Of a stretch of 64,000 bases of DNA, positions 1-64,000 are shown in pieces. Every line of letters begins with the position of its first letter. Position 1 is the stretch's first letter. The translations under genes and the position numbers were made by a program. Origin of the DNA: Oceanospirillaceae bacterium (GTDB lineage Bacteria; Pseudomonadota; Gammaproteobacteria; Pseudomonadales; Balneatricaceae); assembly GCA_013215505.1 (NCBI GenBank), contig JABSQZ010000013.1, positions 1 through 64,000 on the forward strand. The letters run 5' to 3'. The notes beneath the pieces are model-generated. The model was not told the origin of the DNA. It did not search any database and saw nothing but the letters and a program-made list of their open reading frames with translations.

Positions 1-87
1 CTTACGACTTACGACTTACTACTTACGACTTACGACTTACGACTTACGACTTACGACTTACGACTTACGACTTACGACTTACGACTT
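1..87. repeat. 7-bp tandem array (CTTACGA)
   Basis: Twelve consecutive 7-bp units plus a partial one, one unit being CTTACTA. The array starts at the window edge, so its true length is unknown. It runs into the 3' end of the LysR gene, and the stop codon of that gene (79-81, minus strand) lies inside a repeat unit. It belongs with the heptamer arrays at 1616-1664, 14017-14065 and 14944-15094. Confidence 0.97.
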
Positions 88-990
88 TTTACCACTATCC
101 CCTAAATCTATATGTTCCAGCAAATAGTCCAGAAAGCTTCTGATGCGCAAACTGAGTTCATTGTCCGCATAAAACACTGCATAAATCGGCACCGCAATGC
201 GCTGTGTTTGCCGCTCTAGAATGACCTGCAACTTCCCTGATTCTACCTCTTGCTCTGCAATAAATGATGAAATGCAAGCGATGCCACAGTGTTGCACAGC
301 GAGTTGCTTTAAAGTCTCTCCGCTATCGGCAGCAAGTTTTGGTTGTATTTTCAGCCATTCGCCCTCTTTATCCAGCAGCGGCCAGCTATTGAGTTTTTCT
401 GCTTTAGTAAATCCCAGACAACTGTGGTTAGCTAAGTCACTCACTTCGCTTATTGGGGTATGTTGTTGCAAATAGGTCGGTGAGGCATAGAGTTTACGGT
501 AGCTATTGCCCAGTTTTCTGGCCCTGAGCCCAGAGTCAGTTAACTCGCCAATTCGAATAGCCAGATCGACGTTGCGTTCAATTAAATCGATATTATCTTC
601 GCTCGAGCTGAGCATTATTTTGATCTGCGGAAAGCGCTGTTGGAAACCGCCAATAATGGGTGCTATTGCGTGCAAAGTAAAAGGGCTGGCAGCATCTAGC
701 CTGATGACTCCCGCGGGCTGTTTTTGCAGTTTCGTTAAATGATTTTCTACGTTTGAGAGCTGTTCAATAATCTGCACTGCCTTTGGCAGCAGCCATTCAC
801 CTTCCTGGGTTAAATTGATCTTGCGGGTGGTGCGATTAAACAGATTGACTTGTAACTTGCGCTCCAATTTTTGAATGCTACGACTGACCACAGATGCGGC
901 AATCATTAGTTCTTCAGCCGCCCTGGAAAAACTGCGATGTTTTACCACCATAACAAAGATTTGCAGCTCTTGTACTTGAGTATTGATCAT
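79..990 (-). CDS. LysR-family transcriptional regulator
   Basis: About 303 residues, normal for the family. The N-terminal winged helix-turn-helix is at about residues 5-64 (pattern FSRAAEELMIAASVVSRSIQ, then LFNRTTRKINLT), followed by a two-lobed effector-binding domain. I chose the ATG at 988-990 because the longer frame begins with TTG at 1005 and adds only a non-family leader. It is divergent from the AhpD-like gene at 1106 across a 115-bp gap, so it probably regulates that gene and itself. The AT-rich gap contains TTGTAATTTGTAATTATAA, a possible binding region, but no clean palindrome. The last codons and stop are supplied by the CTTACGA heptamer array, so the C terminus may vary between strains. 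Family call is firm; the regulon is inferred. Confidence 0.93.
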   Translation of the reverse strand: MINTQVQELQIFVMVVKHRSFSRAAEELMIAASVVSRSIQKLERKLQVNLFNRTTRKINLTQEGEWLLPKAVQIIEQLSNVENHLTKLQKQPAGVIRLDAASPFTLHAIAPIIGGFQQRFPQIKIMLSSSEDNIDLIERNVDLAIRIGELTDSGLRARKLGNSYRKLYASPTYLQQHTPISEVSDLANHSCLGFTKAEKLNSWPLLDKEGEWLKIQPKLAADSGETLKQLAVQHCGIACISSFIAEQEVESGKLQVILERQTQRIAVPIYAVFYADNELSLRIRSFLDYLLEHIDLGDSGKKS

Positions 991-1105
991 TATAATTAAT
1001 GCCAAATCAGCAATTGTAATTTGTAATTATAACGATTTTCTCATAAGTAACAATTGGCTATAGTGGCCGCAGTTGCAAGTTATATTAATTTTAGAGGTAT
1101 CAAAA

Positions 1106-1531
1106 ATGTCCCGAGTAAATATTCAACAACGTCAACCACAAGCCTACCGCGCTATGTTTGGACTTGAAAAATACTTAGCCAGTTGTGATTTAGAGCCTAG
1201 CCTGCAAGAGATAGTGCGGATTCGCGCATCCAGCATAAACGGCTGCCAGTATTGTTTGACTATGCACAGCGAGGCGGCGGTAAAATTGGGCGTAAGTGAG
1301 AAAAAGTTAGCGGCAATACACGTCTGGCAAGACAGTGATTTGTTCACCGAGCAACAGCAGGCGGCACTAAAACTGACCGACTCGCTCACCCATGTGTCCA
1401 CTGACGGCTTACCAGCAGTCGTTTATCAGCAGGCAGCAGAGCAATTTGACCAAGATCAGCTGGCGCAGCTGATCATGTTGGTTGCCACTATCAATGCCTG
1501 GAACCGTATAGGAGTAGCGAGCGCGGGATGA
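1106..1531 (+). CDS. AhpD-like / carboxymuconolactone decarboxylase-family protein
   Basis: A 141-residue small all-helical protein of the CMD/AhpD fold. The redox motif CQYCLTMH (CxxC followed by His) follows RIRASSINGC, typical of AhpD-like peroxidase-support enzymes rather than the true decarboxylase. The ATG at 1106 is preceded by an AGAGG ribosome site at about 1093; an in-frame upstream start at 1073 has none. The gene is single, followed by a terminator at 1576-1606, and divergent from a LysR gene. It is likely a cytoplasmic thiol-dependent peroxide or alkyl-hydroperoxide detoxification protein. The substrate is unknown. Confidence 0.9.
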   Translation: MSRVNIQQRQPQAYRAMFGLEKYLASCDLEPSLQEIVRIRASSINGCQYCLTMHSEAAVKLGVSEKKLAAIHVWQDSDLFTEQQQAALKLTDSLTHVSTDGLPAVVYQQAAEQFDQDQLAQLIMLVATINAWNRIGVASAG

Positions 1532-1575
1532 AAAGCGACGTCGTTTTAATAGCAATATAAGCAATTATCAATTGG

Positions 1576-1606
1576 ACCCAGGACTAACGCAGGTACCTGG
1601 GTTTTT
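1576..1606 (+). terminator. Rho-independent terminator of the AhpD-like gene
   Basis: Seven-bp stem ACCCAGG (1576-1582) and CCTGGGT (1596-1602), followed by T residues, 45 bp after the AhpD-like stop codon. Confidence 0.8.
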
Positions 1607-1615
1607 AAACAATGA

Positions 1616-1664
1616 CTTCCAACTTCCAACTTCCAACTTCCAACTTCCAACTTCCAACTTCCGA
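1616..1664. repeat. 7-bp tandem array (CTTCCAA)
   Basis: Seven units, six CTTCCAA and a last CTTCCGA, lying between the convergent AhpD-like gene and the VOC gene. The array ends 1 bp before the VOC stop codon at 1666-1668. Confidence 0.96.
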
Positions 1665-1665
1665 C

Positions 1666-2079
1666 TCACATTTTCTCCGCCCCGGGCCCCAGCGGCTGTC
1701 CGTAACTGAACTCTACATAGTTGCCATTGGGATCTATCAGACCGCAGTAATAGCCCACCGGGAAATTTTCTTGAACTGCTGGCCACACCAGTTGTCCCTG
1801 TTGCTGTGCTTTTTCGGCGATGGCGTCAACAGCATTTATGCTTTCTACAGCAAAGCCTAAGTGGCTGAAATCATCGGCTCTGGGCTGCTGTTGTTTACCT
1901 CCTTTTAACAATACCAGGACAAATTCGTGCTCTAGATCTTGCTCGGCCATCCAAATAACTTCGGTGCGTCGGCTCTGGCGGCGGTGAATTACTTGCAACT
2001 GGCAGTATTGTTGATAAAACTGCACGCAAGCTTCCAGTTCCTCTACGTGCAGGGCAATGTGGGTGAGTCTTGGTTTCAT
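1666..2079 (-). CDS. Glyoxalase/VOC-superfamily protein
   Basis: A 137-residue single-domain vicinal oxygen chelate protein. It opens with the family pattern THIALHVEELEACVQFYQQ, including a candidate metal-binding His, and has a second half ending DPNGNYVEFSYG, which supplies the usual late Glu ligand. The pattern resembles lactoylglutathione lyase (GloA-like) proteins, but specificity cannot be read from sequence. The ATG at 2077-2079 has a strong AGGAGG site immediately upstream, which excludes the longer frame to 2124. It lies 41 bp downstream of the MoaD-like gene, probably in the same transcript, and its 3' end abuts a heptamer array. Confidence 0.88.
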   Translation of the reverse strand: MKPRLTHIALHVEELEACVQFYQQYCQLQVIHRRQSRRTEVIWMAEQDLEHEFVLVLLKGGKQQQPRADDFSHLGFAVESINAVDAIAEKAQQQGQLVWPAVQENFPVGYYCGLIDPNGNYVEFSYGQPLGPGAEKM

Positions 2080-2120
2080 TGCAGCCTCCTTGGCATGATA
2101 ACGGCAAACTCGATTTACTC

Positions 2121-2396
2121 TCAAAAAGCGATCGGCATCTCTATGTTAAGTACGTTGTCTTCCTGTAATAAGGTATTTAGCCCTTCCAGTTCTTTAATAT
2201 TGACGTCATCGATGAATAGATTGACAAAACTGGGTAAATCTTTGTTCTCATCCACCAAGTGAGAGCTGAGATCGGGATATTTTTGACAGAGTAGCAGCAG
2301 TGCCTCGCCGACATTAACGGCGGTTAATTCCTCCTCGGTAACTTCATTGGTGAAGTGTCTTAACTGAGCGGGAATCTTGATCATAATAGTATTCAT
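2121..2396 (-). CDS. MoaD/ThiS-like beta-grasp protein without C-terminal diglycine
   Basis: A 91-residue ubiquitin-like sulfur-carrier fold: an IKIPAQLRHFT first strand, a central GEALLLLCQKYPDL helix, a FVNLFIDDVNIKELEGLNT strand-loop, and DNVLNIEMPIA at the end. Working carriers end in Gly-Gly, the residue that is adenylated and thiocarboxylated. This one ends MPIAF, exactly where PPIAGG would be expected. It may have lost carrier activity, may be a structural homologue, or may carry a 3' mutation. It is followed by the VOC gene and preceded on the same strand by an epimerase gene. No moaA, moaE, thiF or thiG lies nearby. Confidence 0.75.
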   Translation of the reverse strand: MNTIMIKIPAQLRHFTNEVTEEELTAVNVGEALLLLCQKYPDLSSHLVDENKDLPSFVNLFIDDVNIKELEGLNTLLQEDNVLNIEMPIAF

Positions 2397-2445
2397 TTTA
2401 TTACCTCACGCGTTGACTATTGGACTTGTCAGTATAGTTTGCTCC

Positions 2446-3369
2446 TTAGCGCAGTACGTTTATGAGCGCTAGATCTAAGGTTGGGTAGTGAAAGCTAAAG
2501 CCTTCAGTTAACAGTTTTTCCGGTTTAACTCTCTGTCCGGTAATTAATAGCCCAGCCATTTCGCCTAACAGCAGCCGTAAAACCAATTCAGGTGCAATTA
2601 GAAAGGCTGGGCGCCCCAACTGCTTAGCTAAGGTTTTAGTGAAAGTTCGGTTAGTTACAGGGGCTGGGCTGGTTAGGTTGTATACACCAAAAGGTCTGCT
2701 CTGTTCTGGGTTATCAGCTTTTTGGTCATCGATTAAAAAGATTAAGGCGCGCACCATATCTTCAATGTGAATCCAGGACATATATTGGCAGCCGTCTCCC
2801 AGTCGTGCGCCTAGTCCAAATTTAAATGGCAATAGTAATTTATCTAAAAAGCCTCCTCTGTCACTCACTACCAGGCCAGTTCTAAAGAGACAAACGCGTA
2901 CCCCTTGATCCGTTAGTCCACTGGCCGCTTGCTCCCAGGCCTGACATAAAGTATGGGTATATTCGCTAGCTGGACTACTGCGTTCAGTTAACAAACGATC
3001 TTGACTATCACCGTACCAGCCCACTGCCGAGCCACTAATGAGCGCTTTGGGCAATGTTTCTTGCTGTTTTAGCCAGGCGACAAGATCAACAGTTAAAGTA
3101 ATCCGACTACTCCAGAGTTTCTTTTTTTGTGCCTTGCTCCAGCGTTTATCGGCGATCGGTTCCCCGGCGAGGTTTATCACATAATCAATCGGATAATCCC
3201 GCGGAAGTTCGTGCAATTGCCGAATAAATTTAATGCTATTGGGGAGTTTATTGCAGGCTTGTTGTGGATCGCGGGTTAAAACGCTGACTTGGTTTTCATC
3301 TGTTAGCAGTCGCTCTATTAATGCTGAGCCGATCAGACCGGTACCACCAGTGATTAGATAACTAGCCAT
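2446..3369 (-). CDS. TIGR01777-family NAD-dependent epimerase (YfcH/SDR39U1-like)
   Basis: A 307-residue atypical extended short-chain dehydrogenase. It has the Rossmann nucleotide motif GGTGLIGSAL near the N terminus, the family signatures NLAGEPIADKRWSKAQK and SGSAVGWYGDS, and a C-terminal DUF1731-like segment (PAFLIAPELVLRLLLGEMAGLLITGQ). These match YfcH-type proteins of bacteria and SDR39U1 of eukaryotes, whose substrates are not established. The start at 3369 lies in a good context with no rival upstream. It is separated from the MoaD-like gene by 49 bp on the same strand and could be co-transcribed. Confidence 0.92.
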   Translation of the reverse strand: MASYLITGGTGLIGSALIERLLTDENQVSVLTRDPQQACNKLPNSIKFIRQLHELPRDYPIDYVINLAGEPIADKRWSKAQKKKLWSSRITLTVDLVAWLKQQETLPKALISGSAVGWYGDSQDRLLTERSSPASEYTHTLCQAWEQAASGLTDQGVRVCLFRTGLVVSDRGGFLDKLLLPFKFGLGARLGDGCQYMSWIHIEDMVRALIFLIDDQKADNPEQSRPFGVYNLTSPAPVTNRTFTKTLAKQLGRPAFLIAPELVLRLLLGEMAGLLITGQRVKPEKLLTEGFSFHYPTLDLALINVLR

Positions 3370-3601
3370 TATCTGGCTCCTATCAGCAATAAGTTATTGA
3401 TCTATTGGCAGGCCTACAAAATGCAGATTAATCATTAGTGGGGGTAACTGAATAATTGCTATGATCCACTAGTTAGCAGAACTGTAAAGATCCTGACCAG
3501 CCCTGTTACATGTGCTGCACAGGGGAGGTCTGTTGAGACGCGTCTTATAGTTTAGATCAAAAAATGATCAATGTCTCGGATATGAGATAGCATTTGTCTG
3601 C

Positions 3602-3823
3602 TTATGCAGAGAACTCTAATTCAATATCAGTGCACCCTTTGGCGCAGCTGACACCGGTCTTGCGCTGTTTGTCGCTTTTTTTGGGGGTCACTAGTTTTAG
3701 GGGTTGTCCACAGCTATCGCAGAGGACAGTGGCGCCCTTGCCCAGTTTTTTGATCATATTCTTCTGCTGTTTGAAGGAAAGTGCACTGCTGTTGTTAATG
3801 CTGGAAAAGTCTAATTTATGCAT
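3602..3823 (-). CDS. Small zinc-ribbon protein
   Basis: A 73-residue basic protein with two cysteine pairs, CDSCGQ and SCAKGC, spaced about 30 residues apart, as in a zinc ribbon. The N terminus (SALSFKQQKNMIKKLGKG) is helical and basic, and the end (TDIELEFSA) is acidic. Similar short Cys4 proteins are widespread hypothetical proteins in marine gammaproteobacteria. No function is known to me; binding RNA or a protein partner is possible. It is an isolated gene. Confidence 0.65.
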   Translation of the reverse strand: MHKLDFSSINNSSALSFKQQKNMIKKLGKGATVLCDSCGQPLKLVTPKKSDKQRKTGVSCAKGCTDIELEFSA

Positions 3824-4352
3824 AGTACTGCTTTAATAAATTACTGTAGGGGTAGTATAAGCGCTGTGCTGCTCAGATATAACCCCCGGGCTCAAAGTGC
3901 TGCACCCTGATCTTTAGCTGCGTCGCTAAACTGTCGGTGCGAGACTTCAGCAGGCGCCATGGCTATCTGTCCGGTAATTAATGAACATTATCAGTAATAT
4001 ACCGGTGAGATCTCCTCCCGTGATTATATTGGGAAAATATCAGAGGACCAGGGTATGACCCACTGGAGCGCAGAACTGACAATACAATCAGCCAGTTACG
4101 TAAAAATTAGACGACGATACTCGGGCGCCGAGAAAGATAAAGAGCATTCGCTGAAAAGGTTATGTGTTTATTCCCAGCGCTTGGTAAAGCTGCATAATTA
4201 GCCTGAATAAAGATTGCTAAAAAAACCTCATAAGCGCTATCCTATAGCGGCTAAACTCATGAAAAAAATAATAATATGTCTGCCTTAGGTTAGCCAGTTA
4301 CTCTTTAAAATTACCTTTAGCCCTGGCGGATTTCATTGAATGGAGTTTGTTT
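3824..4352. other. Intergenic region without recognisable gene
   Basis: About 530 bp between the small zinc-ribbon gene and the E1 gene. Short possible reading frames lack coherent protein features. The last 12 bases carry the TGGAG ribosome site for the E1 gene. I see no tRNA, repeat or strong hairpin. Confidence 0.6.
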
Positions 4353-6611
4353 ATGGATCGCGCAGAAGTTGTACACAACAACTTTATTTCTAAACTAGCC
4401 AGTGGTGATTTACCACCGCGCTTATCAGATGTCAGCTTGGTCGAATCAGGGCTAAGTACAACTAAGTTAATAGAAATATTTGAAAGCCAAATTTTAAGCC
4501 GCCAGTTGGACAGAACCTCGAGAAAGATGCAAGCCCGTGGCGAGGGGTTCTATACCATTGGTAGCTCTGGGCACGAGGGCAATGCAGCTATTGCCGCCGC
4601 CTTTAGAGTCGATGATATGGCGTTTTTACACTATCGTGATGCCGCCTTTCTGATCCAGCGCTCTAAGTTACTTGCAGGGCAGACACCTACCTGGGATATG
4701 CTGTTGAGCTTCACTGCCTCAGCGGATGATCCTATCTCTGGCGGCCGGCACAAAGTACTGGGCTCTAAGGCACTGTTTATTCCCCCGCAGACTAGCACTA
4801 TTGCCTCACATTTACCTAAAGCGGTTGGGGCGGCCTACAGTATTGGCCTGACCCGGCGCCACCCGCCCGAACAAATGCAAATGCAAACTGACTCTCTGGT
4901 ACTGGCAAGTTTTGGCGATGCTTCGACCAACCACTCCACAGCACAGGGAGCCTTCAATAGCGCCTGTTGGTCCAGCTACCAAAATGTTCCCATGCCGATT
5001 GTGTTTATCTGTGAAGACAATGGCATAGGTATTTCCACTAAAACTCCAGGTGGCTGGATAGAAGCGGGGTTCTCTCAGCGTCCGGGGCTAAATTATGTGC
5101 GCTGTAATGGCCTGGATATATTAGATACTTACAAGGCAGCCCGCGAGGTTGAATATCAAGTGCGTAAACACCGCAAGCCGGTATTTTTGCATATGAACTG
5201 TGTACGTCTATACGGCCACGCCGGCTCAGATGTGCAGACGGCTTATATGTCGAAAGCGGATGTGGAACGGGACGAGAGCAATGATCCGCTCTTGCACAGC
5301 GCCAATATTTTGATCGGCGAGGGACTGATGAGCGCCGAGCAGATATTGGACTTGTATCACAGTGTCGGTGAGCGGGTCGAACGGGTGGCTATTGAGGCGG
5401 CGCTTCGTCCGAAATTGACAACTGCCAAGCAAGTGATGGCCTCGATTATTCCCGCGAAAAAAGCTCACTTTGAGCATGTAGTGATTGACGAGGCCCAGCG
5501 CCAGCAGACTTTTGGCAGTGACGCCCTGGCGATGACTAAACCACAGCACTGCGCCCGCCTGATCAGCTGGGCGATCAGTGATTTGATGTTACAGCACCCA
5601 AACATTGTATTAGCCGGTGAAGACATAGGCCCTAAAGGCGGGGTTTACAACGTGACCGGTAAAGTTCACTCGCGCTTTGGCGCCGATAGAGTCATCAATA
5701 CCTTACTGGATGAGCAGAGTATCTTAGGTCTGGCGATTGGCCTGGCTCACAACGGCTTTTTACCCATCCCGGAAATTCAATTTCTCGCCTATTTACACAA
5801 CGCAGAAGATCAACTGCGCGGTGAGGCAGCGACCTTAAGTTTCTTCTCTAACGGTCAATATAGCAACCCGATGATTATTCGAGTGGCGGGGCTTGGCTAT
5901 CAAAAAGGTTTTGGTGGGCACTTTCATAATGACAATTCACTGGCAGTGCTGCGCGACATTCCGGGGGTGATTATCGCCTGCCCGAGTAACGGCGCGGATG
6001 CGGTACTGATGTTGCGCGAGTGTGTGCGTCTGGCAATCCAGGAGCAGCGGATTATAGTTTTCATTGAACCTATCGCTCTGTATATGACCCGTGATTTACA
6101 TCAGAGTGAAGACGGGTTGTGGATGGCAAAATATCCATCACCAGACATACAGCAGCGGATTATGTTAGGCCAAATCGGCCAGAACGGTAACGGTACTGAG
6201 TTGGCGATAGTCAGTTACGCTAATGGCTACTTCCTGTCACGTCAGGCGCAAGAAATATTAGAGCAGCAGCATCAGATGAGCATTCGGGTCATTGACTTGC
6301 GCTGGTTGGCTCCGTTAAGCGAGCAATCACTGCTACAAGCGGTCGCCGAGTGCGAATACATTTTAGTAGTGGATGAGTGCCGGGTAACAGGTTCACAAAG
6401 TGAAGCGCTGATCTGCCTGTTCAGCGAACAGTGCAGTCATAGTCCTAAGCTGCAAAGGGTGACAGCCACCGATAGCTTTATTGCTCTGGGAAAAGCGGCG
6501 ACAGTGACTTTGCCAAGTTGTGATGCAATTGTCAGCGCGGCGCTTGAGTTAACCGCAGCGGCTACAGCTAATATGGGCGCAACTCAAATGCAGGAGCAGG
6601 TAAATGACTAA
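4353..6611 (+). CDS. Fused alpha-beta 2-oxoacid dehydrogenase E1 (branched-chain type)
   Basis: A 752-residue thiamine-diphosphate dehydrogenase with both E1 subunits in one chain. Residues 1-370 are E1-alpha-like, with the ThDP/Mg site at GDAST (188-192) through EDNGIGIS (221-228), and with RGEGFYTIGSSGHEG and HYRDAAFL upstream. Residues from about 395 onward are E1-beta-like, with the catalytic-type Glu in VLAGEDIGPKGGVYNVTGKV and RVINTLLDEQSILGLAIGLA. The best family match is 2-oxoisovalerate dehydrogenase. ATG 4353 fits the TGGAG site with 7-nt spacing; the TTG at 4347 is too close to it. No E2 or E3 gene is present. The 3' end overlaps the FabD-like gene by 8 bp, so they are translationally coupled. 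The reaction on branched-chain 2-oxoacids is inferred from family. Confidence 0.9.
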   Translation: MDRAEVVHNNFISKLASGDLPPRLSDVSLVESGLSTTKLIEIFESQILSRQLDRTSRKMQARGEGFYTIGSSGHEGNAAIAAAFRVDDMAFLHYRDAAFLIQRSKLLAGQTPTWDMLLSFTASADDPISGGRHKVLGSKALFIPPQTSTIASHLPKAVGAAYSIGLTRRHPPEQMQMQTDSLVLASFGDASTNHSTAQGAFNSACWSSYQNVPMPIVFICEDNGIGISTKTPGGWIEAGFSQRPGLNYVRCNGLDILDTYKAAREVEYQVRKHRKPVFLHMNCVRLYGHAGSDVQTAYMSKADVERDESNDPLLHSANILIGEGLMSAEQILDLYHSVGERVERVAIEAALRPKLTTAKQVMASIIPAKKAHFEHVVIDEAQRQQTFGSDALAMTKPQHCARLISWAISDLMLQHPNIVLAGEDIGPKGGVYNVTGKVHSRFGADRVINTLLDEQSILGLAIGLAHNGFLPIPEIQFLAYLHNAEDQLRGEAATLSFFSNGQYSNPMIIRVAGLGYQKGFGGHFHNDNSLAVLRDIPGVIIACPSNGADAVLMLRECVRLAIQEQRIIVFIEPIALYMTRDLHQSEDGLWMAKYPSPDIQQRIMLGQIGQNGNGTELAIVSYANGYFLSRQAQEILEQQHQMSIRVIDLRWLAPLSEQSLLQAVAECEYILVVDECRVTGSQSEALICLFSEQCSHSPKLQRVTATDSFIALGKAATVTLPSCDAIVSAALELTAAATANMGATQMQEQVND

Positions 6612-7647
6612 AAAATCCGCGTTAGTGATCTGCCCAGGCAGAGGCACTTATAACAAGGCCGAACTAGGTTATCTGCGCCGCTGGCACAGTGACAAGCAAG
6701 GGTTGATGCATCGCATAGACAACTATAGGGCCCAGTGTTCGCAAACTTCGATCAGTGAACTCGATGGTGCCGATAGTTATAACATCAGTAAACATACGCG
6801 CGGCGATAATGCATCGGCGCTGGTATATACCTGCGCTTACGCGGATTTCTTATCCATAGACCGGGATGAATATGAAATAGTGGCTGTTACTGGTAACTCG
6901 CTGGGTTGGTATGTGGCACTGGGCTGTGCCAATGCACTGCCAGAACCTGTGGCGTTGCAGCTGATCAATACCATGGGCACGCTGATGCACAAACACCTCA
7001 ACGGCGGGCAGGTGATCTATCCCATTGTCGATGAACAGTGGCGGGAGATTCCCGGTCGTCGGCAGATGCTCTTAGATATTATGCAACAAGTGAATAGTCA
7101 CAGCGATTGTCAGCTGTATATTTCTATCCAGCTGGGAGGTTTTTTAGTCTACGCTGGCAATGAAGCTGCACTGAAATACCTTTCAACGTTGCTGCCCTTG
7201 GAGCAACAGCGCTTCCCGATGCGCTTGCACAATCACAGCGCTTTCCACTCGCCACTGTTGCAATCTATCGCCAAGATGGGGCACCAGAGCCTACCCCCAG
7301 AGTTGTTTCAGCAGGGCAACTTGCCGATGATCGATGGACGCGGGCACATCTGGCAAGCGCATTCGAGTGATACTCAACAGCTGTGGGATTATACTTTGGG
7401 CCAGCAGGTAATAACCACTTACGATTTCAGCAAAGCGGTGCAAGTGGCAGTGCGAGAGTTTGCCCCTGATCGGTTGATAATCTTAGGGCCGGGCTCTACC
7501 TTGGGTGGCGCCGTGGCGCAGAGTTTGATTGAGATAAACTGGCAGGGACTTAGCTGCAAGCAAGACTTCATTGATCGGCAACAATCCGATGAGCCACTGT
7601 TGATCTCTATGGGTTTAGAAGATCAGCGTTCATTGGCCACTGGGTAG
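6604..7647 (+). CDS. FabD-like acyl-carrier-protein acyltransferase
   Basis: A 347-residue protein of the malonyl-CoA:ACP transacylase fold. The nucleophile elbow GNSLGWY has Ser99, and the partner His sits in LHNHSAFHSPLL at about residues 208-219. The usual GHSLGE elbow is modified (GNSLGW), and the Arg that selects malonyl groups in FabD is not evident, so a non-malonyl acyl group is plausible. It starts inside the E1 gene (ATG 6604). Coupling to a branched-chain-type E1 suggests it moves the acyl product between CoA and a carrier protein. That role is an inference; the fold assignment is firmer. Confidence 0.82.
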   Translation: MTKKSALVICPGRGTYNKAELGYLRRWHSDKQGLMHRIDNYRAQCSQTSISELDGADSYNISKHTRGDNASALVYTCAYADFLSIDRDEYEIVAVTGNSLGWYVALGCANALPEPVALQLINTMGTLMHKHLNGGQVIYPIVDEQWREIPGRRQMLLDIMQQVNSHSDCQLYISIQLGGFLVYAGNEAALKYLSTLLPLEQQRFPMRLHNHSAFHSPLLQSIAKMGHQSLPPELFQQGNLPMIDGRGHIWQAHSSDTQQLWDYTLGQQVITTYDFSKAVQVAVREFAPDRLIILGPGSTLGGAVAQSLIEINWQGLSCKQDFIDRQQSDEPLLISMGLEDQRSLATG

Positions 7648-7741
7648 ATAGCTATTGATAAAGGACGTTGGATGTTGCTGCACTTAGGCTGCCATTAGTG
7701 TATTTTTGTTGCCTGGTCATCTGTTGGAGAAATTAGAGACA

Positions 7742-8536
7742 ATGCAAAGGCAACAGCCAATTGGCATATTTGATTCCGGAGTCGGCGGGCTCTCGATTGG
7801 CCGGGCAATCAGGGAGGCTCTTCCCTATGAAGATTTAGTCTATTTCGCGGATATAGAGTTTTCCCCCTACGGTGTTAAATGCACCGAAGTCATTAATCAG
7901 CGCTGCGAATACATTGTGAATTTTTTGCTTAAGCAGGGCTGTAAGGTAATTGTTATCGCCTGTAATACGGCTACTGTTAACTCGATCAAGTATTTACGGA
8001 CCCAGTTTGCTATTCCCATTATTGGTGTAGAGCCGGGTATTAAACCCGCGGCACTGCAAAGCAAAACCGGGATTATCGGTATTCTTGCAACTGAGAAAAC
8101 CTTGCAAAGTGCATCATACGCCCAGCTAACAGCCAAGTTTTCTAAGCAAGTAAATATATTGTCCAGAGCCTGCCCTAAGTTTGTGACTTTAGTTGAAAGC
8201 CTGCAACACAATAGTGACCAGGCAGTTACTGTGGCAGAACAGTATATCAACCCGCTGTTGGCAGCGGGCTGTGATCAGATAATATTGGGCTGTACACATT
8301 TTTCATTTTTGCGATCAGCGATAGAAAAAGTACTGGGAACTGAGGCTGCTATTATCGATACAGCGATTGCGGTAGCGAAGCAGCTGGAAAATAGATTGTA
8401 TGAGCTTAATTTACTCAGACCGGGAGAAATCAACGGTGAGGCTTGGTTCTTCAGCAGTGCAGTTAATGCTTCGGCGATAGACGTTATGAGTAAACTGTGG
8501 GGAGATGAAGTACATCGCTCTGCAGTTAGGCTTTAA
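7742..8536 (+). CDS. murI: Glutamate racemase
   Basis: A 264-residue cofactor-independent racemase converting L-glutamate to D-glutamate for peptidoglycan. It has the N-terminal DSGVGGLS motif (Asp11), the catalytic ACNTATVN (Cys74) and the second catalytic GCTHFSFL (about Cys185), the two-cysteine set of MurI. Start ATG 7742 gives the usual N terminus QPIGIFDSGVGG; the longer frame begins at TTG 7706. It follows the FabD-like gene by 94 bp, so it may have its own promoter. A second Asp/Glu racemase-family gene lies at 43825. Confidence 0.94.
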   Translation: MQRQQPIGIFDSGVGGLSIGRAIREALPYEDLVYFADIEFSPYGVKCTEVINQRCEYIVNFLLKQGCKVIVIACNTATVNSIKYLRTQFAIPIIGVEPGIKPAALQSKTGIIGILATEKTLQSASYAQLTAKFSKQVNILSRACPKFVTLVESLQHNSDQAVTVAEQYINPLLAAGCDQIILGCTHFSFLRSAIEKVLGTEAAIIDTAIAVAKQLENRLYELNLLRPGEINGEAWFFSSAVNASAIDVMSKLWGDEVHRSAVRL

Positions 8537-8551
8537 AGAGATGCGGATGTA

Positions 8552-8679
8552 ATTCGATAGATAAACAGCAAATATTGAAAATTTACAGACCTACTTTCAC
8601 TCCCTTTAAAGAGACTGATTTAGTCTTGAATCAGCATGATGGTATTAGCCTGTAATAATTCAGTGCAATCTTTTACACA
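8552..8679 (-). pseudogene. Duplicated 3' tail of a GGDEF-EAL gene
   Basis: This 128-bp segment is a diverged direct copy of 8712-8839, offset by 160 bp. That segment spans the stop codon, the last ~19 codons of the GGDEF-EAL gene and its 3' flank. Translated on the minus strand, the copy keeps the reading frame: CVKDCTELLQANTIMLIQD then stop, against TELLKANTNMLIQD in the intact gene. It is therefore the tail of a former tandem copy, or a partial duplication, of a paralogous gene whose body has been lost. Confidence 0.88.
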
Positions 8680-8779
8680 CTATAGATGACGGATGCTGAG
8701 ATGGAGATTAAATTGCATAGATAAACCAGCAATGTTGAAGATTTATAGGCCTACTTTCACTTCTCTTAAAGAGACTGAT

Positions 8780-11188
8780 TTAGTCCTGAATCAGCATGTT
8801 GGTATTAGCCTTTAATAACTCAGTGCAATCTTTTACACAAAGAGGGCGGCTATAGAGATAGCCCTGAAAGTTGTAACAGCCCAGGGATTCTAGCTGAATT
8901 TGATCTTCTCTGGTTTCTACACCTTCGGCAATGATTTCCAGGTGCATACTTTTGGCCATCATTATGATGGTTTCTACTATGGTTAAACTATTGGCATCAC
9001 TGCGAATATCCTGAACAAAAGATTTATCTATTTTTAGTTCATCCAGTGGCAGTGATTTTAAATAGCGCAGCGAGGAATAACCGGTGCCAAAATCATCGAT
9101 AGAAAAGTATAGGCCCTGGCTTTTTAACTGCTGCATGGTCTGAGTGACGGTTTCTATGTTCTCGATCAACATGTTTTCAGTGAGTTCGAGACACAGCAGT
9201 GAAATATCGACACCAGAGTGTTGTAGGTTGAGGACTTGTTCGACAAAATCGTGCTGAATAAACTGTTTAGGACTGATATTGACTGCCAGACGCTTAAAGG
9301 TTTCGGGTAGTCCCTGCGCCTGCCAAATAGCCAGTTGGCGACCTGCCTCCTCTAGTACCCACTTGCCTATCGGGATTATTAACCCTGTCTCTTCGGCAAC
9401 GCCGATAAAATCGTCCGGAGGCACAAAACCGCGATGCGGATGATTCCAGCGAATCAGTGCTTCCATGCCAACCATTTCACCGGCAGCGTTTACTTGGGGT
9501 TGATAGTAAAGTTCAAACTGATCGAACTCCAGTGCGTGGTGCAGATCTTTTTCTAAAGTCAGTCTTTGGTTGACCGACTCTTGTAGTTCCTGCTGATAGA
9601 AGCAGATCTGATTGCGTCCCTGGCGTTTTGACTGATACATAGCAGTATCAGCCTGGCGTAGTACATCATCGATGGTCACTTCTACTTCCTGAGGAAACAG
9701 GGTGATGCCGATGCTGGTGGAGACATATAATTGGTGCTCCTGAATAACAAAAGGGGTTTTAAAGGAGTGCAGTAACTTAGTGGCCATCGCCTGAATGCTA
9801 TTGATGGCATTATTTTTGTTATCCGCTATTTCTGGCAGTAATATCACAAACTCATCACCGCCGAGTCGGGCGACCGTGTCCTCGCGGCGCAGACAAGATT
9901 TGAGTCTTGAGGCCACTTGTTTGAGCAGATCATCGCCGATGCCATGGCCCAGCGAGTCATTGATCAATTTAAACCTATCCAGATCTAAAAACAGCACCCC
10001 ACCATTGTGTTGATAGCGTTTAGCCGTGTTTAGTGCCTGGGTGATACGGTCATTCAACAGCTGCCGATTGGGTAAATCAGTCAGGGAGTCGTAAAACGCC
10101 AAATACTTAATGCGTGCTTCTGCGGACTTTCGCTTGCCTATATCGTGGGATGAGCAGAGCAGACAAGTTTTACCGTTGACTTCAACCAGTACGAAGCGCG
10201 CTTCCACCAGGTAGATAGTTTGATCGCTGCACAACAGTTCAATTTCCAGGGTAATAGTTTCTTTGAAACCCACCTGGTCGAGCATCAATTGTATGTCACT
10301 GCGCTGCTCTTCACTGCTAAGCTCAAACAAGGATAGGGCCAGCAGTTGCTGCTTTTGATATTTTAGCGCCAGACAACCACTGGCATTAATGTTGATTATG
10401 TTGCCTTGAATATCCATCAGACAAATAATGTCGCTGGACTGCTCCATGACCGCTCGAAAATATGCCTCACTGTCTTTGAGGGTTTGTTTGGCCTGGGTTT
10501 CTTTCGCTAACATAGTGTTGAAACTATCTACCAGAAATCCCAATTCATCCTGGTGCGGTTGAGTGGGCAAAAGCTCTAATTCGCCATCGTCTCTGCGGGT
10601 TTGTAGCAGTGCTAAGCTGTTGCTTATACGGGTGATAGGGCGAGTGACAAAAAAGTAAAAAACACCGAAGAATAGCCCGGCAGTTAACAGAGAGCCCAAT
10701 AATTGAATATATATGACTTGCAAGCTGCGTTGTCGTAGTTTTTCGGTGACTACCGATAAATCAGCGGTAATTTTCAAATATCCGGTCTTGATGTTTTGCT
10801 CGGATAAAATCAAAGTGTGGTTATAGTAGCGAAAGCGGTTGGCAAATACCTTACTTTGCCAGTCCCATGAGGATGCTTGTATAGGCTTTTCCAGTAGCGC
10901 CAAACTGTTGTCAAAGTCATCAGTCAGTTCAGCTTTGTGGATGGTCGGATCTTTAAGTAGACTGGCAATAATACGTTGCGCTAAGACTTTATCCAATTGA
11001 TAAGTCGCTTGGGTCGCCGACTCTTCGAGTAAACCTATAGTACGCTTGATCGATATTTCGAAATTCAGCTGGCTGTTGCGCCAATCACTGATGATCTGCA
11101 CGGAAGAGGAGACGATACTCAATCCCAGCATCATTATTAACGCTAGTTTGAAGTTACGATAACCTAATTGTTGACGTAGGGGCAGCAT
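8780..11188 (-). CDS. Membrane GGDEF-EAL cyclic-di-GMP enzyme with HAMP and PAS domains
   Basis: An 802-residue inner-membrane signalling protein. A transmembrane helix at about 14-34, a periplasmic region to 150 and a second helix at about 158-182 are followed by HAMP-like sequence (to about 235), a PAS domain (about 240-355), GGDEF (365-530) and EAL (540-790). The diguanylate cyclase motif RLGGDEF (443-447) is intact, with a canonical RxxD inhibitory site (Arg435-Asp438) five residues before it. The phosphodiesterase motif EALIRWNHP (576-584) is also intact, so both activities are possible. The gene just upstream on the same strand is a decayed periplasmic-binding-protein-like frame, a common partner for such sensors. 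The 3' end is duplicated at 8552-8679. Confidence 0.95.
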   Translation of the reverse strand: MLPLRQQLGYRNFKLALIMMLGLSIVSSSVQIISDWRNSQLNFEISIKRTIGLLEESATQATYQLDKVLAQRIIASLLKDPTIHKAELTDDFDNSLALLEKPIQASSWDWQSKVFANRFRYYNHTLILSEQNIKTGYLKITADLSVVTEKLRQRSLQVIYIQLLGSLLTAGLFFGVFYFFVTRPITRISNSLALLQTRRDDGELELLPTQPHQDELGFLVDSFNTMLAKETQAKQTLKDSEAYFRAVMEQSSDIICLMDIQGNIININASGCLALKYQKQQLLALSLFELSSEEQRSDIQLMLDQVGFKETITLEIELLCSDQTIYLVEARFVLVEVNGKTCLLCSSHDIGKRKSAEARIKYLAFYDSLTDLPNRQLLNDRITQALNTAKRYQHNGGVLFLDLDRFKLINDSLGHGIGDDLLKQVASRLKSCLRREDTVARLGGDEFVILLPEIADNKNNAINSIQAMATKLLHSFKTPFVIQEHQLYVSTSIGITLFPQEVEVTIDDVLRQADTAMYQSKRQGRNQICFYQQELQESVNQRLTLEKDLHHALEFDQFELYYQPQVNAAGEMVGMEALIRWNHPHRGFVPPDDFIGVAEETGLIIPIGKWVLEEAGRQLAIWQAQGLPETFKRLAVNISPKQFIQHDFVEQVLNLQHSGVDISLLCLELTENMLIENIETVTQTMQQLKSQGLYFSIDDFGTGYSSLRYLKSLPLDELKIDKSFVQDIRSDANSLTIVETIIMMAKSMHLEIIAEGVETREDQIQLESLGCYNFQGYLYSRPLCVKDCTELLKANTNMLIQD

Positions 11189-11221
11189 TAGCGAGTCACT
11201 ATATTAATTGGCGAATTTGCA

Positions 11222-11626
11222 TTAAAGACCGTATTTAACATAGATTTTTTTTAATTCTCCACTGGCTTTAATGCTTGCCAGGCAACGATTAAAGGTTTTA
11301 ACCAGCGCTTTAACATCTAATCCGGGTTGTAGCGAGTTGTTGGCAATATCATTTGCTGGGTAGTGAGTGGCGAAAAGGCTGAATCCAGTGGCGTTGGAGA
11401 CGAAACATGAAGGCATCAATAAGCTGAAGGTTAACTTAGGGAAATGCATTTTTGATATATTGAACACAACAATACTACCTTTGTAGCTACGGCACACTAC
11501 TGAACCTGAAATTGAAGGTTTACTATAAACTATAGTGAAGAAAATACATAAAAAATCCATCGCTGTTGAATAAAAACAACGGTTTAACCCGCGGTGGCAG
11601 GCAAAGGCGAGAGATTCGTATATCAA
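11222..11626 (-). pseudogene. Truncated periplasmic binding-protein-like remnant
   Basis: A 134-codon open frame whose last ~45 residues (LDVKALVKTFNRCLASIKAS then GELKKIYVKYGL) are typical of the C terminus of family-3 periplasmic solute-binding proteins. Earlier parts (SGSVVCRSYKG, MPSCFVSNATG) look like degraded fragments of the same fold. No signal peptide or N-terminal lobe is present, and the LysR gene stops only 48 bp upstream. I read it as a 5'-deleted sensor partner of the adjacent GGDEF-EAL protein. A short divergent expressed protein is less likely. Confidence 0.6.
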
Positions 11627-11674
11627 TTTTGCATCACTTACGGAGAAAATTAATATAGCATTAACTTTTCTTGT

Positions 11675-12592
11675 CTACAGTGCATGTTGCGGTTCTTCTT
11701 GGCGTTGCAAAAAAATGTCATCTTTAAACTCTAGCACTAAAAAATCTATCAAGCTGCGCACTTTAGGCGATTGATAACTGCGTGACAGGTATAGTGCCCA
11801 TAGCGAATAACGCCACTGGGTAAATTGTGTCAATATCGCTGTCAATTGCCCCGCCTGTATTAGTGGATTAGCGAGGTCGCAGGGGATCCTGACGATACCA
11901 TTGCCGTTGATTGCAGATCTGACCAATATATCCAGTGAGTTGGCCTTAATATTCCCGCAAACTTCTACCTGAAAGTTTTGCTGCTGTTGTACAAAAGTCC
12001 ATTGGTTTTGGTTTAAATGAACAAAGCAGTTGTGCTCAGATAATTGCCTTGGATGGCTTGGAGTTCCGCGCTTTTGCAAGTAATCTGGCGCAGCACATAA
12101 CACTGACTCTAACTGCATTAGCTTCCTGGCGATCAGGGCTTCATCGGGTTGTTCGGTAAAGCGTAAAGCGATGTCAACGCGGTCTTCAACCAGCTGATTA
12201 AAATTATCTGATGCGACTATGTCTATGTTGACTTGGGGATGCAGTCGAGTAAATTTTTCTATTGCAGTTAACAGTAGTTTGCCGGCAAAACCTATAGGTG
12301 CCGCTATCCTGATACTGCCCGATAACTGCATTGTCTGCTCTTGTGCATTGAACTCTAAGGCACTGACTTCATTCAAAATTCGCTCACAATATAGCAGCGC
12401 ATCTTGCCCTGCACGAGTAAGGCTGACTCGGCGGGTAGTTCTGTGTAATAACCGCTGTTGCAGCCAAGCTTCGACTTCTTGAACGTGCCGGGATACCTGA
12501 AGTCGGCTCAACTGCAATTGATCCGCAGCTTTAGTAAAACTTTGCCTGCTGGCGACTTCGACAAAGCTCCTGATGGCGATGAATTTATTCAT
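11675..12592 (-). CDS. LysR-family transcriptional regulator (CrgA-like)
   Basis: A 305-residue regulator with N-terminal helix-turn-helix (RQSFTKAADQLQLSRLQVSR, then LLHRTTRRVSLTRAG) and an effector-binding domain. The pattern with GSIRIAAPIGFAGKLLLTAI fits the large CrgA/AaeR-like subgroup. It is divergent from the NAD(P)H-binding protein gene at 12699, with a perfect TGATAC-N5-GTATCA palindrome between them (12609-12625), as expected for a LysR protein controlling itself and its neighbour. The effector is unknown. Confidence 0.93.
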   Translation of the reverse strand: MNKFIAIRSFVEVASRQSFTKAADQLQLSRLQVSRHVQEVEAWLQQRLLHRTTRRVSLTRAGQDALLYCERILNEVSALEFNAQEQTMQLSGSIRIAAPIGFAGKLLLTAIEKFTRLHPQVNIDIVASDNFNQLVEDRVDIALRFTEQPDEALIARKLMQLESVLCAAPDYLQKRGTPSHPRQLSEHNCFVHLNQNQWTFVQQQQNFQVEVCGNIKANSLDILVRSAINGNGIVRIPCDLANPLIQAGQLTAILTQFTQWRYSLWALYLSRSYQSPKVRSLIDFLVLEFKDDIFLQRQEEPQHAL

Positions 12593-12608
12593 TATTGGTA
12601 TCTCTTTT

Positions 12609-12625
12609 TGATACAGTAAGTATCA
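12609..12625. promoter_or_regulatory. Candidate LysR operator
   Basis: Perfect 17-bp dyad TGATAC-AGTAA-GTATCA, containing the T-N11-A LysR box, 17 bp upstream of the lysR start codon and 74 bp upstream of the divergent oxidoreductase gene. A related half-site (GGTATC) lies nearby at about 12598. Confidence 0.65.
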
Positions 12626-12698
12626 TATATGCATGTTTATCTCTAAATTATTGTCTATTAAACTACAGCCAACTTAATTAACACAAGAGAAATAGATA

Positions 12699-13337
12699 AT
12701 GAAAATCGCAATTGTTGGTGCTGCAGGATGGGTGGGAAACGAAGTGTTGCAAGAGGCCAAACGCAGAGGGCATCAGTTAATTGCCCTAGTACGAGACCCT
12801 GCTAAAGTGACAGACACTGATGTTGAAGTGAGACAGTTTGATATTACCGATGCACATAGCTCATTAGCAGAGGCAGTTGCAGGAGCAGAAGTCATTGTCT
12901 CGTCGGTATCAGGACGACATAACGGTGATCAATCAATCTTTGCCAAAGCGGCGCAGCGGTATTTAGCCGAGTTACCTAAAACAGATGCCAGTAGATTAGT
13001 CTGGGTCGGTGGAGCCGGTAGCCTGGAAGTTGCGCCGGGAGTAAAACTGCTTTGCAGCGCAGATTTCCCTGAGGAGTATAAAGCTGAAGCTATTGGCATG
13101 GGTGAAGCGTTAGAGTTTTTTCAACAGAGCAGTAGTGTATTAAACTGGACTTTTATCTCGCCGGCAGCGCTGCTTTTCCCCGGTGAGAAGCAGGCAGCTT
13201 ATCGAGTGGGTAAAGAGCAGCTATTAACGGACGCGCAAGGCCAGAGCAAAATTTCAGTGGCCGATTATGCGATAGCGTTAATGGATGTTCTAGAGACTAA
13301 TTTATATCCCAAGCAGCGTATTGGGGTTGCTTACTAA
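12699..13337 (+). CDS. NAD(P)H-binding SDR-like protein (NmrA/YwnB type)
   Basis: A 212-residue atypical short-chain dehydrogenase with N-terminal Rossmann motif IVGAAGWVGNEVLQEA and a VRQFDITD strand end. The central VWVGGAGSLEVAPGV and C-terminal SKISVADYAIALMDVLE segments are typical of small NAD(P)-binding 13 family proteins annotated as putative NADH-flavin reductases or epimerases. The catalytic YxxxK motif of classic SDRs is absent, so it may be a sensor or an enzyme of unknown substrate. It is divergent from the LysR gene above, its probable regulator. Confidence 0.87.
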   Translation: MKIAIVGAAGWVGNEVLQEAKRRGHQLIALVRDPAKVTDTDVEVRQFDITDAHSSLAEAVAGAEVIVSSVSGRHNGDQSIFAKAAQRYLAELPKTDASRLVWVGGAGSLEVAPGVKLLCSADFPEEYKAEAIGMGEALEFFQQSSSVLNWTFISPAALLFPGEKQAAYRVGKEQLLTDAQGQSKISVADYAIALMDVLETNLYPKQRIGVAY

Positions 13338-13349
13338 AGAGCATCTAAA

Positions 13350-13384
13350 CAGCCCGGTGACGTCGTCCAGAGGCTGCCGGGCTG
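13350..13384. other. Stable hairpin after the SDR-like gene
   Basis: Inverted repeat CAGCCCGG and CCGGGCTG (8-bp GC-rich stem, about 19-nt loop), 12 bp beyond the SDR-like stop codon. No T-run follows, so it is a possible mRNA 3' end or Rho-type stop rather than a canonical terminator. Confidence 0.5.
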
Positions 13385-13447
13385 ATGACAGAAAAGTACT
13401 TGAGTCATATTTTAGGTGACCTTATAGCGCTATAGAGATAATTAGAC

Positions 13448-13951
13448 ATGAAAATTAGAGTCACGAAAATCAAAATCCCTAATGATAGTCATATATCAAA
13501 GATGCTGACAGGGGCTCATTATGTTGATTCTCATCAAGTGACTACTGCGTACTTAGGACGGTCAGCGCTGCAAATATGGTTAGAGCATATAGCTAGCACT
13601 CCCAACTGGATCAATTTTTTAATGGCGTTGCGCAATAAACTGGTGTCTACGCTTGGCCTTAAGGATCTCGGAGATTTACGGGCAAGTGATAAATTAAGCC
13701 AGGAATATCGAGTCGGGGATAAAGTAGGCATATTCTCACTCATTTCTCTCAGCGATAAAGAAGTCATTCTAGGTGATAATGACAAACACCTGGAAGTTAA
13801 AATATCCCTTTATAAAGACAGCGATTGTGGTGAATCTATCGTTATTTCAGCGGTAGTGCATACCCACAATATTTTCGGAAAAATCTATATGCTGTTTGTC
13901 ACCCCAGTGCACAAGTTAATTGTCCCCTACATGTTGGCACGCTTCAGATAG
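13448..13951 (+). CDS. DUF2867-family protein
   Basis: A 167-residue protein recognised by the family core YRVGDKVGIFSLISLSDKEV followed by ILGDNDKHLEVKISL, the VVHTHNIFGKIYM strand pair and the terminal FVTPVHKLIVPYMLARF segment. DUF2867 proteins are small, have no established function, and often occur beside or fused to NAD(P)-binding SDR proteins. Here one also follows an SDR-like gene (111 bp upstream), which supports a shared, unidentified role. No signal peptide is seen. The ATG at 13448 has only a weak ribosome site. Confidence 0.85.
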   Translation: MKIRVTKIKIPNDSHISKMLTGAHYVDSHQVTTAYLGRSALQIWLEHIASTPNWINFLMALRNKLVSTLGLKDLGDLRASDKLSQEYRVGDKVGIFSLISLSDKEVILGDNDKHLEVKISLYKDSDCGESIVISAVVHTHNIFGKIYMLFVTPVHKLIVPYMLARFR

Positions 13952-14016
13952 CCCAATGTTTTGATGTGCTAGCTAAGCTAATACAGCTAGCACAGAGAAT
14001 ATAGCCAATTATCCAA

Positions 14017-14065
14017 CTTCCAACTTCCAACTTCCAACTTCCAACTTCCAACTTCCAACTTCCAA
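14017..14065. repeat. 7-bp tandem array (CTTCCAA)
   Basis: Seven perfect CTTCCAA units between the DUF2867 gene and the TrmK-like gene. Same unit and same copy number as the array at 1616-1664. Confidence 0.97.
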
Positions 14066-14215
14066 CTGAGTTCCCACCTCTAATTAGCAAATTAATTTGT
14101 TATAAACCTCCCCATGGCAGTGACTTTCTCCCGTTGGATTGTAAAATAGCCTGCAATTAAATTCGTAAATCCAGTACTTGATCAGCAGCAACCCAGCCTA
14201 AGCATAGAGAAAACA

Positions 14216-14923
14216 GTGAAGATTAGTAAACGCTTACAAGCAATAGACAGCTTAGTGACTAAAGACTACCAGCATATTTGGGATTGTTGTTGTGATCACG
14301 GCCAGTTAGGCATGACACTATTAAAGCGCGGCGCCGCTAAACAACTGCATTTTGTCGACATAGTGCCATCGATTATGGCGCAGTTGCGCAGCACGTTGCA
14401 GCAGCAATTTCCAATGCACCAGCAATGGCGAGTACACAATCTGGATGTGCTCGATTTGCCGATTGATGCAGATGCCATAGAGCAGCCGCAGTTGATTATT
14501 ATAGCTGGGGTCGGCGGCGAGCAAAGCCTAACGATGGTTGAACATTTACTGGGAAAATTTTCCGAGCACAATCTTGAATTTCTACTCTGTCCGCTACGCC
14601 ATCAATACAAATTGCGCTCTGCCTTGCAACGATTGCCACTGCAACTGCACAATGAGTTGTTAATCAAAGAGAATAAGTGGTTTTACGAAATTATCCACTT
14701 AGTGAAACACAGCGATGATCCAGCAGCAATCGTCAGCCCTATCCAAGCCAGGGGTTCATTAATGTGGCGTGATGCCACTGCACTACAGCATAAATATCTG
14801 CGACAAACCATAGGCCACTATCAGCGCATGCTGAAAAACACTAAAGCCAGCATTGCTGAACGCTCTGAAATACAGCAGACATTAGCCGACTATGTAGAAC
14901 TACAGCAATCATTGAATAGTTAA
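14216..14923 (+). CDS. TrmK-like tRNA (adenine22-N1)-methyltransferase family protein
   Basis: A 235-residue SAM-dependent methyltransferase of the TrmK/COG2384 family. Motif I is WDCCCDHGQLGMTLL (the family has DxGxDHGxL), FVDIVPSIMAQLRSTL follows, and the catalytic-region strand is LIIIAGVGGEQSLTMVEHLL. The C-terminal alpha-helical part (HKYLRQTIGHYQRMLKNTKA) fits the coiled-coil tail of TrmK. In Gram-positive bacteria TrmK makes m1A22 in tRNA; the role in gammaproteobacteria is less certain. It starts with GTG at 14216 after an AGAGAAA sequence. It is single, flanked on both sides by heptamer arrays. Confidence 0.87.
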   Translation: MKISKRLQAIDSLVTKDYQHIWDCCCDHGQLGMTLLKRGAAKQLHFVDIVPSIMAQLRSTLQQQFPMHQQWRVHNLDVLDLPIDADAIEQPQLIIIAGVGGEQSLTMVEHLLGKFSEHNLEFLLCPLRHQYKLRSALQRLPLQLHNELLIKENKWFYEIIHLVKHSDDPAAIVSPIQARGSLMWRDATALQHKYLRQTIGHYQRMLKNTKASIAERSEIQQTLADYVELQQSLNS

Positions 14924-14943
14924 ATTTACCGATAAAAATAACT

Positions 14944-15094
14944 CTCACAACTCACAACTCACAACTCACAACTCACAACTTCCAACTTCCAACTTCCAAC
15001 TTCCAACTTCCAACTTCCAACTTCCAACTTCCAACTTCCAACTTCCACCTTCCAACTTCCAACTTCCAACTCGCGCGTTGCGCGTTGCGCGCTG
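14944..15094. repeat. Composite 7-bp tandem array of three unit types
   Basis: Five CTCACAA units (14944-14978), then thirteen CTTCCAA units with one CTTCCAC variant (14979-15069). After a 4-bp spacer come CGCGTTG, CGCGTTG and CGCGCTG (15074-15094). All units are 7 bp although the sequence changes completely. The array lies between the convergent TrmK-like and IDH genes, just before their shared terminator. Confidence 0.96.
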
Positions 15095-15102
15095 CGGCCA
15101 CA

Positions 15103-15135
15103 AAAAAGCCAGACCCATCACAGGTCTGGCTTTTT
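15103..15135. terminator. Bidirectional Rho-independent terminator
   Basis: Thirteen-bp perfect stem: AAAAAGCCAGACC (15103-15115), a seven-base loop, then GGTCTGGCTTTTT (15123-15135). The A- and T-tracts make it function in both directions. It sits 25 bp beyond the IDH stop codon and serves the convergent TrmK-like gene as well. Confidence 0.92.
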
Positions 15136-15159
15136 ATTGTTGCTCAGTGCTTAAATCGA

Positions 15160-17379
15160 TTAAGCGAAAGCAGCGTTAAGTGTGGCGCTTGGGCGCATTA
15201 CCGCTTCAATCTTGCTTGGGCTGGCATGGTAATAACCGTCCAAATCAGCAGCAGGGCCTTGCACGTCATTCAGCTCGGCAATGATCTTAGCTTCGTTGTC
15301 GGCTAAAGTGCTGGCAAGAGTGGTAAATTTAGCCGCAAGTGTAGTGTCTTCAGTTTGCGTGCTAAGCTCTTGAGCCCAAAACATGCTTAAGTAGAAGTGG
15401 CTACCACGGTTATCTAACTCGCCAACTTTACGTGAAGGAGATTTGTTTTCCTCCAGTAGCTTAGCGGTAGCAAGGTCAAGTGTCTTGGCTAAGATAGCCG
15501 CCTGCTTGTTGCCGTGCTTGATGCTCATGTCTTCAAGAGAAACTGCAATCGCCATGAACTCACCGAGCGAATCCCAGCGTAAGTGGTTTTCTTTCTCAAC
15601 TTGTAATACGTGCTTAGGAGCAGATCCGCCAGCGCCTGTCTCGTACATACCACCGCCTTTAAGCATAGGTACGATAGAGAGCATTTTTGCAGATGTACCC
15701 AACTCCATGATTGGGAACAAGTCAGTCAGGTAGTCACGCAATACATTACCGGAAACAGAAATAGTATCTAGTCCGCGAACTTGACGCTCCATGGAGTAGC
15801 GGATCGCTTCGTTGTAAGCCATGATAGGGAGTTCAAGACCGTCGGTATTGTGCTCTTGCAGGTAGTTGTTAACTTTAATAATTAACTGTCTGTCATGGGC
15901 ACGCTCTGCATCCAACCAGAACACTGCAGGTGTAGAAGTTTGACGGGCACGGTTAACCGCTAGCTTAACCCAATCGCGTACTGGCTCGTCTTTAGTCTGG
16001 CAAGCTCTCCACATGTCGCCCACTTCAACAGCGTGCTCCATCAGAACAGTACCCTTGCTGTCGACAACACGCATAGTACCGGCTTCAGTCATTTCAAAAG
16101 TCTTGTCGTGGGATCCATACTCTTCAGCTTTTTTAGCCATCAGGCCAACGTTAGGTACAGTACCTAGTGTCGTTGGGTCAAAGGCACCGTTGGTTTTGCA
16201 GAAGTTAATAGTTTCCTGATAGATACGCGCGTAAGTACTTTCAGGCATTACCGCTTTGGCATCTTTAGCTGTGCCGTCACGGCCCCACATTTGGCCGCCG
16301 TTGCGGATCATTGCTGGCATAGAAGCATCGACGATTACATCACTTGGTACGTGCAAGTTAGTGATGCCTTTATCTGAATCAACCATGGCGATTTCTGGGC
16401 GAGAATCGTAACAAGCTTGAATGTCAGCTTCGATTTCAGTGCGCTTAGCGTCCGGCAGGCCGGCGATTTTTTCGATAACGCTGCCAAAACCGTTGTTCGG
16501 GTTAACACCTAGCTCGGCGAATAGTTCACCGTGCTTAGCGAATAGATCTTTGAAGAATACTGTTACCGCGTGACCAAAGACGATCGGGTGGGAAACTTTC
16601 ATCATTGTGGCTTTAACGTGCAGCGACCACATAACGTTGTTTTCTTTGCAGTCTGTCAGTGTCTCTTCGAAGAACTCGCGCAGGGCGCTGATGCTCATAG
16701 ACATAGAGTCTAAGATTTCACCGCTCTCTAAGCTAAGCTCTTTCTTTACTGTGACAGCACCGCTGGTAGATACAAATTCAATTCGCACATCGGTAGCGTT
16801 ATCTAAAGTGATAGATTGCTCAGAGCTGAAGAAGTCACCGCCGCGCATATAGTCAGCGTGAGACTGGGACGTTTTGCTCCAGGCACCCATAGAGTGTGGG
16901 AATTTGCGGACAAATGCTTTTACCGCGGGAGGCGCACGACGGTCAGAGTTTCCTTCACGTAGTACTGGGTTTACGGCACTGCCTTGTAGCTTGCCGTAGC
17001 GAGTTGCGATGTCTTTTTCTGCATCGCTGTTAGGATTTTCAGGCAGTGAAGGGATGTCTAAGCCCTGAGATTGGAGCTCGGCGATACATGCCTTTAGCTG
17101 TGGAATAGAAGCGCTGATATTAGGCAGTTTAATAATGTTAGCCGCTGGATCTTGAGTCAGCTGCCCTAAAAAGGCCAGGCCATCTTCAACTTTTTGCTCT
17201 TCAGCTAAATTTTCTGGGAAAGCAGCTAAGATTCGGCCCGCTAGTGAAATGTCAGTTAATTGAACATCTATGCCCGCTGCAGAGGTAAAAGTTCTTACCA
17301 TTGGTAATAAAGAGTATGTGGCAAGTGCGGGCGCTTCGTCAGTAAGCGTGTAGTAAATAGTGCTGTTGTTAGCTGTCAT
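15160..17379 (-). CDS. icd2: Monomeric NADP-dependent isocitrate dehydrogenase
   Basis: A 739-residue enzyme of the monomeric IDH family (usual length about 740), which decarboxylates isocitrate to 2-oxoglutarate in the TCA cycle with NADP. Recognisable family blocks are [20 protein letters not shown] at the N terminus, [60 protein letters not shown], and [20 protein letters not shown] with the cofactor site. It is unrelated in sequence to dimeric Icd. The gene is single, with a perfect TATAAT at 17485-17490 (minus) upstream and the strong terminator at 15103-15135 downstream. Confidence 0.97.
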
Positions 17380-17484
17380 ATAGGCCTCAAGACGGTTTTG
17401 AATTAACTTAACGATTTGATAAATAAGCAGATTAAGCCATGTTTGGGCTTGATTCTGGATCGTTACGTGATTTTAGCGTGGCTA

Positions 17485-17490
17485 ATTATA
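17485..17490 (-). promoter_or_regulatory. Candidate -10 element for IDH
   Basis: A perfect TATAAT on the minus strand about 105 bp upstream of the IDH start codon. No good -35 lies at 17 bp spacing, so it is a partial promoter call. The rest of the 475-bp gap to ybiT (17380-17854) shows no gene. Confidence 0.45.
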
Positions 17491-17854
17491 CTAGCAAATA
17501 CAACATTTTGCATCGTAAATCGACACAATCGCAGTTGCCTACCAGCAAAAAAGTTGTGTAAATCGGTAATTTTTGAGCCAATCAGATAGTAAATGCCGCT
17601 TTACTAGCGAATATTGTGGCAGTTCATTCTTACTAATAAGGATAGCCTCGATTGCAGGGGATACCAGTAACGGTCAATTAGGATTAAAATGTAGCTTAAT
17701 GCACCTGGTTTTGTGACCTGCGTTAACTTAGGTGTTATACTTTGCCGCTTTTTTAGTCGCGATGATCGCTTTACAGCGTTACTAAGCTGCAAATATTTTT
17801 GTATATGGCTATTAAGTTATTCATATCATTCACTTATTTATTCGGTAAATTCAA

Positions 17855-19438
17855 TTGCTCGTATCCTCTAATCTCAGTATCCAGTTTGGTGCAAAACCAT
17901 TATTCGAAAATGTTTCGGTTAAATTCGGCAGCGGAAACCGCTACGGTTTAATCGGCGCCAATGGCTGCGGTAAGTCAACCTTGATGAAAATCTTAGGGGG
18001 TGACTTAGAGCCATCCACCGGTAATGTATCCACTGATCCTTTGGAACGCGTTGGTAAGTTGGGGCAAGATCAGTTTGCCTTTGAACAATTCAACGTAATT
18101 GATACTGTGATCATGGGCGACAAAGCGCTGTGGACAGTCAAAGAAGAGCGCGACGCTATCTATGCTAACCCGGACATGACCGAAGAAGACGGTATCCGAG
18201 TAGCGGATTTGGAAGGCGAGTTTGCCGAACTGGATGGCTACACCGCGGAGTCTCGTGCCGGTGAATTGCTTTTAGGTGTCGGTATTCCCACTGCTCAGCA
18301 CTTTGGTCTGATGAGTGAAATAGCCCCAGGCTGGAAACTACGGGTATTACTGGCGCAAGTACTGTTTGCTGATCCGGATATTATGTTATTGGATGAGCCA
18401 ACCAACAACTTGGACATCAACACCATTCGCTGGCTGGAAAGCGTGCTGAATGAGCGCAACTGCACTATGGTGATCATCTCGCACGACAGACACTTCCTGA
18501 ACAGTGTCTGCACCCATATGGCAGATTTGGATTACGGCGAACTGCGCTTGTACCCAGGTAACTATGACGAATACATGACTGCCTCTACTATGCTTCAAGA
18601 GCAGTTACAGACTGACAACGCCAAGAAAAAAGCCCAGATTAATGAATTAAAGGCCTTCGTCAGCCGTTTCTCGGCCAACGCTTCCAAATCCAAACAGGCG
18701 ACATCACGCTCCAAACAGATAGACAAAATTCAGCTGGCAGAAATTAAACCCTCCAGCCGCCAGAACCCCTTTATTCGTTTCGAACAAGAGAAAAAGCTAC
18801 ACCGTTTAGCCCTAGAAGTTGAAGGGTTGGCTAAAAGCTACGACAAAGAGTTGTTCAGCAATTTGAACTTGATGATTGAAGTGGGCGAACGGGTGGCAAT
18901 TATCGGCCCCAACGGCGTAGGTAAAACTACTTTGTTAAGATGCCTGCAGGGTGATGTCGAGCCGAGCGCCGGTGACATTAAGTGGTCAGAAAACGCCGCT
19001 AAAGGTTATTATGCCCAAGACCATGCCAGTGATTTTGCCGAAGATAAACCGCTGTTAGAATGGATGGGGCAGTGGAGTCAGGAAGGCGATGACGAGCAAG
19101 TGATCCGCGGAACACTCGGCCGTTTGCTGTTTTCTCAGCAAGACATTCACAAATCGGTAAAAGTAATCTCCGGTGGTGAGCAGGGACGGATGTTGTTTGG
19201 TAAGTTAATGCTTAGCAAAAACAATGTACTGTTAATGGACGAACCCACTAACCATTTAGACATGGAGTCTATCGAGTCTCTAAACCTGGCGCTGGATAAC
19301 TACAAAGGCACTTTGATTTTTGTCAGCCATGACCGCGAGTTTGTCTCTTCACTGGCAACCCGTATACTTGAAATAACCGAGCAGGGCATCGTAGATTTTC
19401 GCGGCGGTTACGAAGAGTACTTGAAGAGCCAAGAGTGA
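17855..19438 (+). CDS. ybiT: ABC-F translation-associated ATPase YbiT
   Basis: A 527-residue soluble protein with two ABC ATPase domains and no membrane segment. The first Walker A is GANGCGKST (about 35-43), with the family-typical degenerate signature [17 protein letters not shown] and Walker [13 protein letters not shown]. The linker ([20 protein letters not shown]) is the P-site tRNA interaction motif region. The second domain has [25 protein letters not shown] and [12 protein letters not shown]. It matches enteric YbiT nearly block for block, including the [12 protein letters not shown] start, which requires the TTG codon at 17855. ABC-F proteins act on stalled or specialised ribosomes. 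It is followed 64 bp later by ylqF. Confidence 0.95.
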
Positions 19439-19502
19439 TTCTGGCAAGTATCGGGTTGCAAGCACCGCTGCAACCTGAGCAGATAACCAATAGGAAAGTG
19501 AC

Positions 19503-20552
19503 ATGTCGATAAACTGGTTTCCAGGGCATATGAACAAAGCGCGCAAAGAGATTGCGCTGGCCATGGATGAAATAGACATGGTGATCGAAGTACTAGATGC
19601 GCGCCTGCCTATGTCCAGCCAAAATCCGATGATCAAAGATTTACGCGCCGGTACTCCGGTGCTTAAATTATTGAACAAGCAAGATCTGGCCGACCCTGAG
19701 ACAACCGCCCAGTGGGTTGAATACTTTAACGCCCAGGAGAATATCCAGGCGATTGCTATAGATTATGGTGACAAAAAACTGATTGCCAGAATCCCGGAAA
19801 TTGCCAAGAAAATGGCGCCTGCTCGCATCCTTAAAGAAAGGTCAGTACGGGTGATGATCATGGGCATCCCGAATGTGGGAAAGTCAACCATGATCAACTC
19901 ACTGATCGGGCGACGCATTGCCAAAGTGGGCAATGAGCCAGCGGTCACTAAAGCGCAAAAGCGCTACATTTTGAGCAACGGGTTAGTCTTGTCAGATACC
20001 CCGGGAATGCTGTGGCCGAAAATTGAAGATTATGATTCAGGCTACCGCCTGGCAACCAGCGGTGCGATTCGCGATACTGCATTAGAGTATCAAAGCGTGG
20101 CGCTTTACGCCGCCGCATTTATGCTTAAAAAGTATCCGCAGCGGCTGCTAGAAAGATACAAACTAAAAGAGCTGCCAACCACAGACACAGAAATGTTGAA
20201 AGTGATTGGCAGCAAGCGCGGCGGATTGCGCTCCGGTGGTAAAATTGACATGCACAAGGCCGCTGAAGTGATGATTCAGGATATCCGCGGCGGCAAGCTG
20301 GGGATGATCAGTTACGAGACTGTGGCCGAGTGGCAAGATAAGTTTGCCGAGGCCGAGCAACGAAAATTAGACCAACTGGCAGAGCTTGAAGTAGAGCGTG
20401 CTAAGCAAGATTTAATAGATCAGGAGCGGGCCAAGCGCGATGCGCAACGCCAGGCTTATAAACAGCAGAACGCAATCGACGATGCCCGTCGTGAGCGCGA
20501 AGAAAACGAAAAGAAAGCAGAATTTAGAGGTGACCAGCAATGTCACGATTGA
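19503..20552 (+). CDS. ylqF: Ribosome-biogenesis GTPase YlqF/RbgA-like
   Basis: A 349-residue circularly permuted GTPase. The G4 motif NKQD (about 58-61) precedes G1 GIPNVGKST (about 121-129) and G3 DTPG (about 166-169), the diagnostic order of YlqF/RbgA, and the N terminus INWFPGHMNKARKEI is the family signature. It assists late 50S assembly in species studied. The last ~65 residues are a highly charged, coiled-coil-like tail (EAEQRKLDQLAELEVERAKQ onward), longer than in Bacillus RbgA. The 3' end overlaps the next gene by 13 bp. Confidence 0.95.
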   Translation: MSINWFPGHMNKARKEIALAMDEIDMVIEVLDARLPMSSQNPMIKDLRAGTPVLKLLNKQDLADPETTAQWVEYFNAQENIQAIAIDYGDKKLIARIPEIAKKMAPARILKERSVRVMIMGIPNVGKSTMINSLIGRRIAKVGNEPAVTKAQKRYILSNGLVLSDTPGMLWPKIEDYDSGYRLATSGAIRDTALEYQSVALYAAAFMLKKYPQRLLERYKLKELPTTDTEMLKVIGSKRGGLRSGGKIDMHKAAEVMIQDIRGGKLGMISYETVAEWQDKFAEAEQRKLDQLAELEVERAKQDLIDQERAKRDAQRQAYKQQNAIDDARREREENEKKAEFRGDQQCHD

Positions 20553-20824
20553 AGAAAAAACGTACTGGTCTTATGACAGTGCTAGAGCGTAAACCCAGTA
20601 AAAAAGAGTTTTTAGAAGACCCGGACAGCAGAGAGAGCCGCAAGAAAAAGGCCATGGATGCAAAGAAAAAGCCTAAGTCTACTTTTGAAAAAAGTCGCAG
20701 CCAAGTGAAAGATAAAGCAGAGGCTGCTGCTAAATTAGTGCAAGTGCCCAATGGGCGTTTAGCGGCTAAAATCAAAGCGCAAGCTAAACAAAAGCAGAAA
20801 AAGCAACAGTCGGAAGAAAGTTAA
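20540..20824 (+). CDS. Small lysine-rich basic protein coupled to ylqF
   Basis: A 94-residue, strongly basic, low-complexity protein (SRESRKKKAMDAKKKPKS, KAQAKQKQKKQQ), with no signal peptide or membrane segment. Its ATG lies inside the end of ylqF, with a GAGGTGA ribosome site at about 20527, so it is translated with the GTPase. The charge profile and coupling suggest an RNA- or ribosome-associated protein, but I recognise no family. The frame is maintained to a clean stop at 20822-20824. Confidence 0.72.
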   Translation: MSRLKKKRTGLMTVLERKPSKKEFLEDPDSRESRKKKAMDAKKKPKSTFEKSRSQVKDKAEAAAKLVQVPNGRLAAKIKAQAKQKQKKQQSEES

Positions 20825-20853
20825 AACATTTGTACTGACAACAACAGGGCCGG

Positions 20854-21504
20854 ATGCACTTGAGTTTGCGACAGATAACTTCTCGGGCTGAAGTATTACA
20901 AGACCTGCAATTGTTAGTGCAAATAGACCAACGGCTAGCGCCTGTGTTGGCGGCAGTGGACGATGTGCCACTGCGCTTGCGCGCACCAGGGTTCGGCGGG
21001 CTGGCGCATATAGTGGTCGCCCAGCTTTTATCCGTGGCCAGTGCCAGGGCCATCTCCGACCGATTAAACACCTTAGTTTCCCCTTTATCTGCAGCTAATT
21101 TTCTATCTGTTGAGCCACAGTTGTTACTTGATTGCGGTTTGTCTAAGGCTAAATTGCGGACGTTAACGGCGGTTGCCCAGGCAGAAATGCAAGGGCAGTT
21201 ATGTTTTACTGACATTGGTAAGCAAGATCTCACTAAAGCCATCGCTGAGCTCTGTGAGATTAAAGGCATTGGCCCCTGGACCGCACAAGTCTATCTGCTG
21301 TTTTGCGCCGGGCACCCGGACATATTCCCGGCAGGGGATCTGGCACTACAAAAAGCCGTCCAGCATGCTTTGGATCTGACAGACAGACCCAGTGAGAAAC
21401 AACTGCGAGATATAGCATCCGCCTGGTCGCCCTATAGAGGCAGCGCCGCGCGCTTGATGTGGGCTTATTATGCGCAGCTGAAAAAACGTCAGGGCGTTAT
21501 TTAG
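20854..21504 (+). CDS. DNA-3-methyladenine glycosylase II-like (AlkA/HhH-GPD)
   Basis: A 216-residue HhH-GPD base-excision glycosylase. The helix-hairpin-helix is LCEIKGIGPWTAQVYLLFC, followed about 15 residues later by the catalytic-type Asp in FPAGDLALQKAV. No iron-sulfur cysteine cluster is present at the C terminus, as in AlkA/Mag and unlike EndoIII. It lacks the N-terminal beta domain of E. coli AlkA and is closer to short Mag1-like enzymes. It likely removes alkylated purines. The start is an ATG at 20854, 30 bp after the basic protein gene. Confidence 0.88.
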   Translation: MHLSLRQITSRAEVLQDLQLLVQIDQRLAPVLAAVDDVPLRLRAPGFGGLAHIVVAQLLSVASARAISDRLNTLVSPLSAANFLSVEPQLLLDCGLSKAKLRTLTAVAQAEMQGQLCFTDIGKQDLTKAIAELCEIKGIGPWTAQVYLLFCAGHPDIFPAGDLALQKAVQHALDLTDRPSEKQLRDIASAWSPYRGSAARLMWAYYAQLKKRQGVI

Positions 21505-21539
21505 CCTGAACTATTTAAAAAATTCATGAGTAAAGTTTG

Positions 21540-22736
21540 ATGACAAATTACGACGTTATTATTATCGGCGCCGGAGCTTCCGGGCTGTACTGCGCGATTA
21601 ACGCCGGTTACCGCGGTAAATCTGTGCTGGTGATAGAACACAGTAAAAGGGTGGGCCGTAAAATTTTAATGTCCGGAGGCGGGCGCTGTAATTTCACCAA
21701 TATTCATAATGGTCCAAAAAACTTTATCTCCAACAATGAACACTTCTGCAAATCGGCGCTGAGCCGCTTTAGTGTGCAGACCTTTGTTGAGCAAGTAGAG
21801 CGGCACGACATTGATTACCACGAGAAAACCTTAGGACAGCTGTTCTGTGATGACAGCGCCCGCAAAATACTTGGCATGTTAATGACCGAAATCGAGTGGG
21901 CGGGGGTGGAAGTACAAACATCTACTTCAGTTGAGCGTATCGAAAAAACCGAGCAGGGCTTTACTGTGCAAACCAGCAACTGCCAACTGACTGCCACTTC
22001 AGTAGTGATAGCCAGCGGCGGCTTGTCGATCCCCAATGGCGGCGCATCCCCGTTTGCCTACCAGATAGCCGAACAATTTGGCTTAACGGTAACGCCACTG
22101 CGCGCAGCCCTGGTGCCATTTACCTTGCCGCCAGAGAGCTTAAAGTTCCTAAAACCACTATCGGGTGTCTCGCATTTTGTCACAGTGACCACAGCAGATG
22201 GCACCGCCTTTACCGAGGCTATGTTATTTACTCACCGTGGCTTAAGCGGCCCGGTAATGTTACAGGCATCCACTTACTGGAACAGCGGCGAGAAAATCAG
22301 CATCAATCTGTTCCCCAACGATGATTGCCTGCAATGGCTGAAACAGCAGCGCGAGCAGAAAGCAAAATCCGAACTGCAGACCTTGCTTTCCCAGCATATG
22401 ACCAAGCGCTTAGCACAAACTTTAATCGAGTACTGGCAAGCCCACGGCGACAACTTACACGGCCCCATAGGGCAAATGAACAACGAAAAGCTCGAGAGCA
22501 TCGCTGAACTACTGACTAACTGGAAAATCCAGCCAGGCGGCACTGAGGGCTATCGTACCGCTGAAGTAACCTTAGGGGGCATCGACACTAGTCAGGTATC
22601 TTCGAAAACATTCGAGGCACTCACAGTACCCGGTTTGTTTTTTATCGGTGAGAGCTTAGATGTCACCGGTCATTTGGGGGGGCATAACTTCCAGTGGGCC
22701 TGGGCTTCAGGGTTTTGTGCAGCGGGGTATGTGTAA
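21540..22736 (+). CDS. HI0933/YhiN-family FAD-dependent oxidoreductase
   Basis: A 398-residue flavoprotein with N-terminal dinucleotide motif DVIIIGAGASGLYCAINAG, the family block GRKILMSGGGRCNFTN, ASGGLSIPNGGASPFAYQIA in the middle, and the C-terminal FAD-binding end FIGESLDVTGHLGGHNFQWA. All belong to the HI0933/YhiN family, whose reaction is not established. ATG 21540 is preferred to the in-frame TTG just before it. It is the last gene of the co-directional run ybiT-ylqF-basic protein-alkA-yhiN. Confidence 0.93.
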   Translation: MTNYDVIIIGAGASGLYCAINAGYRGKSVLVIEHSKRVGRKILMSGGGRCNFTNIHNGPKNFISNNEHFCKSALSRFSVQTFVEQVERHDIDYHEKTLGQLFCDDSARKILGMLMTEIEWAGVEVQTSTSVERIEKTEQGFTVQTSNCQLTATSVVIASGGLSIPNGGASPFAYQIAEQFGLTVTPLRAALVPFTLPPESLKFLKPLSGVSHFVTVTTADGTAFTEAMLFTHRGLSGPVMLQASTYWNSGEKISINLFPNDDCLQWLKQQREQKAKSELQTLLSQHMTKRLAQTLIEYWQAHGDNLHGPIGQMNNEKLESIAELLTNWKIQPGGTEGYRTAEVTLGGIDTSQVSSKTFEALTVPGLFFIGESLDVTGHLGGHNFQWAWASGFCAAGYV

Positions 22737-22827
22737 TAGGCAGGTGCTGAATTACTATTCAGGTGCACATGTGACATTTTTAAAAGATATTTAACTGATA
22801 TTTACGTATTAAGATCAAAGGGATTTA

Positions 22828-23150
22828 AGTGCAGTTTCGACTGCGTCGAGTTCATTTCTTTTGTGGTAAAAGAAACCGAACCAAAGCCGCTCTTTGCCAT
22901 CCATGGCACCGCTTAATACCGTTCATCCTGAACATAAAAAGCCACCCAATATTGCCGAAAGACTCCTCCGCTATTCACTAAATTGCCGGCCGTTCGCCAG
23001 GGACATCTCGGTAACTGCTCCCTGCGTTACTCTACCTCCTATATCCATATAGTCGCAGTCCCACTCACTCTTCGCGGCATCCTGCCGCTTCGCTTCGACA
23101 ATTTAGCTAACAGCTCCGGCGGCAATACCATGGGGTGTGGTTGCTCTGTA
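22828..23150. repeat. Non-coding repeat-like extragenic region
   Basis: About 320 bp with no coherent reading frame. It begins with a 34-bp sequence (22828-22862) that recurs inverted at 30484-30517, containing the dyad TTTCGACTGCGTCGAG. The remaining sequence (GAAACCGAACCAAAGCC, CACCCAATATTGCCGAAA) resembles a class of multi-copy extragenic sequence I associate with marine gammaproteobacterial genomes; that association is from memory. The remaining bases from 22737 show nothing. Confidence 0.5.
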
Positions 23151-23180
23151 GCTAGATGTGATGTGCGTGTATGTTTACTT

Positions 23181-23210
23181 TAAAAGACTCTAAAAGACTC
23201 TAAAAGACTC
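23181..23210. repeat. 10-bp tandem repeat (TAAAAGACTC x3)
   Basis: Three perfect 10-bp units followed by a partial TAAAA, about 60 bp before the IS110 remnant. Confidence 0.9.
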
Positions 23211-23261
23211 TAAAAATCAGAGGCAGTGGCTAAGTTCTGTGTTGTTTGTAGTGATTAATAG

Positions 23262-23563
23262 TGGATGATGGGATGGACGCTCCCCTCTACGGCGTCAATG
23301 CGCCAAACTAGTAGTCTAACCTTCTAGTTAACAAAAGGAGCGTCCACCATAAATATTATGCGATTGGTATTGATCTAGCAAAGAATATTTTTCAAGTCTG
23401 CGGTGTAAATCAACGGCTAAAATCGTTGTTTAATAAAAAAGTTAAACGTAAGGAGTTTTTAGCGTTTATGGCACTTCTGGAACCGACAGATGTTTATATG
23501 GAGGCCTGTTATTCATCTCATTACTGGTCTAGAAAGTTGAAAGAGATTGGTCACAACCCTTAA
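23262..23563 (+). mobile_element. IS110-family element, left-end remnant
   Basis: From 23351 an open frame encodes KYYAIGIDLAKNIFQVCGVN and ends MEACYSSHYWSRKLKEIGHN-P before a stop at 23561-23563. This is the N-terminal DEDD-type domain of an IS110 transposase: first Asp in GIDLAK, Glu in MEACYSSHYW. Only about 70 of ~340 residues remain. Where ATGAAATAT is expected the sequence reads ATAAATAT, so the start codon has apparently lost a G. Upstream lies a 9-bp inverted repeat GGACGCTCC (23275-23283) and GGAGCGTCC (23337-23345), consistent with the non-coding left end. The 3' part is deleted at the junction with recX. Confidence 0.85.
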
Positions 23564-23570
23564 TATTTCA

Positions 23571-24386
23571 TCAACCTTGCTCTAGTGACATGGCTTCTTT
23601 TATTTCATCACTAATGAAGCCTTTTCGTGATAAATAAGCATAGGCTTTTGACTTTTCTTTATAATCAGATAAGTCGTAGTTTTTTTTGGCTAATTGATCA
23701 CGACAGCTTCGATAAAAATCGATATCACCTGCAAGGCTTAGTTGGTATAGCGTTTCTTCAAATTTAGTGACGTCTATCAGGCGTTGCTTTAATTCACGAA
23801 GAATAAATGTTTGTCCTTTCCCTTTTCGATATAGCTTCATTATTTCAATTGTTAGATCTGCTTTTTCAGCTTTGATTTCTAACTTGGTTTGTAATGAATC
23901 ATGTGCAGGGTGTTGCAATAAAGCTTGATCTATTTCTTGGCGAGAAAATCCTCGGTTTGTCATTTGAGAGTAAATTTTTTCTTTACTAACTCCATCGAAG
24001 GTTACGTAGCGACTGAGTAGTTGATTGGTTGCCATTTCATTGAAATTAATATTCCCCTGTTCAATAACTTGCTCGAGTGCCGTTTCTATTTCACTGATAG
24101 AAATACCACGCATAGTTAATTTTCGGCGTATCGCTGTCTTGCCAATTTCGTTGTTAAATGCAGATTCGCAATAATGTAACGCAAATTCTAAGTCGTTTTT
24201 TAAATAACGATTGTCGATGAGTTGTGAAAGTACCTTTTCTATCCACTCAATATTATCTGTTTTACGTTCCAATTTGATACGTATTTCTGCAATCGTAAAG
24301 TCTTGTTGGCTGAGGTGCCAATAAGCACTATTGAATACATTGGTGATGCTTTTGGCTTGTTTAAGTGGCGGGCGTTGCATAGGCAA
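23571..24386 (-). CDS. RecX-family protein
   Basis: A 271-residue all-helical protein built of repeated three-helix RecX units: AYWHLSQQDFTIAEIRIKLE, then AIRRKLTMRGISISEIETAL, IYSQMTNRGFSRQEIDQAL and a final AYAYLSRKGFISDEIKEAM. RecX proteins modulate RecA filaments. Typical gammaproteobacterial RecX is about 150 residues, so this is a long form with extra repeats, and no recA lies beside it. It may be a RecX paralogue rather than the housekeeping regulator. The gene ends 7 bp from the IS110 remnant. Confidence 0.8.
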   Translation of the reverse strand: MPMQRPPLKQAKSITNVFNSAYWHLSQQDFTIAEIRIKLERKTDNIEWIEKVLSQLIDNRYLKNDLEFALHYCESAFNNEIGKTAIRRKLTMRGISISEIETALEQVIEQGNINFNEMATNQLLSRYVTFDGVSKEKIYSQMTNRGFSRQEIDQALLQHPAHDSLQTKLEIKAEKADLTIEIMKLYRKGKGQTFILRELKQRLIDVTKFEETLYQLSLAGDIDFYRSCRDQLAKKNYDLSDYKEKSKAYAYLSRKGFISDEIKEAMSLEQG

Positions 24387-24723
24387 GATCTTAATTTGAT
24401 TGTTAGCAGGGCTAGTGTAGCAGAACGCTAAGTGTATTAAATAGTTGCAATAATTTTAGGTAAAGAAAATTGCTCATAGGACAATAAAACAGGACAGTCA
24501 TCAGTTCTTCTATATAAATATCGAACAGAGGGTAAGCTGAATGTAGTTTATTTAGTTTTCAGCTAGTTCAGAGAAAGAAGTCCTGAGCAGGAGATTGCCC
24601 GTTCACAGCAGATCTGCTGTCAAGATCCCACTTACAAACACTTACCTCTGGGGAGTAATAATAGCTTCCCTTTGAGGTTTCGATCAAACGACGCAGCAAG
24701 ACTTTGAACCTCTCAGGCGATGG

Positions 24724-24921
24724 GTGCTTGGTCGGTGGGTAGAAAGAGAAGTATTATTTTGTATCGAGGTACGGGCACGGCTTGCGGTTACTTTTGTGCT
24801 ACATACATGGGGGTTAACTCATCATCCACATGTGCATGGCATTGTTCCAGACGGTGGACTCTCTTTGGACGGCGAACGCAGGGGCAGGTCTTTCCTTTTG
24901 CCTGTTATTTATACAGATTAA
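24724..24921 (+). mobile_element. IS91-family transposase remnant
   Basis: One frame of about 65 codons contains AVTFVLHTWGLTHHPHVHGI followed by VPDGGLSLDGER and FLLPVIY. This is the HUH-type metal-binding block (HHPHVH) and following PGGGLS segment of IS91 Y2 rolling-circle transposases. No catalytic tyrosine region or complete gene is present, and flanking frames are broken. It is a decayed internal fragment ending beside a copy of the dispersed 40-bp repeat at 24911. The surrounding gap 24387-24723 shows no other gene. Confidence 0.82.
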
Positions 24922-24949
24922 ATTTCCTTACGGGCAAACTTTATTGGCA
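24911..24949. repeat. Dispersed ~40-bp repeat, copy 1
   Basis: Contains TATACAGATTAAATTTCCTT and ACGGGCAAACTTTATTG. Related copies lie at 30613-30650, 34840-34877 and 59257-59295. Confidence 0.75.
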
Positions 24950-24986
24950 CAGAACATTTTCTATCGCTCAGTGCTGATTTTTAGGT

Positions 24987-25027
24987 CAATAAACGCAAAC
25001 ACAACCCCTATGTTTTTGCGTTTATTG
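24987..25027. other. 13-bp perfect inverted repeat
   Basis: CAATAAACGCAAA (24987-24999) and TTTGCGTTTATTG (25015-25027), loop 15 nt, 13 bp beyond the S4-protein stop codon. It could act as the 3' hairpin of that transcript, though no T-run follows. Confidence 0.6.
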
Positions 25028-25040
25028 AGTCGTATGTTTG

Positions 25041-25250
25041 CTAAACGACTTCGACTTTCTGCTCCATGAACTCTACTGTCATGCCGCTTTGTATTTTACA
25101 GCGCTTGCGAAGCTCTACCTTGCCATTAACCTTAACTTGGCCTTCGCCAATCAGTACTTTAGCTCGACCGCCACTCTCTACCCATGACTGTACTTTTAAC
25201 AGGTTGTTCAATTCAATAAATTCGCGACCATCTAACTTAAACTGTTCCAT
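25041..25250 (-). CDS. ybcJ: S4-domain RNA-binding protein (YbcJ-like)
   Basis: A 69-residue protein that is essentially one S4 RNA-binding fold: FIELNNLLKVQSWVESGGRA then KVLIGEGQVKVNGKVELRKR. The family is YbcJ/YaaA-type stand-alone S4 proteins, which bind structured RNA; the precise role is unknown. A start ATG at 25248-25250 with AAGAATA upstream gives the standard length. It is isolated, with IS debris downstream. Confidence 0.88.
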   Translation of the reverse strand: MEQFKLDGREFIELNNLLKVQSWVESGGRAKVLIGEGQVKVNGKVELRKRCKIQSGMTVEFMEQKVEVV

Positions 25251-25469
25251 ATTCTTATCCTATTCGTCTTTCTTAATTACGTGAGTTGCTGTCAACATCA
25301 ACGTTGGTGAACTGCAGCGCTTTATAACATTTATCTTTAACGCAGAAGGGCTGCCGAATTATACAGGGTGATCTTTGTTAAACGTAGTGAATACAGATAA
25401 GAGAATACAATAACAGAAGAAATAGCACTGCAGTTGTGCCTCTTTTTACACAAAAAGGACAGGCAGTAC

Positions 25470-25740
25470 GCCGAGCTATATCGGTATTAGATTAGAGGTG
25501 TAATTCCTCAGTGCGCTAAGGTTAGTGAACCGCCGAACCCCAGTCATGGGCTTTGCATCCTAAGGTGTTGAGTTAAGCGTTGACAGGGGAAACCATAGGC
25601 TGAGTATTGAGCTGCGAAATCGTCTTTAAGAGTGCTGACCTAATCGTCTGATAGGGAAGGCAATACAATCAATAGTCACGGAACTTGGGAGATCCCAAGG
25701 GCTGCTTATCGTGCAAACACCTTGTCGGTTATAAAAGTGC
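25470..25740 (+). ncRNA. Possible group II intron RNA fragment (tentative)
   Basis: No protein is encoded here, but phrases such as GTGCTGACCTAATCGTC and GATAGGGAAGGCAA, and a GTCACGGAACTTGGGAGATC stretch with a CTTGGG-AGAT-CCCAAG hairpin (about 25684-25699), resemble domain I sequence of bacterial group II introns as I remember it. No reverse transcriptase or domain V is visible. This is a weak call; a structural RNA search would settle it. The rest of 25251-25777 shows nothing. Confidence 0.25.
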
Positions 25741-25777
25741 CTGTAGTTTGATGGCTAACTTTCGCACCAGTAATTAA

Positions 25778-26554
25778 CTATCCAGATTGATTTTGTAAAC
25801 GTTGATGAATTGCGTCAAGTGCGCTATTTGTTTGCTCAAACCAGCCATTGTCAGTCAATTGCTGGAGTGATTGCTCATTGAGGCCGCCACTAGTGGCGGC
25901 CTCATCCATCATGGTATGTAAATCAGGCGCCGTTTCTTGGATCGCATTATCTGCCAGAGAATGATACAGAGCGCGCACATAATGGGCGGCAACAGGCTCC
26001 GCTATGCCTTTTTGTATTAACCAATCTTGCACTGTGGCTTGTAGCGCATAAAAAGGGGCTATTTGCGCACTGGCACAAGCAAAAATACGAAGCTGAGCTT
26101 CATCTTCAACAGCAAGAGCTGTGCCTATTTTCTGTAATAATTCCTGCATTAGTGGACTGTAAGGGGTATAACTTAAGGGGCCTATCTGACGGGCGGCAGG
26201 GGGTAATGGAATAGCTTTGTATAAAGTGACATCCGCTGGAATAAGTGCTCTGGCTTGATCCTGGGTTAAAGTAGCAACGCAATTAACTAAATGTTGACCA
26301 GAACGAAACTGTAATTGCTGTAACGTTTGTACAGCAACAGAAGGTGGCACTGTTAAGAAAATAACATCGGCTGTATCAATCACCGCTTGGTTAACTTGTG
26401 CAACTTCTACAGCACGATAAGTGTCAGCTAATCGTGTTGATCTCTCTACACTGCGAGGGGAGAGCCAAATACTTTTGACGGGTTGACTCGCAGTGCAAAA
26501 ACCTTGAATCATAGCCTCGGCGATCGCCCCGGTACCAATAAATCCTAAAATCAT
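25778..26554 (-). CDS. Pyrroline-5-carboxylate reductase-like NAD(P)-binding protein
   Basis: A 258-residue protein with an N-terminal Rossmann motif (LGFIGTGAIAEAMIQGF) and a ProC-type helical dimerisation domain, where MMDEAATSGGLNEQSLQQL occupies the position of the proline-loop motif TSPGGTT in ProC. The changed loop means the substrate may not be pyrroline-5-carboxylate. The VIFLTVPPSVAVQTLQQL segment is typical of the ProC/F420-dependent reductase superfamily. It is a single gene and no other proline biosynthesis genes lie beside it. Confidence 0.82.
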   Translation of the reverse strand: MILGFIGTGAIAEAMIQGFCTASQPVKSIWLSPRSVERSTRLADTYRAVEVAQVNQAVIDTADVIFLTVPPSVAVQTLQQLQFRSGQHLVNCVATLTQDQARALIPADVTLYKAIPLPPAARQIGPLSYTPYSPLMQELLQKIGTALAVEDEAQLRIFACASAQIAPFYALQATVQDWLIQKGIAEPVAAHYVRALYHSLADNAIQETAPDLHTMMDEAATSGGLNEQSLQQLTDNGWFEQTNSALDAIHQRLQNQSG

Positions 26555-26765
26555 AACAGTCCCTCTTGCTTGTTTTTATGAGTTTGTTTGCAAGTAGCCC
26601 GAATATTTCATACAACTGTGTGTCTAGAAAACGAGGTACTGACCAGTCCAGAACACGGGATATATATGGGCATTCAACGCACGTCAGTTATGAGTTCTTT
26701 GGCGCAGTGGTTTTAACTGTAATCTAATCAGCGATAGACCTTAACAACTTTCTCGGCCTAACACT

Positions 26766-26799
26766 AAAAAAGGGCTTACTTATTAAAGTATGCCCTTTA
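26766..26799 (-). terminator. Rho-independent terminator of hflX
   Basis: Stem AAAGGGC (26769-26775) with GCCCTTT (26792-26798), extended by TACT/AGTA after one mismatch. On the minus strand it ends in six T residues, 68 bp beyond the hflX stop. A nearly identical 30-bp hairpin follows the cold-shock gene at 63576. Confidence 0.85.
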
Positions 26800-26865
26800 A
26801 GTTACTAGGAGTAATTCCCCCTAGTGTTTATTATGCCCAGGATACTAACCGGGCTGTAATAGCTG

Positions 26866-28266
26866 TTAGCTCTTTAGCCGCCACTTATCTCTCACCGCTG
26901 AGTCTTTCTTCCCCGCTAAGCTATCCATGCGCTTTTTCAATCTGGCTAAATTCACCGCGCTGGATCGCACTGTGAGCTTAATATGTTCGTATTCATATTC
27001 TTCTTTAGTCACACTCATCACCGATCGAATTTCACCGATGATACCTTTGGCGGTATAGGGAACAATGATCTCTTCCTCGATCATCCCATCCAGAGAAATG
27101 CTCTTGATATATTGGTGCAGTTTACTCACATCATCGGGATTGCGAGCGGATGTCATCATCGCATCTGGGAACTCTTCCATTAATGCTTGTTGTTGCTCAG
27201 TACTGAGTAGATCTGATTTGTTCAGTACCAGTAGCTTTTCACTGTCCTCTACACCTACCTCTTCCAATACTTGGTGTACCACCTCTAATTGTGCACGAAA
27301 CGAAGGGTCAGAGGCGTCAACCACATATAACAACAATGATGCATCTTGTGCTTCAGCCAAAGTTGAGTGAAAAGAGGCGACCAGATCATGGGGCAGTTTT
27401 TTAATAAAGCCAACCGTGTCAGATACTAAAATCCGCGGTTGAGTCTCAGGGTATAAAGCGCGAACGGTGGTATCAAGTGTGGCAAAAAGTTTGTTCTCCC
27501 CCTCGATATCACTACCGGTAATCGCGCGCATCATTGATGATTTGCCCGCATTGGTATAACCGACCAAAGCAACACAAAAATGCTCTGAGCGCTGTGTACG
27601 TCGGCCTTTCATCTCATCTTGAACGTTAGCCAACTCGTGCTTGAGTGCGGCTAATTGGTCGCGTACTTTACGGCGATTTAACTCTAGGTTGGTTTCGCCG
27701 GCACCTTTACCCATTTGGCGATCTCTATCGCCCGATGATGTCTCACGCAGGCGTGGGGCGACGTAATTGAGGCGCGCTATTTCAACTTGTAATTTTGCGG
27801 TTTTAGTACGGGCATGGCGGCTAAATATTTCAATAATGATGCCAGTGCGGTCAAACACTTCTACGCCTAATTGATTCTCGACATTACGTAGCTGAGAGGG
27901 GCTTAAATCACAATCAAATACCACCACATCAGCACAGCTATAGGGCAGGTTTTCTGATGAGATATTTTCAGGTATTGATGCGATATCTATTTCATCAGCG
28001 ACATCTTCATGTTCTTCGCTAACTTCAAACTCGCCTTGGTTACCCGTAAGCTGCGCTATATCTGCTAGCTTGCCTGCGCCTAGGACATTGACTTTTTTAG
28101 TCGAACTGAGTTTTTGCGTTTGACTGCCAACCACTTTAAAGCCTAGTGTGGTTACTAACCGGGCAAGTTCTGCGAGTGATTCGATTGCCTCATCACCCTT
28201 AAGCTCTGGTGTACAAATAGAGATAAGTAAGGCGTTAGTAACTGATGCTTTTTCTGTTAGTTTCAT
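26866..28266 (-). CDS. hflX: GTPase HflX
   Basis: A 466-residue ribosome-splitting GTPase. The N-terminal domain carries the family block DRTGIIIEIFSRHARTKTAK, followed by the glycine-rich linker GDRDRQMGKGAGETNLELNR. The G domain has G1 GYTNAGKSS, G3 DTVGFIKKLPHDL and G4 NKSD. HflX rescues stalled 70S ribosomes in stress. An acidic insertion (EEHEDVADEIDIASIPEN) makes it longer than the 426-residue E. coli protein. It is not next to hfq or miaA as usual, so it may be a second HflX-type paralogue. A conserved-sequence terminator follows. Confidence 0.95.
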   Translation of the reverse strand: MKLTEKASVTNALLISICTPELKGDEAIESLAELARLVTTLGFKVVGSQTQKLSSTKKVNVLGAGKLADIAQLTGNQGEFEVSEEHEDVADEIDIASIPENISSENLPYSCADVVVFDCDLSPSQLRNVENQLGVEVFDRTGIIIEIFSRHARTKTAKLQVEIARLNYVAPRLRETSSGDRDRQMGKGAGETNLELNRRKVRDQLAALKHELANVQDEMKGRRTQRSEHFCVALVGYTNAGKSSMMRAITGSDIEGENKLFATLDTTVRALYPETQPRILVSDTVGFIKKLPHDLVASFHSTLAEAQDASLLLYVVDASDPSFRAQLEVVHQVLEEVGVEDSEKLLVLNKSDLLSTEQQQALMEEFPDAMMTSARNPDDVSKLHQYIKSISLDGMIEEEIIVPYTAKGIIGEIRSVMSVTKEEYEYEHIKLTVRSSAVNLARLKKRMDSLAGKKDSAVRDKWRLKS

Positions 28267-28655
28267 ATTTTCTTCTGTTAGCGCACCGCAGTGCAGAGCT
28301 TGTTTTTCCTGTAGGTTGCCAATTCTACGCTGTAATAAGGCAATAGAGAATTAAAACTAGAGGTTATCTTTGCTAGCGAACAATTGAGCGACAACTAGGT
28401 TTCTATTTACCTTGATCAATGCACCGATAATGGCTGGCCCTAGAGTCGTAGGCCATTGTGCAGCCTCATTGGACTGACCTCGGTCTTATGGATAAATTTC
28501 AGGCCAAAGAAGTGTTTAGAAAACGAGGGCCTTAGCGCAGAGCATTATAAACTTGAGAATTATATTCCCTAGAGGAGAACACTATTATCTTTTTGTTGCT
28601 TTAACGGGCAAAATCCATTGTTTTAGTACATTTATCCGCGCAGTGAGGCACCATC

Positions 28656-30382
28656 ATGATAAAGCCATTGTCCCAGGACTCTTCCCCAAGCGTTGCGACG
28701 CTTGATGATCTATCAAGTCTGGCTGATTACTCGTTTATGGATACACTCAATTGTGATCCAGATGCGAACAAAAATGGGGCCGAACACGCACCGCGACAAG
28801 TTTTTAGCGGCCACTATGTCCCAGTCACTCCCACAGCTATCAAAGATCCAGAATACGTTACTCACAGTAAAAGTTTTTTCCGGGAGCTTGGCTTCGCTGA
28901 CAGCTTGGCACAGTCGACTGATTTTGTGCGGATGTTCTCCGGCGATATCGCTCAGGTACCTTCGCCGCTGCGCACCGTTGGCTGGGCGAGTGGCTATGCA
29001 CTTTCTATCTATGGCAATGAATATTACCAACAGTGTCCATTTGGCACTGGCAACGGTTACGGAGATGGCCGCGCTCTTTCTGTACTTGAGGCGGTTATTA
29101 AGGGGCAGCGCTGGGAGATGCAATTAAAAGGCGCTGGCCGCACACCTTATTGTCGCGGTGCCGATGGCCGTGCAGTCTTGCGTTCTAGTATCCGGGAGTT
29201 TTTGGCGCAAGAACATATGCAGGCACTTGGAGTTCCTACGTCTCGCTCGCTGTGTTTGTATGTTTCCGAAACGGAAAAAGTTGATAGACCGTGGTATTCA
29301 GAGGGCTCGCGCTCGAAGAATCCAGATAAACTTATCTCTGAACCCGTTGCCATCTCGACACTGTTGCACCCTCATTCATAAGGGTTGGCCAGTTGGAACT
29401 CTTTGCACGCCGTGCGCGTAAAGAAGAGCACCCCAAAGCGATGGATGAGCTTGAGATGCTGGTGTTGCACCTAATCGATCGCGAGTATGCTGACGTTATC
29501 GACCACAAAATAGAGCTTACCGAGAAGGTACTGATACTGGCACGGGAGTTTTGCAGCCGATTGAGTTCACTGGTGGTGAATTGGATCCGTGTAGGCTATT
29601 GCCAAGGTAACTTCAACAGCGATAACTGCGCCGCGGGAGGCTTCACACTCGACTACGGTCCCTTTGGGTTTTGCGAACTATTCAACCCGCAATATCAGCC
29701 TTGGACTGGTGGTGGATTACACTTTTCATTTTTCAACCAGCCCCTGGCAGCAGAGCGTAATTTCCAGATGTTCTGTCGCGCGCTAAAGCCTTTACTTGCC
29801 TCACACGCAGATGCTTTACAACAGCTAGATGAAATTCAAGCAAGCTTTACTGAAGTAATACAAATGCAAAAGCAACGGATGTGGGCTAGTAAGCTAGGCC
29901 TTGAGAGTTTTGATGGTTCGCTATTGGGCGAACTGGAAACACTCATGCTACAAACTGCAGTGGACTACACTATTTTCTTTCGTGAACTATCGGGGATACC
30001 CGATGACATTGAAGCACTAAAAAAGAGTTTCTATGCAGGACCTAGTTATAGAGCGGACCCTAATGCAATGGATCAGCGTTGGTCACAGTGGCTCACGAAA
30101 TGGAGATCGCTGATTGAGAAAAATGCTCAGCCTTACTGCAAAGAGGGACTTTCTACGCAGATGAAACTCGTCAACCCAAAATACAGTTGGCGGGAGTGGT
30201 TTGTTGTACCTGCGTATCAGCAAGCGACCAGCGGTAATTACACACTAGTGCGAGAGGTACAAGAGGTAATGACCCAGCCATATGCTGAGCAGTCACAGGA
30301 GGTAGAGGACAAATACTATAGGCTTAAGCCGTCTGAGTTTTTTGAAGTAGGTGGTTTGTCGCATTACAGCTGTTCATCGTGA
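28656..30382 (+). pseudogene. selO: Protein adenylyltransferase SelO (YdiU), frameshifted
   Basis: Two adjoining frames make one SelO protein. The first (28656 to a stop at 29379-29381) has the pseudokinase block [20 protein letters not shown] and ends [13 protein letters not shown]. The second frame continues [20 protein letters not shown] and runs to [10 protein letters not shown], the normal SelO C terminus with its conserved near-terminal Cys. The switch lies at about 29361, where ACACTGTTGCACC is one G short of ACACGTGTTGCACC (Thr-Arg-Val-Ala). The reconstructed protein is about 575 residues. SelO AMPylates redox-related proteins. The rest is well conserved, so this is either a very recent mutation or a base-call error. 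Confidence 0.9.
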
Positions 30383-30483
30383 TTTTTTGAAAACTTTAAT
30401 TTTGCGGTTGCAGTAGCCATGGGAATTACTCTAGTTTAATAATATTTCAAAGTGTTACTTTGACCTATAGATTCTAGGTTTCC

Positions 30484-30517
30484 AAAAGAAATTAACTCGA
30501 CGCAGTCGAAACTGTAC
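30484..30517. repeat. 34-bp inverted partner of 22828-22862
   Basis: AAAAGAAATTAACTCGACGC continuing AGTCGAAACTGTACT. It matches the reverse complement of 22828-22862 with about two differences. The two copies face each other across the IS-rich 22.8-30.5 kb segment. Confidence 0.85.
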
Positions 30518-30612
30518 TACAAGCCTTTGAATTTCAGGCATCGCGTAGGGTGCGAGGGCAAATCTTACCGTTTGACTTTTTCTCAAATAGTAGAAGAAAA
30601 ATCTAAGCTACT

Positions 30613-30669
30613 TTTACAGATTTTATTTCCTTACGGGCAAACTCTACTGTAAATCTGGAGTTTGCCCGT
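30613..30669. repeat. Dispersed ~40-bp repeat, copy 2, forming a hairpin
   Basis: TTTATTTCCTTACGGGCAAA with flanks matches the copies at 24911, 34840 and 59257. Here a perfect 12-bp inverted repeat, ACGGGCAAACTC (30633-30644) and GAGTTTGCCCGT (30658-30669), encloses a 13-nt loop. Confidence 0.8.
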
Positions 30670-30726
30670 ACAGATTGATCGATTAAATGAATGACAAAGG
30701 GTATCTGGTTTATTCAGCTGAGTAGA

Positions 30727-32520
30727 TCATCCGGCCTCGGGTAACAATAATCCTTCATCGTCTTCAATATTAGCTTTATCCGTCAGTAAACTAGCATAAA
30801 CGCCGCCCATTGCCAGTAAGTTCTGATGGCTACCTCGCTCCACAATCTTGCCTTGGTTGAGCACCAATATTTGATCGGAGTGTCGGATGGTACTCAGGCG
30901 GTGCGCAATCGCGATAACGGTCTTTTCTTCAAACAAACGTCCAATGGCTTTCTGGATCAGGTTTTCGGTAATGGAGTCCACCGAACTGGTGGCTTCATCC
31001 AACATCATCACTTGCCCGCCTTGAGCCACTGACCGCGCAAAGGAGATCAGCTGAGCTTGGCCTGCCGACAGATTACTGCCATTATTTTTTAGTTCAAATT
31101 GGTACTGATCAGCAAGATCCAGAATAAAATCGTGGGCATAAACGTATTCAGCAGCGTCGATCACTGCGTCCTCTCTGATTTCTTCACAACCTAGAGAAAT
31201 ATTGAAATGAATATCCTGTTCAAACAAAAACACGTCCTGCTGCATCAGGGAAAATAAGTGCAACATTGAGTCTTTGGGAATGCTGGACAGTTCAATACCG
31301 TTCAGTTCAATGCTGCCTTCGTAGTCCATATAGGTTTTATTGATGAGGCGAATGATCGTCGACTTGCCTGAGCCGGTAGTGCCTACCAAGGCCAATTGTT
31401 GACCCTTGTTAAGGGTGAAGGACACATCATCTAAAACATAAGGACCGGTGCCGCGATAGCGAAAACGCACATTTTTGAATTCGAGCGTCTCGAAATTTTC
31501 CAGCTTATCTTTTATCAATTCTTCAGGCAAAAATGTTAGCCCTTGCTCTTCAAGGTCTTCTACAAAAAGTTCTTCGATGTGCTCAAAGGCCGCAAAAGAG
31601 CGCTGTATGGAAGCGATTTGTGAGGTGAAGTCGCGCAGCGGTACGAACACTTTTTCCAAGGTATTGATGAAGGCGATCAATACGCCAAGGCTGACGACGC
31701 CCGCGAGTACCTTGCCAGATCCATACCAAATAATCAGTCCGATGGTGATGGAGGTGATACCCGTTATAATCGAAAATAAACTGGCATCGTATTTATTGGT
31801 TTTTAATTGCGCGCGCAAGAAATCTTGGGTGTACCTATGATACTTAGACTCTACCTCTGTCTCGGCACCGTATAATTGCACCGTTTTTACGCCTAACAAA
31901 CACTCTTGTAAAAAGCCTGTGCTTTTAGCCAGAGATGAGCGCGTAATAACATACATTTTACGCAGGCGATTGCGCACATACTGGGTCAGTATCAGCACCG
32001 GAGGAAATACCAGCAAGACCAACGAGGCTAATTGCCAGTTAATGAAAAACATAAAGATGAGCACCGCCAGGGTATTGATGGAGTCTTTCACCAAATTCAG
32101 CACCCCCAACACAAACGAATCACCTATGACTTCTAAATCGCTGGTTAATCGCGACAAGGTGACACCCGTCGGCGTTTTGTCATAATAGGTTCTGGGCAGT
32201 TTCAAGATGCGCTCAAACAAGGCCATACGAATATCAAAAATGGCCTTCTGCCCCGTCATGCGTAGGCAATAGGTGTAGATGGCATCGGCAATGTAGTTGA
32301 CGACTAATACCAACAACATGAAGGCAATTAACATCAGCATCCCATCGTATTTACCGGGTGTAAGGTGCTCATCAATGACTTGAATAACCAGCCAGGGAAA
32401 CAACAAGTTAGCAAGCACCGATAGCGGCATCATCAGCAAACCAATGACGGCGGTTCTTTTGTAGCGTGATGCATACTGAAAGAAATGTTTGAGGTATTGA
32501 AAATCAAGAGATTTAATCAT
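30727..32520 (-). CDS. ABC exporter half-transporter (MdlB-like, active ATPase site)
   Basis: A 597-residue fusion of a six-helix type-1 exporter domain and an ABC domain. Walker A is GTTGSGKST, the signature is the variant LSAGQAQLISFARS, Walker B is MMLDEATSSVD with the catalytic Glu present, and the switch His is in IAIAHRLST. Its order, LSAGQ variant and pairing match MdlB. The start overlaps the end of the partner gene by 4 bp (32517-32520), so the two are made together as a heterodimer. The substrate is unknown; MdlAB-like pairs are usually annotated as multidrug exporters. Confidence 0.92.
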   Translation of the reverse strand: MIKSLDFQYLKHFFQYASRYKRTAVIGLLMMPLSVLANLLFPWLVIQVIDEHLTPGKYDGMLMLIAFMLLVLVVNYIADAIYTYCLRMTGQKAIFDIRMALFERILKLPRTYYDKTPTGVTLSRLTSDLEVIGDSFVLGVLNLVKDSINTLAVLIFMFFINWQLASLVLLVFPPVLILTQYVRNRLRKMYVITRSSLAKSTGFLQECLLGVKTVQLYGAETEVESKYHRYTQDFLRAQLKTNKYDASLFSIITGITSITIGLIIWYGSGKVLAGVVSLGVLIAFINTLEKVFVPLRDFTSQIASIQRSFAAFEHIEELFVEDLEEQGLTFLPEELIKDKLENFETLEFKNVRFRYRGTGPYVLDDVSFTLNKGQQLALVGTTGSGKSTIIRLINKTYMDYEGSIELNGIELSSIPKDSMLHLFSLMQQDVFLFEQDIHFNISLGCEEIREDAVIDAAEYVYAHDFILDLADQYQFELKNNGSNLSAGQAQLISFARSVAQGGQVMMLDEATSSVDSITENLIQKAIGRLFEEKTVIAIAHRLSTIRHSDQILVLNQGKIVERGSHQNLLAMGGVYASLLTDKANIEDDEGLLLPEAG

Positions 32521-34295
32521 CTAGCGGTCTCCGATTCATGCTGTTGTAATTCCCATGTTTCGCGGTAATAGCTAGATGATTCAAGTAGTTGGGCGTGAGT
32601 ACCACGGGCGATGATTTCGCCTTTTTCCAAGACCAAAATTTTGTCCATGTATTCCAATGCGCTAACGCGATGAGAAACCACTAACAAACTCTGGCCTTGC
32701 ATGCGATTGAATACCCCTCTTAGAATCGATCGCTCAGTGTCGTAATCCACAGCCGATAGCACATTGTCCATAATGATTAGATCACAGGGTGTGAGCAGGG
32801 CACGGGCGATACTCAGACGTTGCTTTTGTCCACCCGACAGCATGATTCCTTTTTCACCCACTAGCGTTTGGTCGCCGGCGCTAAAACGTTGCACATCTTC
32901 ACTTAACTGACTGAGATTGAGTACTTGCGCGACGTCGAGATCATCAATGGTTTGACCTTGTTGTTTGGCTCCGAATTTAACATTTTCAGAAACTGTATCG
33001 GAAAACAGAAAAGGATTTTGGGTAATGGTGCGCACATAGCTGCGCCAATCATGACGAGACATCTGCGTAATATCTTTGCCACCCCAAAAAATTTGCCCCG
33101 TATCAAGAGATAGGTGATGATTCAAACAATTCACCAAGGTACTTTTCCCCGAACCAATGCTGCCTAAAACGCCCACTTTTTCTCCAGCTTGAATAGAAAA
33201 GCTTAGATTCTTGAGCACTACTTCACTGCGTTCACCTTTAGAATGTGGGTAGCGGTAACTGAGGTTTTTTACCAAGAGGGTTGATCCTCTTAAGGTGGAT
33301 TTCTCATCATCGTCCATTCTCAACATATCCGTGCTTGGCACCTCGTTATTAAGAATACTCTGCACACTATCAATACTGATCATGCCCATTTGATAAACGG
33401 TGACAATTCGTCCTAAGTGCATCAACGGTAGAGCTAAAAGTACGGAGTAGGACAAAAACGCGGTAATCTCGCCAATCGATAGTTGTGCCTGTAAAAGATA
33501 GTAACCGCCGAGTCCTAAAATTAGTACTTTCATGAAGTGGTTGGCGTAATCCAAAATAGGCATAAAGAAAGTTTGGATTTTGGCAATTTTCATCGTGCAA
33601 TCAAAGAGACGGCGATTGATCATATTCACTTCGCTGGTGGCCCACTCACCCATTTGCTGATTTTTAATCAAGTCGATGCCCGATAAATAGTTCATCAACT
33701 GCTCGGACAAATTCTGCAAACATATCAATCGCTGTGCTTGTAAGGCGCGCAATTTTCTAAAACCAAGCCAGAAAATAATAGAGGCGATAATTATGGGAAC
33801 CACAGAGTACAAGGTGAGTTGCGGAGAGATCCTCCACATCCAAATCGGCGTAAGAGACAATGCAAATAAAATATTAAAAAATTGTAAAAAACCAATGCCA
33901 TAAAACAGGCGAATACCAGTGAGGTCATTATTGATAATGGATATAAGTTTGCCAGAGGCATAGCGCTCGTGAAAAGTTGCAGGCAGACGATTCAAACGGT
34001 GAAAAACATCATTCTTTAAAGTCGCTTCCGTCATTCGCCCTGGGTTTAACGAATACATTCGGGACAGAATACGGATCACCACCATGATCACCGATAGCGC
34101 AATCACCCACTGCACGTTTTCAAGTAAAGATGCTTTCGACTCGATCGTTGATTTATCGAGTAAATCAACGGCAAGCTGGATGTAGCGCGGAATTTCCACC
34201 TGCAGATAATTCACCATAAAAATACAAACCATCGCAAACAAATAAGAATATTTGTTTAACAGTAAATAGTGAATTATAAAATTTGATTTAGTCAT
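32517..34295 (-). CDS. ABC exporter half-transporter (MdlA-like, degenerate ATPase site)
   Basis: A 592-residue six-helix plus ABC-domain protein. Walker A GSIGSGKST and signature LSGGQKQRLSIARALL are canonical. Walker B reads LIIMDNVLSAVD, so the catalytic Glu is Asn, the expected asymmetry of heterodimeric exporters whose second site hydrolyses slowly or not at all. The ATG at 34293-34295 (MTKSNFIIHYLL) starts just before the membrane domain and overlaps the small upstream gene by 8 bp; a longer frame reads back through that gene. Three genes are therefore translationally chained. Confidence 0.92.
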   Translation of the reverse strand: MTKSNFIIHYLLLNKYSYLFAMVCIFMVNYLQVEIPRYIQLAVDLLDKSTIESKASLLENVQWVIALSVIMVVIRILSRMYSLNPGRMTEATLKNDVFHRLNRLPATFHERYASGKLISIINNDLTGIRLFYGIGFLQFFNILFALSLTPIWMWRISPQLTLYSVVPIIIASIIFWLGFRKLRALQAQRLICLQNLSEQLMNYLSGIDLIKNQQMGEWATSEVNMINRRLFDCTMKIAKIQTFFMPILDYANHFMKVLILGLGGYYLLQAQLSIGEITAFLSYSVLLALPLMHLGRIVTVYQMGMISIDSVQSILNNEVPSTDMLRMDDDEKSTLRGSTLLVKNLSYRYPHSKGERSEVVLKNLSFSIQAGEKVGVLGSIGSGKSTLVNCLNHHLSLDTGQIFWGGKDITQMSRHDWRSYVRTITQNPFLFSDTVSENVKFGAKQQGQTIDDLDVAQVLNLSQLSEDVQRFSAGDQTLVGEKGIMLSGGQKQRLSIARALLTPCDLIIMDNVLSAVDYDTERSILRGVFNRMQGQSLLVVSHRVSALEYMDKILVLEKGEIIARGTHAQLLESSSYYRETWELQQHESETAR

Positions 34296-34503
34296 TACTG
34301 TCCACGCCCTCGTGACTGATAGATGGATGTTGGGCAAGGCAGGCTTCGATAATCAGCTGTCTAGGGTCTCCTTGTTGACTCAATTGCTCAAGTAACCATG
34401 CAGGTAGGCGAATGGGCTGAGTTTTCACACCGGGCTTGCGACCGCAACCGCTGCGCTTGCCGCCATGATCACAACAGCCTTCACTAAAATTTTTGGGCAT
34501 CAT
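34288..34503 (-). CDS. Small GRKPG-motif protein linked to the ABC exporter
   Basis: A 71-residue basic protein starting at one of two adjacent ATGs (34498-34503). A Cys/Gly-rich head (EGCCDHGGKRSGCGRKPG) is followed by TQPIRLPAWLLEQL. The G-x-GRKPG-x(3)-PIRLP pattern resembles short AT-hook or ribbon-helix-helix-type DNA-binding proteins found near plasmid and accessory genes. CCDH and CGRK cysteines could bind a metal. It overlaps the first exporter gene by 8 bp, so it may regulate or accompany transport. The function is unproven, and a transported peptide is a less likely alternative. Confidence 0.6.
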   Translation of the reverse strand: MMPKNFSEGCCDHGGKRSGCGRKPGVKTQPIRLPAWLLEQLSQQGDPRQLIIEACLAQHPSISHEGVDSND

Positions 34504-34681
34504 ATTTCGCTTTAAAAGGGACGTAGTAGGATTTTGATAAGTGTACATTTATCAAGTGGTTTTTGCTACTAATGATTCATAACGAATTCCTAGTAATACT
34601 GAATCAATGGGGTCAGAGTAAATTGATAACTTAGCTGGAGTGTTTTTTGTTTGATTGCATGGCCGATATGAGAAAGATCAA

Positions 34682-34807
34682 TGTCTTATAGCTCGGTTAG
34701 CCGGGCTCAATTTGGTATATATCCTCCAACATATCATGTACCGCGGTAATATCCGTCAATTGGAGTTTTTACGGATGCGGGATCAGGACTATCCTTTTGT
34801 TCCTTAG
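34682..34807 (+). mobile_element. REP-associated tyrosine transposase (RAYT) remnant
   Basis: An open frame reads IARLAGLNLVYILQHIMYRG then NIRQLEFLRMRDQDYPF and a stop at 34805-34807. RAYT/Y1 transposases (PF01797) begin ARLARLVLPGIPHHVxQRGN then RRQxxF, so ARLAGLNL, QHIMYRGN and RQLEF align in order. The HUH His pair, catalytic Tyr and the remaining ~100 residues are gone. The fragment lies immediately beside two dispersed repeats (34840 and 34883), a typical association for RAYTs and REP-type sequences. Confidence 0.68.
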
Positions 34808-34839
34808 TTAAACAGGGAAGGGCGTTGTTTTACATGCCC

Positions 34840-34877
34840 TATACGGATTTCATTTCCTTACGGTCAAACTCTATAAT
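34840..34877. repeat. Dispersed ~40-bp repeat, copy 3
   Basis: Contains ATACGGATTTCATTTCCTTA and CGGTCAAACTCTATAATC. It also shares upstream bases (GTTGTTTTACATGCCC) with copy 4 near 59245. Confidence 0.75.
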
Positions 34878-34882
34878 CACAG

Positions 34883-35085
34883 CACAAGTGTATTTAAGTA
34901 ATTAAAACGAAGACAATGTTGAGTAGCAGGATAACGATCAGCTATACAGATTAAGTGCGTATCGGGGAGTTGGAATGTTTTCTCAAAGTAAGCCAAACAT
35001 ACTGTCATTGGTTAAGTGGAGTGGAAGTTATTATAGACCAATGTTTGCTACCTACTGGCCGGTTATGACACATTGCGGACGTATG
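34883..35085. repeat. ~200-bp dispersed repeat, copy A
   Basis: Matches 52080-52281 in the same orientation over its full length at roughly 80-85% by eye. Shared blocks include GTATTTAAGTA, CGAAGACAATGTTG, GTTGGAATGTTTTCTCAAA, ACTGTCATTGGTTAAGTGGA, CTACTGGCCGGTTATGA and a terminal CAT-GCGGAC. Neither copy encodes a plausible protein. Confidence 0.9.
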
Positions 35086-35199
35086 AAAACAGGACTTAAT
35101 GCTTGAATATTTGGCGACTGCTATGGAGCGAGCAGTATAAATTCAAGCTGTAACGCCTCTAATGGATTCATCAAGGCGTAGGAATTAGTCAACAATCAC

Positions 35200-35982
35200 C
35201 TACTTAGATCTACACTTCCCATGAACCATACTCTCACGCGCGTTATTAGAATAAATCACCCATATGTCGCTATTGTTGATGGCCTCGACAGTAGCTGTAT
35301 AGTACTTCTTATTAGTTGAATCGGTCTTAGATTTACAAAGTATACGGCTTCCTTGTCTCCAAACCATACGACTTAAGTGGGATTCGTTATAATTAGATTC
35401 GAGGCCGCCATTGAATTTAATGGCGTAGTCTCTGACGCGAACAGCAGTAATTGTCGCCGGATACCAATACCCTGTGTGATAAGCAAGAATCGCATCTCCA
35501 GCATTAAATTTATGACTACTACCGCCTGGTGGTGGCGGGCTATACTGTTGAGTTATTTTAGGTGCCGGTATGTATGGAGTTCCATCGTAAATGCAATCGG
35601 ATGACCGCCGGTACTGAACGTTCCCACGATCGAATTTAATTTGAAATATATTATACTCATGTGTCGAAAGAATTTTCCCCCTAAAATAGGTGTTGCCAGC
35701 GCCTTTAATAGTACATTGGAGTTTCGATCCAGTTTCCCAAGTATATTGAGCAACCTTTTTAGCGTTTACACTGCTATTATTAATATCGTACTTAACTTTA
35801 TAATATGTTGAATAACTACCGGTTATTCTGCCTGGATACCATTTCCCATTGCCAGCTAGTCCAAAAACCCTATCACCTTTGCTCCACGAACTTAGTGCAA
35901 GTGCGGGTAATGTATAACTTAAGGCACAAATAATAGCTATCGCTTTAAGAAAGCGACTAAATGTCATTGAATCTGTTTTCAT
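35200..35982 (-). CDS. Secreted protein with Tudor/SH3-like repeats
   Basis: A 260-residue protein with an N-terminal signal peptide (hydrophobic FLKAIAIICALSYTLPALA, cleavage near LALS). Four ~50-residue beta-barrel repeats follow. Two strong ones are GDRVFGLAGNGKWYPGRITG and GDAILAYHTGYWYPATITAV, each with the W-Y-P-x-x-I-T pattern of Tudor/Agenet or SH3-like folds. Two weaker ones are GSKLQCTIKGAGNTYFRGKI and GSRILCKSKTDSTNKKYYTA. A proline-rich linker (YSPPPPGGSS) splits them into pairs. Two cysteines per half could form disulfides. The location is probably periplasmic or extracellular; no function is known. Another secreted repeat protein lies just upstream. Confidence 0.75.
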   Translation of the reverse strand: MKTDSMTFSRFLKAIAIICALSYTLPALALSSWSKGDRVFGLAGNGKWYPGRITGSYSTYYKVKYDINNSSVNAKKVAQYTWETGSKLQCTIKGAGNTYFRGKILSTHEYNIFQIKFDRGNVQYRRSSDCIYDGTPYIPAPKITQQYSPPPPGGSSHKFNAGDAILAYHTGYWYPATITAVRVRDYAIKFNGGLESNYNESHLSRMVWRQGSRILCKSKTDSTNKKYYTATVEAINNSDIWVIYSNNARESMVHGKCRSK

Positions 35983-36082
35983 AAATTTAAGTCTCTACCA
36001 AAAATTATTAATATGCCCAAAAATATTCCCTAGCTTTTAAGGAAATTTGTGGATAAATAATAAAAATGTATAGCTTTCCAAA

Positions 36083-37465
36083 TCACCTACTAGATGTGCG
36101 GGTATAGTGTAAAGCGCTATTTGCCGAAAAACCGCACCATTGCGACATTTTGCGATAAGCATTCGAAAACCCTAGTAATGACCCTGTATACAAAATTTTA
36201 GAAGCATTCCCATAGTGTAAATTCATTTCATATCCATGGGCTAATGAATATAGAAAATCAGTATCTGCACGTATAAGATTTTCTGCGAAAGGAATACCGT
36301 ACTCATCATAACCCGCATAAGTATGGGTGCTATTGAACTGGTCTTGTTTGTAGCGGCTATCAATAATCCATTGGACACGATCATTATCTTTTAATCGGGT
36401 TGGATAACCACGCGCAGTCGCTGCTTTGAACCATACAGTTAAAGGGAAGTCAGGCGGAAGTCCATCACCCCAGGAAGCAAAAACCTGGATAGAATCGGTA
36501 CCTTCGCCTCCTGCTCGCAAAGAACAATTTGTAACCCAGTCGCCATCTTCTGTGGAAAATGTTTGTACTGATGCCTGCCAGTTTTGATACTGTTGCCTAA
36601 TATTTTTTGCTTTGTTGGGTCTCGATAATGAACCAATTGGAACACTAGGTTCAGAAGTGGCTGTTGGAGCCACTTTTAGTACATTATTAGCGGAAAAATT
36701 GCACCATTCAGATGCTTTAAGATATGACGCAGAAAAACCACTTAAGGAAGCAATATGTAGGGCTTTACCTGAATCATAATCGTACAGAGTTACTTTGCTC
36801 CCTTTTGCGAATGCACGAAAAAGCTCTAAAGTATCACCATCATCTAAGTTGCCCTGTATACTGTTTAAAGCGTAAGGGAAACCAGAATCATCGTGACCTG
36901 TATACGTATCACCTCTGTAGATGAATTCTTGGTTTTTGGCATTAACGACCCAAGTAACCTTTTGTTTATCCTGAAGTATCCTCTCGGAACCACGGTATAT
37001 CGTTTCAATAAATTCCACCGTTGGCATTGTACGCAGGTTTACACTTCCCAAACGTATTTCAGCGCCGATCGTGCTCACTCCGTCACCACCTGTATGGATA
37101 CGGCAGCTTGTTATCCATTCTCCATCGCTATCCTGAGTCGTATCAGTACTTGCGGTCCAAGCTTTATAATTTTGCTGTTGGTGATTCTCTTTGTTGCGCG
37201 AGGATATAGGTTTGGTAGTTTTCGATTTGATGCGAGCTTTAGCGGATGTGTTGGAAGAAGGAGGTGCAGTGGCAGTTGGGCTTTTTTTCTGACTTTTACT
37301 GTCCTTAGTTATACTATCGATAACTTCTTTAGAAATGCTTTCAACAACATCCTCTAATAAATCATCCAGAAACCCTGCTGCAGATACTGAAGTGTTATAG
37401 CTTAAAGCGAAAATAGTGGCGGTTGTTGCCAGTAATGCTCCTAATTTCGTCGCAGAGTAATTCAT
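36083..37465 (-). CDS. Secreted protein with an internal tandem duplication
   Basis: A 460-residue protein with a signal peptide ending near TSVSAAG. A short amphipathic segment (FLDDLLEDVVESISKEVI) and a Lys/Thr-rich linker are followed by two ~145-residue homologous domains. Shared landmarks are YKAWTAST/YQNWQASV, DGEWITSCRIHTGGDG/DGDWVTNCSLRAGGEG, GHDDSGFPYALN/GYDEYGIPFAEN, and [40 protein letters not shown]. Each has one cysteine at both ends, suggesting a disulfide. The layout recalls IalB-like beta-sandwich proteins, but that is tentative. It lies 100 bp from the next gene (35982), with which it may form a secreted pair. Confidence 0.75.
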   Translation of the reverse strand: MNYSATKLGALLATTATIFALSYNTSVSAAGFLDDLLEDVVESISKEVIDSITKDSKSQKKSPTATAPPSSNTSAKARIKSKTTKPISSRNKENHQQQNYKAWTASTDTTQDSDGEWITSCRIHTGGDGVSTIGAEIRLGSVNLRTMPTVEFIETIYRGSERILQDKQKVTWVVNAKNQEFIYRGDTYTGHDDSGFPYALNSIQGNLDDGDTLELFRAFAKGSKVTLYDYDSGKALHIASLSGFSASYLKASEWCNFSANNVLKVAPTATSEPSVPIGSLSRPNKAKNIRQQYQNWQASVQTFSTEDGDWVTNCSLRAGGEGTDSIQVFASWGDGLPPDFPLTVWFKAATARGYPTRLKDNDRVQWIIDSRYKQDQFNSTHTYAGYDEYGIPFAENLIRADTDFLYSLAHGYEMNLHYGNASKILYTGSLLGFSNAYRKMSQWCGFSANSALHYTRTSSR

Positions 37466-38017
37466 AAATTAATATTCCATTATATGATTTTTATAAATAA
37501 CAATAATTGATTTCATAATACGCCTGAGGCTATGTATAAATTGCGGTACTGCCTCTTTATGATGTATCGAAAAGCTGTTGTCTATTCGGCGAGATTATTC
37601 AATTAACGATTTAGATATAAGGAGTCAGTTTATCCTCGAATTTCATAATAGACTATATTATGGCAGTTACTAGGATGTTGAGGGGTTGATGCATTTCTTT
37701 CGTTGACATTCTAATAACTCTCGATGAATTTAAGTAATTACAACTGACGGTGATGGTTTAGAAACATAACAGGTTATTCAAGAACCTAAGGCCTTCTATA
37801 CCTTTGGCACTATTTGGTTTTCAAGTAATCCAGCATCGACTTTATTCTGTTTAAATTTCAAAGAGACATGAGTATTTGAACAGAAGTGATCTTTGTAAAA
37901 AAGTGCCAACTGATTCAAACCTAGGGAAATGACAGCTTTTGGCCGACAGTCGTCATAGCTAACCGAAATTACCGATTGGTTTAGCGGTAATTTCTGTTGC
38001 AGACATAGTGCTCTCCT
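37466..38017. other. Intergenic region with one long hairpin
   Basis: No gene is recognisable. GGCCGACAGTCGTCATAGCT at 37941-37960 matches the start of the ~87-bp repeat at 38966 and 45796. It is followed by a 10-bp inverted repeat GAAATTACCG (37965-37974) and CGGTAATTTC (37985-37994), close to the 3' end of the next gene. Confidence 0.6.
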
Positions 38018-38599
38018 TTAAGCGGTTGGTGCTGATGGGCGCATGGGCTCGCCGGAAGATTTAAGCTTGCCCTTAACTTCTAGAACGATTGCTACGATTG
38101 CTGCGATTAAAATTGCACCAAAAAATATTGGGTAAATTATGTCTTCATCTTCTAGGAAATCACCTATTGCAAAGAGTATGAATAGAACAATAACGGAAAA
38201 AATGTGCATAACTACAGCTGCTATTATAATACGGGTAAACTTAGCGACAATATTACGAAGCGGCTTGATGATGACACTAAGAGTTGTTGTAACTGCAATT
38301 AACAATAAGCCAAGCAAATTGTTAATTTCTGTTGTTTGAACAATTGCATACCAAGCAAGTACACCGGAGGCAAAACCGAATAAACCTGCCAAATTATTTA
38401 ATGTATTAGCTTCTGCATGACGATCCCATCTAGCTCGCCCCTCATCATCCATTAAGTCCCATTTAGCTTTGTTATTTTCGTAAATTCGAAGATCTTCCTG
38501 GTGTTCGATTAAAGCTTCTTGATAATGAGGGTTACAGTAATTTCTTCCTTGTGAAATTATTGTTTGACACTGACGACATCTTTTTGGTTCATTGCTCAT
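38018..38599 (-). CDS. Zinc-ribbon membrane protein
   Basis: A 193-residue protein starting at MSNEPKRC (ATG 38597-38599; the longer frame adds a non-conserved leader). A short zinc-ribbon-like head (CRQCQTIISQGRNYC) is followed by a charged cytoplasmic helix (ALIEHQEDLRIYENNKAKWD). Four hydrophobic segments follow: LAGLFGFASGVLAWYAIV, LLGLLLIAVTTTLSVII, IIIAAVVMHIFSVIVLFILF and IYPIFFGAILIAAIVAIVL. No known family. Zinc-ribbon plus four helices is seen in many small uncharacterised inner-membrane proteins. Confidence 0.72.
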   Translation of the reverse strand: MSNEPKRCRQCQTIISQGRNYCNPHYQEALIEHQEDLRIYENNKAKWDLMDDEGRARWDRHAEANTLNNLAGLFGFASGVLAWYAIVQTTEINNLLGLLLIAVTTTLSVIIKPLRNIVAKFTRIIIAAVVMHIFSVIVLFILFAIGDFLEDEDIIYPIFFGAILIAAIVAIVLEVKGKLKSSGEPMRPSAPTA

Positions 38600-38965
38600 G
38601 ACTGTCTCTAATTGGGTGCTAGTATAATTATCAGGGAGCATAAATTAGCTAACCTGCATAACAGGTTAATAGTGCGCTGGCGCATTTACATGAAAGTAAT
38701 ATTTACTAAATTTACACCAGCACTTTAATTTAAAAGTACTTTATTTACTGCAAGCTGTAGTTTTGATCAGGCTCACTTTCTACAAATATTGAGCGCAATT
38801 TCATTCAGAAGTAGTCTCCTAAACATTTGAATTTAACAGAAAACGAGAATGTCACTTTGTAGAAAAGTGCGCCATCGTTGAACTAAAAACAATCTTATGA
38901 ACAGATATATACTGATAGATTGTGCATTTATACAGCAAACGAATAAAGGCCCTAATATCAAAAAA

Positions 38966-39052
38966 AGGCCGACAGTCGCCATAGCTAACGAAGATTCACG
39001 CTTGCAAATCAGCCTGGGTAACGGAAAACCTGACACATTGCAGACATTTCAA
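38966..39052. repeat. ~87-bp dispersed repeat, copy A
   Basis: GGCCGACAGTCGCCATAGCT through CCTGACACATTGCAGACATT matches 45796-45883 in the same orientation with few differences. A truncated copy of its start lies at 37941. The remaining stretch 38600-38965 shows no gene. Confidence 0.88.
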
Positions 39053-39145
39053 AGGCCCTGGATAAAGATGTGGTGTCTAGTAATGGAGAAGCTTCCCCCT
39101 AATACTTGTGCAGCTTATTTGCAACGAAGCCGATTTGTGTATAAA

Positions 39146-40057
39146 TCAATTCACTCTGACCAAATTGATTCTAAGTAATTTTAGGTTTTTAACTATAGAT
39201 TCGACTAAATCATTTTCAGGTCGCCCATAAAGTGAAATATTCAAAGGAACACTTCCATATAGGTTACTTTTATCGATCAATTTTCCAGTCTCAATTTCAT
39301 GTGTTATTAAGCTCAAGGGTAACCAAGCCATACCGATACCATTTAATGCCATTTCGCGAATACCTGCTGAAAAAGCGGACTCACAAATAACTTGGAACGT
39401 TGGGTCGCGCGTTAAATTTTTGCAATTTGATGTAGATAATACTCGATCGAAAAAAGAATCTTTTGGAAAAGTAATAATTGGAATTTTATCAGGTAACGAA
39501 CCATCAGAATCTAACATAGGTATTAAGGAACCACCTACTACAGGGACTAAGTGATCAGTGCCCCATGTCATACTTAAAAAAGTGTCATCAAACGGGAATT
39601 TAGGATCGTCTGGTGCTTCATAACATAGCATGATATCGGCATCACCGCGTATTAGCATGGAAACACACTCGCCTTGGTTTTCTGTCTTTAAAGAATATGT
39701 TATTGGTTCAAATTTCACATTCACAAGAGATATAAAATCAGTAAACATCGAAATGGCCAGTGAGTGTTGAGCTGTGATAGTGAGATGTTTTTGCTCTGGG
39801 TCCGCCAGGCTCATTTTTTTCCGTAAGTCATTCAGGCGCAGAATCAGAGCTCTAATCTCTGCTTCGCTATTGCGGGTACTATCGCGAATTGTTACGCGGT
39901 TCACATTACGATCAAGAATCTCATACCCAAGCCAGTTTTCGAATGCACGAATTCTACGTGAAAATGCCGGTTGTGTGATATCGCGCCGTTGTGCAGCACG
40001 CGTAAGGTTACCTTCTTCAAGAAGGATGAGTACGTCTTCAAGCCAGCGTAAGTCCAT
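39146..40057 (-). CDS. LysR-family regulator of the amino-acid cluster
   Basis: A 303-residue regulator. The helix-turn-helix is at about residues 4-62 (EEGNLTRAAQRRDITQPAFS then RRIRAFENWLGYEILDRN), followed by an effector domain with IMLCYEAPDDP. It lies divergently 313 bp from the substrate-binding protein gene of a glutamate/aspartate-type importer, and a perfect 17-bp palindrome lies 38 bp upstream of its start (40096-40112). It most likely controls the divergent transport/racemase/transaminase genes in response to an amino acid or derivative. Family call firm, regulon inferred. Confidence 0.93.
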   Translation of the reverse strand: MDLRWLEDVLILLEEGNLTRAAQRRDITQPAFSRRIRAFENWLGYEILDRNVNRVTIRDSTRNSEAEIRALILRLNDLRKKMSLADPEQKHLTITAQHSLAISMFTDFISLVNVKFEPITYSLKTENQGECVSMLIRGDADIMLCYEAPDDPKFPFDDTFLSMTWGTDHLVPVVGGSLIPMLDSDGSLPDKIPIITFPKDSFFDRVLSTSNCKNLTRDPTFQVICESAFSAGIREMALNGIGMAWLPLSLITHEIETGKLIDKSNLYGSVPLNISLYGRPENDLVESIVKNLKLLRINLVRVN

Positions 40058-40095
40058 ATTAAAACATTCTCTTGGAGGTTGTTTTCAATTACTAC

Positions 40096-40112
40096 CCATA
40101 CTTAATGTATGG
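40096..40112. promoter_or_regulatory. Candidate operator of the LysR gene at 39146
   Basis: Perfect dyad CCATAC-TTAAT-GTATGG, with the ATAC-N5-GTAT core common to LysR sites. The rest of the 313-bp divergent region is AT-rich with no gene. Confidence 0.62.
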
Positions 40113-40370
40113 CTGGACGTATAATTTTGCATTTTATTTCATACATATCAACTGATAATGTAACTAAAGGTATGAATGGAAGACATCCCAACCATATTTA
40201 GTTCAAACAAACTACTCATTGATATAAAAATATAGTATTCCTTTGTTTGGTTATTCGGACATCTTCGATCCATCCAAATACAGTGGATAAGTGCATATCA
40301 GCAATAATTACCAACAAAAAAAAGAAATCGATAAACGACAGTAAATTAAAAACAATAAAGGAAAAAAATA

Positions 40371-41258
40371 ATGAAAAAATTTATTATAACAACAGCAATT
40401 TCAGCTTGTATTGCGATTGGATTTACTGGGGCGGCATTTGCAGACGCTGGCAACTCACCAACTTTGAAAAGAATAGCAGATCGAGGTTACGTCACTATTG
40501 GGCATCGCGAAACATCTGTCCCATTCTCGTATATTGGCGATGCACATGAGCCTATTGGTTATTCAATAGACATTTGCCTCAATATTGTTCAAGCAATAAA
40601 AACAGAATTGGGCAATGATAAGCTGACTGTGAAATACGTGCCCGTCACCGGACAAACGCGTATTCCATTGATCGCCAATGGCACTATTGATCTTGAGTGT
40701 GGATCGACGACCAATAACCTAACACGTCAAAAGCAAGTTTCTTATCTATCGACTACGTTCATCACCGGTACTAAGATCGCCAGCAAAAATGGATCAGGAA
40801 TTACTGAAATAGAAGATTTAGAAGGTAAAATTATTGGTATGTCAGCCGGGACAACTAATGAAAAAGCGCTAAAAGCTGCCATCGCTGAAAAAGGTATTGA
40901 TGTAAAAATTGTTACCGTAAAAGATCACAGCCAAGGCTGGTTAGCATTATCAACTGATCGTATTGATGCATATGGTTCTGATGATGTTTTACTCTATGGT
41001 TTGATTTCTAAATCGAAAAATCCAGAGGCGTATCAAGTGACCGGACGTTTCCTATCATTTGACCCGTATGCCATTATGGTGCCGCGCAACGATTCAACTT
41101 TTGAACGTTTGGGTCGTATCGTTATGTCCGATTTAATGCGATCTGGTGGTATGGAAACCATTTACAACAAATGGTTCGCTCCAGGTCCAACAAATATCAA
41201 TATGGCACTATCAGATCGGTTAAAAGGCGCGTTTGATACTCAAGCTTATCCTCATTGA
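40371..41258 (+). CDS. Glutamate/aspartate-type ABC transporter substrate-binding protein
   Basis: A 295-residue periplasmic family-3 binding protein. A signal peptide (KKFIITTAISACIAIGFTGA, cleavage after AFA) precedes the two lobes. The motif LECGSTTNNLTRQKQVSYLS is characteristic of GltI-like Glu/Asp receptors, and GYSIDICLNIVQAIK and GYVTIGHRETSVPFSYIG also fit. It is encoded first in the importer set and followed by two permeases and the ATPase. Whether it prefers D- or L-enantiomers cannot be read from sequence. Confidence 0.93.
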   Translation: MKKFIITTAISACIAIGFTGAAFADAGNSPTLKRIADRGYVTIGHRETSVPFSYIGDAHEPIGYSIDICLNIVQAIKTELGNDKLTVKYVPVTGQTRIPLIANGTIDLECGSTTNNLTRQKQVSYLSTTFITGTKIASKNGSGITEIEDLEGKIIGMSAGTTNEKALKAAIAEKGIDVKIVTVKDHSQGWLALSTDRIDAYGSDDVLLYGLISKSKNPEAYQVTGRFLSFDPYAIMVPRNDSTFERLGRIVMSDLMRSGGMETIYNKWFAPGPTNINMALSDRLKGAFDTQAYPH

Positions 41259-41336
41259 TCCAACTATCAAATCTATGATGTAACACTCAAGCGATGCATT
41301 TCATATCGCTTGAGATATTAAGGATAAGGGGAAGCT

Positions 41337-42056
41337 ATGCAGTATAATTGGGATTGGGGGATTCTTTTTAGAGACCCCTATATTTGGTGGCTCGTAGACG
41401 GATTGCAATGGACCTTAACGATCGCTATCTGCGCGTGGGTCATCGCTTTTTGCCTTGGATCGATTTTGGGCATAATGCGCACCTCAATCAATCCATATTT
41501 ACGCTTTATTGGAACGGCCTACGTAGAGCTATTTCGCAATGTACCTTTGTTGGTCCAACTGTTCCTTTGGTATTTTGTATTTCCAGAATTACTGCCAGAA
41601 GAGGCAGGGCGCTGGGTGAAACGTGAAATGCCGATGCCAGGCTTTACTACTACAGTATTGGCCTTGGGTTTGTATACAGCTTCTAGGCTTTGTGAACAGG
41701 TACGTTCTGGCATCGAGGCAGTTGGTATTGGTCAGCGCAATGCAGGTCGAGCAATCGGTTTATCAGAAACGAAAGTGTATATTCATATACTGTTACCCAA
41801 TGCATATCGAATTATTATTGCCCCGCTTACCAGTGAGTTTCTAACTATTTTTAAGAATTCCTCCCTCGCTTTAACCATTGGCGTTATCGAATTAACGGGG
41901 ATGACACGGCAGATTGAAGAGTATACCTTTCAAGGATTTGAAGCTTTTACTGCCGCGACCGTTATTTATAGTTTAGTTACCTTTACGGTCATGGGCTTTA
42001 TGCTTCATCTTGAAAAACGCCTGTACGTTCCAGGCATGATAGCAGCGGAGAAATAG
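41337..42056 (+). CDS. Amino-acid ABC transporter permease 1 (GltJ-like)
   Basis: A 239-residue His/Glu/Gln/Arg/opine-family permease with several transmembrane helices (for example LVDGLQWTLTIAICAWVIAF). The EAA loop is AGRAIGLSETKVYIHILLPN, which docks on the ATPase. It ends 1 bp before the second permease begins, so the two are co-translated. The partner receptor at 40371 points to Glu/Asp-type substrates. Confidence 0.93.
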   Translation: MQYNWDWGILFRDPYIWWLVDGLQWTLTIAICAWVIAFCLGSILGIMRTSINPYLRFIGTAYVELFRNVPLLVQLFLWYFVFPELLPEEAGRWVKREMPMPGFTTTVLALGLYTASRLCEQVRSGIEAVGIGQRNAGRAIGLSETKVYIHILLPNAYRIIIAPLTSEFLTIFKNSSLALTIGVIELTGMTRQIEEYTFQGFEAFTAATVIYSLVTFTVMGFMLHLEKRLYVPGMIAAEK

Positions 42057-42057
42057 C

Positions 42058-42714
42058 ATGGGTGATTTTGATTTTGCAATTATATACAATAATCTTCCCT
42101 TCCTACTTGAGGGTATGAAAACGACACTTCTCTTAACGGTTGCTGCCATATTTGGTGGGATTGTTATAGGAACAGTACTCGCTATGATCCGCCTGGCAAA
42201 TATCCCTGTTCTGAGTTGGGTCGCCGCGGCCTATGTCAATTTCTTCAGATCACTGCCGTTAATCCTGGTCATCTTTTGGCTTTATTTTTTAGTGCCATTG
42301 ATCTTGGGTCGACCTGTAGGGGCATTTGCTTCAGTTCTTGTTGCTTTCGTTCTCTTCGAAGCCGCGTATTATTCCGAAATCATTCGAGCGGGGATTTCCA
42401 GTATACGCTCTGGCCAAGCCGCCGCTGCCCGTGCTATCGGAATGACCTATTCTCAAACGATGCGTTTTATCGTTTTGCCGCAGGCCTTTAAAGCAATGAT
42501 TCCAGTTTTGTTGACACAAGCGATTATCCTTTTTCAAGACACTTCATTGGTGTACGTGGTGGGGTTAAAGGATTTCTTAGTGAGTGCAGAGCTCATCGCC
42601 AACCGTGACCAAAAACTTATTGAGATGTTTGTGTTCGTGGCCGTTGTCTATTTTACAATCTGTTTTGCAGGCTCAATGATTGCCAGCCGCATACAAAGGA
42701 AGCTACCAGTATGA
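42058..42714 (+). CDS. Amino-acid ABC transporter permease 2 (GltK-like)
   Basis: A 218-residue permease of the same family, with EAA loop [20 protein letters not shown] and helices such as [20 protein letters not shown]. It forms the membrane heterodimer with the preceding protein. Its stop overlaps the start of the ATPase gene by 4 bp. Confidence 0.93.
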
Positions 42715-43439
42715 TACTAATGGAAAATGTCAGTAAATGGTATGGCTCGTTTCAAGTTCTTAATGGCTGTACAACATCCGTATCCAAAGGGGAGGTTGTC
42801 GTTGTTTGTGGACCATCCGGCTCAGGAAAAAGTACATTAATCAAAACCGTTAATGGTTTGGAAACTATTCAAGAAGGTAAAATTACTGTTGAAGAAACTA
42901 TTGTTTCTAACAGAAAAACCAACTTGAACCAATTGCGCTCTCGTATTGGTATGGTTTTTCAAAACTTCGAATTATTTCCCCATATGAGTGTTCTGGAAAA
43001 CGTTAAGCTTGGTCAAATGAAGGTGCTCGGTCGTGCGGACTCTGAATCTGAAAATAAAGCAAAGCTGTTATTAGATCGTGTGGGGTTGGCTGATCATGCT
43101 GCCAAATTTCCAAGCCAACTCTCTGGTGGTCAACAGCAGCGTGTGGCAATAGCGCGGGGATTGGCGATGGATCCGATTGCGATGCTTTTCGATGAGCCGA
43201 CCTCCGCACTTGATCCCGAGATGATCAATGATGTACTGGACGTTATGGTGGAATTAGCCAACGACGGAATGACCATGATGGTGGTGACCCATGAAATGGG
43301 GTTTGCCAAAAAAGTGGCCGATAGAGTGGTGTTCATGGATGAAGGAAAAATCATTGAAGATGCTACAAAAGATGATTTTTTTGGATCACCACGCAGTGAT
43401 AGAGCACAACAGTTCTTATCAAAAATACTGTCTTATTAA
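42711..43439 (+). CDS. Amino-acid ABC transporter ATP-binding protein (GltL-like)
   Basis: A 242-residue ATPase with Walker [11 protein letters not shown]-loop [12 protein letters not shown], signature [18 protein letters not shown], Walker [14 protein letters not shown] and switch VVTHEMGFA. All canonical, typical of polar amino-acid importers. It completes the four-gene importer. The next gene, the racemase, follows after 385 bp containing a terminator-like hairpin. Confidence 0.95.
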
Positions 43440-43777
43440 TCACCGCTAGCAAAGTAAAGATGATCATAAACTGTTTATGTAAGTGGTTATTATTTGGAAT
43501 GACCAAACGCCCATATCTAGTTTTTTTCATCTCGAAGCATTGTGTCAGCCTCGCCATGACCACGGATCGAGATGTCGTAAAATTTACCCAAAGGGAGCGA
43601 TCACCGCGTTCAATAATACGGCGTTAAAAATCGGTTCAATATCCAAGAAGCAGGAGCACACTGACTCCGCTATTGGGCCGACTTTGCCTTGTTTTATTGT
43701 CGCTCGCTACCTTTTACGACAGTCTCTATTAGGATCAAAACCCGCTAGTTTTCGGTGTTTTTACAGAAAGCCATCAT

Positions 43778-43803
43778 GCGCAGTGTAGCTTACTGCGCGT
43801 TTT
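43778..43803 (+). terminator. Terminator-like hairpin before the racemase gene
   Basis: GCGCAGT-GTAGCTT-ACTGCGC (7-bp stem, 43778-43798) then GTTTTC, ending 22 nt before the racemase ATG. It may end the importer transcript or attenuate read-through. The remaining bases 43440-43777 contain no recognisable gene. Confidence 0.6.
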
Positions 43804-43824
43804 CACCAGAAAAAGGACATCATC

Positions 43825-44568
43825 ATGGTAACACCCCGGAAGGTTGGAATCCTGGGAGGTATGGGGCCAGAAGCAACCGTGCTTTTAATGCAGAAAATTA
43901 TTCAAGCAACGCCCGTTAAAAATGATAATGATCATATTCCCATGATCGTGGACAACAACCCTCAGGTGCCTTCACGTATTGACGCTTTGATCCATGGTAA
44001 AGGAGAAAGCCCTGGCCCTGTTCTAGCCAAAATGGCTCGAAGTCTAGAGGATGCGGGTGCAGAGGTACTGATCATGCCCTGCAATACCGCGCATCACTAT
44101 GCCGATTTTATTAATTCAAGTACCTCTGTCCCTTTTCTAGATATGATCTTTCTTACTTCTAAAGAAATAGCGGCCCTACTACCTACGGGGAGTAAAATAG
44201 GTATTTTGGCCTCTTCCGCGGTGCGTTTGACTGCGCTATTCGAAAATGCACTGGCTAAAGTTGGGCTGCAAGCGATCTATGCAACAGATGACAGCATTTT
44301 ACTAGCAACTATTCAGATGATAAAGGCCGATGGCCCTTCACAAGATGCATTGAATGTTTTGAATAATGTTGTTGAAGATTTAGAAAATGCGGGTGCCGCA
44401 GGGATTTTAATAGCCTGTACTGAATTCTCATTACTTAGTAAATCAGTCTTAGCCACAGTGCCCATTTTGGACAGCCTTGAAGTTATTGCTCAAAAAACAG
44501 TTGATTTTTCCTTAGCAAAATATCCAGCCAAAAAGGAGGTTATCTCGCAAAGTTTACATCGAATGTAA
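43825..44568 (+). CDS. Aspartate/glutamate racemase-family protein
   Basis: A 247-residue cofactor-independent racemase of the Asp/Glu/hydantoin racemase superfamily. GILGGMGPEAT opens the fold, and the two catalytic cysteines sit in MPCNTAHHY (Cys86) and ACTEFSLL (Cys198), where the usual GCTE is ACTE. It is closer to aspartate racemases and YgeA-like broad-specificity enzymes than to MurI, which is encoded separately at 7742. Between a Glu/Asp-type importer and a D-amino-acid transaminase it is best read as interconverting L- and D-aspartate or glutamate. Confidence 0.92.
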   Translation: MVTPRKVGILGGMGPEATVLLMQKIIQATPVKNDNDHIPMIVDNNPQVPSRIDALIHGKGESPGPVLAKMARSLEDAGAEVLIMPCNTAHHYADFINSSTSVPFLDMIFLTSKEIAALLPTGSKIGILASSAVRLTALFENALAKVGLQAIYATDDSILLATIQMIKADGPSQDALNVLNNVVEDLENAGAAGILIACTEFSLLSKSVLATVPILDSLEVIAQKTVDFSLAKYPAKKEVISQSLHRM

Positions 44569-44678
44569 ACACTAACCTTTAGAAAAATCATGCAGCCTAT
44601 TACTCCAGCCACACTATTACAGAGGCTAGGTACTAGAGGGTAGCAGTCATCAATTTTAATAAAATTAAAGGATTTATA

Positions 44679-45527
44679 ATGAGTAGAATTGTCTATGTAA
44701 ACGGGGAGTTTTTATCTGAGGAAAATGCTAAAATTTCTGTTTTTGATCGCGGTTTTCTGTTCGCGGATGGAATTTATGAAGTAACAACCATTCTCGAAGG
44801 ACGATTGATAGAAAACGCACCACACCTAGCTAGATTGGCGCGTTCTGCAAAAGAGCTAAATATAGAATTACCTTTGCCTATTGAAAAAATTGAAGAAGCT
44901 ATGCGCTTGCTTCTAGAAAAAAATAACGTTCAAGAAGGGGCACTCTATCTTCAGGTAACCCGCGGACCAGCTGATCGTGATTTTGCTTTCCCAAAAGAAG
45001 CTAAACCATCACTTGTCATGTTCACCCAAAAGAAAAATCTGATAAATAATAAATCAGTAGTAAACGGAATTTCAGTTAGATCTGTTCCTGATATTAGATG
45101 GGCCCGTCGCGACATCAAGACAACTCAATTATTGGCTGCTTCTTTAGCTAAGCAATCAGCATTAGATGCAGGTGCTGATGACGCATGGTTGGTTGAAGAT
45201 GGATTCGTTACAGAAGGAAGTTCAAATAACGCATATATTTTTACCAAAGAAGGGGTGCTTGTGACTCGTCAACTGGGGAATGAAATTTTACATGGCATTA
45301 CTCGTTCTGCAATTTTAAAACTAGTTAAACAGGGAAATATTAAATTAGAAGAACGACCTTTCACGCTGCAAGAAGCTCATAGTGCACAAGAGGCATTTGT
45401 TAGCAGTGCTACAACCTTCATATGGTCAGTAGTAAAAATAGACGGCAATATTATAGGTTCTGGAGAGCCAGGACCTGTAGCTAAAAAGTTACGTCGAATT
45501 TATATTGATGAAGTTCTTGCTCGTTAA
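44679..45527 (+). CDS. D-amino-acid transaminase (fold IV PLP enzyme)
   Basis: A 282-residue fold-type-IV aminotransferase close to D-alanine aminotransferase (Dat). It has VYVNGEFLSEENAKISVFDR and GFLFADGIYEV at the N terminus, the PLP Lys in ARRDIKTTQLLAASLAKQSA (Lys147), and FVTEGSSNNAYIF in the cofactor phosphate region. The carboxylate-trap region is LQVTRGPADRDF, lacking the His of Bacillus Dat, so specificity may differ. It lies 110 bp after the racemase. It would transfer amino groups between D-amino acids and 2-oxoacids. Confidence 0.88.
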   Translation: MSRIVYVNGEFLSEENAKISVFDRGFLFADGIYEVTTILEGRLIENAPHLARLARSAKELNIELPLPIEKIEEAMRLLLEKNNVQEGALYLQVTRGPADRDFAFPKEAKPSLVMFTQKKNLINNKSVVNGISVRSVPDIRWARRDIKTTQLLAASLAKQSALDAGADDAWLVEDGFVTEGSSNNAYIFTKEGVLVTRQLGNEILHGITRSAILKLVKQGNIKLEERPFTLQEAHSAQEAFVSSATTFIWSVVKIDGNIIGSGEPGPVAKKLRRIYIDEVLAR

Positions 45528-45795
45528 ATATCTCCTTTTTAATTTGTTCAAAAGAAGCTCCAGAAGCTAGATATTACGCTGGATGTTTGTGCTATATCGC
45601 TTGGGATGTGTCAGCCTAACTCGATTATCGAGAACTGTCGCACTCAAGTTTTGGGTGGCCATCTATTGCGTTGTGAGTCTTGTCAGCGCAATCATATTTT
45701 ATACAACTCCTATCGTGCCCCTTCCCTATGAAGCAGATGTCATCAAACTATATTCTTCAAATTATGGGACACCATCTTGAGAAAACGTCTGCTAG

Positions 45796-45883
45796 TGGTC
45801 GACAGTCGCCATAGCTAGCCGAAGATTCACCGCTTGCAAGTCTGCCTGGGTAACGGCAAAACCTGACACATTGCAGACTTTTT
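45796..45883. repeat. ~87-bp dispersed repeat, copy B
   Basis: Same orientation as 38966-39052: GTCGACAGTCGCCATAGCTA through CTGACACATTGCAGACTTT. Otherwise 45528-46348 holds only a non-conserved 114-codon minus-strand frame (45757-46101) that I could not recognise. Confidence 0.88.
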
Positions 45884-46348
45884 AGATCAGGATTAACACC
45901 GATAGCACGCGATTTTTGGAGTGCGAAGCAGCGGAAAAAATTCGCCGTGGCCGACTTCCGCCAGTCACGGTTAAGCACTTGCCAACCGTTTTTCTGACTC
46001 ATAGCTGCCGTTTCAAAAGCACTGATAAAATGAGTATTGTGACCCAACAAGCGTCTAAAAAACAGGGTGCTTATCAAAGCGTTCATAACACAAATACTCA
46101 ATGCTTAACCTTCCTTCTAGAGCTATGTACGGTAAACTTTCTCTAGTATCTTCTTGCAATAGAGATTGAATTACTTCTATACGATTAGGAATATTAAGCA
46201 AGTCTCTGAACCCAGATTAAGTCAAATAACGTCGCGATAGCGGGCGCTTATAAAACCGCGAATAAATACTTTAATCCATTGTATTCACGGCTATTTTAAA
46301 AGCTGTCGCACTGAAAATTGTCCCGTTAATAGCCTTGTTATGGACAAT

Positions 46349-46783
46349 TTAAACACACCTGACCATCTTCACATGAGGGATTCCCGTGCTCTTAGCTACA
46401 TAGGAGTCTCCAGTGACCTCAAAACCAAATTTTTCATACATTGGCACGGCATGTAATCTAGCGTTGAGGTAAACCTCTTTTGCACATTTTTCTAGCGCTA
46501 TATTGGTGATTTTTGCAAGGATTTGAGTACCTAGCCCCTTACCTTGCATTTCAGGACGAACGACCATCTGAGATATCTTGAATATATGTGGGGTTTCTTC
46601 GCTAAGCCTTCCATAAGCACATAACACCCCATTATCTGCTATAGCAACGTGAATACTGTCCTCTTCTAGAGCATCGAACAGTATTTCTCGTGGGAGATTG
46701 GGCTCACGAAAGAACAGCTCATACCGCAAATCTAAAGCATCGCTGTAAAGCTCATCCGTGCTTTCTAGTTGAATAATTTCCAT
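46349..46783 (-). CDS. GNAT-family N-acetyltransferase
   Basis: A 144-residue acetyltransferase. The acetyl-CoA-binding motif A is QMVVRPEMQGKGLGTQILAK (Q/R-x-x-G-x-G), and motif B is VYLNARLHAVPMYEKFGFEV. The compact length and NARLHAVPMYEKFGF pattern fit ElaA/YjcF-like GNAT enzymes. The substrate is unknown. Single gene. Confidence 0.9.
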   Translation of the reverse strand: MEIIQLESTDELYSDALDLRYELFFREPNLPREILFDALEEDSIHVAIADNGVLCAYGRLSEETPHIFKISQMVVRPEMQGKGLGTQILAKITNIALEKCAKEVYLNARLHAVPMYEKFGFEVTGDSYVAKSTGIPHVKMVRCV

Positions 46784-46860
46784 TCATCTCCTTGTCCATA
46801 CAGCTTAATACTGTGCATGCGCGTTTGTAGAAATAACGAGCTTCTGGTTATTTGTTTTTG

Positions 46861-46884
46861 TTCATGTTTATGTTTATGTTTATG
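46861..46884. repeat. 6-bp tandem repeat (TTTATG)
   Basis: Three TTTATG units preceded by a TTCATG variant, in an otherwise gene-free stretch 46784-47243. Confidence 0.9.
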
Positions 46885-47211
46885 TTATTGATATTGTGGC
46901 TGTTTCTGAAAATTCCCAAGTGTAATTGGACATGGAAATTCAATTTTAATATGCCAACACGCACGATTATTGCGTTCATCGCAAATACTGCTGTCTTTAT
47001 AATCAGTGTTGTAAATGTAAAAATTTATATCAGACGTGACCGAAATTGGCCGTTAGTTGTCATCTGTTAATGAATAGGGGCTCTCTACAGGTTCTCACCC
47101 AACCTCCTACATGTGCGGTTTTGCACTCAAGTAGGAAAAAGGCAAGGCCTGATCCCGTTCTCCTCTTCCGCTCTTTGTTTTAATAGCGCATGGTCTAATC
47201 GAGCAATGGAA

Positions 47212-47236
47212 GATGCAAACTATTTTAGTTTGCATC
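47212..47236. other. Perfect 11-bp inverted repeat
   Basis: GATGCAAACTA-TTT-TAGTTTGCATC, 8 bp beyond the stop of the 56-residue gene (minus strand). It may terminate or stabilise that transcript. Confidence 0.7.
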
Positions 47237-47243
47237 ATTCGCA

Positions 47244-47414
47244 CTATTCTTTTGTCTTAATTGTTATTTCAATCTTTTTATTATCACCTGCAAACCATTT
47301 TTGCACGTAGATAGACCCCAAAACCGGTGGCATACCGTTTTCAGGTACTTCTTTGTATCGAATACTGTTTTTATTTAGCTTTTCAAATTCGAATGTAATT
47401 ACTTTCTCAGCCAC
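47244..47414 (-). CDS. Small 56-residue protein with GTG start
   Basis: The frame reads MAEKVITFEFEKLNKNSIRY then KEVPENGMPPVLGSIYVQKW and ends FAGDNKKIEITIKTKE. It has no Met start and is under 60 codons. GTG at 47412-47414 is preceded by AAAGG about nine bases away, and an in-frame stop lies shortly upstream. The alternating charged/hydrophobic strands and the GSIYVQKW motif look like a small conserved beta-barrel-like protein; similar short proteins (FEE-x(n)-P-GTLYVxK) are common hypotheticals. The stop lies beside a perfect hairpin. Function unknown. Confidence 0.7.
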   Translation of the reverse strand: MAEKVITFEFEKLNKNSIRYKEVPENGMPPVLGSIYVQKWFAGDNKKIEITIKTKE

Positions 47415-47589
47415 AACTGCTTCAACCTTTGTTTAATATTACGATGCACATTGTATAAGTGCAGGTAAATATATTCTACTGTTGCCAGCTACAGTCAGAC
47501 CGTTATCAATGAATGAGTAGAATTAAAGGGGGTAGCCTCCCCCCTTGACCACTACAAGTTAGCTTAACCAGGCGGAAGCATGTCCGACA

Positions 47590-49356
47590 TCATAAACAGG
47601 CTTCTTTGAGGTATTTTATAAAATTTCGTTTTGCTTTATAAGTAATTGCTAAGCGCGCTAGCAATAGACTAAATTCGCTTTTTGATTTTGGCGTATGGCA
47701 TATTTTTTTGACAGTTATCAATGCTGAGATTGCTTGGCGATAGTGCTCGTTATCTGAGAATCTAACATAAGCTGCTATCAGCTTTTCATACAATGGCAGT
47801 GTCACGTCGGGGGAGGCGGGGTAGGCATCAATTAACCGAGATAAGTATTCTTTGGGGAGTTTATCTTGTGCCTCTATCTGAAGAATCTCGGTGTGGCGTT
47901 GATGATAAAAAAGTATATCTAGTATTAAACGGCTAAAGGTGAATTGATTAAGGGGATCTTCTTTTTGCCGCTCCCTTAATTGATCTAAAATTGTCTGTGG
48001 CTCAAAGCTAAATGCCTGGGGCACTGAGTTATAACTATGCTGCTCGCTAAACTGGTGCATTTTTTTATACAGACTAAATGAAGGTTTAGTGCTAAATGCT
48101 TGATCGAACAGACTATATGCTTGCGTATGCTTTTCTTGTTGTACCAGTAATTTAACTTCAGCGTTTAATAACTGGTGGGTAACATAGTGCGAATCTTTAC
48201 TTTTCTGGGCACGTTTAAGTGCCATTGCTGCACGTTCCCACTCAGCTGCTTCAATTAAAAAATCTACCAGCTTTACAAAATCACTGGCTGTGCGTGCGTT
48301 GCGCTGTTGCAGTTCTATTAAAAGGTCTAGGTTCTTGGTCTGTCTTGCATAATCATTAAGTTTATAGAAGAAAAGATGATAATGGCTATTTTCATCCCAG
48401 GTTTCACTCCATTTTTCAGTGGCCGAAGGTACGGGTATTTTTTGCCAAAGGAGCAGCAATGCCTGATAAAAAGCGTCGCGGCCCTCATCGCCCAATAAGT
48501 GCTGATAGGCACTAGGGACATCAGGTGCTATTTCATTATTTTCTTTAAGCTTGGTCAACAAAAACGCAACCAACTCTTGTAGACTAAACTGTTTTGCTTC
48601 AACCACCTGAATAAATAGCTGGCCTAAGCTATCTTGGCAGTGAAACCGATAACCGCCTGAGTCATCCACGCTCTGCAATGCCTTGTCTAAACGGCTCAGC
48701 GCATAATCCGTTAAAGAAAACAGTAGGTCGGTACTCAATCCTTCACGTTGCTCCACTAGTAAATCGATAATTGGCTCAGCTTGCGCAAAATATTGGCCGA
48801 CTTGCGAATAGCGGTGCAAGTGTTTATTTAACGGAAATGCCTGAGTAATTTTTTTCTTGAGGAATGTGGCATCTACAGGATTGAGCGCATTGTGAGCACG
48901 TAACGCCCACTGGCTAAAGTGTGCTTTATCCTCTGAGATTAACTTCAATAAGCTAATTTCAAGATCACTGCGCTCTAACTTTTCTAAAAAGCGCCGCAGG
49001 GTATCTAGCTCTTGCTGTTTTGCAGAAATTTTAGGCTTTTTAGTGATAGTGCTGGTTATTTGGTTTTCGCGAACCGCGAGTACCACGGCCACACAGTGCT
49101 TACAGAAATCTATATTCTCGGAAGCTGGGCAGCTACAATGGCCATCTACTCCTTGCAGCGCGAAGGTTAGCTGTTGTTGATAAGCATAATTGCCACTGAC
49201 GTTTGCAGTTACCTTGGTACCATTTATCTTATATACCAGCTGAGGATCTTGTTTGTAATAACTGCAGCCTCTTTGAAACGCACTAGTACCAGCCAAACGC
49301 TTAAGTTTTTCATCACTGAGGTCAAGCGCATCTAAGTTGAGAGGGGAGGTGGGCAT
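47590..49356 (-). CDS. SWIM zinc-finger protein
   Basis: A 588-residue protein whose SWIM finger lies near residues 72-92 (CSCPASENIDFCKHCVAVVL, the CxC...CxH pattern). It is preceded by GCSYYKQDPQLVYKINGTKV and followed by a long alpha-helical region resembling tetratricopeptide-type hairpins. SWIM proteins bind DNA or proteins; bacterial forms are often near SNF2 helicases, but none is near here. The ATG at 49354-49356 is the only start at the beginning of the conserved region. Confidence 0.88.
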   Translation of the reverse strand: MPTSPLNLDALDLSDEKLKRLAGTSAFQRGCSYYKQDPQLVYKINGTKVTANVSGNYAYQQQLTFALQGVDGHCSCPASENIDFCKHCVAVVLAVRENQITSTITKKPKISAKQQELDTLRRFLEKLERSDLEISLLKLISEDKAHFSQWALRAHNALNPVDATFLKKKITQAFPLNKHLHRYSQVGQYFAQAEPIIDLLVEQREGLSTDLLFSLTDYALSRLDKALQSVDDSGGYRFHCQDSLGQLFIQVVEAKQFSLQELVAFLLTKLKENNEIAPDVPSAYQHLLGDEGRDAFYQALLLLWQKIPVPSATEKWSETWDENSHYHLFFYKLNDYARQTKNLDLLIELQQRNARTASDFVKLVDFLIEAAEWERAAMALKRAQKSKDSHYVTHQLLNAEVKLLVQQEKHTQAYSLFDQAFSTKPSFSLYKKMHQFSEQHSYNSVPQAFSFEPQTILDQLRERQKEDPLNQFTFSRLILDILFYHQRHTEILQIEAQDKLPKEYLSRLIDAYPASPDVTLPLYEKLIAAYVRFSDNEHYRQAISALITVKKICHTPKSKSEFSLLLARLAITYKAKRNFIKYLKEACL

Positions 49357-49755
49357 GGAGTCTTCTGTATCCTTTCGAGTATTTAGGTACTGTGCCGGTT
49401 AGGGAACTAGGGTGCAAGTTAGAAATGTTTTTGTTCTGAATTGTCTGATTGGCAAGCTTGCATAGGGCTGTCCTAGATATTAGCACTTTTGCGAGTTGCG
49501 ACACCTTATCGTTTTATAACTCAGTTCACCGATGAGAATTAAGATTGGCTCGTTTTAAACACATATTTTAACGCTTGCTCGCAGGAGGCTGCTATATGAT
49601 TAGCTGGCCTTGCGTTTTGGCTTTGGGCTAGTGGCAAGACCAACCCTCGCTTCCCCTTATATGTGCGGTAAATGTAGTCTTTGAGAGTAAGAAATCGGAT
49701 CTCTCAGCCATATAGCCGCGCAGTGTTGCAAGTTTGCTTATGTGACTGAAAGCCT

Positions 49756-49858
49756 GAAAATTGTCTTCGTTTTAATTCCTTAAAGCAGTTATTATAGCTG
49801 CCTTAGCATAAGACATTCAGTTATGCTTTGTCTTGGTTTTAATTCCCTAAAAAACAGT
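49756..49858. repeat. Dispersed AATTGTCTTGG-type repeats
   Basis: GAAAATTGTCTTCGTTTTAA... GTTATTATA (49756-49796) and a second partial copy, TTGTCTTGGTTTTAATTCCC (49829-49858). A third copy ends the window (63961-64000). The rest of 49357-49902 shows no gene. Confidence 0.75.
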
Positions 49859-49902
49859 GATCTGTTAGAAGAATAGATGGGCGCAAATTGAGATTATAAA
49901 TC

Positions 49903-50535
49903 ATGGCAACGGTATTGTGTTTTGGTGATTCAAATACCTGGGGAACTGTGCCGGGGGAGAATGGCCGGTATGATGAGAATGAGCGTTGGCCAGCCCTTTT
50001 GAAAAGTGCGTTAATCACCGAAGCAGAAGTCATTGAAGAAGGTCAGCAGGGGCGTACTATTGTTCATAATAACCCGTTTCAAGGGGAGAAAAGTGGCCAG
50101 CGATATTTAAAAGATTGCCTAGAAAAATACGCTCCTGATTTAGTGCTGATCCTTCTGGGTACTAACGATTTAAAAAAACGTTTTGCTCTTTGTGCTGATG
50201 ATGTGGCTAAAAGCGCGGGCCATCTGGCTGAACAAACGCAACAGTACAAAAGCTCATCTTTGCAGAAAACGGTTAAGGTGTTGTTGATAGCGCCGCCTCC
50301 AGTGTATGAAGTGGGTTTTTATGCAAAGATGTACGCAGGGGCTGCCGCTAAATCAATGGATTTTGCCAAATACTATGCCCTGTATGCACAGAGAATAGGT
50401 TGTGCATTTTTTGACGCAGGCTCTGTTGTGACCCCCTGCACAGAAGAAGGTATTCATTGGCCAAAAGATCAGCATCAATTGTTAGCGAATGCTTTAGTAC
50501 CCATTATTAAAAATATGTTAGATGAGTCAGGCTAG
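49903..50535 (+). CDS. SGNH/GDSL-family hydrolase
   Basis: A 210-residue serine hydrolase. Block I is CFGDSNTWGTVPGE (nucleophile Ser), block III is LLGTNDLKKRF, and block V is the C-terminal WPKDQHQLLA (Asp-x-x-His). This order and GDSNTWG resemble arylesterase/acyltransferase-type cytosolic enzymes. No signal peptide is seen, so it acts in the cytoplasm. Candidate roles are lipid or acyl-ester hydrolysis; the natural substrate is unknown. Single gene. Confidence 0.9.
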   Translation: MATVLCFGDSNTWGTVPGENGRYDENERWPALLKSALITEAEVIEEGQQGRTIVHNNPFQGEKSGQRYLKDCLEKYAPDLVLILLGTNDLKKRFALCADDVAKSAGHLAEQTQQYKSSSLQKTVKVLLIAPPPVYEVGFYAKMYAGAAAKSMDFAKYYALYAQRIGCAFFDAGSVVTPCTEEGIHWPKDQHQLLANALVPIIKNMLDESG

Positions 50536-50662
50536 TATTAGTGTTTTATAGTACTTGATAGTGCTTATGAAATATCTTTAACTGCTCTGCACGGGCTGCA
50601 TTTTTAATTTTGGTCTGTTATTAAACCAAAGGGCTAACAGCCTGTAAATCATAGGATAAAAC

Positions 50663-51274
50663 ATGGCATCAGCTGATTCTCTGGTAGTACTTGATTTTGA
50701 AACGAGCGGAATGTCCCCTGATTATGGGGATCGGGCAATTGAAATAGGAGCGGTACGTTTAGAAAAAGGAGTGGTAGTGGATGAATTTCAAGCACTGATG
50801 AATCCAGGTTTTAGAGTCAGTGGCTTTATTGAAAACTTCACCGGCATTAGCAATCAAATGTTGGCAAAAGCACCACCTTGTGAGCAAGTTATGCTGCAAT
50901 TTGCTGATTTTTTTGGTGATTCTAATTTGCTGGCACACAATGCCAGTTTTGATCAGCGCTTTCTGGACAGTGAAATGAAGCTTATCAAGCGCGCCTACAA
51001 AGGTGAGTTTTGTTGTTCAATGTTAGTGGGTCGCCGAGTATTTCAAGATGCGCCCAACCATAAGCTGGGTACCTTGGTCAATTATGTTGATTTACCGGTT
51101 GATGGACAGTTTCACCGTGCACTCTATGATGCCCAGATGACGTCGGGTATTTGGCTTGCAATGTTGGAAAAAATTCGTGCAGATTATGCTTGTCATGATA
51201 TCAGTTTTGCCACAATGAAAAAGCTGAGCCGTGTTAGCAAAAAGCAGGTAGCAGGCTTTTTAGCTTCAATGTAG
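50663..51274 (+). CDS. DnaQ-like 3'-5' exonuclease (DEDDh)
   Basis: A 203-residue exonuclease with all DEDDh residues: VLDFETSGMS (Asp, Glu), AHNASFDQRFLDSEM (Asp) and HRALYDAQMTSGI (His, Asp). GDRAIEIGAVRLEKG and FTGISNQML fit the epsilon/ExoX-type family. It could degrade or proofread DNA or RNA; no polymerase subunit gene lies nearby. Single gene. Confidence 0.92.
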   Translation: MASADSLVVLDFETSGMSPDYGDRAIEIGAVRLEKGVVVDEFQALMNPGFRVSGFIENFTGISNQMLAKAPPCEQVMLQFADFFGDSNLLAHNASFDQRFLDSEMKLIKRAYKGEFCCSMLVGRRVFQDAPNHKLGTLVNYVDLPVDGQFHRALYDAQMTSGIWLAMLEKIRADYACHDISFATMKKLSRVSKKQVAGFLASM

Positions 51275-51495
51275 CTATTTCTTAAACGTTATAGACATCC
51301 CTGTGCAATTAGAGACCGGCAAGATTTAGTTACCGCTTTGCACACTAAACTTAGTGTATTAAGTGAGCATTAAATAGTGCTTGGAATTTTCTTTTTTCAG
51401 TGTTCAACACGCTGATCTATTATCTCCCAGATTGCAATACGAAATGCTGCATCTTATCTATGTTATAGCCAATCGCTGAAAAAACGCTGTCACTC

Positions 51496-51765
51496 ATGCA
51501 GCTAAAAAATTACCTGTCTGATTGTAAACCTCCCCTGAAATGGGATCATTTGCTGAAGAATAGACCTGTAGTTAGTGAAGAGGCTCTGTTTGGAGAACTC
51601 GAAGATGAACGAATTAACAGCAGGTTAGGTAATGATATAACCAGTAGCTTAGTGAAGTACCCATTCTGTAAAGCTAATGTAGAGTATATTGAGCAAATAA
51701 ATTCAGATGGCGGTGTAAGCATAAGACTGTTTAAGGATGGGCGATTTCAACCAATAGAAAAGTGA
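51496..51765 (+). CDS. Hypothetical protein
   Basis: An 89-residue protein, MQLKNYLSDCKPPLKWDHLL at the start, then a DERINSRLGNDITSSLVKYP segment and a basic-acidic end. No signal peptide, membrane helix or family motif is recognisable. Amino-acid usage is normal and the ATG is in a plausible place, but there is no ribosome site of note, so coding status is uncertain. Confidence 0.4.
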   Translation: MQLKNYLSDCKPPLKWDHLLKNRPVVSEEALFGELEDERINSRLGNDITSSLVKYPFCKANVEYIEQINSDGGVSIRLFKDGRFQPIEK

Positions 51766-52079
51766 GATAATCCACTAAACCTAGGTTTGACGGCTCACAG
51801 GAAGAACAGTTGCACGTTTTAAATTATCACATTAACAACCTGCTTTGTTTGCCAGCATTCGTGAATTTTGGAGTGCATCAATCAAAGCGGATAATTAGCA
51901 CAATTAACTCTCCATATACTAGACAACCGAAACAGCGACTAACATGAACGATTTAGGCCTGTGAATCGGATAATTTCAGGTGCGGTGTTTGTCCAAGATT
52001 AAAACACCTTGTAAGTTGATTTTGAATGCGTTTTCACGCAGGTTGGCATTGTCAAATGTCTAAAATTTAAATACATCAC

Positions 52080-52281
52080 AACAAGTTGTATTTAAGTATT
52101 TAAGACGAAGACAATGTTGCGTAGCAGGATCAAGATCAGCTACACAGGTTAAGTACGTTTGAGGGCGTTGGAATGTTTTCTCAAAATAAGACAGGCATAC
52201 TGTCATTGGTTAAGTGGAGTAGGAGTTATCTTCCACCAATGTTCACTAGCTACTGGCCGGTTATGAAACATAGCAGACATT
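52080..52281. repeat. ~200-bp dispersed repeat, copy B
   Basis: Full-length direct copy of 34883-35085. Ends GCTACTGGCCGGTTATGAAA-CATAGCAGACATT. The sequence either side (51766-52079 and 52282-52357) holds no recognisable gene. Confidence 0.9.
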
Positions 52282-52357
52282 TCATAGCTTACTCATAAAG
52301 AGTATTACGGTGATTAAATAATTGGCAGTTAGGCCGCCCTTGTTGCGGGCACAAGTG

Positions 52358-53130
52358 TCATTGATATGACTTTAAAATTCGGTCAAATTCCCCTTTGTGT
52401 CGCAGACGCAATATTGCTTGGTTAATAAGCAGAATAAGATTTTTAGCATTGTTTGCTTTTTTTGAGATCATCAGATGCATAGTCCAAGGCTTAGCGTAAC
52501 CTAATGGGATAGGCTTTATTCCCCTGGGAAGATCCTTTGTTTTATCTATAAAGTAATGACCTGCACAATCTCTTGAAGAGAAAGGAAGCCCTCGCAGCGG
52601 GATCTTTCCAGCATTTCCAAACCGTTCTTTATGGAAAATGTTATTAGTGAAATATTGGGTTCTCTTAGTCCATATCCTTCCAAGTTTGTACCTCGATTGG
52701 CACAAAGTTTTAAACCAGTAATCTGCTCCGGTGACTTGATTGGAAATGATAGACGATCTTTGTTAGCGAGGAATATGCTGGGAGTGAGGTTATATAGGGG
52801 GATTGAATAGTAAAATAGCTCAGCTCTTTGCAAATTGTATGATCCATCTGCAATGATATCAAAGCTTCTGGCATCAACTGTTGATTCGTAACATCTTTTC
52901 CAGGGCACTGGTTTAACGAAATACTCTAACTTCAGTTGTGCAAAGAGTATTTTTAGCATATCAATAGTCACTCCTTGCATAGGACCTTTAGTAACCTGCT
53001 CCGAGTAAAAATGATAAGGTGGGAAGCCTCCATTACCGTGGCAAATACGGACTACATTCGTATCGGCATATGCGATGTTAGATATCCACATAGAGGATAG
53101 GACAGTAAAAATTAAGATCAGCTTTTTCAT
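52358..53130 (-). pseudogene. Frameshifted periplasmic family-3 solute-binding protein
   Basis: From ATG 53128-53130 (AAGGA site upstream), a signal peptide KKLILIFTVLSSMWISNIA is followed by GGFPPYHFYSEQVTKGPMQG, VTIDMLKILFAQLKLEYFVK and a run to EGFLSLQEIVQ. That frame then stops, and the adjacent frame continues HYFIDKTKDLPRGIKPIPLG to LRHKGEFDRILKSYQ, the expected C terminus. One base appears missing at about 52555-52590. Combined length about 257 residues, normal for the family. The original role was probably amino-acid binding or sensing. Confidence 0.85.
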
Positions 53131-53506
53131 GTGTTCCTTCAAATGCAACTGGAATGGGAAACAGATTTGTTATACGTGTAATCGCCGGAAAACCTCTGCC
53201 GCTAAAGGTTTTGAGTTCCTAAGCGCTGAGATATGCAGTATCTGTAATTTACATGAATTTCATATAGATTAGGCTTTTTTTATGCCAGACCATATAAGAC
53301 TAAAACTGATTTATTTTTAATTTTTAAAATCTAAAAATTGAAGTAGCTTCCCCTACGATGGATGACTTTCGTCTGTCGATCAGAATGAAAGTAGGCAAAG
53401 CCAACGATAGGCTAACTAGGTATGTCATCAAACGCCTTACCTTAATACTCACGTGACTCTGCCTCAAAAAAATTAACGGATCTATGCTTGTAACTGACCC
53501 ACACTC

Positions 53507-53530
53507 ATACCCATACCCATACCCATACCT
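53507..53530. repeat. 6-bp tandem repeat (ATACCC)
   Basis: Four units, the last ATACCT, in the gene-free gap 53131-53699. Confidence 0.9.
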
Positions 53531-53699
53531 TCAATTGCAACTCACTGTTTATACATGAGTACATCAGCTTGGGTAACGACAGGAGTCGATACTGTAGTGG
53601 TCAAGTAAAAGTAGCCCACCAGTTGGATACTATAGCGCTAACGAATAGGGAGGTGGTACGAGTAACCACTGGCAGGTAGCAGATAAAATTCGAGTTAAT

Positions 53700-54377
53700 T
53701 CATTTTACAGGTAAGATAATCCGGCCATAAGGATTTTCTTTTTTCAATAAATCAGACAACTTTTCCATAAACTCCTTATGTTCTACACCCAGATAATGGA
53801 AAAGAGGTAACTTGGAAATGAGCTCCCCTAAAATAGGAACAGGCTGTAAATCAACATTATCAAACTGGCTGTTAGTGGGATTACTGCTATCAAAAAATCC
53901 GGAGATAAGCCCTTTTTGATACGCATCATACATTTCAAAGGTACTATAGAAAGCCATTCCATCTCGATTTTTCATATACAGTTCTTGCCAGACGACGCCC
54001 AGTGCATAGCCTAGCGGCAGGCGTTCACGCACTTTCTGATTTGGATGTAACCAAAGTGAATTTGAGATATAAAAAAGCGGGGTGGCTGAACGGACGAATG
54101 GACGTGAATATTCCACCTCTACCAGAGGGAGTCGAAAAAACTCACCATCAACGATCCTCTTATTAAAGTACAGAATCCCACGTCGTCCTGGAAGTTCGCG
54201 AAACTTTGTATTGCATCCTAACTGAAGGTAGAGCGCTTTAAAGGATTCAAGTGTAGCTTCTACTAAAGGATCGTCCTGAATAATCGCTAACGTTTCTGGG
54301 CATTGAACGTGCTCATCAGCAACTGACGGCAGCGATAACAACAGTGCTAGACAAAAAAAGGATACATGTGTTTTCAA
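53700..54377 (-). CDS. Periplasmic binding-protein-like protein
   Basis: About 225 residues if started at TTG 54375-54377, which yields an ideal signal peptide KTHVSFFCLALLLSLPSVAD; an upstream in-frame start gives 245 residues but adds a non-signal leader. The body (ETLAIIQDDPLVEATLESFK, FRELPGRRGILYFNKRIVDG) fits the family-3 periplasmic binding fold without clear ligand residues. Such stand-alone receptors often serve as sensors. It lies near the broken receptor gene above, so the two may be diverged relatives. It has no transporter neighbours. Confidence 0.68.
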   Translation of the reverse strand: MKTHVSFFCLALLLSLPSVADEHVQCPETLAIIQDDPLVEATLESFKALYLQLGCNTKFRELPGRRGILYFNKRIVDGEFFRLPLVEVEYSRPFVRSATPLFYISNSLWLHPNQKVRERLPLGYALGVVWQELYMKNRDGMAFYSTFEMYDAYQKGLISGFFDSSNPTNSQFDNVDLQPVPILGELISKLPLFHYLGVEHKEFMEKLSDLLKKENPYGRIILPVK

Positions 54378-54437
54378 TAGAAAATTCTCAAGTCTGTACT
54401 TCTCAAAATAAACACTAGAATACAGTATAGAACACAA

Positions 54438-54977
54438 CCGACTTCTTCAGGAATAGTTCTTGCATCTGAGATTCATTGGGCCTTTATAACTTTCTGCAAC
54501 TGGGTGATACCAGCTGTGGTGAACCTAATTAACTGCCAAAACATGGGATAGGTAAACCCGTTTAGAATCGGCTGTAGATCTTTGCGGACGATGTTCCTGA
54601 TTCAGCGTGCTCCCCTCTTTAACTCCGATTAAATTATCGGTGATTAATGACAGGTGAATAAGATAAACTCTAGCGGAATAAGATCTGGTGAATTGATTCA
54701 CGAAAATTTTTTAACCTGCGTTAATAAACTGTTACAGACAATCCGGTTTTTCTCCTTACTCTGCCGTCGAAATACGGTCATTTATTGTAACCCACTTAAT
54801 TTTTTCTCATTAAACAAATACTGCAAATATTTAATTAATACGCAGCGTAACGTACCTAAAAAAAGGCGTTTTGCAGCGCACCATTAAACAGTCTTAGTTA
54901 TTATATTCTTAAGTTAATACATGCAACTTTGATTAACCCAATTCTTATAAAGCTGCTATTTCTACCGAGGAACTAAA
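54438..54977. other. Intergenic region without recognisable gene
   Basis: A 77-codon frame at 54654-54887 begins with GTG and has no family or ribosome-site support. The last 20 bases carry the GAGGAACTAA ribosome site of the GST gene. Confidence 0.55.
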
Positions 54978-55640
54978 ATGGCTCGTATACTCTATTCAGG
55001 TAACCGTAATGCTTCCAGCTGGGCCTTTCGTGCCTGGTTGGCACTAAAAGAACAAAGTATTGATTTTGAAGAAATCATCATAGATATTAGAAGACCGCAA
55101 AGGTGGTCAAATTTAGCAGCAGTAGGAGATTTTTCCCCTCCTGCAGCTGTGCCTGTACTCGTTGATAACGACAGCGTAATTTATGATTCTAATGCCATTA
55201 TGGAATATGCAAATGAATTGGGTGACAGTACTCTATTACCGAAAGATTTAAAATTGAGAGCTCAAGCCAGAGCCTTAGTTGCTTGGCAGCATTCGACTTT
55301 CGGCAAAGTATGCCCTTGTTTGTCTTTTGAAAGTGCTTTTTATAAAGAAAAGAAGCTGTTAACAGCCAATGAAATAACTGCTACGGAGTGGGTTTATTCA
55401 ATATGGGAAAATTATTTAACCGAAAATAATGGCGACTATTTAATCGGAGCTTTCTCTTTAGCTGACATTGCCTTGCTTCCTTCTGTGCTTAGGTTCAAGT
55501 CACATCATCCTGTAGCAGATAAGTTTCCTCGGACCATAGAATGGATGCAGCGGTTAATTAATCGACCCTATGTCCAAGAATGGCTAACAGATGCTTATGC
55601 ATTAGAGCCAATATACTGTGAGGGTTATTACAGTAGCTAA
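54978..55640 (+). CDS. Glutathione S-transferase family protein
   Basis: A 220-residue GST with a thioredoxin-like N domain (ARILYSGNRNASSWAFRAWL, then AAVPVLVDNDSVIYDSNAIM containing the cis-Pro and glutathione-contacting Ser) and an all-helical C domain (FSLADIALLPSVLRFKSHHP). The catalytic residue is probably the Ser of the RNASSW stretch, as in zeta/beta-like GSTs. It is a soluble enzyme for glutathione conjugation or isomerisation; the substrate is unknown. Single gene with a strong GAGG ribosome site. Confidence 0.92.
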   Translation: MARILYSGNRNASSWAFRAWLALKEQSIDFEEIIIDIRRPQRWSNLAAVGDFSPPAAVPVLVDNDSVIYDSNAIMEYANELGDSTLLPKDLKLRAQARALVAWQHSTFGKVCPCLSFESAFYKEKKLLTANEITATEWVYSIWENYLTENNGDYLIGAFSLADIALLPSVLRFKSHHPVADKFPRTIEWMQRLINRPYVQEWLTDAYALEPIYCEGYYSS

Positions 55641-56433
55641 AAACATTCAGATTAATGAGCGTTAACAACTAACTTGTGCGATGTCTCATTTAGATGAAAT
55701 CGATATTTACTAAATTTAAGTCAAGGATTTAATTTAAAAAATTTCTATATTTCAAACTGTAGTTTTAGAGACGGCTAATTGCCAACAGATTTAGACACAT
55801 TAGAATTCAGTAATAGTTCTATAAGATTATGAATTTTATAGAACTATAGAATATCGTTTGGTGCTGCAGTACTCCAGCATTGCACAAAATATAATATTAA
55901 AATTAGATGCTTGCTGATGGGGGCATCCACAGAGGCATGAAGTTGAGGTTTCGGTATCAGAAAACCTTTTATGGCCCAGCTAAGAGCAGGACCAGACAGA
56001 TTGAGAATATTCCACTGGCCTCTGTTTTACGCCAAAACTTTCCTGATCCCGTTTTCCAATGGCTGAACAGTAGGCGTAGATTGCCGCTTGGGGGAAAGGC
56101 TAGAAAAGTGTAAATAGAGCAACTCAACTTAGGGACGCAGCGCACTGCGCAGGGGGCCAATGAAGCTGAAGCCCGTAGCAATCAACTATTGGGGATCGCG
56201 AAAACACAGCGAGAATTAACTCACAAGTTCAATCTGTAGTCGCTGTCAATTCAGTACTTGGCAACTGCTACAGACTAACAATAGGTAAACTAATCAGCTT
56301 GACGATTCTGCACTGCTCTGCTCTGTATAGCAGTGCAGAAAAGCCGCAACCTGCCATGCTACACAGTGACAGTGACTGCCGTACTTTCAAGCTTATTCCC
56401 CTGTGCACAGCAACGCCATACAACAGTTACCGC
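55641..56433. other. Long intergenic region without recognisable gene
   Basis: About 790 bp. One 68-codon frame at 55907 is basic and compositionally unusual but matches no family I know. Small dyads such as GCGCACTGCGC near 56140 are present. No tRNA or large hairpin is visible. Confidence 0.5.
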
Positions 56434-57195
56434 TCAGCCGTAAAACCATGGGTTAGCTGACAAATAGCCGAGCAACCCTCGTACTAGCCCGGTCAGCGAC
56501 AGCAGTAGCAGCAGCGCTATCACAGCGCGGCGCAAGTGTCTTTCATTTAGCTTGTGAAAAAACACAGTGCCTATCTGAATCCCCAAAGCCATCGGCAACA
56601 CCATAATCGCGCTGTAGATAACCAGCGACTGGTGGTAGAGATCATGTGCCGATACAGACAAGATAAGAATAAGGTCTGCGCCAAAAAAGAACAGTACTAA
56701 AGTCGCCCGCAACTGCGGCATGCTCATGCGCACTGAAGCTAGAAAGGTTGCCACCGGCAAGCCGCCTACTGCAGAGGAGCCATTACAGATACCGGCGAAT
56801 AGCCCCATACTCAAATAACTGCTTTTCGTCACGACTCCCCGGTACTGCCAGCCGGATAGCAATAGCAAACTCAAGATGAAGATCAAGCCACTTAGTAGTA
56901 ACCGAATATCCGTAGCTGATAACAATACCAGTGCATAGACCCCCAACGGCGTAGCTATTGCAGTACCGGCTAACAAGTATAGCAGCGGCCGAAACGCCGC
57001 CTGACGCCAAGTACTGGCAGCCATATGGATACTGGCAACTATCTCTAAAATAGCCACCATCGGCACTACCGTGGCAGGAGGCATAAAGAGTGCCGCCGAG
57101 GCAACCACTAACGCCGAGAAACCAAAACCGATGCAGCCGCGCACTACCCCAGCTAGCGCCACAATCAAACTCAGTAACAGCCACTCATAATCCAT
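56434..57195 (-). CDS. TauE/SafE-family membrane transporter
   Basis: A 253-residue protein of eight hydrophobic segments. ATG 57193-57195 is preceded by GGAG and gives MDYEWLLLSLIVALAGVVRG, the standard start; an extended frame to 57252 adds a non-family leader. The family repeats GFGFSALVVASAALFMPP and GICNGSSAVGGLPVATFLAS are recognisable. Members export sulfite or organosulfur anions, but specificity here is undetermined. The gene is single, divergent from the OYE gene. Confidence 0.9.
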   Translation of the reverse strand: MDYEWLLLSLIVALAGVVRGCIGFGFSALVVASAALFMPPATVVPMVAILEIVASIHMAASTWRQAAFRPLLYLLAGTAIATPLGVYALVLLSATDIRLLLSGLIFILSLLLLSGWQYRGVVTKSSYLSMGLFAGICNGSSAVGGLPVATFLASVRMSMPQLRATLVLFFFGADLILILSVSAHDLYHQSLVIYSAIMVLPMALGIQIGTVFFHKLNERHLRRAVIALLLLLSLTGLVRGLLGYLSANPWFYG

Positions 57196-57880
57196 CGCAA
57201 GCACTCCAGCAATAATAGTAAAATAAGCAGTGTAACTAATATACCGCTGCACTTCTTAAACCAGTTGGCGCAAAGTTTTGGTGCCTGTCTCCCAGTCTGA
57301 TTGAATGTATCTATTCTTTGAAGAAAGCACACAAACCCCAGATAGCTGAGGAAGGGCTACTTTGCCTTACTCTTAGCTCTAGTATGAGACGACCCAAGTA
57401 TCGGTATTCCAGTCATAGAGTTACACAAGGTAAGTTATTTCAGAACAGCAGACAAAATAGATTTTTAGTTATGTCATTTATAGTGCATAAAGTATGGGAG
57501 TCAAAATAACAGAGTATTTAGTCTCATTAAGTAGATTCTTATACCGCGTCAAAAGCTTCCAGGCCTATGAAATGCCGACGGCCACCTAGATTTGGCGGGA
57601 GTTTGTTGAGGTTGGTGATTGTTTATAAATGAATAAACTGAGTTTTTAAAGGTGCCTTTAAAAGTTACCAGGACAGTGTAGTGGCCAAATTCGATGTACC
57701 ACTACCATGAGTGAACGCGTCGTTGGAAATGCTTGGATAGAGGGTTAAACGGACTCAATAATTATCAATAAAAATTTTTCTATACCCAGCCAATACATCT
57801 GTGATTGTCATTACTGGTTGTAGCCTGTAAATTCTGAGGGGTTGGAAAGTATAACAAGTCATGACAGGGGAGAGAAAATA

Positions 57881-59086
57881 TTGATTGGAGCAGAAGGTAC
57901 TCAGCATTATCTTAGTCGACCTATACAGCTTCCCTGTGGCGTGGTGTTAAAAAACAGGCTGGTAAAATCAGCTATGTCAGACTCTCTGGCAGATGGAGAG
58001 GGAAACCCAACACAGGCACAGATTCGACTCTATGAAAGATGGGCAGAAGGTGGGGTAGCGCTATCGATTATTGGCGAAGTACAAGGGGATGCCCGCTTTC
58101 CTGAAAAGCCAGGTAACCTGGTTTTGGGAATAAGTTCCAATCCTGAGGCTCTGCATGCATTGGCCTGTCGGGCTTCAATTAATGGTGCTCATATATGGCC
58201 TCAGATAGGTCATGCAGGGGCACTGTCCCACTTACCTATCAGCCGACCTAAAGGGCCTTCAGCTCTTCAGATTGGAAGTTTTAAATGTGCTGGTATGTTG
58301 ATATCTGAAGTTAAGCAATTGCCCGAAATCTATGCCAAAGCTGCAAAACTTGCAAAAGATGTAGGCTTTACTGGTGTGCAAATACATGCGGGTCATGGTT
58401 TTTTACTGAGCCAGTTTTTGTCGCCATTATTTAATCGTCGTAGTGATCTGTATGGCGGTTCAATTGAAGCGCGCTGTCAGATTATTGTCGAGGTTATTGA
58501 TAAAGTCCGGTGTGCGGTTGGTCATTCATTTCCTATTGGAATTAAGATTAATTCATCTGATCAGTTAGAAGGAGGATTAACACCAGCAGATGCTTTAGAG
58601 GCCATTCGAATGCTAGACCGGACTTCAATTGATCTAATTGAGATAAGTGGAGGTACCTATTTTCCAGGAGTACAACCAAACTCTGGTAGCCCAGGGGGTG
58701 GAGCATATTTTGTTGAGTTTTGCCAAAGAGCACAGCATGTAACGAGTGTGCCTTTGGTGGCGACAGGGGGATTTAAAACACGTACTCAGGCGTTAAGCTC
58801 ACTGAGTAGTGGTGCTGTCGATATGGTAGGGGTGGCACGCGCTATGATTTTGAATCCTGCATTGGCGAATAGTTGGCTCAGTGAAACAGCTGGTGATCCG
58901 GATTTTCCAAGATTTGAGGCTCCGCCTCTGGGTGGGGTGACTGCTTGGTATACAACACTGCTAACAGCCGTTGGCAATGACAATGAGAGCAACTTCGCAC
59001 TAGACATATCCTCAGCTATCCGTCTTTACGAAGAACGTGATGCGTTGCGTTGTGTTAAGTGGCGCAAGAAGTTCTCCGCTTTGTAA
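57881..59086 (+). CDS. Old yellow enzyme-family NADH:flavin oxidoreductase
   Basis: A 401-residue FMN-dependent ene-reductase (TIM barrel). Family blocks are LVKSAMSDSLADGEGNPTQA, HAGHGFLLSQFLSPLFNRRS with DLYGGSIEAR (FMN and substrate site), and the phosphate-binding PLVATGGFKTRTQALSSLSS. TTG 57881 is chosen because an AGGGGAGAG ribosome site ends 6 bp before it; TTG 57842 also lies in frame but its ribosome site is too close. These enzymes reduce enones, nitro- or unsaturated compounds. The gene stands alone, and the 57196-57880 gap shows nothing else. Confidence 0.88.
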   Translation: MIGAEGTQHYLSRPIQLPCGVVLKNRLVKSAMSDSLADGEGNPTQAQIRLYERWAEGGVALSIIGEVQGDARFPEKPGNLVLGISSNPEALHALACRASINGAHIWPQIGHAGALSHLPISRPKGPSALQIGSFKCAGMLISEVKQLPEIYAKAAKLAKDVGFTGVQIHAGHGFLLSQFLSPLFNRRSDLYGGSIEARCQIIVEVIDKVRCAVGHSFPIGIKINSSDQLEGGLTPADALEAIRMLDRTSIDLIEISGGTYFPGVQPNSGSPGGGAYFVEFCQRAQHVTSVPLVATGGFKTRTQALSSLSSGAVDMVGVARAMILNPALANSWLSETAGDPDFPRFEAPPLGGVTAWYTTLLTAVGNDNESNFALDISSAIRLYEERDALRCVKWRKKFSAL

Positions 59087-59256
59087 CCCCGGACTTTGCC
59101 TGAAAACTAGAACCTTTTTTAAGAGTGTTTTTGGTTTTATTGGTGCCCTATATACATAGAAAAGAATAAACATAAAGCACATCCCGCAGAAAATGGGGTC
59201 GTGTGTTGCCTTTTGCCCTGGTGTAAAGCTCAAAGAAGGGTATTGTTTAATGCCCC

Positions 59257-59295
59257 TTATAAGAATCTTATTTCCTTTGGGGCAAACTCTGTTGT
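59257..59295. repeat. Dispersed ~40-bp repeat, copy 4
   Basis: CCCCTTATAAGAATCTTATT... GGCAAACTCTGTTGTC, related to copies at 24911, 30613 and 34840. A second half-copy (AACGGACAAACTTTGTTGTC) follows at about 59308. Confidence 0.7.
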
Positions 59296-59386
59296 CATTT
59301 TAGGATCTTAACGGACAAACTTTGTTGTCTTAGAGCAGGATCGCGTTTTTATTGCACCCATAGACATGCTAATTTTCGACAGCAAT

Positions 59387-59482
59387 AGACTTTATGCTCC
59401 ATGCAAAGTCCAGGCAACTATATCCCCGTAGGCACAGACTTTTTGCTCCAAGCAAAGTCTAAGCACCTACATCCATGTAGGC
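59387..59482. repeat. 49-bp imperfect tandem duplication
   Basis: Two adjacent units starting AGACTTTATGCTCCATGCAA and AGACTTTTTGCTCCAAGCAA, offset by 49 bp. The second contains the dyad CCTACAT-CC-ATGTAGG. The rest of 59087-59634 is gene-free. Confidence 0.85.
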
Positions 59483-59634
59483 GACCTGCATGTCTGTAGT
59501 TGGCATGCCCTTTGGGTGCTATGCCTAGATCCCGGAATCTCTGAATGCCAGAGGTGCACCGAACTTGATCGCATGTTCTTTAGGCTGCAAGTGATGATAA
59601 GTGAAAAAAAACCGATGAATAATAGGAAATCTGA

Positions 59635-60936
59635 ATGTTAAAATTGAGTACTGCTGTCATAGGAGTTGTTGCTAGTTCGACGTTATTTGCGAATCCGATC
59701 GACCAAGTTCGTCCCGATGCACCTGAGTTAGCCAAGTTCGGGAAATATTCAATTGGTGTACAAACTGTTTCGCTCTCTAATAAAAATCAACTTGATGTAT
59801 TGTCAATTGATAAGGGTAGAAAATCACCTCGTTATGATCGTCAATTGACCTTAGAAATCTGGTACCCCACACAAAGTACCTCCTCAGAAAGGGGAGAATA
59901 TAAAGATGTCTACCTAAGAGATGGAAAAACAAAGGTCACTTTAACCGGGCGGGCGCAACGTGATGCTCAGCCCATTAAAACTTCAAATGCTTTCCCCTTA
60001 ATCATTCTATCTCATGGTTATCCGGGGAATCGATTTCTGATGAGCCATTTAGGTGAAAATTTGGCTTCCAAAGGTTACGTTGTCGCATCGATTGATCATA
60101 CAGAAAGCACTTATGAAAATAAGCAAGCATTTGCCAGCACTTTGGTGAACAGATCGCTTGATCAAATGTTTGTTTTAAATGAAATGGAACGGTTATCTAA
60201 GAAAACAGGTCATTTTTTAAAGGGGTTGGTTAATGCGGATCAAACGGGGTTAATTGGTTACTCTATGGGAGGCTACGGTGCCGTTATTTCAGCAGGGGCG
60301 GGTGTTACTCAAAAGAGTATAGATTATTCATGGGGAGCTCCTAACGGATCGCTGAATGTCCATAAAGCCGGTAGTCAATCGCACAGTGATTTGATCGACT
60401 CAAGGTTGAAGGCTGTGGTAACTTTTGCACCTTGGGGGAAAAATCATGATTTTTGGGATAAAAAGGGCCTTGAGGGAATAAAGATCCCAATAATGTACAT
60501 TGCTGGATCAGATGATGATACCTCAGGCTATGAGAACGGTGTTAAGTCGCTATTTGAAGGCAGTGTAAATACAGACCGTTATTTATTAACCTATCATTTT
60601 GCTAATCATAATGCAGGTGCTCCAATGCCTGCACCAAAGGAATCATGGGAATACAGTGACGCTATTGGTTTCGCACCTTTTGAGCATTATGCCGACCCAG
60701 TGTGGGATTCAGTAAGAATGAACAATATCGCTCAACATTTTTCCACAGCATTTATGGACATTTATTTAAAAAATCAAAAAGAGAAAACTGCCTATTTGGA
60801 TTTAACTGCACATTCTGCAGAGGGCGTTTACAGTCTCGATGAGCAGAATAAACCAACAAAGGAACATAGCTATTGGCTTGGTTTCCCGAATAAAAGCGCT
60901 AAGGGACTAAGTTTAGAATTTAAAGCACAAAAATGA
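59635..60936 (+). CDS. Secreted alpha/beta hydrolase (PAF-acetylhydrolase/dienelactone-hydrolase-like)
   Basis: A 433-residue protein with a signal peptide (LKLSTAVIGVVASSTLFAN). The catalytic core has LEIWYPTQSTSSERGEYKDV, oxyanion region LILSHGYPGNRFLMSH, nucleophile GYSMGGYGAV (Ser), AGSDDDTSG (Asp) and YHFANHNAG (His). Such proteins hydrolyse short-chain or oxidised esters; phospholipid or polyester oligomer activity is possible but unproven. The location is periplasmic or extracellular. Single gene. Confidence 0.9.
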   Translation: MLKLSTAVIGVVASSTLFANPIDQVRPDAPELAKFGKYSIGVQTVSLSNKNQLDVLSIDKGRKSPRYDRQLTLEIWYPTQSTSSERGEYKDVYLRDGKTKVTLTGRAQRDAQPIKTSNAFPLIILSHGYPGNRFLMSHLGENLASKGYVVASIDHTESTYENKQAFASTLVNRSLDQMFVLNEMERLSKKTGHFLKGLVNADQTGLIGYSMGGYGAVISAGAGVTQKSIDYSWGAPNGSLNVHKAGSQSHSDLIDSRLKAVVTFAPWGKNHDFWDKKGLEGIKIPIMYIAGSDDDTSGYENGVKSLFEGSVNTDRYLLTYHFANHNAGAPMPAPKESWEYSDAIGFAPFEHYADPVWDSVRMNNIAQHFSTAFMDIYLKNQKEKTAYLDLTAHSAEGVYSLDEQNKPTKEHSYWLGFPNKSAKGLSLEFKAQK

Positions 60937-61149
60937 TTGAGGTGTGATGACATTAACTAACAGAGATCGTCTGTGACTCTTGGTGTTTTTATCAATGGAT
61001 AAAAACTCCATAAAGCACTGATTTATAAGATTTATTATACGACAAACAGGGCCTTAGCCCCGTTTTCGGATTTGCGCTACTCACTCATTTATCTATTTTT
61101 ATCGGCAAACCATTGCTCCAAATATTCACTGCACTGCACTAACTTAGTC

Positions 61150-61212
61150 GGTACGAAATATCGTACCGGGTATAACGCATATAGCGTTAACATCGGTTGT
61201 TTTCCAACAACC
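61150..61212. promoter_or_regulatory. Three consecutive short inverted repeats
   Basis: GGTACGA-AATA-TCGTACC, then AACGC-ATATA-GCGTT, then GGTTGTT-TTCC-AACAACC, spaced by 5-7 bp, immediately upstream of the DMT gene. They could be operator sites, an RNA leader or remnants of a recombination site. No gene is seen in 60937-61149. Confidence 0.6.
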
Positions 61213-61231
61213 GCTATTTTATGCACTACTA

Positions 61232-61651
61232 ATGAGTCTCGCGGGGGTTGGAATCCCGGTCATGGCGGCCTTAAATGGTAGTTTAGGGACTAAGCTGAAC
61301 AGCCCTGCATCAGCCACTACCATTTTATTTGTCGTTGGCGGTTTAGTGTCTACGATATATTTGCTGTTATCAAAGGGTATACCTAGCATGCCCATTCAAA
61401 AGACAATCCCCATTGTTTTTTACTGTGGAGGTGTGTTTGTGATTTTTTATATTCTTAGTATTACCTGGGTGGCTCCAAAATTTGGCGTTGGTAATGCCAT
61501 TTCATTTGTTTTGTTGGGGCAGTTAATTTCCATGGCGGTCATCGATCAATTCGGGCTGTTAGGTGCACTACGATATTCTCTTTCAATCCAGCGTTTATGT
61601 GGAATAGGGCTAATGATTGTTGGCGTATTTTTATCGGTTCGTGGCTTTTAA
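61232..61651 (+). CDS. DMT-superfamily transporter (DUF606/YdcZ-like)
   Basis: A 139-residue, four-helix membrane protein. The N-terminal GVGIPVMAALNGSLGTKLNS and C-terminal GALRYSLSIQRLCGIGLMIV are DUF606 signatures, one half-unit of the DMT superfamily. In-frame codons upstream of ATG 61232 (PLFYALL) also look like the first helix, so the true start may be an unusual codon or the 5' end may be altered. Its function is unknown; relatives are small-molecule exporters. Confidence 0.8.
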   Translation: MSLAGVGIPVMAALNGSLGTKLNSPASATTILFVVGGLVSTIYLLLSKGIPSMPIQKTIPIVFYCGGVFVIFYILSITWVAPKFGVGNAISFVLLGQLISMAVIDQFGLLGALRYSLSIQRLCGIGLMIVGVFLSVRGF

Positions 61652-62064
61652 CCAAGAGCGTTTTTTGCAACAAAGATCTCGAATTTGGCTCTATAGATTA
61701 CTATTCAAAGTGTTTACAATGACCGCTTTAGGCTAATATTGTCCAATGCCACTCACCGTTCAGTGCTAGTTATCAGCCATGACAATGCCAGAATCTAATA
61801 CAGAGCAGGGGGGTTAAGGCTCTGGTGAAGCATTTTGAGAATAAGCAAGTGCCAGGAAAACCAATGGCATTTTGTAATTCGTTAGTCTTCAAATTGTAAT
61901 AACACGATGTTAATAAAGGTGATCTTCTTACAGAGAACCTTCGCCTGGTGAATTCATGCCCATGCTGGGCGTACACCAGTGCATGTTGTCAGAGGGTTCT
62001 TGCGCTGCGGCTCAAAGCAGAGCAAAATACCGGCATTATGTATCCCAGCAGAGGAAAATTTTGC
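61652..62064. other. Intergenic region without recognisable gene
   Basis: The segment is non-coding apart from in-frame codons 5' of the RluA ATG. GCCCATGCTGGGC near 61966 forms a small dyad, and a TGCATG-flanked stretch follows. No terminator with T-run is evident. Confidence 0.5.
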
Positions 62065-62778
62065 ATGACTCCTGCAAGCTCGCCTATTCATACCATCGTT
62101 GATGACTTTGTAGCGCCGGTATGTGACGACTTTGTGCTGATTTTGTATCAAGATGCCGATATTTTATTGATCAACAAGCCAAGTGGTCTGCTCAGTTTAT
62201 CGGGTAAAAACTCTCTGAACTGGGATTCGGTACACTACCGTTTAGTGCACGGGCAAGAGGGGGTGAGCCCTCCTTTCCCCCAGGCAAAATTAGTGCATAG
62301 ATTAGATTTTGGGACCTCAGGCATTATGCTGGTGGGGTTGAATGCAGAGTCGACCAAACATCTCAATAAGCAGTTTCAAGCGCGAAGCATTCAAAAGCAT
62401 TATATCGCCCTATTAGAGGGCTGGGTTGCAGATGATCAGGGGCAAATTAAAGCGCCGATAGCGAAAGATAAAATGCTGTTTCCGCGGGTGAAAATTTGTC
62501 GTAGCACAGGTAAAGCGGCCCTCAGTGAATACCAGGTATTACAACGATTAGAGCAACCGCGGCGCACCTTGGTGCAATTTACGCCTCTAACAGGGCGCAC
62601 CCACCAGTTACGGATTCATAGCCAGGCAATTGGCCACCCAATTCTTGGCTGTGATCTGTATAAAAATGATCACAGTGAGCAGATGGCAGACCGTTTGCTA
62701 TTACACGCCAGTGACTTGTATTTTGAACATCCTAATGGCAGTGAACAATTCCATGGACAGTGTCCCTGTGCATTTTAA
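62065..62778 (+). CDS. RluA-family pseudouridine synthase
   Basis: A 237-residue RNA pseudouridine synthase. The catalytic Asp is in the family motif KLVHRLDFGTSGIMLVGLNA; ILLINKPSGLLSLSGKN precedes it and FTPLTGRTHQLRIHSQAIGH follows. ATG 62065 has a GAGG site at 62051 and gives the usual family N terminus; a longer frame to 61948 adds an unrelated leader. No S4 domain is present, as in RluA/TruC-type enzymes. The modified RNA site is unknown. Confidence 0.91.
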   Translation: MTPASSPIHTIVDDFVAPVCDDFVLILYQDADILLINKPSGLLSLSGKNSLNWDSVHYRLVHGQEGVSPPFPQAKLVHRLDFGTSGIMLVGLNAESTKHLNKQFQARSIQKHYIALLEGWVADDQGQIKAPIAKDKMLFPRVKICRSTGKAALSEYQVLQRLEQPRRTLVQFTPLTGRTHQLRIHSQAIGHPILGCDLYKNDHSEQMADRLLLHASDLYFEHPNGSEQFHGQCPCAF

Positions 62779-63122
62779 TAAGAGTGGCCATATTGGTTTT
62801 CCTGCGCTTTTTTGTACCGCTAGTAAGAGTAAACATTTCTACTGGTTATTGCTCAAAGGTGATTTTATCGAATAACAGCCGTGCTAAAACTCGACTCATT
62901 GTTCCAGGCAGCGGCATGACTCTAGGGTAAAGTGCTGAGGGAAATAAGCGGGGCAGGCTGTAAAAATCATTTATTTATAAGGGTTTAAAGTGATTTAACA
63001 GCTAAACCCTTTCTGGAATAGGCATGGGATTTTCTACAAGCGTTGGCAGGTGAGTTTCATCTAACAGCCTATACCTGTGTTTCAGTGGTTATATTTAATT
63101 GATCAAAAAACACACAAATTAT

Positions 63123-63151
63123 TTGACCCTGCTAAGAGGGTTATATATAGT
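63123..63151 (+). promoter_or_regulatory. Sigma-70 promoter of the cold-shock gene
   Basis: TTGACC (63123-63128), 17-bp spacer, TATAGT (63146-63151). The inferred start near 63158 gives a ~144-nt untranslated leader, the length typical of cspA-type mRNAs whose leader controls cold expression. The remaining 62779-63122 has no convincing gene. Confidence 0.7.
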
Positions 63152-63301
63152 GCCCGCAGCTAGAAAGAAAGTCTCTTGTTTGAAGTCTCCATTACGTAAG
63201 TTCACGTCCTGTAGTTTCCAAGTGTTACAAAATTTCAGTCTGTTTCACCATACAAATGCCTTTATAGGCGCACTTAATTTTTTAAAATACAGGATAATAT
63301 T

Positions 63302-63511
63302 ATGTCTAATACAACTACTGGTACAGTTAAATGGTTCAACGAAACTAAAGGTTTTGGTTTTATTGAGCAAGAGTCAGGTCCAGACGTTTTTGCCCACTTT
63401 AGCGCTATTGCGGGTGATGGTTTCAAAACTTTAGCAGAAGGCCAGCGCGTTGAGTTTGTTGTAACTCAAGGTCAGAAAGGTCCTCAGGCGGAAAATATTG
63501 TAGCTATCTAA
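63302..63511 (+). CDS. CspA-family cold-shock protein
   Basis: A 69-residue single OB-fold nucleic-acid chaperone: [20 protein letters not shown] (RNP1 KGFGFI), then [20 protein letters not shown] (RNP2-like VFAHF, normally VFVHF) and [20 protein letters not shown]. It binds single-stranded RNA or DNA. A long leader with a promoter at 63123 and a terminator-like hairpin at 63576 frame the gene. Whether it is cold-inducible cannot be seen. Confidence 0.95.
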
Positions 63512-63575
63512 CGGACGGCTATAGCCCGGCTAGTTCCCGGGCAAAAAAGCTACTAGTGTGAATGGGTAGTAAATT

Positions 63576-63606
63576 AAAGGGCATACTTTAACGAGTAAGC
63601 CCTTTT
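63576..63606 (+). terminator. Rho-independent terminator of the cold-shock gene
   Basis: AAAGGGC (63576-63582) and GCCCTTT (63599-63605) with the inner TACT/AGTA stem and following T residues. It matches the hflX terminator at 26766 in the same orientation relative to its gene. Confidence 0.82.
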
Positions 63607-63960
63607 CTCGTTTTGGGCAGCTCAAATCTAAGGTTTTATCTTTTGTCAAACACTCCTCAATGTAGTCACGAACATTAGCCCTGGTGTGCCTTTCGCTTTG
63701 ATCTAAAATTTCCCAGCAAAGTAAAAATGACTATTGTGTAGAAACAGCGCATTACCGTCGCTTTAGCATGCAATGGCGGGGCACACAGTGGTGAGCCAAA
63801 AAACAGTCAATACCTCTTTGAGTCTTTATAAAAAAATAAACGCTGCTAGTTGCACGCAAATCTTACATATATGCGTTCAAAACTGAAATTGTTAAGAGGA
63901 TAGCTGATCTCGGTAATTAGGCCTCTGATGTGACAGTCAGTTATTAACGACGAGGCTTGC

Positions 63961-64000
63961 AAATTGTCTTGGTTTTAATACCATAAAAGCTGCTATTATA
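63961..64000. repeat. AATTGTCTTGG-type repeat at window end
   Basis: AAATTGTCTTGGTTTTAATA then CCATAAAAGCTGCTATTATA, close to 49756-49796. It may continue beyond the window. 63607-63960 shows no gene. Confidence 0.75.

Follow-up and report, generated by a model that had tools for sequence, protein, structure and literature searches.

Gene organization of the locus

The window, that is, the whole stretch of 64,000 nucleotides (64 kb) that was analyzed, contains a cluster of seven genes encoding a LysR-family regulator, a four-gene ABC importer, an amino-acid racemase, and a D-amino-acid transaminase (Table 1). The initial annotation had proposed these seven genes, and open frames were found for all of them, with family searches in agreement. 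The residues that it had singled out were also recovered: the CGSTTNN motif is present in the receptor, Cys86 and Cys198 of the racemase align with the cysteines of the P. horikoshii aspartate racemase 1jfl, and the transaminase lysine at position 147 aligns with the lysines of solved D-amino-acid aminotransferases. We take this lysine to be the PLP-binding residue.

Table 1. Genes of the cluster and their positions in the window
Product	Position	Strand	Remarks
LysR-family regulator	39146..40057	-	Pfam HTH_1 and LysR_substrate; divergent from importer; CuyA-linked LysR subfamily
GltI-type periplasmic receptor	40371..41258	+	cuy-linked subfamily; Gly at GltI position 72
ABC permease 1	41337..42056	+	HEQRo_perm_3TM, 72 bits (cut-off 42.2); BPD_transp_1
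ABC permease 2, GltK-like	42058..42714	+	PRK15107, 239 bits, below cut-off 318
ABC ATP-binding subunit	42711..43439	+	GlnQ-like, below equivalog cut-off
Amino-acid racemase, CuyA-linked (CuyB) clade	43825..44568	+	Cys86, Cys198; D43, S50, M70, S130, A132
Fold-IV D-amino-acid transaminase, PRK06680 subfamily; candidate D-cysteate transaminase	44679..45527	+	Putative substrate

The genes of permease 2 and the ATPase overlap, and 78 bp separate the receptor gene from that of permease 1. Larger gaps lie between the ATPase and racemase genes (385 bp) and between the racemase and transaminase genes (110 bp). The initial annotation held that all seven genes belong together. The association of LysR, importer, and racemase is real; because of the gaps of 385 bp and 110 bp, a single co-transcribed operon for the cluster is only a candidate. 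Neither promoter-like sites (16, shuffle mean 18.3) nor terminator-like sites (8, shuffle mean 6.5) exceeded the shuffles, and no Rfam match was found in 36000-48000 of the window (E up to 0.1).

The full gene order was not found outside this genome in the material searched; loci were mapped with tblastn markers, keeping matches at E 1e-6 that covered at least 35% of the query. Partial versions of the order, in which LysR is accompanied by the importer or by the racemase, occur in other genomes beside cuyA, the gene of the sulfite-releasing D-cysteate sulfo-lyase, and one locus elsewhere combines LysR, importer, racemase, and cuyA. In the cluster, the place usual for cuyA is occupied by the D-amino-acid transaminase, and no CuyA match was found at E 1e-4 across the window and the next 20 kb. 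A decayed cuyA in the intergenic gaps was rejected, as 14 proteins compared with six gaps gave short matches only (best 18 residues, E 0.01).

Importer and receptor

The importer shares the order receptor, permease, permease, ATPase with GltIJKL, together with the receptor family and most of the compared pocket residues. The best NCBIfam match of the receptor is the glutamate/aspartate model PRK10797 (228.8 bits, below the curated 375), on which it was the one GltI-like receptor of the order scored. In contrast to GltIJKL, this receptor has Gly for Ser72 and Ser for Met181 and falls into a clade of cuy-linked receptors. It is 53-56% identical to cuyA-adjacent receptors and 41-45% identical to the 12 closest receptors of its own order. 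In the receptor tree, it forms one clade with cuyA-adjacent receptors (support 97/98), with a long-branch warning, the divergent order receptors L089 and L090 being placed on the cuy side. At 77%, L149 is the closest receptor; cuyA and cuyB are both absent from its stretch of 18.8 kb.

Permease 2 and the ATPase are 59-62% and 71-74% identical, respectively, to their cuyA-adjacent counterparts in L134, L141, L142, L146, and L148. Importer relatives lie directly behind cuyA in L141, L142, L146, and L148, and beside cuyB-cuyA and a LysR gene in L134; of those in cuyA operons, two are on Phaeobacter plasmids and two in other genomes. The CuyA proteins of L134, L141, L146, and L148 score 521.8-547.8, above the cut-off of 450. 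Additionally, Glu/Asp-type symporter genes adjoin cuyA-cuyB in Desulfovibrio loci, and taurine-type importer genes are present in related cuy loci.

Site 72 is Gly in this receptor and Gly or Pro across its subfamily; DEBP and 12 of the 15 receptors of the order have Ser there. An excerpt of a study of GltI-based sensors reports that S72A/P/T shift preference from Glu to Asp (PMC10942590). By alignment, the receptor lacks the glutamate-favoring Ser72.

By description, the importer can be likened to cuyTUVW of Ruegeria pomeroyi (SPO3040-3043), a four-gene cysteate uptake system; the available portion of its report calls the R. pomeroyi cysteate transporter unique or nearly so among roseobacters (PMC10130141). 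An earlier paper, likewise in excerpt, lists SPO2658-2661 as the R. pomeroyi cysteate importer (PMC9038784). The use of SPO2658-2661 as proof of cysteate transport by such importers was dropped because the later knockout paper, in the same portion, names SPO3040-3043.

LysR regulator

A profile of 10 cuyA-adjacent LysRs, searched against frames of 220-419 residues and leaving out the longer-framed LysRs of L007, L012, and L013, scores the cluster LysR at 219.8 bits. In the LysR tree, which was computed without the LysR of L146, it is the sister of the cuyA-linked LysRs of L141 and L148 (support 100/98). Its identity to the LysRs of L141, L142, L146, and L148 is 40-41%.

Racemase

The racemase has an Asp/Glu/hydantoin racemase domain and passes the NCBIfam CuyB model NF052483 (275.9 bits, cut-off 190). 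As a control, 1jfl likewise passes this model (250.9 bits), so that a pass alone proves little, and the CuyB name was not taken at face value. A Phaeobacter racemase adjoining aspartate ammonia-lyase scores 353.8 on the same model. The cluster racemase fails the Asp/Glu racemase model PRK10200 (59.6 bits, cut-off 417).

In the racemase tree, the protein is nested in a clade of 31 rows with support of 100/100, and 1jfl lies outside. Within the fetched stretch, cuyA is present for 24 of the 30 other rows, and it lies at most about 6 kb from the racemase gene in 21 of 26 named loci. Moreover, cuyA is within that distance of the racemase gene in all five further carriers of a 398-genome phylum scan and in five of six plasmid loci opened (34 records found). 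The gene of the nearest relative, L006 (69%), is directly behind cuyA. Among the wider order relatives, cuyA is absent from the stretches of L060-L064 (11.8-16.7 kb). Two rows are missing from the tree, L030 (a piece shorter than the limit of 180 residues) and L031 (not entered); L003, L005, and 3s7z, all long, have uncertain placements, and the cuyA label of L032 came from the wider stretch L059.

Five residues, D43, S50, M70, S130, and A132, chosen after the alignment had been seen, are invariant in the clade; all five are found in the cluster racemase and none in 1jfl. The two enzymes have in common their family, the two cysteines, and the conserved Arg51 and Lys167. Over the whole tree, clustering of the cuyA label does not exceed chance: it takes 8 changes, and 63 of 500 shuffles gave a count as low. 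Outside the clade, the cuyA-flanked racemases L005, L027, L029, and L035 have 0, 4, 2, and 0 of the five residues, respectively; the neighbor of L035 is a CuyA-like protein below the cut-off (385 bits).

Proposed cysteate pathway

Because the receptor, the LysR, and the racemase all fall among cuyA-linked relatives, cysteate, the sulfonate analog of aspartate, is favored over D-Asp or D-Glu. Very likely, the cluster handles an acidic amino acid, and we estimate a probability of about 0.72, based on sequence comparison, that the cluster imports and processes cysteate. It is probably the known cuy system in variant form. With cuyARZ of R. pomeroyi and cuyA-cuyB loci, it shares the CuyB-clade racemase, the CuyA-linked LysR, and the importer subfamily of cuyA operons. 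In contrast to cuyA loci, it has a D-amino-acid transaminase instead of cuyA, and no CuyA above the NF052482 cut-off was found in the genome (98% complete; best 414.5, cut-off 450).

From the computed gene content, clade membership, synteny of relatives, pocket residues, and presence of unlinked genes, we infer a substrate, direction, regulation, and fate of D-cysteate as follows. The CuyA-linked-type LysR would control the GltI-type importer, which would bring cysteate into the cell, where the CuyB-clade racemase would interconvert L- and D-cysteate. The adjacent transaminase may then convert D-cysteate to 3-sulfopyruvate, and two enzymes encoded elsewhere, a fused ComDE-like decarboxylase and Xsc, would process this further to acetyl phosphate and sulfite. 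Alternatively, one of three CuyA-like proteins with genes unlinked to the cluster would cleave D-cysteate.

The genome encodes Xsc and, with a weaker match, a ComDE-like protein, so that transamination of D-cysteate to sulfopyruvate and desulfonation are possible. Xsc scores 996.6 bits (cut-off 676.4), and its gene neighbors include an aminotransferase and Pta. Neither subunit cut-off is reached by the fused ComDE-like protein (179.4 vs 221.5; 122.5 vs 147.95), which also matches phosphonopyruvate decarboxylase (170.6 vs 312.5); its gene lies in a DHPS-type cluster that includes a TauE gene. The transaminase itself passes PRK06680 (378.1 bits, cut-off 320), and its closest solved relatives are D-alanine aminotransferases. 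We only tentatively suggest a CuyA-independent, D-side cysteate pathway with a GltI-type importer, CuyB racemase, fused ComDE, and Xsc.

The cleavage route, in which cysteate is imported and racemized, the transaminase is an unrelated neighbor, and the CuyA-like proteins act on D-cysteate, is a serious possibility that stays short of even odds. Of the three CuyA-like genes, two have a TauE/SafE exporter gene as a partner; moreover, the transaminase gene stands 110 bp behind the racemase gene, and none of the 15 other transaminase loci examined has a cuy gene beside it. However, the three proteins score 402-414.5, under the cut-off of 450, and the tree places them outside the cuyB-linked CuyA clades; on both grounds they were not counted as CuyA. 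The LysR beside the CuyA-like/exporter pair in L069 reaches only 48.2 on the cuyA-LysR profile, and the cluster transaminase gene is on the same strand as, and directly behind, the racemase gene.

Alternative substrates

The initial annotation had read the cluster as a D-acidic-amino-acid system, in which D-Asp or D-Glu is imported, racemized to the L form, and transaminated into central metabolism. An acidic amino acid and the involvement of a D-enantiomer are retained here; D-Asp or D-Glu as the substrate is unlikely. Consistent with these substrates are the glutamate/aspartate match of the receptor, the aspartate racemases that are the closest solved relatives of the racemase, and the site-72 changes, which, as far as the excerpted sensor study goes, favor Asp-sized ligands, with Asp fitting as well as cysteate. 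The transaminase is the part of the cluster nearest to the D-Asp/D-Glu reading, as relatives from the same family (54-58% identity) occur in DgcN-DgcA D-glutamate operons (dgcN-dgcA) in two of five plasmid loci opened. In contrast to those operons, the racemase here is of another family, and among the matches listed for the nine proteins scanned, from the cluster and its flanks, no Dgc model appears. Furthermore, the receptor, the LysR, and the racemase are each grouped with cuyA-linked relatives and not with canonical GltI or 1jfl, which lacks the five clade residues, and the genome has another Asp/Glu-type racemase on contig 12 (PRK10200, 322.9 bits, itself below the cut-off of 417). On synteny, trees, and pocket residues, D-Asp/D-Glu ranks below cysteate. 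Another Asp-like sulfur compound (e.g., cysteine sulfinate) or D-cysteine is improbable: the CuyA proteins match D-cysteine desulfhydrase models too, below cut-offs, and D-cysteine is a possible CuyA substrate in the portion of PMC10507020 available, but the acidic-amino-acid receptor, the racemase family, and the taurine-type importer genes of related cuy loci point to a sulfonate.

Discussion

Cysteate is taken up by marine bacteria. Excerpts of two papers describe it as an organosulfonate inside diatoms and coccolithophores (PMC10130141) and report no observed release by axenic diatoms (PMC8027193); the amount released is unsettled. For the use of family models, it matters that the public CuyB model admits 1jfl, a characterized aspartate racemase. 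Site 72 of GltI-type receptors may distinguish glutamate receptors from those that bind Asp or cysteate. A 2024 paper states, in the portion available, that neither the aminotransferase nor the cysteate racemase has been identified in R. pomeroyi (PMC11382572). Collectively, the locus and its relatives supply candidates for a cysteate importer, regulator, and racemase, and possibly a transaminase; if the proposed route is true, this transaminase would close, from the D side, the gap that the aminotransferase leaves in cysteate metabolism.

Organization of the cluster

The initial annotation proposed import, racemization, and transamination of D-Asp or D-Glu by seven genes, and all seven are confirmed as open frames in place with the expected domains. 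The window corresponds to bases 1-64000 of contig 7 of a 5.73-Mb genome (52 contigs, 98% complete). The permease 2 and ATPase genes overlap, while 385 bp separate ATPase from racemase and 110 bp separate racemase from transaminase; thus, the importer genes may be transcribed separately from the enzyme genes. Neither promoter nor terminator predictions exceeded shuffled controls. Additionally, a repeat of ~86-105 bp flanks the cluster in one orientation, with 40 genome matches including the query. Several copies carry MITE-like inverted ends (AAATGTCTGCAAT / ATTGCAGACATTT), and the repeat has no match in Rfam.

Features of the window, its genome (G000), and fetched stretches (L numbers)
Feature	Location	Strand	Remarks
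Cluster	window 39146-45527		LysR on -, others on +
Racemase	window 43825-44568	+
Transaminase	window 44679-45527	+
Flanking repeat	window 38967-39049, 45797-45882
Flanking repeat, short copy	window 37941-37978
Flanking repeat, dense	contig 1 687-780 kb; contig 52 168-174 kb
TauE/SafE exporter, weak match	window 56530-57195	-	~11 kb from cluster; 23% identity, E 4e-6
DHPS-type cluster	G000 contig 19, L118:865-9437		TRAP importer, HisD-family, SDR and zinc dehydrogenases, fused ComDE-like decarboxylase, TauE exporter
CuyA-like gene with TauE/SafE exporter gene	L069:7639-9466
CuyA-like gene with TauE/SafE exporter gene	L070:3407-5203
Two-part racemase (477 residues), aspartate ammonia-lyase, symporter	L141:1758-4570		Phaeobacter plasmid, near cuyA-importer operon; also in L142
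SPO_RS20085	L096:8001-8699		R. pomeroyi DSS-3

The racemase and its relatives

On the NCBIfam model of CuyB, the cysteate racemase (NF052483), the window racemase scores 275.9 bits and exceeds the cut-off of 190; its 59.6 bits on PRK10200, the Asp/Glu racemase model, are below the 417 required. As a control, the P. horikoshii aspartate racemase 1jfl likewise passes the CuyB model (250.9 bits); the CuyB name alone is therefore little proof, and names from this model need context. On the general model TIGR00035, 1jfl reaches 387.1 bits versus 137.8 for the window racemase. The two-part racemase of L141 scores 353.8 bits on the CuyB model despite a gene context suggesting aspartate.

In a tree of 42 racemases, the window protein lies inside a 31-row clade (support 100/100), outside which fall 1jfl, 3s7z, the host's own paralogue (L003), five relatives from the order (L034-L038), L005, L027, and L029. 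The gene for the D-cysteate sulfo-lyase, cuyA, is present in the fetched stretch of 24 of the 30 other clade rows, the exceptions being L012, L014, L021, L026, L033, and L096. In L014 and L026, a contig edge is close to the racemase; in L012 and L021, no cuyA occurs in stretches of 16.7 and 13.4 kb, respectively. The picture is not simple, however: across all 42 racemases, cuyA association is no more clustered than chance would allow (8 changes; 63 of 500 shuffles had as few, and the shuffled mean was 9.7). Outside the clade, L005, L027, L029, and L035 also have cuyA or a CuyA-like gene as a neighbor. The nearest relative (L006, Candidatus Halocynthiibacter, 69%) lies directly 3' of cuyA.

Five residues invariant in the 31 rows and differing in 1jfl were traced (D43, S50, M70, S130, and A132 in window numbering; L82 is a sixth). 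All five are present throughout the clade and in L134 and L147, with 0/5 in 1jfl, L005, and L035, 1/5 in 3s7z, 2/5 in L029, and 4/5 in L027. Arg51, the neighbor of S50, aligns with 1jfl Arg48, which we take to bind substrate together with Lys164.

Among 26 named GTDB loci, cuyA lies within ~6 kb of the racemase in 21; the others are L012, L014, L021, L026, and L031, the last being a partial racemase match with cuyA in two pieces. Neither the GltI-type (glutamate/aspartate) receptor nor the transaminase was found in these 26 stretches, although contig ends truncate some of them. Several alphaproteobacterial loci also encode a DegT-family aminotransferase, a taurine-type ABC importer, and a HisD-family protein, and Desulfovibrio loci a GltP-like symporter. 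The HisD-family gene recurs in cuyA-cuyB loci (L097, L098, L099, L101, L009-L011, L015, L016, L031, L059, L131, L133) and could have a role in oxidizing an amino-alcohol sulfonate, for example cysteinolate. Of wider class and order relatives, L059 and L065 carry cuyA and L050 a CuyA-like gene, with no cuyA in the fetched stretches L060-L064. Racemase matches occur in 34 plasmid records; six were opened, and five contain cuyA in the stretch, the exception being R. pomeroyi. Its SPO_RS20085 belongs to the CuyA-linked clade with 5/5 residues, making it a candidate cysteate racemase.

The racemase is scarce near the host: within the order, 8 of 194 genomes carry it (E 1e-30), none of them among the six family members listed, and within the class, 2 of 369 do, host included in both. 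A phylum scan of 398 genomes (E 1e-50) recovered six carriers including the host, and cuyA adjoins the racemase in all five others.

The importer and the regulator

In one genome, G622 (L134), genes for the racemase and CuyA (547.8 bits, cut-off 450) diverge from LysR, and it is the LysR gene that precedes receptor, two permeases, and ATPase. With 56% receptor and 74% ATPase identity to the window, this is the window's importer within a complete cuy locus. Searching 198 genomes of that family with the G622 receptor (E 1e-80) gave six carriers, G622 included. The CuyA gene is immediately 5' of the receptor in G986 and G1087, and in G1091, a CuyB-clade racemase lies 7 kb away beyond intervening genes. 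In G1067, a contig end adjoins the receptor, and G1050 has neither CuyA nor a CuyB-clade racemase in a stretch of 18.8 kb. Furthermore, the receptor had matches in 87 plasmid records, of which five from Phaeobacter stood apart (55.5%); in both of the two opened, LysR is oriented divergently from a row of genes for CuyA, receptor, two permeases, and ATPase. CuyA of L141, L146, and L148 scores 521.8-530.8 bits. The plasmid receptors of L143 and L144 (~40%) belong to another kind of operon, which also encodes a dehydratase and an aminotransferase.

On a profile built from ten cuyA-adjacent LysRs, the window LysR scores 219.8 bits, the L026 LysR adjoining a CuyB-clade racemase 270.2, LysRs near other racemases 174-180, and the L041 LysR, beside a CuyA of 471.3 bits, 155.4. 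The remaining LysR frames of this search reach at most 65.6 bits, including that beside the TauE/CuyA-like pair of L069 (48.2). Moreover, the cuyA-linked LysRs of L141 and L148 are sisters of the window LysR (support 100/98).

According to PMC10942590, Ser72 (GltI numbering) contacts the glutamate side-chain carboxylate, and S72A, S72P, and S72T move preference to aspartate. Ser occupies this site in DEBP and 12 of the 15 receptors detected in the window's order (the others being Pro, Ala, and Ala), Pro in six cuy-subfamily receptors (L134, L141, L145-L148), Leu in L143 and L144, and Gly in the window receptor and L149. The non-Ser residue points to an Asp-sized ligand; Asp and cysteate are separated by synteny, not by site 72 alone.

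Possible routes in place of CuyA

The genome encodes three CuyA-like proteins (402-414.5 bits, below the cut-off of 450), all outside the cuyB-linked CuyA clades. Their replacing CuyA from unlinked loci is a tentative possibility. The two paired with exporter genes (L069, L070) group with a CuyA-like protein adjoining a racemase in G450.

Slightly more doubtful is replacement of CuyA by the adjacent transaminase together with ComDE and Xsc. The transaminase (TRANSAMINASE) passes PRK06680. Relatives are the last gene of the dgcN-dgcA operon in Vibrio tritonius and Ruegeria TM1040 and lie 3' of a 5-oxoprolinase gene in two other loci, contexts indicating that this type occurs with acidic D-amino acids, compounds similar to cysteate. 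Markers for cuy enzymes, LysR, and receptor are beside it in 0 of 15 other loci, which span 3.8-12.8 kb each and comprise 10 from the order and 5 out of 124 plasmid records. Xsc is encoded as well, at 996.6 bits against a cut-off of 676.4, and genes for an aminotransferase, a GntR/aminotransferase-type regulator, and phosphate acetyltransferase lie near it. The fused ComDE-like protein (372 residues) matches both sulfopyruvate decarboxylase subunit models under their cut-offs (122.5 and 179.4 bits) and reaches 170.6 of 312.5 bits on the phosphonopyruvate decarboxylase model.

Literature and interpretation

The interconversion of sulfopyruvate and cysteate is described in PMC11382572 along with CuyA and CuyB; according to that paper, neither the aminotransferase nor the racemase of R. 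pomeroyi has been identified. Published accounts of the cysteate importer in R. pomeroyi conflict, PMC9038784 giving SPO2658-2661 and PMC10130141 SPO3040-3043. No description of the present arrangement was found in literature searches on the enzymes of cysteate metabolism (CuyA, CuyB, and D-amino-acid transaminases among them), sulfopyruvate, and cysteate transport, within a scope of mostly non-subscription papers.

Collectively, gene order and trees alike place the LysR, the importer, and the racemase with relatives linked to cuyA, and the most economical reading is that the cluster would serve cysteate uptake and racemization.
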